Shown in pieces: positions 1-34,809 of a stretch of DNA of 34,809 nt (its first letter is position 1; the number at the start of each line of letters is the position of its first letter). Source of the DNA: Clostridiales bacterium (GTDB lineage Bacteria > Bacillota > Clostridia > Christensenellales > Aristaeellaceae); assembly GCA_012523405.1 (NCBI GenBank), contig JAAYIN010000106.1, positions 1 to 34,809 of the forward strand. The letters run 5' to 3'. The notes under the pieces are model-generated. The model was not told where the DNA came from, ran no database searches, and saw nothing but the letters and a program-made list of their open reading frames with translations. The translations under genes were made by a program, and so were the position numbers.

Positions 1-215
1 GCATTTTCATACGATGGGTCCGCATACGAAGTATCTTCATATAGCGGCTCTGCATAAGGCTGCTCATCATATCCATGCTCAAACTCTTGTTCATAGGAAA
101 ATTCCTGGTCGTAAGCCTCATCCTGACCATATGGTTCAAGAACATGTCCAAATTGCAGCAGGTCTTCCTCGCCATCATCCAGCACTTGATAAAATTGCGT
201 GTCTTGCTGATCCAT
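1..215 (-). CDS. Acidic Tyr/Glu/Asp-rich protein, N-terminal part (runs off the left edge)
   Basis: An open minus-strand frame starts at an ATG (213-215) and stays open to the window edge, giving 71 residues. A good ribosome site, GGGAAGTGAG (221-230), lies just upstream. The start reads MDQQDTQFYQVLDDGEEDLL, followed by a low-complexity stretch of aromatic and acidic repeats (YDQEF, SYEQEF, YEDTSY, YADPSYEN). I see no signal peptide, membrane segment or known domain in this part, and the family is not recognised. It lies 37 bases downstream of trmL and is probably co-transcribed with it. An acidic, disordered N-terminus can precede a folded domain in many cell-division or DNA-translocation proteins, but nothing visible picks one. 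The gene call is fairly sure; the function is unknown. Confidence 0.7.
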   Translation of the reverse strand, partial: MDQQDTQFYQVLDDGEEDLLQFGHVLEPYGQDEAYDQEFSYEQEFEHGYDEQPYAEPLYEDTSYADPSYEN

Positions 216-252
216 TTTGGCTCACTTCCCTTCAAAAACATCTAACGTACAC

Positions 253-768
253 CTAGATATAATCCATCCATGGTGCACTCTCATCTTCTCGTCCAGTCAA
301 ACTGCCAGCCTTCAATAGCCCTTCAAAATCCTGTGATCTTAACGCCTCATACAATACAATAGCAACTGAGTTGCTCAAATTCAAACTTCTAGCGCTCGCC
401 ACCATCGGTATTCTCACGCAACGGTCATATACTTTGGTGAGCAGACTTTCAGGCAGTCCCCTTGTTTCACAACCAAAGACAAGAAAATCATCAAATCCAT
501 AGGTGGTCTCTGTATAGTCTCTGGGCGCTTTGGTAGAAAGGAAGTGCATATGCGCATTGGGATACATATCTAGCAACTCTTCGATGTTCTCATATGTGCG
601 AAATTGCATCATATCCCAATAATCAAGACCTGCACGCTTCAAGTACCGATCTTCCAGAGAAAAACCAAGTGGTTTGATCAAATGCAGCATACTGCCTGTT
701 GCTGCGCAGGTTCTTGCGATATTACCTGTGTTCTGTGGTATCTCCGGTTGATAGAGTACAATGTGCAT
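253..768 (-). CDS. trmL: tRNA (cytidine(34)-2'-O)-methyltransferase TrmL
   Basis: SPOUT-class methyltransferase expected to 2'-O-methylate the wobble base (C34/U34) of leucine tRNAs using S-adenosylmethionine. The 171 residues carry the family marks in order: PEIPQNTGNIART near residues 8-20, FGCETRGLP at 98-106, and ARSLNLSNSVAIVLYEALR at 126-144, which forms the SAM-binding trefoil knot. Length is normal for TrmL/YibK. The ATG at 768 is preferred over an in-frame GTG at 780, because GAGGTG sits 8 bases before the ATG and the predicted transcript starts only a few bases before the GTG. The gene has its own promoter downstream of recG. Confidence 0.93.
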   Translation of the reverse strand: MHIVLYQPEIPQNTGNIARTCAATGSMLHLIKPLGFSLEDRYLKRAGLDYWDMMQFRTYENIEELLDMYPNAHMHFLSTKAPRDYTETTYGFDDFLVFGCETRGLPESLLTKVYDRCVRIPMVASARSLNLSNSVAIVLYEALRSQDFEGLLKAGSLTGREDESAPWMDYI

Positions 769-791
769 GATTCCGTTCACCTCGTGCTTAT

Positions 792-820
792 ATTTTACCG
801 CTTATTGCGCATTAAATCAA
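792..820 (-). promoter_or_regulatory. Sigma-A-type promoter for trmL
   Basis: On the minus strand, TTGATT (815-820) and TAAAAT (792-797) are separated by exactly 17 bases. Transcription would start near 785, about 17 bases before the trmL ATG. This suggests trmL can be expressed independently of the asp23-fakA-recG operon behind it. Confidence 0.6.
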
Positions 821-849
821 TGGTTCTTTGCTTTCGCTTCTGACGAAGC

Positions 850-2877
850 TTAACTGATCGATACACGATCGCTGATATCATCTATCAAGTATTCAGCCAG
901 TTTTTTGACGATAATCCATTCATCTTGGTATATCGGATTTGATTGTAAATCTTCTGCACATTGTGCCGCTTCATACAATAACTGCATATTCCCAAAAGCA
1001 GCCGAATCACCCTTGAACATAGCATTTCCATGCTGTTGTGTTCCCAGAATTTCACCAGGACCTCGCAGCTCAAGATCGGTTTTCGCCACTTCAAAGCCAT
1101 CATTCGTTCGTACTAAGGTGCGTAAACGCTCATTGGGATTTGCTAGCAAAAAACACCAGCTTTGTGCTGTTCCGCGCCCCACACGCCCGCGAAGCTGGTG
1201 AAGCTGCGCAAGTCCGTAACGATCAGCATCTTCAATTACCATGATGGATGCATTCGGCACATTCACACCGACTTCTATCACTGTGGTTGCTACAAGCACC
1301 TGAATTTCGCCGCTTGAAAACGCTCGTAGCACTTCATTCTTATCATCAGAAGACTGGCCGCCGAATGTCAGTCCTACATGATATCCCTTTAGCGGTCCTT
1401 TTCTAAGCGCTTCAAAATGTGCTTTCACCGATTTTTGTTGATTGTCATCTTCGCCTTCATTCACCAATGAACATACGATATACGCTTGTCCACCTGCATC
1501 TAATTCCTTGCAAATAAAATCATACATACCGCTGCGCTTTGATTCCGCAACAATGCGTGTTGAAACAGGCAAACGCCCCGCTGGCATTTCATCAATGAGC
1601 GAGATTTCCAGATCACCAAACATAATCAAGGCGAGCGATCGCGGAATGGGCGTAGCGGACATAACAAGCAAATGCGGAGCGTTCCGTTCTCCCGTGTGAT
1701 CTGTCGCGCCCTTGTTTATCAGCGCAGTCCTTTGAGCCACACCGAAGCGATGCTGCTCGTCCGTGATGCAAAGTCCTAAATCCTGATACATAACCCCTTT
1801 GCTAATAAGCGCATGCGTGCCAATGACAATATGCCATGCACCACTGGCAATATTCGCAAGTGCTTCGTTGCGTTCTTTGGTCGGCATACCACCAACCAAC
1901 AATCCGCAGCCAAAACCACGTTCCTCAAAATAAGGCTTCATACTCTGATAATGCTGCCTGGCAAGAATCTCAGTAGGAGCCATCAAGGCACTTTGTCTAT
2001 TCGCACATGCGCATAGAAGCATGGCACCCATAGCAACCGCCGTCTTGCCGCTGCCCACATCACCTTGTACCATCCGCGTCATAGCGCGATTCTTCGCCAT
2101 ATCAGATGCTATTTCGCGCAATGTCCTTCTCTGTGCACCTGTTGCAACAAATGACAATGAGCGCCAAAAAACATCCAAATCGCTATCGCTAAATGGAATT
2201 GACTGACTCTGTTTTCTTGTATCTTTCACCATGCGTATAGACGCCTGATAGATAAGCATTTGTTCAAAGGCGAACCTTCGCTGCGCGTGCACAAGATCGT
2301 CCATGGAACTGGGTGCATGCAGCGTCGTAATTGCCTTTGCGCAGGACCATAAACCATAACGCTCAAGCAATGTGCTTGGTAATGTTTCGTGGCAGATACT
2401 CTCTACCTCTTCAAGCGATTCAAGAACGATACGCTCATGGGTTTTCTGGGGCATTCCATCAAAAGGTCGATAAACAGGTACAATACGCACATCCGATTCA
2501 ATGCTTGGATTGATCAGTTGTTTCTTACTGCCTGTCATTTGAACAAGACCATATAACAATACTCTTGTTTTATTATTTAAATTTTCACGCATCCATGGCT
2601 GATTAAACCAACAGGCGCTGATATGTCCTGTTTCATCGGAAAAAGTGCAGGTAACGCGTGAGGTCTTTCCAAAGCGGGAGAGTTTTGCTTCGCCTTCTCT
2701 GACAAGATAAATGCTCACGCGTTCGCCGACAGATGCTTCCATAATACTCGCTGTTTTACTTAAATCCTTGTATTTATATGGCACTGCATATAAAAGATCA
2801 CGCAACGAGAAAATTCCCGCTGCGTGTAATGATTCTAATCTGGCTTTGCCTATTCCCTTAAGACTTGACAGTTGCAT
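850..2877 (-). CDS. recG: ATP-dependent DNA helicase RecG
   Basis: Branch-migration helicase that remodels stalled replication forks and Holliday junctions. At 675 residues it matches the usual RecG length. The N-terminal wedge/OB region occupies about residues 1-230, starting with the helix-hairpin-helix-like SSLKGIGKARLESL. Walker A GDVGSGKT is at about 272-279, the DEQH box with RFGV at about 373-380, MSATPIPR (motif III) at about 406-413, and GRVGRG (motif VI) in the second RecA domain. The ATG lies two bases past the fakA stop, so translation is probably coupled. The order asp23-fakA-recG is the classic Bacillota arrangement. No key residue is missing. Confidence 0.96.
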   Translation of the reverse strand: MQLSSLKGIGKARLESLHAAGIFSLRDLLYAVPYKYKDLSKTASIMEASVGERVSIYLVREGEAKLSRFGKTSRVTCTFSDETGHISACWFNQPWMRENLNNKTRVLLYGLVQMTGSKKQLINPSIESDVRIVPVYRPFDGMPQKTHERIVLESLEEVESICHETLPSTLLERYGLWSCAKAITTLHAPSSMDDLVHAQRRFAFEQMLIYQASIRMVKDTRKQSQSIPFSDSDLDVFWRSLSFVATGAQRRTLREIASDMAKNRAMTRMVQGDVGSGKTAVAMGAMLLCACANRQSALMAPTEILARQHYQSMKPYFEERGFGCGLLVGGMPTKERNEALANIASGAWHIVIGTHALISKGVMYQDLGLCITDEQHRFGVAQRTALINKGATDHTGERNAPHLLVMSATPIPRSLALIMFGDLEISLIDEMPAGRLPVSTRIVAESKRSGMYDFICKELDAGGQAYIVCSLVNEGEDDNQQKSVKAHFEALRKGPLKGYHVGLTFGGQSSDDKNEVLRAFSSGEIQVLVATTVIEVGVNVPNASIMVIEDADRYGLAQLHQLRGRVGRGTAQSWCFLLANPNERLRTLVRTNDGFEVAKTDLELRGPGEILGTQQHGNAMFKGDSAAFGNMQLLYEAAQCAEDLQSNPIYQDEWIIVKKLAEYLIDDISDRVSIS

Positions 2878-2879
2878 TT

Positions 2880-4529
2880 TTACTCCACTGATACTAAATA
2901 GTAGTAAAGAGGCTGCCCGCCCATTTGCATTTCAACATCACAATCATCATAATGCTTAGAAAGCTCGTCTGTGAGGTGTTGTGCATCTGCTTGCGCAACA
3001 TCCTTGCCATAATAAACCGTGATGAGCTCATCGTCATCTGTGATGATCTCGTTCATCAAATCGCGCGTTACATCGTGAATATCATTTCCGACCGTATGAA
3101 TTTTGCCATTATACAGTCCGATGATATCGCCTTGCTTGATATGAAGATCGTCAATATCAGTATCGCGTACAGCATAGGTAACAGTACCTGTGCGTACACG
3201 TTGAGCAGCTTCGTCCATGTGCAATACGTTGAAGTCTGCTGTTTGCTCAGGCTGGTAAGCAATCGCTGCCGCAATACCCATCGCAACATTCTTTGTCGGA
3301 ATTACGAAAACTTCTTTATCCTCACAAAGTTCTGCTGCCTGCTGCGCTGCTAAGATGACGTTGCCATTGTTTGGCAGCACGAAAACCGTTTTTGCGCACG
3401 TTTTATTAATTGCTTCGGAAAGATCCGCGATGCTAGGATTCATGGTCTGCCCGCCTTCAACTACCTGATCAACTGTCAGGTCCGCGAAGATATGATTAAA
3501 TCCTTCGCCCAAAGAAACAGCAACCATGCCATAATCCTTCACTTCGATCTCTTCTGCTTCACTTTGTTGCTCCGCTTGGTTATCACGGCGCTGCTGCACC
3601 ATGTTCTCAATCTTTAGATTGACAAGCTCGCCAAGGCTGAGACCATATTCAAGTGCTTTACCAGGCTCGTTGGTATGAACATGAACCTTAACCAAGGTCA
3701 AGTCACCAACAACAAGCACGCAGTCACCAATACGGTTGAGGCGGCGGCGGAAGGAATCGATATCCTCGTCCAGAATATCCGAATAGAGATTCTGAATCAA
3801 GAATTCTGTGCAATACGCGAATTCGATATCACCAATATTCTCATGGTCATCTTCAAATCGAACTTCGCCATCCGCAGAAAAATCGAGTTTTTCAGTAGGT
3901 ACTTCCTCACCGCGCAAGCATGATACATAGCCCATGTAGATGAGGAGAAGCCCACGGCCGCCAGCGTCAACAACGCCCGCTTGCGTAAGTGCCGGAAGCA
4001 TAAATTGCGTCTTTTTAAGAATCGTATCACCTGTTGTAAGGATGTTTTGAAACAGTCCCTCATAATCCTCAGGTGAGCGTTCTGCCTGCTTTACAGCCTC
4101 TTCAGCAATAACGCGGGCAACCGTTAAAATGGTGCCTTCTTTAGGCTTCATAACTGCCTTATATGCTGTTTCTGCACCGCTTTTCAGTGCAGCTGCAAAC
4201 TGCGGTGGTGTAATCCGATCAATACCGTCAAGAGCTCTTGCAAAGCCGCGAAATAACTGTGACGTGATAACACCGCTGTTTCCGCGAGCGCCTCTGAGTG
4301 CACCTTTTGCAACGGCATTTGCTGCATCACAGGCATTGAGAAACTCTTTTGTATTGATTTCTTTGGTTGCTGACATCATAGTCAGGCTCATGTTAGTTCC
4401 CGTATCACCATCTGGAACAGGAAACACGTTTAATGCGTCTACTGCTTCACGGTTTTGCTCAAGCATGGCTGCGCCTGTCACTACCATATCGCGCAGCAGC
4501 ACACCATCGATTGTTTTGATTTGAATCAA
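2880..4529 (-). CDS. fakA: Fatty acid kinase catalytic subunit FakA (DAK2/YloV family)
   Basis: Predicted ATP-binding subunit of the kinase that phosphorylates fatty acids carried by DegV/FakB proteins, feeding exogenous fatty acids into phospholipid synthesis. The N-terminal DAK phosphatase/kinase domain shows VFPVPDGDTGTNMSLT at about residues 36-50, with the metal/ATP-binding aspartates D40 and D42, and GARGNSGVI at about 80-88. A middle domain and a C-terminal DegV-like domain follow, for 549 residues in all, typical of YloV. It follows asp23 by 28 bases and abuts recG. The FakB partner is not in this window. Confidence 0.92.
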   Translation of the reverse strand: MIQIKTIDGVLLRDMVVTGAAMLEQNREAVDALNVFPVPDGDTGTNMSLTMMSATKEINTKEFLNACDAANAVAKGALRGARGNSGVITSQLFRGFARALDGIDRITPPQFAAALKSGAETAYKAVMKPKEGTILTVARVIAEEAVKQAERSPEDYEGLFQNILTTGDTILKKTQFMLPALTQAGVVDAGGRGLLLIYMGYVSCLRGEEVPTEKLDFSADGEVRFEDDHENIGDIEFAYCTEFLIQNLYSDILDEDIDSFRRRLNRIGDCVLVVGDLTLVKVHVHTNEPGKALEYGLSLGELVNLKIENMVQQRRDNQAEQQSEAEEIEVKDYGMVAVSLGEGFNHIFADLTVDQVVEGGQTMNPSIADLSEAINKTCAKTVFVLPNNGNVILAAQQAAELCEDKEVFVIPTKNVAMGIAAAIAYQPEQTADFNVLHMDEAAQRVRTGTVTYAVRDTDIDDLHIKQGDIIGLYNGKIHTVGNDIHDVTRDLMNEIITDDDELITVYYGKDVAQADAQHLTDELSKHYDDCDVEMQMGGQPLYYYLVSVE

Positions 4530-4557
4530 AGGTTATACCTCCCGACACGCTAGTAAT

Positions 4558-4908
4558 TTAGACGCGAACGCCCTCAACTGAGATATTGACACAGCGAACT
4601 TTTACGCCTGTCATGCTTTCAAGCTTGTAGCGCACCGTTTCAACGATGGTCTTGCAAACCTCGGCAATTGAAATACCGTACTCAACAATGATGAAAAGGT
4701 CAACATCAAGTTGATCTTCCACTAGTCTAAGCTGAACGCCTTTTGAAAGATTTTCACGTCCAAGCCACTGAACCAGTCCATCCTTTGCGCGTTTACTGGA
4801 CATTGCAACAATGCCATAACATTCCAAAGCTGCATATCCAACAACCTTGAGCATAACATCCTCAGTGATGTAGATTGTGCCTATGTCGTTCTTGATTTTG
4901 CATTCCAT
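4558..4908 (-). CDS. Asp23/Gls24 family envelope stress protein (YloU-like)
   Basis: Small Asp23-family protein of 116 residues. Members are membrane-associated or cytoplasmic scaffold proteins linked to cell-envelope stress; the exact biochemical role is unsettled. The sequence shows the family pattern: GTIYITEDVMLKVVGYAALE at the start, a middle GVQLRLVEDQLDVDLFIIVE strand pair, and VRYKLESMTGVKVRCVNISV near the end. The ATG at 4908 is chosen because AAGGAGG lies 9 bases upstream (4918-4925). An upstream in-frame extension to 4995 has no such site and would begin at the promoter. First gene of the asp23-fakA-recG operon. Confidence 0.9.
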   Translation of the reverse strand: MECKIKNDIGTIYITEDVMLKVVGYAALECYGIVAMSSKRAKDGLVQWLGRENLSKGVQLRLVEDQLDVDLFIIVEYGISIAEVCKTIVETVRYKLESMTGVKVRCVNISVEGVRV

Positions 4909-4986
4909 ATGTTCTTTGCCTCCTTGCGCGGCGGAAAATCGCCCACAATGCTGGCCTATTGCGCACTTGCATAACAGGTCATGGTA

Positions 4987-5015
4987 ATTATACATGATTG
5001 TTGCGGTTTTCGCAA
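4987..5015 (-). promoter_or_regulatory. Promoter of asp23-fakA-recG with an overlapping palindrome
   Basis: On the minus strand, TTGCGA (5010-5015) and a perfect TATAAT (4987-4992) are 17 bases apart. The -35 and the upstream half of the spacer form an exact inverted repeat, TTGCG-AAAAC-CGCAA (5001-5015). This is a plausible repressor site or spacer hairpin. Transcription would start near 4980, leaving a leader of about 70 bases before asp23. Confidence 0.65.
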
Positions 5016-5174
5016 CTCATTGACAAAAGGTTTTTATTTCCCACTCGCTAATATTTCCTTTTTATCACGCCTGCAATCATGATTTACAGTAGTTACTAAA
5101 TACCAAATTCGACTGGTGGTATAGATTACCAGCTTCAATTTCCACTAAGAAAGCCTTTTGTATCCTACGTTATG

Positions 5175-5202
5175 TTTACAAAGGAGCATAATGTGATATA
5201 AT
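5175..5202 (+). promoter_or_regulatory. Promoter for the Gln/Asn-rich membrane protein gene
   Basis: TTTACA (5175-5180) and TATAAT (5197-5202) are 16 bases apart, and TGA directly before the -10 makes an extended -10 element. The leader is about 60 bases. Confidence 0.65.
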
Positions 5203-5271
5203 AGTAAAGAGTTTGCGCAAGAGCGCGATCTGCAGTAAAAACGAGACTATGGTTACGCTAGGAGATGTAAC

Positions 5272-7038
5272 ATGAACGCAAACCGCATGAGATATGCATC
5301 AACCCCTACATATGGTATGCAAAAGCGCGGCCTGTTAGGACGAACTGCTGCACCGAAAGCACAAGAGACACCAGATTTTACACAAGCACCACAGCCCATT
5401 TCGCCAACGGCGACACCTAACTTCACACCTGTTAAGCAGGTGGTCAGTGTGCCTGGACAGTCTTTTCCTCAAACCAATACATCCTTTCCAAATTCAATGT
5501 TTATCAATCAAAATCAACCAATGCAAACCATTCAACCCATGAATCAGACAACGACCATTCCTTTTGCTGCGCCTAATTTTATTCAGCCCAATGCCCAAAG
5601 AAATGTTCAAATGCCTATGCAGCAAACCAATTATTTTCAAAATTCAATGCCTATGCCCATTGGCAATAGTGCTCCCGCAATGTCTGGCAATATGAATGCA
5701 AATCTTTTTTCTCCTCACACTCAGGGATATGTTCCCCCGCAAAAATCGAATTCACATCCCACAGTGCAGCCTTTTGCCAGCATGCAGCCAACACCAAATC
5801 AATCCCCTATTCAATCCAATCCATTTCCCGTCCAGAATCAAACGCCCAATTTTTTCCCAATGCAAAGCACAATGCAGCCCATGCAAAATTTTAATCAAGG
5901 TCCCATGCAGCAGCAAGCTGCGCCTATGTATATGAATCAGCAGGCTATGCCTGCCATGCCTACAAGCAATGGTCAGCAACCCATCTATAATGGTGGATCA
6001 CAGTCGGCAAAAAAGAAACGCGAGCCGCTAAATCCAGATACGTTATGGACCTTTTTCCTGTTTGCGTTGCTACCCATCCTGTTTGTGCCCTGTCTATTTG
6101 TACCAAGCAGTTACGATTTTATACGTTATCTGTTTCTTGCCCTCAGCGTTTGCGGTCTTGGCGGGATGTGGTATCGCCAGATGTACACGCCATCCACTCG
6201 GCTTATCGTAAGTGTCGTCTATGTTGCGCTATCCATTGTAACCATAGCCTTGATGCTGCAAACCGGCAATGATGTTACAGGAACGAGTGCAAACGCCGGT
6301 TATCAGCCGCCCGCCGCTCAGGTCACAATCGATCCGAGTGAGCAAGATCTTGTGGCTGCCGCTGCGCCATCAGCAGAACCAACAGCCGCTCCTACAGCTA
6401 GCGGTCCATCTGAAGCAGAGCAACGGCTTTCACTCTTTATGGAACTTTGGAAAAGCAACCAAACCCCTGATATGGTCAGTTTGATACAGCCTAGCTGGGC
6501 CAGCATACAGGAAGCGCCAACAACTGCACTGTTTAATGTACTGTCAAATCGCACCGCAACCGATTATACCATCGAAGAGATTTCGGGATCGGACAGTGAC
6601 AATAGCCGCACCGTCACCATGACAACCACCATCGATAAAAACAATGGTAAGACACCATCCATTTACCGCTTCATGGTCGTCATGGTCAAGGAAGGCGGTG
6701 CGTGGTACGTTGATCCCAGATCGCTTGCAACCAACGATGAAGTGACTGACTCCGATGAGAACGTCGTGAATGATACTTCATCAAGCGGACTTGCAACCGC
6801 CCCGCCGCGCACAACCGTGACTCCCGTTCCCCCAGATTCAACAACACTTTACTATAATACCAACGGCGGCAACTTTTATCACACCGATTCAGAGTGCTCA
6901 AGTATTCTGAAAGAGTATTTACCCCTAACCGGCAATTTTCTTTATTCGGATTTGCAGTCTGTTCTAAATGAATTAAATCTTCAACCTTGCCTCAAATGCA
7001 ACGCACCAATCAATCCACTCTCATCTGACGAGGAGTAA
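5272..7038 (+). CDS. Gln/Asn/Pro/Met-rich membrane protein with a C-terminal His/Cys motif
   Basis: Family not recognised; 588 residues, starting at an ATG after GGAGATGTAAC. Four parts can be seen. Residues 1-245 are low complexity, rich in Gln, Asn, Pro, Met and Phe, ending in a basic KKKR. Three hydrophobic segments follow at about 257-277, 281-299 and 310-330, which by the positive-inside rule put the N-terminus inside and the C-terminus outside. After an Ala/Pro/Ser/Thr linker, residues 383-485 look like a small extracytoplasmic NTF2/DUF4878-like alpha+beta domain. Residues 525-577 carry YHTDSEC (H537, C542) and CLKC (C573, C576), suggesting metal binding or a disulphide. Probably a surface or envelope protein; the function cannot be named. 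Confidence 0.85.
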   Translation: MNANRMRYASTPTYGMQKRGLLGRTAAPKAQETPDFTQAPQPISPTATPNFTPVKQVVSVPGQSFPQTNTSFPNSMFINQNQPMQTIQPMNQTTTIPFAAPNFIQPNAQRNVQMPMQQTNYFQNSMPMPIGNSAPAMSGNMNANLFSPHTQGYVPPQKSNSHPTVQPFASMQPTPNQSPIQSNPFPVQNQTPNFFPMQSTMQPMQNFNQGPMQQQAAPMYMNQQAMPAMPTSNGQQPIYNGGSQSAKKKREPLNPDTLWTFFLFALLPILFVPCLFVPSSYDFIRYLFLALSVCGLGGMWYRQMYTPSTRLIVSVVYVALSIVTIALMLQTGNDVTGTSANAGYQPPAAQVTIDPSEQDLVAAAAPSAEPTAAPTASGPSEAEQRLSLFMELWKSNQTPDMVSLIQPSWASIQEAPTTALFNVLSNRTATDYTIEEISGSDSDNSRTVTMTTTIDKNNGKTPSIYRFMVVMVKEGGAWYVDPRSLATNDEVTDSDENVVNDTSSSGLATAPPRTTVTPVPPDSTTLYYNTNGGNFYHTDSECSSILKEYLPLTGNFLYSDLQSVLNELNLQPCLKCNAPINPLSSDEE

Positions 7039-7078
7039 GGACAGCTCAAATGAATCCTATACTTAAGAAGGTATATTC

Positions 7079-7552
7079 GTGAACATCAAAACCAAGACCA
7101 ATGTAATGCGAATCCTAGATGGTCAAAAAATCTCCTACCAGCCTTACTACTATGGTGATGAGGCCTTAAGCGGTATAGAAGTTGCAACGCTCTTGCAGCA
7201 GGATCCCGCACGTGTTTTCAAAACATTGGTGACTGTCGGCGCTTCCAAGAAATACTATGTTTTTGTCATTCCAGTTGCTGAGGAGCTATCACTGAAGAAA
7301 GCTGCTAGCGCCGTAGGCGAAAAGAACATAGCCATGATCAAGAGCAAAGACTTATTACCACTCACAGGATACATACATGGGGGGTGTTCTCCCATCGGCA
7401 TGAAGAAGTTCTTTCACACGACGCTCGATGCAACTGTGCAATCCTATGAAAGCATTATGTTTAGCGCAGGTAAAGTCGGCTATCAGGTCGAGATGTCCCC
7501 CGCAGATCTGGCCTCCGTAATTCGTTATGGAGTTCATGACTTAACCATTTGA
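7079..7552 (+). CDS. ybaK: Cys-tRNA(Pro)/aminoacyl-tRNA deacylase, YbaK/EbsC family
   Basis: Predicted trans-editing enzyme that hydrolyses mischarged aminoacyl-tRNA, typically Cys-tRNA(Pro). The 157 residues show the YbaK pattern: TNVMRILD at the start, DPARVFKTLV around 43-52, the conserved lysine region LSLKKAASAVGEKNIAM around 71-87, and GGCSPIGMKK around 100-109. The length is usual. The start is GTG at 7079, with AAGAAGG (7065-7071) 7 bases before it. The gene lies 40 bases downstream of the Gln/Asn-rich gene and is probably on the same transcript, ended by the hairpin at 7569-7610. Confidence 0.92.
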   Translation: MNIKTKTNVMRILDGQKISYQPYYYGDEALSGIEVATLLQQDPARVFKTLVTVGASKKYYVFVIPVAEELSLKKAASAVGEKNIAMIKSKDLLPLTGYIHGGCSPIGMKKFFHTTLDATVQSYESIMFSAGKVGYQVEMSPADLASVIRYGVHDLTI

Positions 7553-7568
7553 ACATAAATTAATAGCA

Positions 7569-7610
7569 AAAAGAAATGAACCGCCTATGATTTAGCGGTT
7601 CATTTCTTTT
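7569..7610. terminator. Bidirectional rho-independent terminator
   Basis: A perfect 16-bp stem (7569-7584 with 7595-7610) around a 10-base loop, with A/T tracts at both ends of the stem. It lies between the convergent ybaK and M15B-like genes and can serve both strands. Confidence 0.9.
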
Positions 7611-7628
7611 CTATTTACTTTTAGATCG

Positions 7629-8828
7629 TTAGTTGTACGTGTATGCCATAACAATACCGCCCATATTATCAATGCTCGCTTGATAATCACTTGCGGGATT
7701 AGGTACAGGCAGCGAGAACGAATCCAAGCTATCAGCCATGCCGATGCGAACGATTTCGTACTTGAGAGCGCCATCTTCATAAATACAGATATGAGGATGT
7801 AACATCAAAAACTCTACATACTCCTCAAGGCAGTAATCCATGACTCGCATTGCAGCAGAATGTGCTTTGCCTACATAGCGATACAGGTTGAGTTTTGTTG
7901 AAACAGCAGTCTTATAGCTCTTATCTTCCCAAGTAGAATTCGGAAAGTCTGCAACTGGGAATCTGAAGACCACTCCATATTTCCAGCAATTATCAGTGAA
8001 CCAAATGCCTTGGTCGGATTCTTGGAATCCCTTTTTAGAATCAACCTCACCCGTGTTCTCTTTATCATACAGACCCATTTGAAAGGACAATCCTGTTTGG
8101 TACTCGCTTGTACCAGGATAGTTCACATCTTTCTTGGTCTGCTCAATCAAGGTTTCGCCTGTATACTTTTCACTCAGCTTTTGCATTTTAGCTTCAAATA
8201 GCTCAGTCTGCTCGGCATTTGTGCGATATCCTGCGTGAACGATATAATGCTTATATCCAGCTGCTTCCGCATCCGTTACGATGTTAAGAAGTGCATTATA
8301 TGCCACTGGATATAATTTTACACTGGCATCCTTAACCTGTACTTTATAGTTACTGGTTTCGCCAACGCTAATCATAGCACTGTCGGAAAAATCAGAAGGC
8401 AGAGAATGCCATGCGTTAACAAGCATCATGCCGCCAGTTACTAAGTCAGCACGATTAAGGGAGATGGTGCCTGTATTTTCAAGACCAGCACTACCTTCAT
8501 CCTCTATACGCCAAACCTTACCCTCTAGTGTGTTTTCCCAGAATGGTAGGTCTTCCTCAGAAATCTCACCTGTATCAGGATCGATTGTTGCATTTTGATT
8601 GCTCTTGAGTGCGTTCATTTTTGCATTGAACTCCACTTCAGCTTCAGCATTCGTTTTTTCCAGATTATCGCGCTGTGTGGTGTAATCATGTGTGACAGCC
8701 ATTGAGCATAAGTAGAAAATACCAATACCAAGTACCACAACAATTGCAAGAATGCCTGTTGTACGAAGAAGCGTCTTGTACGGATCGCGCTTAATCTTGT
8801 GGATTTTCTTATTGGAGTTAATACGCAT
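7629..8828 (-). CDS. VanY/M15B-like membrane protein lacking all catalytic residues (probable pseudoenzyme)
   Basis: 399 residues: a basic N-terminus, one membrane anchor (about 25-45), a spacer with predicted coil (about 48-75), then an extracytoplasmic domain that aligns with M15B D,D-carboxypeptidases (HAGYRTNAEQTELFEAK near 198-214; YPGTSEYQTGLSFQ near 237-250; YRYVG at 316-320). In the family, SEHxxGxAxD and EPWHxRYVG supply the two zinc histidines, the zinc aspartate and the catalytic glutamate. Here these positions are Tyr243, Gln250, Lys312 and Leu315, so zinc chemistry should be impossible. The frame is intact and has a good ribosome site (AAAGGTGG), so it looks like a retained protein, perhaps a peptidoglycan-binding or regulatory one. 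It follows parB by 42 bases and is probably co-transcribed with it. Confidence 0.82.
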   Translation of the reverse strand: MRINSNKKIHKIKRDPYKTLLRTTGILAIVVVLGIGIFYLCSMAVTHDYTTQRDNLEKTNAEAEVEFNAKMNALKSNQNATIDPDTGEISEEDLPFWENTLEGKVWRIEDEGSAGLENTGTISLNRADLVTGGMMLVNAWHSLPSDFSDSAMISVGETSNYKVQVKDASVKLYPVAYNALLNIVTDAEAAGYKHYIVHAGYRTNAEQTELFEAKMQKLSEKYTGETLIEQTKKDVNYPGTSEYQTGLSFQMGLYDKENTGEVDSKKGFQESDQGIWFTDNCWKYGVVFRFPVADFPNSTWEDKSYKTAVSTKLNLYRYVGKAHSAAMRVMDYCLEEYVEFLMLHPHICIYEDGALKYEIVRIGMADSLDSFSLPVPNPASDYQASIDNMGGIVMAYTYN

Positions 8829-8870
8829 ATGATACCACCTTTTCTATGTGTCACATCATGAGCATATCAA

Positions 8871-9722
8871 TCACGTCAATAGACGACCGATTGCCTCATA
8901 AAGATGCTCTAATTCCTCAGAACTGTTATAAGAAAGAGTAATCTTGCCTTTTTTCTCGTTGCCGTTAACCATCGTTTTGATACCAAGCGCTTCCCTTAAT
9001 GCATTTTGAAGCACATTGAGTTCTGGTGATAGGCTTTGAGTTGACGGTGCTTTCTTACTTTCGTTCTGTGTGTTACTTTTAGCCATCTCTTCCAGTTTGC
9101 GCACACTATATGAATGTAATACGCATTGTCTTGCCAATTCCAGTTGCCTTGTCTCAGATTCAAGCCCAGCCAGAACCCTTGCATGTCCTGCACTCAGCTC
9201 TCCTGTAGCAACTAAATCGGTAATCTCCTTTGGAAGATTAAGCAACCTTAGCATATTAGCAATCGCAGGTCTGCTTTTTCCTAGTTTCTGCGCTGCTTGT
9301 TCTTGTGTATATCCACACTCTTGCATTAGACTTCTAATAGCAGTAGCTTCTTCGATGGGGTTTAAATCTTCACGCTGTAGGTTTTCAATCAGCGCGGCCT
9401 CCATCTGTTGTTCATTCGTTAAGTTGCGAACAATGCATGGTACCGTTTCCAGTCCCGCAATACGGGATGCACGGTAGCGACGCTCGCCTGCAACAATTTG
9501 GTATCGCATCCCGTTTTCGACAACCAGTATCGGGGATAACACACCTGCTTGACGAATGCTTGCTGCCAGTTGCTCCAATGCGTCTTTATCAAAATCCCGC
9601 CTTGGTTGAGCGGAATTAGGATCAATCTCATCAATGGCAATATCACGTACCATTGTTTCCAGTAGTTCTTCATTCTGAGGCAACAGTACATCAAGGCCTC
9701 TACCCAGTCCACCGCGTCTCAT
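8871..9722 (-). CDS. parB: Chromosome-partitioning protein ParB (Spo0J)
   Basis: DNA-binding CTPase clamp that loads at parS sites and organises the origin region with ParA and SMC. The 283 residues show the ParA-stimulating N-terminus RGGLGRGLDVLLP (3-15), the ParB/Srx domain with the CTP-binding arginine patch GERRYRA (79-85), ENLQREDLNPIEEA (113-126), a helix-turn-helix (about 139-160, EQAAQKLGKSRPAIANMLRL), and a C-terminal dimerisation region. The ATG at 9722 is chosen over a GTG at 9728, because AAGGAGT is 8 bases from the ATG but only 2 from the GTG. It lies 30 bases after parA. Confidence 0.96.
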   Translation of the reverse strand: MRRGGLGRGLDVLLPQNEELLETMVRDIAIDEIDPNSAQPRRDFDKDALEQLAASIRQAGVLSPILVVENGMRYQIVAGERRYRASRIAGLETVPCIVRNLTNEQQMEAALIENLQREDLNPIEEATAIRSLMQECGYTQEQAAQKLGKSRPAIANMLRLLNLPKEITDLVATGELSAGHARVLAGLESETRQLELARQCVLHSYSVRKLEEMAKSNTQNESKKAPSTQSLSPELNVLQNALREALGIKTMVNGNEKKGKITLSYNSSEELEHLYEAIGRLLT

Positions 9723-9752
9723 TTGCACCTACTCCTTCGAATATCAAACGGA

Positions 9753-10520
9753 TTAACCGTGCATTTTATTCCTCTTCAAAACTTCTTGTGCTAGTTGGCG
9801 ATAACTTTCTGCGCCAATACTACGCGGATCATATAAATGGATTGGCAATCCATGACTAGGTGCCTCACCCAATCGAACGTTTCTGGGAATTGCTGTTGCG
9901 AATACCTTTGTCTTGAAATGCTTCTTCACTTGATCAACAACTTGCATGCTCAAATTCGTTCGGCCATCCATCATCGTTAGCAATACCCCTTCAATATCCA
10001 ACGCTGGATTGAAAGTCTGCTTCACGCGATTGATCGTATTCATCAAACTCGATACGCCTTCAAGCGCAAAATACTCACATTGAATTGGAATGAGTACACG
10101 CCTGGATGCAGCTAGTGCATTAAGTGTTAGCAGACTAAGAGACGGCGGGCAATCGATAAAAATAAAATCATAATTTGCCTCTACCGTCTTTAGCACATGC
10201 TTTAGTCGATATTCACGTTCATTCATGTCAACAAGTTCAAGCTCTGCGCCGGTCAGACGAATATCTGAGGGGATCAAGAAAAGCTTGTCCACACATGTGT
10301 TAAAAATACTCGCTGTGATGGTGGTACGTCCCATCAGCACTTCATAGATGGAATTGCCACCGGCGCGAAGACCCAGCCCGCTTGTACTATTGCCTTGTGG
10401 ATCAAGGTCAACAAGAAGTACGCGTTTGCCCGCCTCTGCTAAACAAGCTGAGAGGTTCACCGCAGTTGTGGTTTTCCCCACACCACCTTTTTGATTGGTT
10501 ATGGCGATAGTTTTGCCCAT
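9753..10520 (-). CDS. parA: Chromosome-partitioning ATPase ParA (Soj)
   Basis: Deviant-Walker ATPase that drives segregation with ParB and can influence DnaA. The 255 residues carry the P-loop KGGVGKTTT (11-19) with the signature lysine K11, VDLDPQGNST (about 38-47, Walker A'), and FIDCPPSLSLL (Walker B, about 120-130). Length is normal for chromosomal Soj rather than larger plasmid ParA with an N-terminal HTH. The ribosome site GAGGG is 6 bases before the ATG. Chromosomal parAB usually sits beside rsmG/mnmG near oriC; here it lies between M15B genes. Confidence 0.96.
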   Translation of the reverse strand: MGKTIAITNQKGGVGKTTTAVNLSACLAEAGKRVLLVDLDPQGNSTSGLGLRAGGNSIYEVLMGRTTITASIFNTCVDKLFLIPSDIRLTGAELELVDMNEREYRLKHVLKTVEANYDFIFIDCPPSLSLLTLNALAASRRVLIPIQCEYFALEGVSSLMNTINRVKQTFNPALDIEGVLLTMMDGRTNLSMQVVDQVKKHFKTKVFATAIPRNVRLGEAPSHGLPIHLYDPRSIGAESYRQLAQEVLKRNKMHG

Positions 10521-10568
10521 TTTTAGCCCTCATCATCATACATTTGTATAGATATTATACCAACATCC

Positions 10569-10597
10569 ATTGTACCTTTTTCATATATAAATGTAAA
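10569..10597 (-). promoter_or_regulatory. Promoter for parAB
   Basis: TTTACA (10592-10597) and TACAAT (10569-10574) are 17 bases apart on the minus strand, in the 105-base gap before parA. A second possible -10, TATAAT, lies 15 bases further on but has no good -35. parAB and the M15B pseudoenzyme can therefore be transcribed separately from the upstream peptidase pair. Confidence 0.6.
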
Positions 10598-10625
10598 GCG
10601 CTATAGATGAGAATACAAGAAATTA

Positions 10626-11543
10626 TCAAAATGAGATGGATACATCGTTATCGCCGTCATCGCCATGTACATCCAAGATATAACTGCTTGGCAACATGTT
10701 AAGGTCCTTCACTGTAACTGAGTTAACATCGCCGCCGTCTTGAATAAATTTTTCATATTTTGACAAAAACATGTCCGTGAATTCATTGAGCGTTAACTCA
10801 TTTTCCATGATGTAAGTTGCTGCATTTACGCCGACATAACGCAAGTGCCATGGCTCAAATGCATGACCTGTCACATTAACTTTATCCTCTGGATAGCGAA
10901 GAATGAATCCGTACAAAGCGCAGTTCTCTTTTAACCACTGTGCTTCAGCTGTCCATTGGAAATCCTCTGTTAATGTGCTTCTACTTGCGTAATCGCCATT
11001 GACAACATCCGCGCACAATCCAGATTGATGCTCGCTTGCACCAGGTTTTTCCACCGCACCATTGTCAACGTTGTCATTCTTAGCTAAGTAATTGGCATAT
11101 ACTGTTTTCTGTGTTCCGTACTTACGGTAACCGCTTTTAATATAAAGCAGCATACCTTCTTCTTCGTACGATATCGAATCTTCGACTTGCTCACCTTTTT
11201 TATCCAAAGAGGTGTAAGTATACTCACGTACGGCTTTAGCCGCTGTAATCAGTTCTGTAAGAGCTAATAAAGCGGTTTCATCCATAAAAGCATCTGCAGA
11301 AGTAGCACGCAAAGAATTCGGTGCTTTAGCTAGTGTTTGTGGTTCATAATCTTCACTCAAAAGATTGTCTTCACTGATAACTAAATAGTATTCAGAGTTA
11401 ATCTCTAGAGGTGAAATCGGAAAAGACCATTTGACAGCATTGCTCGACTCACCGATAGCCTCAACAGGCTGCTCTTGAGCATAAGCAAAACCGAAAGATA
11501 AAGAAAGAACCAACACCAGCACGCCACAGATGAATTTGTTCAT
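10626..11543 (-). CDS. Secreted M15B D-alanyl-D-alanine carboxypeptidase (VanY-like), intact active site
   Basis: 305 residues with a signal peptide (about 1-22: Lys-containing start, hydrophobic core, then AYA-QEQ). It is predicted to trim D-Ala-D-Ala stem peptides in the wall. The catalytic domain reads SGYRKYGTQ (137-145), GASEHQSGLCAD (168-179) with zinc ligands His172 and Asp179, and EPWHLRYVG (230-238) with catalytic Glu230 and zinc ligand His233. All are present, unlike in the paralogue at 7629-8828. A Tyr/Asp-rich N-terminal domain (about 40-130) precedes it. The start ATG overlaps the upstream gene's stop as ATGA, so the two are translationally coupled. VanX or other cell-wall LD activity is not excluded. 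Confidence 0.87.
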   Translation of the reverse strand: MNKFICGVLVLVLSLSFGFAYAQEQPVEAIGESSNAVKWSFPISPLEINSEYYLVISEDNLLSEDYEPQTLAKAPNSLRATSADAFMDETALLALTELITAAKAVREYTYTSLDKKGEQVEDSISYEEEGMLLYIKSGYRKYGTQKTVYANYLAKNDNVDNGAVEKPGASEHQSGLCADVVNGDYASRSTLTEDFQWTAEAQWLKENCALYGFILRYPEDKVNVTGHAFEPWHLRYVGVNAATYIMENELTLNEFTDMFLSKYEKFIQDGGDVNSVTVKDLNMLPSSYILDVHGDDGDNDVSISF

Positions 11544-12241
11544 GGTTGCACCTCATTTGTTACTTTATGAATCAGATAATCGTATACATCCAATTTATAT
11601 GCGGATATATAAGTCTCCATTGGTATGGAAGCTTCGAAAATCGCCTGAGCATGTTCTTTACCTACATATCGGATATGCCAGGGTTCAAAATTATAGCCCG
11701 TGATTTCTTCATAACCCTCTAAATAGCGAACGATAAATCCGAAACGGTGAGCATTCTCAAATACCCATTTCCCCTCGCTCGTATTACCAAAGTTACTGCT
11801 TAACGAAGAGCTATTTCTCTTTGCAATATCCATCGCCAACCCAAGTTGATGTTCGCTTGCGCCAGGTCTGGCAACATATTCATCTGCTTTTTCAACACTA
11901 CCAACGCTCGCTTTTTTTCGATTGTAAATAGCTGACTGCTTTGAATAGCTTCGATAGCCTGATACTGTTGATAATGAACAACTCGCCTCACTCTTAGCAG
12001 CAGCGAATAATTCTTCAAGTGCTGTGGCTGCATCTTCACGCATGCTTTGAGACATACCAGCCAAATTTGTTTTTCTCACTTCAGGAACATAATTTTCACT
12101 AATTACATATTGGCGATTGATTAAAAACGTCGTACCATCGACATTTTTATCAGGCATTGCAACATCCATGCCGCCATCCATGAGAGATGCAGTAACAGCA
12201 ATAATCGAGATGAGTTTCTCAAAAAGCAACGAACTCCACAA
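11540..12241 (-). CDS. M15B D-alanyl-D-alanine carboxypeptidase-like protein, intact active site
   Basis: About 233 residues with a hydrophobic N-terminal segment (about 6-21) that may be a signal or anchor. The peptidase domain is complete: SGYRSYSKQ (94-102), GASEHQLGLAMD (127-138) with His131 and Asp138, then EPWHIRYVG (186-194) with Glu186 and His189. Predicted to act on D-Ala-D-Ala termini of peptidoglycan precursors outside the membrane. The start is uncertain: TTG at 12241 lies only about 5 bases after the predicted transcript start, and TTG at 12229 follows GTGGAG and may be the true start. It is coupled to the next peptidase gene by a 4-base overlap. Confidence 0.85.
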   Translation of the reverse strand: MWSSLLFEKLISIIAVTASLMDGGMDVAMPDKNVDGTTFLINRQYVISENYVPEVRKTNLAGMSQSMREDAATALEELFAAAKSEASCSLSTVSGYRSYSKQSAIYNRKKASVGSVEKADEYVARPGASEHQLGLAMDIAKRNSSSLSSNFGNTSEGKWVFENAHRFGFIVRYLEGYEEITGYNFEPWHIRYVGKEHAQAIFEASIPMETYISAYKLDVYDYLIHKVTNEVQP

Positions 12242-12252
12242 CCTTTCAACTT

Positions 12253-12281
12253 ATTGTATCATCTGGAAATTGTTTCAGCAA
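12253..12281 (-). promoter_or_regulatory. Promoter for the M15B peptidase pair
   Basis: TTGCTG (12276-12281) and TACAAT (12253-12258) are 17 bases apart, with TGA before the -10 (extended -10). The -35 starts at the base next to the hflX stop codon. The predicted leader is very short, which bears on the choice of start codon for the peptidase. Confidence 0.6.
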
Positions 12282-14054
12282 CTACTTTCTTTCGTCTTCT
12301 AGTAGCTTTGCCCCTTCTTTACATACAAAATTTACATTTTGAGGTTCCATTTTTGCGACTACTATCACGCCTTCTTCGCAATGCTCTTGCGATACAATGC
12401 TTCCAAGTTCATGGATTTTGTTCAGTAGCCCATAATGACTAAAGGGAATCAAAAGCCTTGCTTGCTGCGTTCCCGAATCGATTTCCTCTTCAATTTTCAA
12501 AAGCAAAGCATCGATATTTTGACCCGTCACCGCACTCACTTTGATTGCACCTGACAAAAGGTCAGCTTCTTCTGTATATAAATCGCATTTATTGAGGGCA
12601 TCAATACGAGGCGATTCTGTAGCTTCCAGACTATCTAGAACTTCAAGCACCGTCTGGTGGCGCGATACAAGCTCTGGATCTGATCCATCCGATACAATCA
12701 CAAGCACATCTGCAAGCTTTGCTTCCTCCAGAGTCGCGCGAAACGCCTTTACCAAATCATGAGGCAGCTTTCTGATAAAGCCTACCGTATCGACAAGCAG
12801 CGCTTTTCCGCCATGCGGCAATGTGATAGGCCTGCTGACAGAGTCAAGTGTTGCAAAGAGCTGATCCATTACATAGACGTTTGAATCTGTCAAAAGGTTG
12901 AACAATGTCGATTTTCCAGCATTTGTATATCCGACAAGCGCTACGATCGGAATGCCATTCTTTTCGCGGTTCTGTCTGCGCAGGTTGCGTTGCTTGTTGA
13001 TCTGCTCAAGCTCGCGCCCAAGATCAGTCAGTCTTTCCCTGATGCGTCTGCGGTTCACCTCAAGCTTGCTCTCACCAGGTCCGCGTGTGCCGATTCCGCC
13101 TGCAAGACGGCTTAATACAAGTCCTTGTCCAAGCAGTCTTTGGCTTCTGTAATGCAATTGTGCCATTTCTACTTGAAGCTTACCCTCGCGAGTGTTCGCG
13201 CGGCCTGCGAAGATGTCCAAAATAAGAGCTGTTCTATCAACAACCTTTACACGCAGCATTTCTTCAAGGTTTTTTTGCATGACACCTGATAATTCTTCAT
13301 CAAAAATCACGAGATCAGCGTGCACTGCTTGGGCGCGTAAGGCTAATTCCTCAGCCTTTCCCTTGCCAATGCAATACGTGGTATCCATTTTTGATCGCTT
13401 TTGCATAATGCGCAAAACGGTTTCTGCTCCTGCCGTTTTCGCCAATTCTTCTAGTTCGTCAAGCGACTCCTCGCTCTCAATGCCAACAAGCACCGCTCTT
13501 TCGCCGTTTTTCTCCGCTTCTGGCTCCTTGGCTAAATACACCGTGTCCGTTTCTTCGATGATTTGAATCCATTCTGCTTGTGGAATTCTCTTTGCAGATA
13601 TAATTTCAGTTCTGCTCACTTGTCCTTGGTGCTCAGCATCAACAAATGCACATTGCGCAGTTGTCGGCTTGCCATTGTCATCTACGCCGATAGCGCACAT
13701 CGCATCAAAGCGCATGGTCAAAAGGGCACTGATGTCCACATCGCTTAGTTCTCCAGAGCCATTTGGATGCGTGTGGATGCAGCGAATCATCGACAGTCTG
13801 CGTTCACTGCGACGAAGCCTTAGGTCTGGCAAATCGATGCTGCTTGACTTACCGATAAATACATCTGCAATTTCTCCAAATCGGGTAATGTAAACCGCGA
13901 TTTCTCGATTCAATGACGCAGAATAGCCGCAGAGACCATCCATTAGGTCCTGCGGCACGAAAACATCAGGTTCGAGCTGAATATCGTATAACATGCTAAG
14001 CTCATCTAATGTTGTCTTTTTGATCCCCTCAATATTTCCATGAATTTCAGGCAT
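12282..14054 (-). CDS. hflX: GTPase HflX with an N-terminal JAMM/MPN-like domain
   Basis: Ribosome-associated GTPase that splits stalled 70S ribosomes. At 590 residues it is far longer than the usual 360-430. Residues about 190-365 are the HflX nucleotide-binding/glycine-rich domain (GGIGTRGPGESKLE, 319-332). The G domain follows: GYTNAGKS (375-382), DTVGF (422-426), NKCD (488-491). The extra N-terminus (1-160) carries HTHPNGSGELSDVD (94-107), which fits the JAMM metalloprotease signature HxH-x7-S-x2-D exactly, with Glu51 in NREIAVYI as candidate catalytic acid. The ATG at 14054 is preferred over the in-frame TTG at 14069, because AAAGGA precedes it. It follows nifU by 23 bases. HflX is certain; the enzyme activity of the extra domain is inference. 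Confidence 0.93.
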   Translation of the reverse strand: MPEIHGNIEGIKKTTLDELSMLYDIQLEPDVFVPQDLMDGLCGYSASLNREIAVYITRFGEIADVFIGKSSSIDLPDLRLRRSERRLSMIRCIHTHPNGSGELSDVDISALLTMRFDAMCAIGVDDNGKPTTAQCAFVDAEHQGQVSRTEIISAKRIPQAEWIQIIEETDTVYLAKEPEAEKNGERAVLVGIESEESLDELEELAKTAGAETVLRIMQKRSKMDTTYCIGKGKAEELALRAQAVHADLVIFDEELSGVMQKNLEEMLRVKVVDRTALILDIFAGRANTREGKLQVEMAQLHYRSQRLLGQGLVLSRLAGGIGTRGPGESKLEVNRRRIRERLTDLGRELEQINKQRNLRRQNREKNGIPIVALVGYTNAGKSTLFNLLTDSNVYVMDQLFATLDSVSRPITLPHGGKALLVDTVGFIRKLPHDLVKAFRATLEEAKLADVLVIVSDGSDPELVSRHQTVLEVLDSLEATESPRIDALNKCDLYTEEADLLSGAIKVSAVTGQNIDALLLKIEEEIDSGTQQARLLIPFSHYGLLNKIHELGSIVSQEHCEEGVIVVAKMEPQNVNFVCKEGAKLLEDERK

Positions 14055-14077
14055 ATGCCATCCTTTCAAGCATTCTA

Positions 14078-14446
14078 TTATTGATGCTTCTTTTGATAGT
14101 CTTCCACTGCCGCATGAATCGCTTGTTCAGCTAATAAAGAGCAGTGCATTTTGACTGGCGGCAAACCATCAAGTGCTTCTGCAACAGCAGTATTGGTTAG
14201 TTCCAATGCTTCTTTAACAGTTTTCCCTTTAACCATTTCAGTTGCCATGCTGCTGGTAGCGATAGCAGCGCAGCATCCGAAAGTTTTAAACTTCACATCA
14301 GTGATGACGTCGTCTTCCACTTGGATATCCATCTTCATGATATCACCGCATTTAGCGTTACCGACCGTGCCAGTTCCTGATGCATCGGCCAGCTCGCCCA
14401 CATTGCGCGGATTTTCAAAGTGCTCCATAACCTTTTCGCTATACAT
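14078..14446 (-). CDS. nifU: Fe-S cluster scaffold protein NifU/IscU
   Basis: Scaffold on which IscS sulphur and iron are assembled into a [2Fe-2S] cluster. The 122 residues hold the three cluster cysteines in family positions: Cys33 in NAKCGD with the modulating Asp35, Cys58 in TFGCCAA, and Cys102 in VKMHCSLL. The start has a strong AGGAGG. Third gene of the iscR-iscS-nifU operon, 48 bases after iscS. The later parts of a full isc operon (iscA, hscAB, fdx) are absent, as usual in Clostridia. Confidence 0.95.
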   Translation of the reverse strand: MYSEKVMEHFENPRNVGELADASGTGTVGNAKCGDIMKMDIQVEDDVITDVKFKTFGCCAAIATSSMATEMVKGKTVKEALELTNTAVAEALDGLPPVKMHCSLLAEQAIHAAVEDYQKKHQ

Positions 14447-14494
14447 ATTGAGTTTCCTCCTAATAACTTGTTACAATCTATACTAGATTGACGT

Positions 14495-15661
14495 TTATGC
14501 ATTCATTGCCAGCGGACTCATGGCTCTTAGACCTTCCACAACACCCTTGAGTTCACGAATCACTGTATCCACTTCTGCTTCTGTATTTTCCATGCTCAGC
14601 GATAGACGCAAGCTGCCATGAGCAATCTCATGAGGCAGTCCAATTGCCAAGAGTACATGCGATGGATCGAGGCTGCCGCTCGTACATGCCGAACCACTCG
14701 AACCCTCAATGCCCAGTAGATCAAGGCGCATTAGCAGCGCCTCGCCTTCGATGTAGCGAACAGCCACATTCACATTTCCGGGTAAACGCTTGGTTTGATG
14801 ACCGTTGAGCCTTACTTGCGGAATCTGCGACAATATGCCATCAATCAGGCGGTCACGCAAATGCTCCATCTTCTCCGTATATTGCGGCAGCTCAGACACA
14901 GCTAGTTCAATTGCCTTACCCAGTCCAACGATAGCGGGAAGATTCTCTGTACCCCCGCGCAAGCCGCGCTCTTGGGCACCGCCTAAGATTAGGTTCTCGA
15001 TTTTGACGCCTTTGCGAATGTAAAGTGCACCGATACCCTTTGGACCATGGAATTTATGACCTGAAAGGCTGAGCATATCCACGTTCCAGTCATTCACATC
15101 AACTGGTATTGCGCCGACTGCCTGCACTGCATCCGTGTGGAACAAAATACCCGCTTCCTTAGCAATCATGCCAATCTCGCGAATGGGTTCCAGCGTACCA
15201 ATTTCATTGTTTGCAGCCATGATGGTGATCAAAACCGTATCATCGCAAATCGCATTCTTGACATCAGCTGGGCTTAGAATTCCATATTCATCCACAGGTA
15301 GATACGTCACGCACCAACCTAGCTTCTCCATGTATTCACAGGTATGCAAAACCGCATGATGCTCAATAGAAGAAGTGATAATATGCTTCCCCTTTTTAAC
15401 ATTAGCCATCGCAGCGCAGCGAATCGCCCAATTATCGCTCTCGCTTCCGCCTGCCGTGAAATAGATTTCACGCGCCTCTGCGCCAATAGCTGCTGCGACT
15501 TGTCTTCTTGCGTTTTCAACCGCACGTCTGGCATCTCTTCCTACTTTATGAATCGAGCTGGGATTCCCAAATTGCTCTGTAAAGTATGGCAGCATCACGT
15601 CCGTAACTTCTGGCCTTGTTGCAGTGGTGGCTGCGTTATCCATATAAATAATCTTATTCAC
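14495..15661 (-). CDS. iscS: Cysteine desulfurase IscS/NifS
   Basis: PLP enzyme that converts cysteine to alanine and passes persulphide sulphur to NifU and other acceptors. 388 residues: MDNAATT near the start, HHAVLH (101-106) with the PLP-stacking histidine, HTDAVQAVG (175-183), the PLP lysine Lys203 in [11 protein letters not shown], and the persulphide cysteine Cys326 in [13 protein letters not shown] at 15661 is taken as start, because GAGGAAG lies about 7 bases before it; the longer frame would begin with a TTG at 15682 inside iscR. The GTG overlaps the iscR stop region by 8 bases. Confidence 0.95.
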
Positions 15662-16082
15662 GATGATCTTCCTCGCTTTCAAGTGGTTGGATGAGCATAT
15701 CCGAGAGCTTGATCTTGCTAAGCTCTAAGTTGAATGAATCCGTTACACGTTGCCAAACCCAGCGAACAGGGCAGGTGGATGACTTTTCGCAGGTATGCTC
15801 ATCGGATGTGCAGTCGCTAAGCTCTATCGGTCCTTCGACAGCGTCAATAATATCAAGCAAAGTGACATTCTCTACTGGCTTTGCTATCTGGTACCCGCCT
15901 TGAGCGCCTCGAACCGTGCTAACAAGTCCGCTACGGCGTAGATTTCCCAAAATTTGCTCTAAATATTGCTTGGGTACACCTATTGTAGAAATGTTTTGCA
16001 GTGGTTGGGGACCTTCGCCTTCATGCAACGCAAGATAATACATAGCATAAAGACCATATTTGCCGCGTGTGGATAGCTTCAT
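15654..16082 (-). CDS. iscR: Rrf2-family Fe-S regulator IscR
   Basis: Transcription regulator that senses Fe-S supply and normally controls its own operon. The 142 residues open with [17 protein letters not shown] and a winged helix-turn-helix (recognition region about 36-66, [26 protein letters not shown]). The three cluster cysteines, Cys91, Cys98 and Cys104, have the same spacing as in well-studied IscR proteins, which supports a true cluster-binding IscR rather than a CymR-type protein. GGGGGAG lies just before the ATG. First gene of iscR-iscS-nifU-hflX. Confidence 0.94.
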
Positions 16083-16131
16083 TTTCTCCCCCTTTTGTAA
16101 TCCCGACCATTTTAATAGGATTTACATGGGT

Positions 16132-16160
16132 AGAATATCACTAACCTATTCTCATGTCAA
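16132..16160 (-). promoter_or_regulatory. Strong promoter of the isc operon
   Basis: A perfect TTGACA (16155-16160), 17-base spacer and TATTCT (16132-16137) preceded by TGA (extended -10). Between promoter and start codon, AATCC and GGATT form an inverted repeat (16099-16122) that could be an IscR operator; this last point is a guess. The near-consensus promoter suggests that control comes mainly by repression. Confidence 0.72.
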
Positions 16161-16179
16161 TCATTAACATAAAATATCT

Positions 16180-17100
16180 TTATGATTCATCAAAAACAAC
16201 ACCGGAATGAACCGTTTCGGTCATTTTACAAGCGGGATAATCGTAGCGCATGTATTCCTGTGCCGATTGCGCATGCTGATAACTGCTAAAAACTCCATAG
16301 ACAACCGATCCGCTTCCTGTCATCATGGCACGGATAGCGCCCGCTTCTTTTAGCTTATCAATAGCCAACTTCATTTCATCACGGTATTGAAGGCTTGTCG
16401 GTTCAAGCACATTGCTCATAGCTTGTCCTAGGGCATCAAGGTCATTTTGTGCAAGCGCCGCTTGCGCTGCTGCATTATCTGGTCTGATGATTTGATTTTG
16501 TGGCATTGCATCAAACCCAGTGAATATCTCTTTTGTGCTCAAGCCATCACAAGGCTGTATCAGCAGCAACCATATGGTATTCGCTCTGGGCAATGGTGTA
16601 ATCACTTCGCCGATACCGCTCACTCGTGCTAATCCCCCGCCAATCATGAACGGAACATCCGCACCGACTGTTAGCCCGATTTTCTGCAGTTCATTCTCTG
16701 CTAGACCAAGATTCCATAATCGATTGAGACCCACAAGCGCAGCAGCTGCATCTGCGCTGCCGCCGCCCATACCAGCCCCCGATGGGATTTGCTTGCGCAA
16801 TATCATACGCGCACCTTTTTTAACACCGGTATAATCCAGCAGCTTGTTTGCCGCTTTGAAAACAAGGTTGTTTTGATCAAATGTGACTGTAGCGCTGCTC
16901 AAATGATCACCGCTCTCATTGAAACTGTTTGCTCCCTCGTCCTTTGGTTCAAGCGATAGCACGCCAGAATGATCTAGCCAAAGTGTATCGTGAAGTGCAA
17001 CTGACTGCATGAGCATATCCATCAAATGGTAACCATCGGGTCTAGTACCTAGTATGTCAAGCGTCCAATTAATCTTAGCCCTCGCCTTTAAGCAAAGCAT
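16180..17100 (-). CDS. ispE: 4-diphosphocytidyl-2-C-methyl-D-erythritol kinase IspE
   Basis: GHMP-superfamily kinase of the MEP (non-mevalonate) isoprenoid pathway; phosphorylates the 2-hydroxyl of CDP-methylerythritol with ATP. The 306 residues show KINWTLDILGTRPDGYH (9-25) with the catalytic-site lysine, the ATP loop PSGAGMGGGSADAAAAL (106-122), GADVPFMIGGG (146-156) with the catalytic aspartate, and MTGSGSVVYG near the C-terminus. The ATG at 17100 is used; the open frame extends 33 codons upstream, but that part covers the promoter and AAGGAAAGGGTG precedes the ATG. Monocistronic or read into the isc promoter region. Confidence 0.94.
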   Translation of the reverse strand: MLCLKARAKINWTLDILGTRPDGYHLMDMLMQSVALHDTLWLDHSGVLSLEPKDEGANSFNESGDHLSSATVTFDQNNLVFKAANKLLDYTGVKKGARMILRKQIPSGAGMGGGSADAAAALVGLNRLWNLGLAENELQKIGLTVGADVPFMIGGGLARVSGIGEVITPLPRANTIWLLLIQPCDGLSTKEIFTGFDAMPQNQIIRPDNAAAQAALAQNDLDALGQAMSNVLEPTSLQYRDEMKLAIDKLKEAGAIRAMMTGSGSVVYGVFSSYQHAQSAQEYMRYDYPACKMTETVHSGVVFDES

Positions 17101-17135
17101 TGCAACGCACCCTTTCCTTATGGTATAGTAGATAG

Positions 17136-17169
17136 TATTATAACAGGTTTTAACAAAACCGTTAAGGGG
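17136..17169 (-). promoter_or_regulatory. Promoter of ispE with a palindrome in the spacer
   Basis: On the minus strand a consensus TATAAT (rc of 17137-17142) lies 17 bases downstream of a weak -35, TTAACG. The spacer holds a perfect inverted repeat, GGTTTT-GTT-AAAACC (17146-17160), between the two RNA polymerase contacts and also upstream of the divergent gene at 17184. It may be an operator; no family can be assigned. Confidence 0.5.
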
Positions 17170-17183
17170 GGTGCACAACCTTC

Positions 17184-17624
17184 GTGAAAACACTACCAAT
17201 ACTGATTTCCATCAATTCAAGTGCCCACAGGGATGACGATAAAGACGAAGCTATCGCACTTTTAACATCAGGACTAATGACAATTAATGATGATAGTTAT
17301 TTGATTGCATACGAGGAGACATTGGATGAAAGCATGCCGCCTCAGCAAGTTGAAATCACCGTCACAAAGAATTCCGTCTCTATGATTCGCGGCGGCGCAT
17401 ACGAAACCAGCATGGTCTTCACAAAGGGTCAACGCTTTGAAGGACAGTATAGAACACCGTTTGGCGATATGGAGTTAGCGGTATATTGCACTCGATTGAA
17501 AAACGAACTGACCGCCGAGGGCGGGGATTTAATGTTTAGTTATCAACTGGATTTGAATGGCTACTTCGCTGCTATGCATGAGATGGAGCTAAAAATCACA
17601 CTACAAAATGAACATTCTGCATGA
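17184..17624 (+). CDS. DUF1934 (YwiB-like) beta-barrel protein
   Basis: 146 residues matching the DUF1934/YwiB pattern of small lipocalin-like beta-barrels: AIALLTSGLMTINDDSYLIAY, then a YEETLDE-type strand, VTKNSVSMIRGGAYETSMVF (about 57-76), and FGDMELAVYCTRL followed by the antiparallel SYQLDLNG strands near the C-terminus. Function is not known; in other Bacillota it often precedes argS, which is not present here. The start is GTG at 17184, about 12 bases after a GGGGGG stretch, so the ribosome site is loose. Divergent from ispE. It overlaps the next gene by 17 bases. Confidence 0.82.
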   Translation: MKTLPILISINSSAHRDDDKDEAIALLTSGLMTINDDSYLIAYEETLDESMPPQQVEITVTKNSVSMIRGGAYETSMVFTKGQRFEGQYRTPFGDMELAVYCTRLKNELTAEGGDLMFSYQLDLNGYFAAMHEMELKITLQNEHSA

Positions 17625-18138
17625 CGCCGGGCAGCTTGCCTTTCGATTATTAAGCGAAGAGAGTGAGCACCGTTTTTTTGTTCGGATTGCTTCGCAAAAC
17701 GACTGCTTATGGGTATGCGATCTTCCGCGTTTTTCGAAAAACACAGAGCAAATGGAAAGCATGCTTTTATCACATGGGATGATCTGCCAGCTAAACAGCC
17801 ATACAAAGCTATGGCATATTGACTGGACAGAGGATCAATACCAAAGAGCACTTAGCGATTTGCCAAGTGCCCTCCCCAAATTGCCGCAAAGCGAAGAACT
17901 TCACCCAGCATACGCGCTTTGCCGCTTGTTACTTCACGCTAAGCAAACAGCGGGAAAGCCGCTACCTATCGTTCGCAATGTATGGAAACTAAGCGAAGAT
18001 CGCCCATCCATCTTGCTAAAGGCGATCCCTCAACTTCATGCCCAATGTGCGCAGCTGCAAAGACTACACAAACCATTGCCCTACAGCGCAGGATGCATTC
18101 TTGCCATGTGGCTATATGAACAGGAGGCACAGCAATGA
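17608..18138 (+). CDS. Unrecognised 176-residue protein
   Basis: No family recognised. The protein is soluble, with no signal or membrane segment. The first half (MNILHDAGQLAFRLLSEESE, then alternating strands with FVRIAS and CLWVCDLPRF) looks alpha/beta. The second half is helical and rich in Leu, His and Gln (AYALCRLLLHAKQTAGK; LHAQCAQLQRLHKPLPYSAG). The ATG overlaps the DUF1934 gene by 17 bases without a clear ribosome site, pointing to coupled translation. Its stop overlaps the next start as ATGA. Tight packing between two conserved genes supports a real gene. A link to tRNA synthetase-type helical domains was considered but not supported. Confidence 0.72.
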   Translation: MNILHDAGQLAFRLLSEESEHRFFVRIASQNDCLWVCDLPRFSKNTEQMESMLLSHGMICQLNSHTKLWHIDWTEDQYQRALSDLPSALPKLPQSEELHPAYALCRLLLHAKQTAGKPLPIVRNVWKLSEDRPSILLKAIPQLHAQCAQLQRLHKPLPYSAGCILAMWLYEQEAQQ

Positions 18139-18782
18139 TCATCAGATATCAAGGCCATTCATTTTTTACGATTACAACCAAAGATGGAACCGTAATTGCT
18201 ACAGATCCCTATCATGATTTCTATAACTATCCGCAGCGCAACATCCATGCAGATATTTGTACAGTAAGCCACCATCATTCTGACCATGATGGTGTTCAGT
18301 CTATTGCTGGAACGCCTTTGGTAATCGATACGCTTGGCAATCACCCCACGCACTCTGGTGTACACATCATAGGCATCCCAACCAAACACGATGATGAGAA
18401 CGGAACACTTCGCGGAGACAATATATTTTTTGTTATTGAAGCGGATGGCATGCGTATTGGTCATGCTGGTGATCTGGGACATATGCTTACCAGCGAACAA
18501 CTAAAGAGCATCGGAGCGCTTGATGTGCTATTGCTTCCAGTAGGCGGCTATTACACCATTGATGCAAAAGTTGCCAACGATGTGCGCAATCATTTAAAGC
18601 CGCATATCACCATTCCGATGCACTATAAAACCGAGTATAACCCGGACATGCCCATAGCTTCTTTGGCTGAATGTCTATCCGGCATGAACGAAGATCCACA
18701 GCACATGCCTTTGCTTCGCATCGTACGTGAAGATTTGAAGGAACGCCCCAATATGATTGTTTTAATTCCCACACTGCCTTGA
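18135..18782 (+). CDS. Metallo-beta-lactamase-fold hydrolase (UPF0173-like)
   Basis: 215 residues of the MBL superfamily. The zinc motif HxHxDH is present as SHHHSDHDG (45-53; His46, His48, Asp50, His51). Downstream zinc-site elements follow: GHAGDLGHML (about 113-122), LLLPVGGYYTIDA (about 135-147), and PMHYKTE (about 160-166) with the last histidine. The pattern GYYTID...A...P...IPMHY is typical of UPF0173/YtkL metal-dependent hydrolases, whose substrate is unknown. AGGAGG lies just before the ATG, which overlaps the preceding stop. The pyrG promoter overlaps its own stop codon. Confidence 0.88.
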   Translation: MIIRYQGHSFFTITTKDGTVIATDPYHDFYNYPQRNIHADICTVSHHHSDHDGVQSIAGTPLVIDTLGNHPTHSGVHIIGIPTKHDDENGTLRGDNIFFVIEADGMRIGHAGDLGHMLTSEQLKSIGALDVLLLPVGGYYTIDAKVANDVRNHLKPHITIPMHYKTEYNPDMPIASLAECLSGMNEDPQHMPLLRIVREDLKERPNMIVLIPTLP

Positions 18783-18807
18783 CAACTGCTTATCACAACT
18801 GTAAAAT
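18779..18807 (+). promoter_or_regulatory. Near-consensus promoter for pyrG
   Basis: Perfect TTGACA (18779-18784), 17-base spacer, TAAAAT (18802-18807), beginning inside the stop of the MBL gene. The likely start point is not a run of G and no attenuator hairpin is seen in the short leader. The reiterative-G attenuation known from Bacillus pyrG is therefore not apparent. Confidence 0.75.
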
Positions 18808-18847
18808 CAGTCAGTACAAACATTGTATCAAAAGGAGCCGATCACTC

Positions 18848-20440
18848 ATGAAATACGTATTTATCACAGGTGGCGTCACCTCATCGCTAGGAAAAGGCGT
18901 AACCGCTGCAGCCCTTGCACTTTTGCTCAAAGCACGCGGATATTCCGTTGGCATGCAAAAGCTAGACCTATATTATAATGCCGAGCCTGGCTTTCTAAGC
19001 CCGCTAGAGCATGGTGAAGCCTTTATTACAGATGACGGTACTGCTACAGATCTTGATCTTGGGCATTATGAACGCTTTGGCGGTCTTACTATGAAGGGCA
19101 ACGCATGTTGCAGCACAGGCAAGATTCATCGTCGTTTGCTTGAGCGCGAAATGCGCGGCGAATTCCGTGGTTCTACCATCCAAGCCATCCCGCATATCAC
19201 CAACGAAATCAAGCACAACATACGTACTGTTGCAGCCGAGACAGGTGCAGATATTTGCATTGTTGAAATAGGCGGTACAGTCGGCGATATGGAAGCTTCC
19301 GTATATCTTGAAGCGATTCGCCAAATGCGCCTTGAGTCGGAGCATCCCTATGACTGCTGCTATATTCATCTAACCCTTATGCCCTATATCGCAACCGCTG
19401 GCGAACTAAAGACCAAGCCCACCCAAAACAGCGTAAAAGCACTGCGCTCTGTCGGTATTCAGCCAGATATTATCGTATGCCGTACAGAAGTACCTATGTC
19501 CAACGAAGCCAAGGATAAGATCGCACTGTTTTGCAATGTAAAAACAAGCAATGTCATTCAAAACTTGGACGTTGATATGCTCTACGAACTGCCTTTGGTT
19601 CTGGAAAAGGAAGGTCTTGCAAAGGTTCTTGTCAATGAACTGCACCTGCAGGACACCCCGCCCGATCTCACCGATTGGAGAAAATTTGTTAAACGTGCAC
19701 ATGAAGTTACCATTCCGCTGCGTGTTGCTTTGGTTGGTAAATATAATACAGTGCCTGATGCTTATCTATCTGTCAACGAAGCATTACGCCACGCCGGTTT
19801 GGCGAATGATGCCCGCGTATCCATTTCTCCAATTCATGCGGAGGAAATCACGGAAGAGAACATCGACAAGATGCTTAGCGGCTATGACGCCATCATTGTT
19901 CCCGGTGGTTTTGGCGATCGCGGCACAGACGGCATGATCATTGCAACCAGATTCGCCCGCGAAAATAAAATTCCATACCTAGCTATAGGCTTTGGCATGC
20001 AGCTGACAGTTGTTGAAGCTGCAAGAAATCTGCTTGGTATTGCAGATGCACATACAACAGAAGCTGATCCTCAAACCCAGTCCCCTGTTGTCCGCATCCC
20101 TGAGGATCGCATCTGTCAAAACGACAGCCGCGGTGCAACTCGCATGGGTCGCAGCGGAGTCAAGCTCACAGCTGGTCTTGTCCGTGATATTTACGGCGAA
20201 GATGTGATTCAAGAGCGTCACAGCAACCGTTATGAAATCGATCCTGCCTATGTTCCTCAGCTTGAGGAGCAAGGACTTCATATGGTCGGCATCAGCACAG
20301 AAGCCGGTTATCCTGAAGTGTTTGAGCTGAGAGATCATCCGTTCTTTGTGGCGGTTGTCTATCATCCCGAATTCTTGAGCCGTCCCAATAAGCCTCATCC
20401 GCTTTTTGAAGCGTTTGTGAAGGCGGGTCTGAAAAAATAA
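18848..20440 (+). CDS. pyrG: Divergent CTP synthase with a missing glutaminase cysteine
   Basis: CTP synthase aminates UTP using ATP and ammonia released from glutamine. At 530 residues it is of usual length. The synthetase half keeps the P-loop SSLGKG (12-17), TDLDLGHYERF (67-77), VEIGGTVGD (139-147) and KTKPTQNSVK (188-197). It departs from the norm at KLDLYYNAEPGFLSP (usual KLDPY-NVDPGTMSP). In the class-I amidotransferase half, VPGGFG (351-356) and the His506/Glu508 pair of YHPEF remain, but the nucleophile motif GICLGMQ reads AIGFGMQ: Cys to Gly at residue 381 (codon GGC, 19988-19990). Glutamine hydrolysis should be lost, leaving ammonia-dependent or non-CTP activity. ATG 18848 follows AAAGGAG; the frame extends further up but without support. 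Confidence 0.9.
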   Translation: MKYVFITGGVTSSLGKGVTAAALALLLKARGYSVGMQKLDLYYNAEPGFLSPLEHGEAFITDDGTATDLDLGHYERFGGLTMKGNACCSTGKIHRRLLEREMRGEFRGSTIQAIPHITNEIKHNIRTVAAETGADICIVEIGGTVGDMEASVYLEAIRQMRLESEHPYDCCYIHLTLMPYIATAGELKTKPTQNSVKALRSVGIQPDIIVCRTEVPMSNEAKDKIALFCNVKTSNVIQNLDVDMLYELPLVLEKEGLAKVLVNELHLQDTPPDLTDWRKFVKRAHEVTIPLRVALVGKYNTVPDAYLSVNEALRHAGLANDARVSISPIHAEEITEENIDKMLSGYDAIIVPGGFGDRGTDGMIIATRFARENKIPYLAIGFGMQLTVVEAARNLLGIADAHTTEADPQTQSPVVRIPEDRICQNDSRGATRMGRSGVKLTAGLVRDIYGEDVIQERHSNRYEIDPAYVPQLEEQGLHMVGISTEAGYPEVFELRDHPFFVAVVYHPEFLSRPNKPHPLFEAFVKAGLKK

Positions 20441-20450
20441 TAGATGATCA

Positions 20451-20490
20451 AAAACCCGATGAGCGATTATGCACATCGGGTTTTGTTTTA
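20451..20490. terminator. Bidirectional terminator between pyrG and rmuC
   Basis: An 11-bp perfect stem (20451-20461 with 20474-20484) around a 12-base loop, followed by GTTTTAT on the plus strand and by five Ts on the minus strand. It lies between convergent genes. Confidence 0.88.
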
Positions 20491-20516
20491 TGATATTGAT
20501 ATCAACCAGAGAATTT

Positions 20517-21926
20517 TTATTCGTCTGCATCATGCAAAAGCTGCTGTGTTTCTGTTGCATCAAGTGCTTCGACCCTACGCAGCTTTTTTTCTATGCTTCG
20601 CGTACGAACGAATGCAGTGTCAATGCTATTGCTTGCCTGTTGGATTTTCTCTTGGGTTTTTTGGAGCACCGTCGCAAAGCTTCCAAAATCGGCTTTAACA
20701 GCTCCAAGCAGCTTCCAGACCTCTGCGGAGCGCTGTTCTATGGCAAGCGTTCTAAAGCCCATCTGAAGGCTGTTAAGAAGTGCGAGAAGCGTGCTTGGAC
20801 CCGAAATCAAAATTCGCTGTTCACGCTGAATTTGTTCCACAACCTCAGCATGCCGCATCACCTCTGCATATAGTCCTTCAAGTGGCAGGAACATCACCGC
20901 AAAATCAGTTGTATGCGGAGGTGCGATATACTTGCCAATGCGCTTTGCTTCAACCTTCACCGCGTTGAGCAATGCGCGCTGCGCTGCCTCAATCGCTTGT
21001 ACATCTCCTTCGTTTGATGCATCTGCCAGCCTGACATAGTCTTCCTGCGGAAATTTGCTATCAATCGGTAAGTAGATCGCATGATCGTCCTCGCGGCCAG
21101 GCAAGCAAACTGCAAACTCAACTCGTTCACTAGACCCAGGGACCACAGCAACATTTCGTGCATACTGCGTGGAAGTTAACGCTTCTTCCAGCAATGCACC
21201 AAGCTGCATCTCGCCCCATATGCCGCGCGTTTTTACATTGCCCAGCATTCGCTTTAGATCGCCCACGCCCGTTGTCAGGCTCTGCATCTCGCCAAGCGAT
21301 TTATAAACCTGCTCAAGGCGTGTGCTTACCTGTGCAAAGCTATCATTGAGTCGCTTCTCCAGCGAATTATGAAGTTTTTCATCAACGGTTTTTCGCATTT
21401 CTTCAAGTTTTTGCCCATTTTCCGTTCGAAGCAGCTGCATGCCTTCCTCCAGCGTCTTGCGCAGCGCTTCCATACGCGCTTCGTTTTGAGAAAGCAGCCT
21501 AGCCGTACCAGCTTCTATGCTCTGCATTCTAGCTTCGATCCTTGTAAGGCTCTCCTCTGTAATGCGCTGCATACCCTGCTGCCTAGCATCCGATGCCTGA
21601 GAGCTATCATAGCTTTGCTTGAGAAGTGAGTTGACCTGATCGGCTTGTGATTTGGTTATGCTATGCATCATATTAAGCAAGCTATCATTTAATCGCTGCA
21701 AAGAGTGCAGCAATTCCTCACGCTGCTCTAGGCTCTGCCGTAGCAGCTCATTCTCCGTTCTTTCAAGCGTCTCATTAACCTCATCATTTTGCAATGCTAT
21801 CGCATCAAGCGTCATACGCCTCTGCCTTAGCACAACAACGAGAATGATGATCAAAAGCAAAAGAATCATCGCTAGGATTCCAGCCGTCACAAGCTGTAGT
21901 AAATTGGTATCAGTAAATAAAGGCAC
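20517..21926 (-). CDS. rmuC: DNA recombination protein RmuC
   Basis: RmuC family: membrane-anchored coiled-coil protein with a PD-(D/E)XK-type nuclease-like core that limits recombination at inverted repeats. An N-terminal membrane segment (about 12-33, ILAMILLLLIIILVVVL) is followed by a long coiled coil (about 40-220). The conserved core reads VKTRGIWGEMQLGALLEE, PIDSKFPQEDYVRL, FLPLEGLYAEVM and GPSTLLALLNSLQMGFRTLAI. GTG at 21926 is proposed as start because GGAAGG precedes it. A longer frame to 22022 would run into recR and through its terminator-like hairpin. About 469 residues. Last gene of the DUF4097-ybaB-recR group. Confidence 0.9.
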   Translation of the reverse strand: MPLFTDTNLLQLVTAGILAMILLLLIIILVVVLRQRRMTLDAIALQNDEVNETLERTENELLRQSLEQREELLHSLQRLNDSLLNMMHSITKSQADQVNSLLKQSYDSSQASDARQQGMQRITEESLTRIEARMQSIEAGTARLLSQNEARMEALRKTLEEGMQLLRTENGQKLEEMRKTVDEKLHNSLEKRLNDSFAQVSTRLEQVYKSLGEMQSLTTGVGDLKRMLGNVKTRGIWGEMQLGALLEEALTSTQYARNVAVVPGSSERVEFAVCLPGREDDHAIYLPIDSKFPQEDYVRLADASNEGDVQAIEAAQRALLNAVKVEAKRIGKYIAPPHTTDFAVMFLPLEGLYAEVMRHAEVVEQIQREQRILISGPSTLLALLNSLQMGFRTLAIEQRSAEVWKLLGAVKADFGSFATVLQKTQEKIQQASNSIDTAFVRTRSIEKKLRRVEALDATETQQLLHDADE

Positions 21927-21948
21927 TCTTGTTACACCTTCCGTTTCA

Positions 21949-21989
21949 TAAGAGAAAGGGCCATCGCGCTTACATCTCGCGACGACCCT
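21949..21989 (-). terminator. Terminator-like hairpin at the recR end
   Basis: On the minus strand the last codons of recR and the following bases fold into a 12-bp stem (21978-21989 with 21957-21968, two G-U pairs, 9-base loop) followed by TTTCTCTT. It overlaps the recR stop and precedes rmuC, so it may partly end transcription before rmuC. The T-tract is interrupted, so strength is uncertain. Confidence 0.5.
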
Positions 21990-22569
21990 CCATGGCCTTT
22001 GCCAAAGTAATTTCATCTGCATATTCCAGATCGCTGCCTACGGGAACGCCGTGCGCAATTCTGGTCACAAGTAAGCCCATAGGCTTTACCAAACGAGCAA
22101 TATAGGAGGCCGTTGCCTCGCCTTCAATGTCTGGATTTGTTGCAAGAATGATTTCCTTGATTTGATCGTCATGTAACCTTGACATCAGCTCTTTAATGCG
22201 GATATCCTCAGGTCCAATGCCGTCCATCGGTGATAGCGTTCCGTGCAGAACATGATAACCGCCTTGGAAATCTCTCATTCGCTCAATTGCTGCCACATCA
22301 CGAGGATCACGTACAACGCAAATCTGACTTCTATCCCTACGCTCATCTTTACATATATCGCAAAGCTCATCTGTTGCATAGTTTCCGCATACGGTGCAAT
22401 ACCGAATAGACTTTCGGCCTTGATATAAGGCCGTTGCCAATTCCCGCACATCTTCCAGCGGCATGCCTATGATGTGATAAGCAAGGCGTTGCGCACTTTT
22501 TTGACCAATACCGGGAAGTCTCGAAAGCTGGGATACCATGCGGGCAATCGGCTCAAGCTGCTGAGCCAT
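21970..22569 (-). CDS. recR: Recombination mediator protein RecR
   Basis: Acts with RecO/RecF to load RecA on gapped DNA. The 199 residues have the expected order: helix-hairpin-helix LSRLPGIGQKSAQRLAYHI (15-33), C4 zinc finger with Cys58, Cys61, Cys70 and Cys73, Toprim domain (about 80-175, starting with ICVVRDPRDVAAIE and including LATNPDIEGEATASYI), and the C-terminal VTRIAHGVPVGSDLEYADE. Length and residues are normal. The ATG is 3 bases past the ybaB stop. dnaX, the usual upstream neighbour of ybaB-recR, is absent here. Confidence 0.96.
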   Translation of the reverse strand: MAQQLEPIARMVSQLSRLPGIGQKSAQRLAYHIIGMPLEDVRELATALYQGRKSIRYCTVCGNYATDELCDICKDERRDRSQICVVRDPRDVAAIERMRDFQGGYHVLHGTLSPMDGIGPEDIRIKELMSRLHDDQIKEIILATNPDIEGEATASYIARLVKPMGLLVTRIAHGVPVGSDLEYADEITLAKAMEGRREM

Positions 22570-22572
22570 TGA

Positions 22573-22914
22573 TTAAAACATACCTCCCATGCCGGGTGCA
22601 AGCTTGGCCATCTCAGCCTCGCGAGTTTCCTCAGCAGTGCGCAGTGCTTCATTAACAGCTGCTAAAATCATATCTTGCAGCATTTCAACATCTTCAGGAT
22701 CAACGCACTCAGGATTGATTTCAATGTTCTTTATTTCGCGTTTACCGGTTGCAGTCACGCTTACCATGCCGCCGCCAGCTTGTGCCGAATACTCACGAAC
22801 GTCTAAATCGTCTTGTGCTTTTGCCATTTGTTCCTGCAATTTTTGTGCCTGACGCATCAACTGTTGCATATTTCCGCCGCCGCCAAAACCGCTAAACTGA
22901 TTGTTCCTTGCCAT
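22573..22914 (-). CDS. ybaB: YbaB/EbfC nucleoid-associated protein
   Basis: Small dimeric DNA-binding protein usually encoded with recR. The 113 residues show a Gly/Phe-rich start (FSGFGGGGNMQQLMRQAQKL), an amphipathic helix to about residue 37, the central strands VSVTATGKREIKNIEINPE, then VEMLQDMILAAVNEALR and a Gly/Met-rich tail (APGMGGMF). Ribosome site GGAGGGAC. It sits 15 bases after the DUF4097 gene and 3 bases before recR. Confidence 0.95.
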   Translation of the reverse strand: MARNNQFSGFGGGGNMQQLMRQAQKLQEQMAKAQDDLDVREYSAQAGGGMVSVTATGKREIKNIEINPECVDPEDVEMLQDMILAAVNEALRTAEETREAEMAKLAPGMGGMF

Positions 22915-22929
22915 AAATAAGTCCCTCCG

Positions 22930-23673
22930 TTATTTGTTGATACTGATCAGCTTTAAGTCAGCCGACACACCCGTGACGCGCACAACAGGTGCTGTTTCAC
23001 TATCTGATATATTAACCCCATGCGTATGAACACGGCCGCTGATAGAGCGAAGGCTTGCATTCATCTCCTCAACAGGTGCCGTGATCACTACGTGACCGGA
23101 TACCGCTGTTACATCAATTCGCTCAAATGAATCAACCAAGCTATAGGTTTGTCCGCCGCTCACGCTGCTGCACTTGAGTACCTTTGTATCAAGTCCATCA
23201 AGCGCTGCATCGCCGCTTACGCTGCGAAATACAATTTTACCACCTATAAGTTCCTCGCCGCGAACATCTCCCGAAACCGTCTTAATTGACAACTGCTTTG
23301 CACTGAGCTTTAGTGCGCGAAGGTCGCCTGATACGGTTTCAAGACTAATCTCTGTTCCCTTCAGCTTACGAGCATTAAGCAATCCGGAAATGGTGCTTGC
23401 CTCTATCTTCTTATCCCATTCACGCGGAATGCGAATACACACTTGAAGCCATCTGCTCTCATTTATATTCAGATATAGACCATATTGCGGCTGCTCAATG
23501 ATCAGTTCGCCCTCTTTGACCTCAATGCGTAAGTCGCGAACACTGTCCTCATCACCTGCTGCTAGCACCTGTATTTTTTCAACATCATCTGCAAAAATTT
23601 CGAGCTGCGCCCAAGCCATGTGAATAGCTATGCCAGAAAGTACATTCGTTTCAAAATTTAGATTGCGTTCCAT
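22930..23673 (-). CDS. DUF4097-type beta-helix protein
   Basis: 247 residues built of repeated strands with the recurrent turn VSGD/ISG (STISGLLNA, ETVSGDLRA, KTVSGDVRG, RSVSGDAAL, SSVSGGQTY, TAVSGHVVI, RSISGRVHT), the hallmark of DUF4097/adhesin-like right-handed beta-helix domains. No signal peptide or membrane segment is seen, so it is probably cytoplasmic. Members are often linked to envelope-stress or LiaRS-type loci, but the function is not known. The ATG at 23673 follows GGGGTG; a TTG six codons earlier lacks such a site. First gene before ybaB-recR-rmuC. Confidence 0.82.
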   Translation of the reverse strand: MERNLNFETNVLSGIAIHMAWAQLEIFADDVEKIQVLAAGDEDSVRDLRIEVKEGELIIEQPQYGLYLNINESRWLQVCIRIPREWDKKIEASTISGLLNARKLKGTEISLETVSGDLRALKLSAKQLSIKTVSGDVRGEELIGGKIVFRSVSGDAALDGLDTKVLKCSSVSGGQTYSLVDSFERIDVTAVSGHVVITAPVEEMNASLRSISGRVHTHGVNISDSETAPVVRVTGVSADLKLISINK

Positions 23674-23738
23674 ATCTACACCCCGATTCAAGATTCCTAG
23701 TTTAATTGTTCAGTAGATTTGTCTTTAAACACTCTACT

Positions 23739-23767
23739 ATCATACAGTTTTTTTGACAAAAATGCAA
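23739..23767 (-). promoter_or_regulatory. Promoter for DUF4097-ybaB-recR-rmuC
   Basis: TTGCAT (23762-23767), 17-base spacer, TATGAT (23739-23744) on the minus strand, about 65 bases before the DUF4097 start. No other promoter is seen before ybaB or recR, so all four genes may share it. Confidence 0.6.
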
Positions 23768-23837
23768 TCTTTCAAGCGATGAAGTCACGCTTTTATCATA
23801 ACAGTATTTCATTTCTTCTTCGCTATATACTTAGACA

Positions 23838-23866
23838 TTGTTGAGTCATCATCTTTCTGCTATAAT
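23838..23866 (+). promoter_or_regulatory. Promoter for the GT-C-like membrane protein gene
   Basis: TTGTTG (23838-23843), 17-base spacer, TATAAT (23861-23866) preceded by TGC, an extended -10 element that can make up for the weak -35. Divergent from the DUF4097 promoter about 70 bases away. Confidence 0.6.
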
Positions 23867-23902
23867 ATACAAATTGAATATACTCGAAGGGATTGATGAT
23901 CA

Positions 23903-25594
23903 ATGACTCAACATAAACAGAAACGCGATATACGATGGCTGTTGTCACTTTTACCGATTATCATTTTTATTGCTAGTCTTGCCTTTTCTTGGTTTACTGC
24001 CTATCACTACTCGGCCAATATCCTTGATAGCGATGCATCAAGTGAAATGATTCTAGCGAAGATGCTGTCTGAAAACAACTCCATTCTATCCACCGATTGG
24101 ATATACTCCAATGAGCTGCGGGTCATTCACACAAATCTGGTATTCGCTCCATTATTCAAAATTTTTACCGATTGGCATACGGTAAGATTTGTTGGTATTT
24201 TGATTATGCAATCGATCTATCTGCTATCATATTATTTCTTGTGCCGCCAGTTAAAGGTAAGCAGACGCTCATTCTTCCTGACCGCTGCTATTCTGATCCT
24301 TCCCTATAGCATTGCTTATGGACGGATCGTCCTTTATCATAATCACTATTTGATGACGATTACCATGGGATTCCTTCTGTCCGGATTGTATTTGTCGATT
24401 CTTGATCGTTGGAAAAACAAGGACAAACGCTTGTCTCTAGGAATTCGGATAACATTATTGCTGACCATTTCCCTTCTATCCGGTCTTAATGGCGTTCGTT
24501 CGCTAGTCGTTACCATTGCTCCTATGTTTTTAACATCATTCATCATTCTTTTGCAAGATGAATCCAACTTGGATTCATCACAAGGCATTGCTTTTCTTGA
24601 GAAATGGAAAGGCGTCATCTTAACGCTCGGCATGTGCGTATTCTCTGTTATTGGTTATTTAATCAACAGCAAGGTTTTTCAGCAGATTTATTCATTTAGA
24701 TCTTACGATGATGCTACGCTTGGATTCAATAATGCCGAGAACTCCAGTCAAGCAGTTCTTGGGCTCTTATCGCAATTTGGTTATCAAGCTTCAAGACCGC
24801 TATTCTCAATTGGCGGAATCGTTGCTTTAGCAGGGTTGATGGCAGCGATATATATTGTTGGTCAGGGTATTTCCACTGTGTTTTCCAAATCAAGAATCAC
24901 ATCCCAGAATGCTAGCGTTCAATTCGCTGGTGTATTGTTTGTTGCTTCAGTTGGTGTGATGATCATGAGCTTTTGCCTCGAGTTTGGAGAAAAACACTAT
25001 TTGCTCTATCTCATCCCAGTTGCTGTTTTAGCTATTCCTTTCGTCGCTGTTTTAATGGATCAAACCGCTAGCTCTGATCCAGTCCCAACAAAGCATTCTG
25101 CAAAAGGTGTTTTACTTGGCGTTGTTTTTCTCTCGCTCTTTGCCAATGGTCTTTATGGAAATGCCTATTTCCTTCATCCCGACAAAGTCAAGGGGACATA
25201 CAATGGGCTTGGAATGCAAGACGTAAATATGGTAAATAAGCTAAGTAACGTTGTAGACTTCTTAGAGTCAGAGAATTATACACTTGGTTATTCGACATTT
25301 TGGACATGCAATATCATTACAGAAATGACCAATGGGAAAATCAACATGGCTGCCATTCAGGTTGATGCAGAAAATCAACGCGTTTATCATTACGATTGGC
25401 TTACAGCTAAGCATTTTCAAGATGAATCCTTCGTTGAAGAACAAAAGGTATTTGCACTATTAACTGATGTTCAGAGCAAAACCGTTCTGGAAACGACTAT
25501 GTATGATTATGCTGTATTGGTTTATGATGATGGAAATTACAATATATACGATTTTGACTTTCCAGTGGCACCCTATTATGCGATGAGTGAATAA
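23903..25594 (+). CDS. Polytopic membrane protein, GT-C glycosyltransferase-like
   Basis: 563 residues with about ten or more hydrophobic segments spread from residue 13 to about 425 (for example LLSLLPIIIFIASLAFSWF at 13-31), then a C-terminal soluble domain of about 130 residues. The first outer loop after TM1 carries acidic residues in NILDSDASSEM (about 39-49), the arrangement seen in GT-C transferases of the PMT/ArnT/YfhO type that use polyprenyl-phosphate sugars. No close family is recognised, so substrate and role (surface glycan or lipid modification) are inference. ATG after GAAGGGAT. It has its own promoter and no obvious partner genes nearby. Confidence 0.78.
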   Translation: MTQHKQKRDIRWLLSLLPIIIFIASLAFSWFTAYHYSANILDSDASSEMILAKMLSENNSILSTDWIYSNELRVIHTNLVFAPLFKIFTDWHTVRFVGILIMQSIYLLSYYFLCRQLKVSRRSFFLTAAILILPYSIAYGRIVLYHNHYLMTITMGFLLSGLYLSILDRWKNKDKRLSLGIRITLLLTISLLSGLNGVRSLVVTIAPMFLTSFIILLQDESNLDSSQGIAFLEKWKGVILTLGMCVFSVIGYLINSKVFQQIYSFRSYDDATLGFNNAENSSQAVLGLLSQFGYQASRPLFSIGGIVALAGLMAAIYIVGQGISTVFSKSRITSQNASVQFAGVLFVASVGVMIMSFCLEFGEKHYLLYLIPVAVLAIPFVAVLMDQTASSDPVPTKHSAKGVLLGVVFLSLFANGLYGNAYFLHPDKVKGTYNGLGMQDVNMVNKLSNVVDFLESENYTLGYSTFWTCNIITEMTNGKINMAAIQVDAENQRVYHYDWLTAKHFQDESFVEEQKVFALLTDVQSKTVLETTMYDYAVLVYDDGNYNIYDFDFPVAPYYAMSE

Positions 25595-25634
25595 ACAGAC
25601 CATTTCTTTTCACGTTTTGTTCACTGCTTGTCTC

Positions 25635-25663
25635 TTGCATTCCCTATTTAAACATATTATAAT
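25635..25663 (+). promoter_or_regulatory. Promoter for the cyclophilin pair
   Basis: TTGCAT (25635-25640), exactly 17 bases, then TATAAT (25658-25663), about 50 bases before the first cyclophilin ATG. Confidence 0.68.
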
Positions 25664-25711
25664 CATTGAGAGCATTGATAAAGAGGTGCGGAATTTGGAA
25701 AGGATTTGCAT

Positions 25712-26368
25712 ATGCCAAAAATTGATGGGGTCATAAAACGACGTAACCCTGTTTTTAAAATCGTGATGGAAACAGATGCAGTCATTCTTGGTGAGCTTTT
25801 CCCCCTTTATGCTCCGCAAGCCGTAGGCAATTTCATTTCTCTGGCAAATGAAGGTTTTTATGATGGGCTTTCGTTTCACCGCTGCATTCAGGGTTTCATT
25901 GCACAGGCAGGGAAAGCGAACCCGTCCCAGACGCTGCCCTACTGCATCACAGGCGAGTTTGAGTTCAACTCCTACAAGCATGGTCTGCTAACGCATGAAT
26001 ATGGCAGCCTTTGCATGGCACGCGGCGGTCATTATAATTCTGCAAGCTCTGAATTCTTCATCGTTACGACTGAGGATGAGCGCGAACTCCAATGTCTAAA
26101 TGGCGCATATGCCATCTTTGGCAAGGTTTATGAAGGCATGAGAATTATCGAAGCCATCTCATCTGTGGAAACAGATCAAAACGACAAGCCGATTTACCTT
26201 CAAAACATCCGGCGAATCCGAGTTGAAACCTTCAAACAAACCTATCCATTTACAAAGATTCCCCCACCCACATCCGATGTCAACATTCCAGTTGTGAAAC
26301 ATCGCAAAAAGGGTAATCATAAATCATCACATGAAAACAAGAAGAAAGAAGGAATTTCTGATGGCTAA
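25712..26368 (+). CDS. Divergent cyclophilin-type peptidyl-prolyl isomerase with basic tail
   Basis: Cyclophilin-like domain in residues 12-180: GELFPLYAPQAVGNFISLAN, SFHRCIQGFIAQAG (54-67) with the catalytic arginine Arg57, SSEFFIVTT (112-120), GAYAIFGKVYEGM (131-143). Several positions depart from the norm: the FMIQGG loop reads FIAQAG, the G-rich GTGTGNPGY loop is replaced by NPSQTLPY, and SQFF is SEFF. Residues 181-218 form a proline then Lys/His-rich basic tail. Activity may be reduced, or specificity changed. ATG at 25712 follows GGAAAGGA and is preferred to the TTG at 25706. The stop overlaps the next cyclophilin start. Confidence 0.88.
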   Translation: MPKIDGVIKRRNPVFKIVMETDAVILGELFPLYAPQAVGNFISLANEGFYDGLSFHRCIQGFIAQAGKANPSQTLPYCITGEFEFNSYKHGLLTHEYGSLCMARGGHYNSASSEFFIVTTEDERELQCLNGAYAIFGKVYEGMRIIEAISSVETDQNDKPIYLQNIRRIRVETFKQTYPFTKIPPPTSDVNIPVVKHRKKGNHKSSHENKKKEGISDG

Positions 26369-26876
26369 TCCCACCTTTACAATCACAACTAAAAATGGCG
26401 GCGTTATGACTGGCGAACTCTACCCCGAAATCGCACCTCAGAGCGTTGGCAACTTTGTATCCCTTGCAAATAGCGGTTTTTACGATGGATTGATTTTTCA
26501 TCGCTGTATTCCCGGTTTCATGATTCAAGGCGGCTGCCCAAGCGGCACAGGCACTGGCAATCCCGGCTATAGCATCAAAGGCGAATTCGCACAAAACGGC
26601 GTGAAAAACGACCTCAAGCACTCCTACGGTGTGCTGAGCATGGCACGCAGCATGATGAAGGATAGCGCCGGATCGCAGTTCTTTATCATGACAAGCGATA
26701 GCCCCCATTTGGATGGATCTTATGCAGCATTCGGAAAAATCCTAACCGGCATGGACGTTGCTGATGCCATCGTTTCACAAAAGGTAGACCGTTCTGATCG
26801 CCCGCTTGAGCCCCAAGTTATCCAGAGCATTCGAGTCGAAACGGACGGCGTTGAATATCCCTTTACTAAATTATAA
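26361..26876 (+). CDS. ppiB: Cyclophilin-type peptidyl-prolyl cis-trans isomerase
   Basis: Cytoplasmic foldase catalysing Xaa-Pro isomerisation. The 171 residues are close to the bacterial PpiB pattern: GELYPEIAPQSVGNFVSLA, IFHRCIPGFMIQGG (45-58) with Arg48, Phe53, Met54 and Gln56, GTGTGNPGYSIKGEF (62-76), GVLSMAR, AGSQFFIMT (103-111), LDGSYAAFGKI. Ending PFTKL is shared with PFTKI of its neighbour, pointing to tandem duplication. ATG at 26361 after AAGGAA; it overlaps the previous stop by 8 bases. Confidence 0.94.
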   Translation: MANPTFTITTKNGGVMTGELYPEIAPQSVGNFVSLANSGFYDGLIFHRCIPGFMIQGGCPSGTGTGNPGYSIKGEFAQNGVKNDLKHSYGVLSMARSMMKDSAGSQFFIMTSDSPHLDGSYAAFGKILTGMDVADAIVSQKVDRSDRPLEPQVIQSIRVETDGVEYPFTKL

Positions 26877-26878
26877 TC

Positions 26879-26920
26879 AAAAGGCGGCGTTGGACGTTTG
26901 TCCTTCTGCCGTTTTTCTTT
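26879..26920 (+). terminator. Terminator after the cyclophilin pair
   Basis: Interrupted stem made of CGGC (26885-26888) with GCCG (26908-26911) and GGAC (26892-26895) with GTCC (26900-26903), then TTTTTCTTT. An internal loop makes it weaker than the other terminators here. Its position supports the downstream TTG start for the U32 gene. Confidence 0.55.
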
Positions 26921-26954
26921 GACTACGATGATCTTATTAGGAAGTGACTATCTC

Positions 26955-29357
26955 TTGAAGCCCATTCAACTCCCAGAGCTACTATCTCCAGCAGGTGACC
27001 TTACCGCTCTTTATGCCGCTGTCAACAGCGGCGCTGATGCGGTCTATTTAGGTTACCAATCCTTTGGCGCACGCGCTTCCGCGACAAACTTTGATGCAGA
27101 AGCACTCGAGAAGGCCGTTAAATTCGCTCATTTTCATCACGTACGCATTCATGCAACCATGAATACCCTTGTGAAGCAAAACGAGTTTGAGGCGGCTTAC
27201 AGCGCGCTGGAGGCGATTTCAAAAGCTGGCGTTGATGCGGTGATCGTTCAGGATATTGGCATTGCTTCCTTGGTCAAGCATTCATTTCCATCCCTCCAAT
27301 TACACGCGAGCACCCAAATGGCACTTTGCAATGCCAGTGGAGTGGGTTTTGCTAAGCAATTTGGCTTTGATCGTGTAGTCTTATCCCGCGAGTGTTCTTT
27401 GGAAGATATTCGGAAAGCATCAGCCTGCGGTATTGAAACAGAAGTATTTGTTCACGGCGCTTTGTGCTCAGCAGTTAGCGGCAGATGCTTAATGTCCTCT
27501 ATGGCAGGCGGCCGCAGCGGAAACCGAGGTCGCTGCGCGCAGCCCTGTCGCCAGCAATTATCACTCGGCACCCTTAACGGAGCACTTCTGTCAACAAAGG
27601 ATCTATGCCTGATCGACGATCTCCCCGCCCTCGTTTCCTCAGGTGTACATTCGCTGAAAATCGAAGGACGATTGAAGAGTCCTGAATACGTAGCGGTTGT
27701 GACAGAAGCTTATCGCCGCGCGCTTGATGACATTGCATCCGGGTCTTTTTCACCTGATGATCCAGCTCGCAGGAACGAACTTCTGCAGATTTATAATCGC
27801 GGCGGATTCACGCGCGGTCATGCAATGGGCGATGAAGATGCATCTCTATGCGCAGCTGCTAGGTCCAGTCATGATGGTGTCGCGCTTGGAACAGTCCTAA
27901 GCCAGCGCGGAAATCTCGCTGCTATTCATGTGCAACGCGATTTAAACGACGGCGATACATTGCAAATCCGAAGCGATCAGGATATTGATCTGCGCTATTC
28001 AGGACATGATGTGAAGGCTGGAGATACTGCCACATTGCGGCTGCGTCCCGATGTACATATTTCAAGCGGTGATTTAATTTCACGCTTGTCAGATGCGAAA
28101 CAGCTTGATCACGCAAGAGCCCACCAGCCAAAACAATACCCGATTACCATGCAAGCGTCGTTTGTTATGGATCAAGAGATGCAGCTTACCATTTCAGATG
28201 GGCAAAACACCGTCACATCCTTCGGTTCAGTCGCAGCAGCCGCTCAAAAACGTGCAGCCACTGCAGCCGATATTGATAAGCAGCTTTCAAAGCTGGGAGA
28301 TACTCCATTTTACTTAGCTGACAAGGACCATTTGCAGATTCAGATTGACGGGTCATTATTTCTGCCTGTTTCAGAGCTGAATGCGCTTCGTAGAGATGCC
28401 GTCACTAAGCTGATAAACGAACGAATCCATCAATTCGAAAAAAGCAACCATTGCGCACGAAATGAGATAACGACTACGTCGCAGAATGATATAAGCTTGC
28501 ACGAATCCCCCATTTCTTCAAGCACTCTGGCTGTTGTATTTTCCGATATAGCACTTGCTTCCGAGCTAAAAGCCCATGGTGCAACCATGCTCATCTATGA
28601 GCCTCAGATATTTACCCCTGTGTCCCTCAATACGGATTTAAGCGGATTGCAAGATCGCATTTGGCTGCGCATTCCACCTCAGCTCTCCCAGCAAACGCTT
28701 CAGGATTCATTGAGTGTTCTGGACAAGCATCAGGATGTGCTAAGCGGGTTGATGCTTGAGAGCGTCGGTCACCTTGGCATAAAAGTACCATTGCCGATCA
28801 TGGCTGGCGAAGGAATCCCGATCACCAACAAGCAGGGAATGACCGCTCTTGCCTCCTCGCAAGCACAGGGATTCGTCCTGTGGCCCGAATGGACAAAATC
28901 CGATCAGGATGATTTAATGCCTATGCGCATGCCTTGCTTGCTCAAAATGTACGGACGCGAGTCTTTGATGCTGCTGAATCATTGTCCGCATCGAGTTGCA
29001 AAAGGGCTTTCCCATAATCGTGCAGATTGCAGCCTTTGCACCAATCAAGATATGACTTGCGGAAAAGAATATGCTGAACTTGTAGATCGAAAAGGATATC
29101 ACTTTCCGCTGCAAAGGACGGTATTTCCAGAAGGTTGCATCATTTCCACCCTTAATTCGTTACCCACCAATTTGTCCAAGTATAATGATGATCGTATCAA
29201 GCTTGGTGCTGGTATGCTGCTTCATTTTACAACCGAGCAAAAGCAAGAACAGCTTGAGCTGACCCAAGCATTTTCAGCATTATTAGATGGACAAACCCAA
29301 TTTATGCCCATCCTAACCAGCGTCACATTCGGACACTGGGCACGTGGCGTAGAATAA
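26955..29357 (+). CDS. U32 peptidase-family protein with DUF3656 (RlhA-like)
   Basis: About 800 residues. The N-terminal U32 domain starts PELLSPAGDLTALYAAVNSG and contains DAVYLGYQSFGARASATNF, the family signature EVFVHGALCSAVSGRCLMS (roughly residues 160-178), GNRGRCAQPCRQ and SLKIEGRLKSPEYVA. The long C-terminal part resembles DUF3656 and ends in a Cys-containing region. U32 proteins of this size (E. coli RlhA) hydroxylate 23S rRNA cytidine rather than act as true collagenases, so RNA modification is the better guess. The start TTG at 26955 follows AGGAAGTGA; an upstream ATG at 26898 would lie inside the terminator hairpin. Followed by mutS2 after 31 bases. Confidence 0.88.
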   Translation: MKPIQLPELLSPAGDLTALYAAVNSGADAVYLGYQSFGARASATNFDAEALEKAVKFAHFHHVRIHATMNTLVKQNEFEAAYSALEAISKAGVDAVIVQDIGIASLVKHSFPSLQLHASTQMALCNASGVGFAKQFGFDRVVLSRECSLEDIRKASACGIETEVFVHGALCSAVSGRCLMSSMAGGRSGNRGRCAQPCRQQLSLGTLNGALLSTKDLCLIDDLPALVSSGVHSLKIEGRLKSPEYVAVVTEAYRRALDDIASGSFSPDDPARRNELLQIYNRGGFTRGHAMGDEDASLCAAARSSHDGVALGTVLSQRGNLAAIHVQRDLNDGDTLQIRSDQDIDLRYSGHDVKAGDTATLRLRPDVHISSGDLISRLSDAKQLDHARAHQPKQYPITMQASFVMDQEMQLTISDGQNTVTSFGSVAAAAQKRAATAADIDKQLSKLGDTPFYLADKDHLQIQIDGSLFLPVSELNALRRDAVTKLINERIHQFEKSNHCARNEITTTSQNDISLHESPISSSTLAVVFSDIALASELKAHGATMLIYEPQIFTPVSLNTDLSGLQDRIWLRIPPQLSQQTLQDSLSVLDKHQDVLSGLMLESVGHLGIKVPLPIMAGEGIPITNKQGMTALASSQAQGFVLWPEWTKSDQDDLMPMRMPCLLKMYGRESLMLLNHCPHRVAKGLSHNRADCSLCTNQDMTCGKEYAELVDRKGYHFPLQRTVFPEGCIISTLNSLPTNLSKYNDDRIKLGAGMLLHFTTEQKQEQLELTQAFSALLDGQTQFMPILTSVTFGHWARGVE

Positions 29358-29388
29358 TGATCATTACATGCCGAAGGGAGCAATATAT

Positions 29389-31743
29389 ATGCAACAAGAT
29401 CGTGCATTGCGCGTATTGGAATTCACCAAAATACGCGAACGCCTTGCCAGCCATGCACTAACCGATATGGGCAGGGAAAAATGCTTAGCCCTCTTCCCCT
29501 ATACCACATTATATGACGTTGAGCATGCGCTCAATGAGACCGAGGAAGCCTCCGTCTTATTAGCTTATCTTGGCGGACAACCTCTGATTGAGTTTATGGA
29601 TGTCCGCGAGCAGCTCACATTAGCGCAAAAAGGCGCTAGCCTCAACCCGCGCGCACTCCTTGACATTTCGGAGTGCTTACGCGCTGCCAGATCGGCAAGA
29701 ACCTCACTTGTGAAAGAACGCGATAATACGCCTATTTTAACAGGCATTGCAAGCCGCTTAACCGCACTTGAGAGCATAGAAAACGAAATCAATAACGCTA
29801 TCTTAAGCGAGGATGAAATCGCAGATCGCGCATCTACTGAACTCTATCAGGTTCGCAGACAGATCCGCAGCGCTAACGAACGCGTACGTGAGAAGCTCAA
29901 TCAGATGATTCGCAGTTCATCCATGTCAAAGTATCTGCAAGACACCATCATCACCATGCGCGGAGATCGTTACTGCATTCCCGTCAAGTCAGAATGCCGA
30001 GGGAACGTCCCCGGACTTGTTCATGACCAAAGCGCAACAGGCGCAACGCTCTTCATTGAGCCAATCGCTGTTGTGGAGCTGGGCAATGACCTAAAGCAAT
30101 TTAGAACCAAGGAACTTCAAGAGATTGCGCGCATTTTGCAGGCCTTGAGTTTTCTCATCATGCCGCATGTAGATTCCATCTTGCTAAACATTCAATTGAT
30201 GGCACATTTGGATTTTGCCTTTGCTAAGGGACTTTTAGCGAAAGACCTTCGCACTTGCCTCCCCAAGATCAACGATCGGGGTTTCATCAAGATTGTGCGC
30301 GGACGTCATCCGCTCATCGACCCCGCCACTGTTGTGCCAAGCGATTTATGGCTAGGCGAAGAATTCACGACGCTTATCATCACAGGTCCTAATACCGGCG
30401 GTAAAACAGTTACCCTCAAAACCGTTGGATTGTTTACCCTCATGGCGCAGGCTGGACTCCATGTGCCTGCTGACATCGGTACAGAGCTTGCCGTCTTTCA
30501 CCATGTATATGCGGACATTGGCGATGAACAGTCGATTGAGCAATCGCTATCCACCTTCTCCTCGCATATGACGAACATCGTTCATATAGTCGAAAATGTA
30601 CAGGATAACGATTTGGTGTTATTTGATGAATTAGGTGCCGGTACTGACCCCACCGAAGGCGCGGCACTGGCGCAGAGCATTCTTACAAGCTTGCTGAAGC
30701 GTAAAATCCGCACCATGGCAACCACCCACTATAGCGAGCTGAAGGCATTCGCGCTGGGTACGCCAGGGATAGAAAATGCCAGTGTTGAGTTTGATGTCGA
30801 ATCGCTTCGACCTACCTTCCGCCTATCAATTGGCATCCCGGGAAAGAGCAATGCATTCGAAATTTCACGCAAGCTCGGTCTTCCAGATTATCTGATTGAT
30901 GACTCAAAAGCACTATTGTCAAAAGATGATATTCGCTTTGAAGACGTCATTGCCAATGCTGAGTATCATCGGCAGATTGCCGAGCGCGAGAGGCAGATGG
31001 CGGAGGATACTCGCAAGGAAACCATCAAGCTTCGCGATGAAGCAGAAAAGCTCCGCAAGGAAATCGAGCAAAGCAAGCTGAAAAGCATGCAAAAGGCGAA
31101 GGAAGAGGCCAAGCGTGTGCTTGAGAATGCAAAGCGAGAAGCCGATGCTATCATCAGCGATTTGAAGGCTATGAAAAAGCAAGCCCAAACCCCTGAGCAT
31201 GAAGTACAAAAGCTTAAAAAGCGCATGGAATCCGGTATTGATGCACTAAGCGAGGGACTCAGCTCTTCAAGTGCAAGCAATTTCACGCCGCCTAAAAAAG
31301 TCAGGATCGGCGAAAGCGTTGAGATTGTGCACCTCAAGACAAAGGGTACCGTGCTCACGCTTCCGGACAATAAGGGCGAGCTTCAGGTTCAAGCGGGAAT
31401 CATTAAGATGAAAACGCATATTAGTCAGCTTCGCATCGTTGCTGATGAAAAGCAGAAGCAAAGCCGAGTATTGAGCAAGATGTCATCAGGAAAACCATCC
31501 GTTTCCATGGAAGTGGATGTACGCGGGATGAATCTTGAAGAAGCGCTGGCATCAGTTGATAACTACCTTGCTGATGCAACCTTAGCCGGGCTCAATGAGG
31601 TTAGCATCATCCATGGAAAAGGCACGGGAATTCTACGCACCGGCATTCAGCGCCATCTGCGCACCCACATGAATGTCCAAAAATATCGTGACGGCATGTA
31701 TGGCGAAGGCGAACATGGTGTCACGATGGTTACATTGAAATAA
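29389..31743 (+). CDS. mutS2: MutS2 (RqcU) ATPase/endonuclease
   Basis: 784 residues. Members bind branched DNA or collided ribosomes and act in ribosome rescue. Layout: N-terminal MutS core, Walker A GPNTGGKTVTLKT (333-345), LVLFDELGAGTDP (409-421), ATTHYSELK (444-452), a charged coiled coil (about 520-620), a KOW-like linker (about 635-680), and the C-terminal Smr nuclease domain with DVRGMNLEEAL (710-720) and IIHGKGTGILR (740-750). The ATG at 29389 is preferred over one seven codons earlier, because AAGGGAG lies between them. All key motifs are intact. It probably shares a transcript with the U32 gene before it and the two-component genes after it (28-base gap). Confidence 0.95.
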   Translation: MQQDRALRVLEFTKIRERLASHALTDMGREKCLALFPYTTLYDVEHALNETEEASVLLAYLGGQPLIEFMDVREQLTLAQKGASLNPRALLDISECLRAARSARTSLVKERDNTPILTGIASRLTALESIENEINNAILSEDEIADRASTELYQVRRQIRSANERVREKLNQMIRSSSMSKYLQDTIITMRGDRYCIPVKSECRGNVPGLVHDQSATGATLFIEPIAVVELGNDLKQFRTKELQEIARILQALSFLIMPHVDSILLNIQLMAHLDFAFAKGLLAKDLRTCLPKINDRGFIKIVRGRHPLIDPATVVPSDLWLGEEFTTLIITGPNTGGKTVTLKTVGLFTLMAQAGLHVPADIGTELAVFHHVYADIGDEQSIEQSLSTFSSHMTNIVHIVENVQDNDLVLFDELGAGTDPTEGAALAQSILTSLLKRKIRTMATTHYSELKAFALGTPGIENASVEFDVESLRPTFRLSIGIPGKSNAFEISRKLGLPDYLIDDSKALLSKDDIRFEDVIANAEYHRQIAERERQMAEDTRKETIKLRDEAEKLRKEIEQSKLKSMQKAKEEAKRVLENAKREADAIISDLKAMKKQAQTPEHEVQKLKKRMESGIDALSEGLSSSSASNFTPPKKVRIGESVEIVHLKTKGTVLTLPDNKGELQVQAGIIKMKTHISQLRIVADEKQKQSRVLSKMSSGKPSVSMEVDVRGMNLEEALASVDNYLADATLAGLNEVSIIHGKGTGILRTGIQRHLRTHMNVQKYRDGMYGEGEHGVTMVTLK

Positions 31744-31771
31744 AAAATAGCCAAAGAAAGAGGTTTTGGCA

Positions 31772-32476
31772 ATGTTTGATAAACAACATATTTTACTGGT
31801 TGATGACGATCCCAATATCAGTCACCTTGTCCGCCTATATCTAGAAAAAGAAGGGTACGACGTAACGGAGTCAGCAAGAGGCGATGATGCACTAGAGGCA
31901 TTCAAGCGCATTTCTCCTGATCTTGTTTTGCTGGATGTAATGCTGCCCGTGATGGACGGTTTGCAAGTTCTCAAAGAAATTCGAAAAACAAGCAAAGTGC
32001 CCGTCATTATGCTTACTGCCAAAGATGAAACCTTCGATAAGGTACTTGGTCTTGAACTTGGCGCGGATGATTACATCACAAAGCCATTTGAGAACAAAGA
32101 AATGGTAGCACGTGTGAAAGCAGTGCTCCGCAGAGCACCGGGCGTTGAGACCAGCGATCAGAATGATGATACGATTCGCTTCCCGCAGCTTACCGTTAGT
32201 TTGGCTCGCTATGAGGTCACCTACGAAGGGCGTGATATCGAAATGCCTCCAAAAGAGCTCGAGGTGCTTTATTACCTTGCAGCACACCCGAATATGGTAT
32301 TCACACGCGAACAGCTTTTAGAGCGTGTTTGGGGCTTTGATTTCTTTGGAGATAGCCGCACAGTCGACGTTCATATCAAGCGCCTGCGTGAAAAGCTCCC
32401 TGAGTGCATCAAATACGGCTGGGAGATTCATACTGTATGGCGTGTAGGATATAAATTTGAATACAAAGCAAGCTAA
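31772..32476 (+). CDS. OmpR/PhoB-family response regulator
   Basis: 234 residues: receiver domain (1-118) with acidic pocket Asp11/Asp12, phospho-acceptor Asp55 in LVLLDVMLP, and Lys104 in YITKPF; then a winged-helix DNA-binding domain (about 135-232) with MPPKELEVLYYLAAHP, TREQLLERVWGFDFFGDSRTVDVHI, WRVGYKFE. Closest by feel to WalR/PhoP-like regulators of Bacillota, but the exact identity is not sure. ATG at 31772 follows AAAGAGG; the in-frame TTG six bases earlier is less likely. It pairs with the kinase that starts 25 bases downstream. Probably controls envelope or phosphate genes. Confidence 0.92.
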   Translation: MFDKQHILLVDDDPNISHLVRLYLEKEGYDVTESARGDDALEAFKRISPDLVLLDVMLPVMDGLQVLKEIRKTSKVPVIMLTAKDETFDKVLGLELGADDYITKPFENKEMVARVKAVLRRAPGVETSDQNDDTIRFPQLTVSLARYEVTYEGRDIEMPPKELEVLYYLAAHPNMVFTREQLLERVWGFDFFGDSRTVDVHIKRLREKLPECIKYGWEIHTVWRVGYKFEYKAS

Positions 32477-32501
32477 GTAGGAAAGGCGGTCAAGTTCACA
32501 C

Positions 32502-33977
32502 ATGTTTCAAAGCATGTTCGATAGGCTGCTTGCGCTGTACATGGTTGTTATATTGCTGGTTGCACTCATTGGCGGTGCATTCTCCATGCTTTCCATCCGC
32601 ACAACAACCATAGAAAATCGCATGGAAAGCCTGCTAACGCAAGCAAGAGAGATAGCTTTTCTTGCTGGTAATATTGATAATGACATCATTGCCGATTATC
32701 TGAATATCGAGACAGCAACCATGGCATATTTGCGGTGGAAAGCACAGAATGTCTATGAAGAATATGGTGCCTATATCCTGATCGTAGATCGAAATGGACG
32801 CATCCTTCATAATATGCAATTAGCTTTACAAGGCGCATCCGACGCACTGCAAACCCTTGATCCCTCCGATATGTCCGACGCTCTTAAAGAGGTGCTCAAA
32901 GGCATGGAATATCAAGCCAGGATTACGCCTGCCTCCAAGGGTGCGATATTCACCGTTGCTGTGCCTTGCATTCTTGATGATGCGGTTGTTGGTGCTGTAT
33001 TCATTCATACGAGTGCACAGGTTATTGAAGCTGAATATCGAGGATTATTTCTCCAAATATCAGTTGGCTTCACACTTGCAGCTATTGTGGCAATGTTTGG
33101 AACCGCCTTTTATACGCGCGGTATTGTCAAACCGCTCACAGTCATCACCTCTGCGGCTGAAAGCATGAGCCGAGGCAATCTAAACACCAGAGCAGAAGTA
33201 ACCGGTGTGAACGAAATTCGCCAGCTAGCGGGTGCATTTAACGTAATGGCTGAGAAGCTCGAGCAAGTAGAAGCTGGGCGCAAAGAATTTGTAGCAAATG
33301 TCAGTCATGAATTGCGCTCTCCCGTAACCAGCATTCACGGTTTTGTAGATGGCATGCTTGATGGCACCATTCCGCCAGAGGAATATAATCGCTATTTGCA
33401 AATCGTTTCCGATGAAACCAATCGCATGAAGCGCTTGATCACCGACCTCCTTCAATTAAGCAGAATGGACAATGGTGTTGATCAGCTTCACATCACAGAA
33501 TTTGACATCAACGAATTAACAAGGCGCGTGCTCATTGGTCATATCAATGATATAGAGCAGAAAAATTTGAATGTTCAATTGAATTTCTGCTATGAACCAT
33601 GCGCCGTTCGCGCTGATAATGACCGCATTTCGCAGGTTATGCATAATATTGTCGATAATGCGCTTAAGTTTGTTATGGAAAATGGCAACTTGACAATTAC
33701 TACATCCTTGTTGCATGATAGTATAGTCGGTATTACTGTAGAAAACGACGGTGATCCGATTTCGCAAGAAGACATGCCCCACCTGTTTGACAGGTTCTAT
33801 AAAGCCGATAAAGCGCACACTTCCGGTAAGGGCACTGGTCTTGGCCTTAGCATATGCAAACAAATCATGCAGATGCATGGGCAGACCATCATGGTACTCC
33901 CTCGCGAGAGCGGAGCAGCCATAAGATTTACATTGCAGGCAGTAAAGCGCTTAGAACTGCCTCAGCTTGAAGCCTAA
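32502..33977 (+). CDS. Membrane sensor histidine kinase with HAMP domain
   Basis: 491 residues and the partner of the regulator before it. TM1 about 9-31, an extracytoplasmic PAS/Cache-like sensor about 35-175 (YGAYILIVDRNGRILHN typical), TM2 about 182-204, HAMP (about 205-258), HisKA with the phospho-acceptor His269 in NVSHELRSP, then HATPase_c with the N box HNIVDNALKF (381-390), VENDGDPIS (G1) and GKGTGLGLS (G2). Everything needed for activity is present. The ribosome site AGGAAAGGCGG is a little distant (about 14 bases). Ligand not known. Confidence 0.92.
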   Translation: MFQSMFDRLLALYMVVILLVALIGGAFSMLSIRTTTIENRMESLLTQAREIAFLAGNIDNDIIADYLNIETATMAYLRWKAQNVYEEYGAYILIVDRNGRILHNMQLALQGASDALQTLDPSDMSDALKEVLKGMEYQARITPASKGAIFTVAVPCILDDAVVGAVFIHTSAQVIEAEYRGLFLQISVGFTLAAIVAMFGTAFYTRGIVKPLTVITSAAESMSRGNLNTRAEVTGVNEIRQLAGAFNVMAEKLEQVEAGRKEFVANVSHELRSPVTSIHGFVDGMLDGTIPPEEYNRYLQIVSDETNRMKRLITDLLQLSRMDNGVDQLHITEFDINELTRRVLIGHINDIEQKNLNVQLNFCYEPCAVRADNDRISQVMHNIVDNALKFVMENGNLTITTSLLHDSIVGITVENDGDPISQEDMPHLFDRFYKADKAHTSGKGTGLGLSICKQIMQMHGQTIMVLPRESGAAIRFTLQAVKRLELPQLEA

Positions 33978-34006
33978 CGGCTAATAGTGAACAAAGGAGG
34001 ATTGAG

Positions 34007-34516
34007 ATGGATCGCCATATTTTTCTGGTCGGTATGCCCGGAAGCGGTAAAAGTGCTTTGGGTCGCCGTGTAGCATCGAAACTTCAAATGCCATATTTGG
34101 ATACGGATGTCTACTTAACCGAGAGTACTGGGATGGATACCGCTCAGTTATACGAGGCTTTTGGTGAACAAGCCTTTCGCGATGGTGAAACACGGCTCCT
34201 AGAGGATCTTATCAACGCTACACCCGGTGTCATTTCTACCGGCGGTGGTGTTTGTTTGCGCGATATCAATCGCAAATTAATGCATAATCATGGTGTAATT
34301 ATTTTGATTGATCGGCCAATTGATGATATCATGCTTGATATTAGGGCAGAAAAAAGACCTCTTCTTGCTCAAAAAGGCAAAGAAGAAATCGAGCGTATCT
34401 ATGGTGAGCGCATGCCAATCTATCGCAAGGCTGCAGATATTGTGATGGACAACGGCAATGGCTTCCACAACGGACTATCGATGCTTGAGGAAATCGTTCG
34501 CAGATATGCAGGGTAA
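34007..34516 (+). CDS. aroK: Shikimate kinase AroK
   Basis: Phosphorylates shikimate at the 3-hydroxyl (chorismate pathway). 169 residues: Walker A GMPGSGKSALG (9-19), the shikimate-binding DTD (32-34), FRDGE (57-61) with Arg58, STGGGV (77-82), and the lid KRPLL (about 119-123). Length is normal. Strong AAAGGAGG before the ATG. Probably the last gene of the transcript from U32/mutS2 through the two-component pair; a strong terminator follows. Other aro genes are not in the window. Confidence 0.94.
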   Translation: MDRHIFLVGMPGSGKSALGRRVASKLQMPYLDTDVYLTESTGMDTAQLYEAFGEQAFRDGETRLLEDLINATPGVISTGGGVCLRDINRKLMHNHGVIILIDRPIDDIMLDIRAEKRPLLAQKGKEEIERIYGERMPIYRKAADIVMDNGNGFHNGLSMLEEIVRRYAG

Positions 34517-34537
34517 CCGATTATCATATAAATAATG

Positions 34538-34571
34538 AAAGAACCGGAAACAATGATATCCGGTTCTTTTT
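34538..34571 (+). terminator. Rho-independent terminator after aroK
   Basis: Perfect 11-bp stem (34538-34548 with 34559-34569) around a 10-base loop, running into a TTTTT tract at its 3' end. Confidence 0.88.
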
Positions 34572-34630
34572 GTATCAAATGAACTATCATGTCGCAATGA
34601 ATGATCAATATCCCCTGAAAGGAGAAAGCT

Positions 34631-34699
34631 ATGGATAATCATGAAGCGCTTAAGTATTGTCCGCTGTTTGCTCACATCCAAACCGATAAGGTAGAATAA
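34631..34699 (+). pseudogene. 22-codon ORF resembling the start of a Crp/Fnr regulator, probably broken
   Basis: An ATG follows a strong AAAGGAG (spacing about 6) and encodes MDNHEALKYCPLFAHIQTDK, then VE and TAA. The CPLFAHI core looks like the first helix of Crp/Fnr proteins (typical start: ...KKCPLFxGIxxxEL). After the stop the same frame continues for 19 codons (VAQIEKGKEIDKVC...) to a TGA; the EKGKEI part could match the YEKGxxI strand of the cyclic-nucleotide domain after a deletion. So it may be a remnant, or a true short peptide. The good ribosome site argues against complete decay. Function unknown. Confidence 0.4.
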
Positions 34700-34727
34700 G
34701 TTGCGCAAATTGAAAAAGGGAAAGAAA

Positions 34728-34757
34728 TAGACAAGGTTTGCGGATCTCTGTTAGAAT
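34728..34757 (+). promoter_or_regulatory. Possible promoter for the gene at the right edge
   Basis: TAGACA (34728-34733), 18 bases, TAGAAT (34752-34757), about 40 bases before the ATG at 34798. Moderate match only. Confidence 0.45.
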
Positions 34758-34797
34758 GAAGTCACAACACACCCATTCTGAAAGGAGCCAACAAACC

Positions 34798-34809
34798 ATG
34801 TCTGAGAGA
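34798..34809 (+). CDS. Start of a gene cut by the right edge
   Basis: ATG preceded by GAAAGGAGCC at good spacing. Only four codons (Met-Ser-Glu-Arg) lie in the window, so the product cannot be named. Confidence 0.6.

Follow-up and report, generated by a model that had tools for sequence, protein, structure and literature searches.

CTP synthase (PyrG) is usually described as a glutamine amidotransferase that is activated by GTP. In the accessible parts of one account of the E. coli enzyme, E68, R468 and R470 contact the GTP purine in a modelled complex, L109 belongs to the coupling loop (L4) and acts on the adjacent subunit, and the entrance for exogenous NH3 is held to be plugged by GTP (PMC9138612). 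The same parts report that the L109A and R429A variants (also D107A) keep NH3-dependent activity as their glutamine-dependent CTP formation falls, and that G352P has zero activity with glutamine and nearly full activity with NH4Cl (PMC9138612). CTP synthase blocked with DON still uses NH4+, according to the portion available of a second paper (PMC11211670). Carbamoyl phosphate synthetase I has Ser in place of the Cys nucleophile and draws its ammonia from solution; there, too, the residue that follows the nucleophile position matters (PMC4655335, available in part). Natural CTP synthases without the nucleophile were unreported in the open-access literature searched, which consisted mostly of titles and the openings of abstracts.

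The window, the whole stretch of 34,809 nucleotides analysed here, carries a full-length pyrG paralogue in which the codon for the catalytic Cys encodes Gly. Features referred to below are as follows, with residue roles taken from the accessible parts of PMC9138612.

17184-17624, forward strand: DUF1934 gene, upstream
17608-18138, forward strand: gene for a 176-residue protein, no Pfam match
18135-18782, forward strand: metallo-beta-lactamase-fold hydrolase gene (PF13483), directly upstream of the pyrG paralogue
18779-18807, forward strand: sigma-70-like promoter, TTGACA-17-TAAAAT, by consensus match only
18830-18837, forward strand: ribosome-binding-site-like AAAAGGAG, found by eye
18848-20440, forward strand: pyrG paralogue, 530 residues; synthase domain intact, GATase domain without nucleophile
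19019-19021, forward strand: Ala58, replacing V60 at the gate of the ammonia tunnel, by alignment
19043-19045, forward strand: Ala66, replacing E68 of the GTP cleft, by alignment
19166-19168, forward strand: Arg107, replacing L109 of the L4 loop, by alignment
19988-19990, forward strand: Gly381, codon GGC, replacing the catalytic Cys (E. coli C379), by codon and alignment
19991-19993, forward strand: Phe382 (E. coli L380), by alignment
20222-20227, forward strand: Ser459-Asn460, replacing R468-H469 (R468 in the GTP cleft), by alignment
20363-20371, forward strand: His506 and Glu508 of the catalytic triad, both kept (E. coli His515 and Glu517), by alignment

The frame runs from the ATG at 18848 to the stop at 20440. 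Pfam placed a CTP_synth_N domain ahead of a class I GATase domain, well above curated cut-offs, and the protein also scored well above the cut-offs of NCBIfam PRK05380 and TIGR00337. An AlphaFold model (pLDDT 90.5, pTM 0.89; loop 47-55, beside the tunnel gate, poorly predicted) has the CTP synthase fold, its best PDB match being 1vco, the Thermus CTP synthase with glutamine (TM 0.95). The nucleophile motif reads LAIGFGMQ. The initial annotation had described a CTP synthase with Gly381 in place of the Cys and with His506 and Glu508 of the triad still present; the codon, the profiles and the alignment confirmed the first point and the alignment the second. It had also held that both neighbours of the Cys were altered, which is right for the following residue (Leu to Phe382) and wrong for the preceding Ile380, which is unaltered; a further change, Gly to Ala, lies one step upstream of Ile380. 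Judged by its sequence the protein is a PyrG by descent, yet because of the Cys to Gly381 change it lacks the Cys-His-Glu triad required of a glutamine-hydrolysing CTP synthase (TIGR00337, taken functionally). Within the GTP-activation cleft set (E68, L109, R356, R468, R470) it has E68A, L109R and R468S, with R356 and R470 kept. Because the nucleophile is lost, glutaminase activity would not be expected, as the annotation had proposed, and the changes in the GTP cleft reinforce this expectation.

The codon is seen here on one contig of one assembly, which would suit an assembly or sequencing error at this single codon. A search of 60 genomes (that of the window plus 59 relatives; not every matched PyrG was read) gave a Gly copy of the same kind in nine relatives, five from the genus and four from the wider family, as well as a tenth (G058, locus L027) on a separate tree branch. 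The pattern L[AMG]IG[FY]GMQ, scanned against 84,980 named species genomes, returned 37 loci, five of them from congeners of the window (G003, G005, G010, G012, G015). PyrG with Gly accounted for 36, three of these partial; the other locus, L090, matched through a neighbouring gene, its own PyrG having the Cys. With a stricter DNA pattern for the motif, at least three of 396 genomes in the window's order were positive, the window included, a lower bound because the pattern misses known members such as G023. Viral contigs scanned with the window protein gave no match.

A quick maximum-likelihood tree of 78 rows, with the motif columns omitted, placed 23 Gly sequences in one clade (support 100); they come from the same genus as the window, from the same family and from other Bacillota. 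The partial sequences L069, L081, L085 and L219, duplicates from the same locus and all but nine of the archaeal Cys relatives were left out of the residue table and the trees. Whether the motif is fixed in a clade had been suggested as a check, and IG[FY]G was found in 23/23 rows. Given Gly in 23 different full-length sequences, from assemblies of several projects and with coordinated changes elsewhere in the protein, a sequencing error at 19988-19990 is refuted by the relatives, and we regard its probability as negligible.

Residues were compared in an alignment of 100 rows (23 from the clade, 21 other non-Cys rows and 56 Cys rows), with roles taken from the accessible parts of PMC8325340 and PMC9138612. 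The UTP, ATP and metal positions (E. coli 14, 18, 40, 72, 114, 143, 147, 149, 187-189, 192, 211, 223, 227 and 303) are kept in 23/23 clade rows, among them K18, K40, D72, D147, E149, K187, T188, K189, K223 and F227. D42, E140 and T144 are each kept in 22/23, and the UTP-contacting H57 in 19/23, with Arg in the other four. The positions that couple glutamine and GTP (68, 109, 379, 380, 468 and 469) are changed in every clade row, and in at most 9/56 Cys rows at any one position. E68 became Ala or Pro (changed in 0/56 Cys rows), L109 a basic residue, His, Arg or Lys (non-Leu in 9/56), L380 became Phe or Tyr (Leu in 55/56), R468 was lost (0/56) and H469 became Asn (changed in 1/56). At the tunnel gate V60 is Ala or Ser in 21/23 clade rows and non-Val in two of the 56 Cys rows, both Ile; the accessible parts of the papers gave nothing on what V60A does to NH3 use. 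Since E68 and R468 are retained in all 21 of the other non-Cys rows, only the clade has rebuilt its GTP cleft in this way.

The clade also has changes near the uracil-contacting Asp42, namely I45Y in 23/23 rows and P43L in the window's genus, G029 and L055. These would suit an enzyme that aminates another nucleotide or uses another amine, the second of three roles that the initial annotation had offered. The named UTP and ATP contacts are unaltered in nearly all rows, and no obvious biosynthetic cluster was seen by eye among the neighbours of the window gene, both of which weaken this role, and we consider it improbable.

The GATase domain retains R470, Q383 and the triad His and Glu in 23/23 clade rows and E403 in 22/23. 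Given that Q383, E403 and R470, which we take to be the residues gripping glutamine, are retained, the pocket may still bind some ligand. A more speculative extension is that the domain was converted rather than merely broken, into a sensor that responds to glutamine, or to some other effector, without hydrolysing it, and that would gate CTP synthesis from ammonia, either by itself or in mixed tetramers with the ordinary enzyme. The retained Q383, E403, R470, His and Glu, the absent nucleophile and the rebuilt GTP cleft (E68A/P, basic 109, R468 lost, H469N) suggest it, and we put it forward as rather unlikely.

Loss of the nucleophile was also found outside the clade. In a Methanimicrococcus group C379G, G352A, H467F, H469N and E517Q occur together in 5/5 full-length sequences, four titled Methanimicrococcus and one 'Methanosarcinales archaeon', and 24 other genomes drawn around M. 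blatticola all have the Cys. Only one PyrG is present in each of the 30 genomes of this set, to which M. blatticola DSM 13328 belongs; that of G083 is split over two contigs. The open-access literature, of which mostly titles and abstract openings were covered, held nothing on CTP synthase in Methanimicrococcus and nothing useful on its nitrogen source.

A non-Cys nucleophile pattern was scanned against 398 genomes of the phylum, the window's included, and gave ten matches besides the window. Two (L196, L197) were not PyrG and were dropped; the eight PyrG comprise five Gly, four from one family (f123), and three Ser. As the pattern covers only part of the codons and neighbouring residues, 8 of the 397 other genomes is a minimum. 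In six of the eight genomes, including the one-contig, 99% complete G745, no PyrG besides the variant was found; G601 and G809, both Ser, have a second PyrG with Cys. Relatives of f123 in two sister genera (G785, G820, G634) have Cys. Among genomes in which a Gly variant is the only PyrG found are M. blatticola (G077) and its relatives, a Fibrimonadaceae genome (G072), G745 and others.

On a combined tree 11 changes are needed to account for the Cys/non-Cys label, at least six of them on well supported (starred) branches, several long branches making the exact number unsure. Covariation of Cys loss with loss of L4-loop residues over six independent pairs on starred branches was not significant (median p 0.375 for L109, 0.25 for R105 and 0.25 for D107). 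Gly predominates among the non-Cys rows, but most Gly rows came from a pattern that demanded Gly, and the less biased phylum scan gave five Gly against three Ser. As general background, a strained nucleophile elbow may favour Gly in such folds.

Two small Clostridia assemblies (L062 and L066, from sheep colon and goat cecum by title) have a non-Cys copy as the only PyrG found, and this copy has lost T188, K189, E155, K223 and F227 of the synthase in addition to the Cys. Because these synthase residues are gone, activity should not be assumed from the two sequences. The gene that brought L090 into the scan (LFRQ01000106.1, Clostridia bacterium DTU022, 12975-14555) encodes a GMP synthase (GuaA) with the Gly nucleophile motif LGIGYGMQ, about 4.5 kb from a normal pyrG, and the same loss may thus have occurred in another class I amidotransferase.

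The three roles proposed in the initial annotation were an ammonia-only CTP synthase, another amidation and a regulatory partner of a normal copy. The first is best supported, because the substrate residues are kept and because independent non-Cys variants stand as the sole PyrG found. We judge, with a probability of about 0.6, that the window gene encodes a CTP synthase isoenzyme for which free ammonia is the source of the amino group added to UTP. ATP would phosphorylate UTP in the synthase domain as usual; NH3 would come not from glutamine but through the port at the GTP cleft that GTP normally plugs, and would then cross the gate at which Val60 is Ala. Such an enzyme would run free of glutamine and GTP control, beside an ordinary glutamine-dependent copy.

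An ordinary copy is present. The annotation had suggested looking in the full genome for a second pyrG with GICLGMQ, and one was found (contig C7, 93981-95567), its product 48% identical to the window protein, which makes the window gene a paralogue. A second PyrG match occurs in 21 of the 24 examined genomes having a clade member. Of these second copies 18 were read, all but those of G003 and G015 and the fragment in G065, and every one of the 18 has the Cys. The three genomes showing no second PyrG are G010 (95% complete), G061 and G086, the last apparently the same as G291 (94% complete). Over 17 genomes of the genus, the window's included, both copies are present in five, only the Gly copy in one, only the ordinary copy in two and neither in nine; the two copies are associated (Fisher's exact test p = 0.035, uncorrected for kinship).

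This co-occurrence suits a regulatory or structural partner that co-assembles with ordinary PyrG in mixed tetramers or filaments and tunes it, for example through an altered L4 loop that may reach over the GTP cleft of the neighbouring subunit. The reported action of residue 109 on the adjacent subunit (PMC9138612, accessible parts) and the continued constraint on the GATase domain also favour such a partner. A mere scaffold would not need the synthase catalytic residues, almost all of which are retained; three clade genomes lack a visible second copy, and independent Gly variants stand alone in their genomes. A partner role is possible, and we see it as a serious but minority reading.

Synonymous sites are mostly saturated, and only two Gly pairs had dS below 2; their dN/dS values are 0.21 (L005/L007) and 0.07 (L067/L077), far below 1. 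The gene of the Gly clade is under purifying selection. Across 55 pairs from 11 genomes, mean identity for the Gly copy is 71% in the synthase and 55% in the GATase domain, compared with 85% and 74% for the Cys copy, so the Gly copy is the faster-evolving one in both domains. Divergence of the GATase domain relative to the synthase domain is 1.67 for the Gly copy and 1.85 for the Cys copy; since this ratio is not raised, the GATase domain is not simply decaying.

The annotation had mentioned a near-consensus promoter in front of the gene, and one exists at 18779-18807, overlapping the stop of the hydrolase gene; it matches the consensus at 11/12 positions and is the top of eight sites within 17100-20600 (shuffled sequence gave a mean of 6.1 sites). 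Four congeners (G001, G002, G006, G011) have the hydrolase gene abutting rmuC with no pyrG between them, at an otherwise matching locus, so the paralogue is not universal in the genus. Because of these four and of the second PyrG in 21/24 clade genomes, the gene is dispensable. The surroundings of ordinary pyrG were checked in eight relatives, and in one (G055, L156) a Cys pyrG lies directly behind DUF1934 and the hydrolase gene; this single, thin example suggests that the window gene may stand where a pyrG already stood in the past. The 176-residue protein recurs between the DUF1934 and hydrolase genes in congeners. Elsewhere in the window, three VanY-type D-alanyl-D-alanine carboxypeptidase genes (PF02557; 7629-8828, 10626-11543 and 11540-12241) flank on both sides a pair named parA/parB-like by eye.

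The faster evolution of the Gly copy and its absence from the four congeners could indicate a duplicate decaying towards loss. With the reading frame open in 23/23 rows, dN/dS far below 1 in both unsaturated pairs and catalytic residues fixed across a clade of several genera, we think this very unlikely. Counted against the ammonia-using isoenzyme itself are the lack of faster decay in the GATase domain, the retained glutamine-site residues, Arg at H57 in four of the 23 rows and the dispensability of the gene.

No CTP synthase scoring over the family cut-off was found in 20 of the 59 relatives in the order, with weak GATase-only matches in four. Congeners lacking it are G001, G002, G006, G008, G009, G011, G014 and G016. 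In a test of this set, which also covered G010, rpoB was found in 18 of the 20 genomes, among them every one of the 13 with a completeness of 90% or more. A degenerate DNA pattern for the synthase motif was absent from 15/15 pyrG-less genomes tested and present in 7/7 others; no runs of N occurred in 12 stretches surrounding the hydrolase gene, two of them from the controls G007 and G013, and the pyrG search found a match in 30/30 genomes around M. blatticola. These controls rule out a search fault or masking as the sole cause. When the missing gene was sought through the neighbour of the G007 copy, the other genomes yielded only paralogues of that neighbour, 23-43% identical. The open-access literature, as far as covered by titles and abstract openings, likewise held no report of pyrG absence of this kind. 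These lineages may rely on imported cytidine or on an unknown CTP route.

Should the ammonia-using isoenzyme be borne out, natural lineages without the nucleophile, some of them with no other copy found, would demonstrate that a cell can live on CTP made from ammonia, and the variants would offer a way to test which residues act only in glutamine and GTP coupling and which in ammonia entry. Because the window protein and three other tested variants pass the cut-off, a profile score is not a safe basis for annotating a protein as 'glutamine hydrolyzing CTP synthase'.

Compared with glutamine-hydrolysing PyrG (TIGR00337/PRK05380), the window protein is alike in domain order, fold, synthase site, length and the triad His and Glu, and differs in lacking the Cys nucleophile and in its altered GTP cleft and L4 loop. 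PRK06186, the CTP synthase C-terminal region-related (seleno)protein, is a relative of the PyrG GATase domain whose model is limited to the C-terminal part; the window protein has both domains in full and scores 137 bits against that family's cut-off of 260. E. coli L109A, R429A and G352P and the DON-inactivated enzyme, with glutamine use impaired or lost and NH3 use kept (PMC9138612 and PMC11211670, accessible parts), are laboratory variants, whereas the window protein belongs to a natural lineage. Pfam found no carbamoyl phosphate synthetase domains in it, and likeness to carbamoyl phosphate synthetase I is an analogy of working only. The mammalian enzyme differs in its unrelated synthetase part and product, in having Ser rather than Gly, and in its activator N-acetylglutamate, for which no counterpart is known in the window protein. 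By that analogy, carbamoyl phosphate synthetase I is nonetheless the closest parallel in working: it keeps a GATase-like domain without the Cys, uses free ammonia, as the window protein would, and stands beside carbamoyl phosphate synthetase II.
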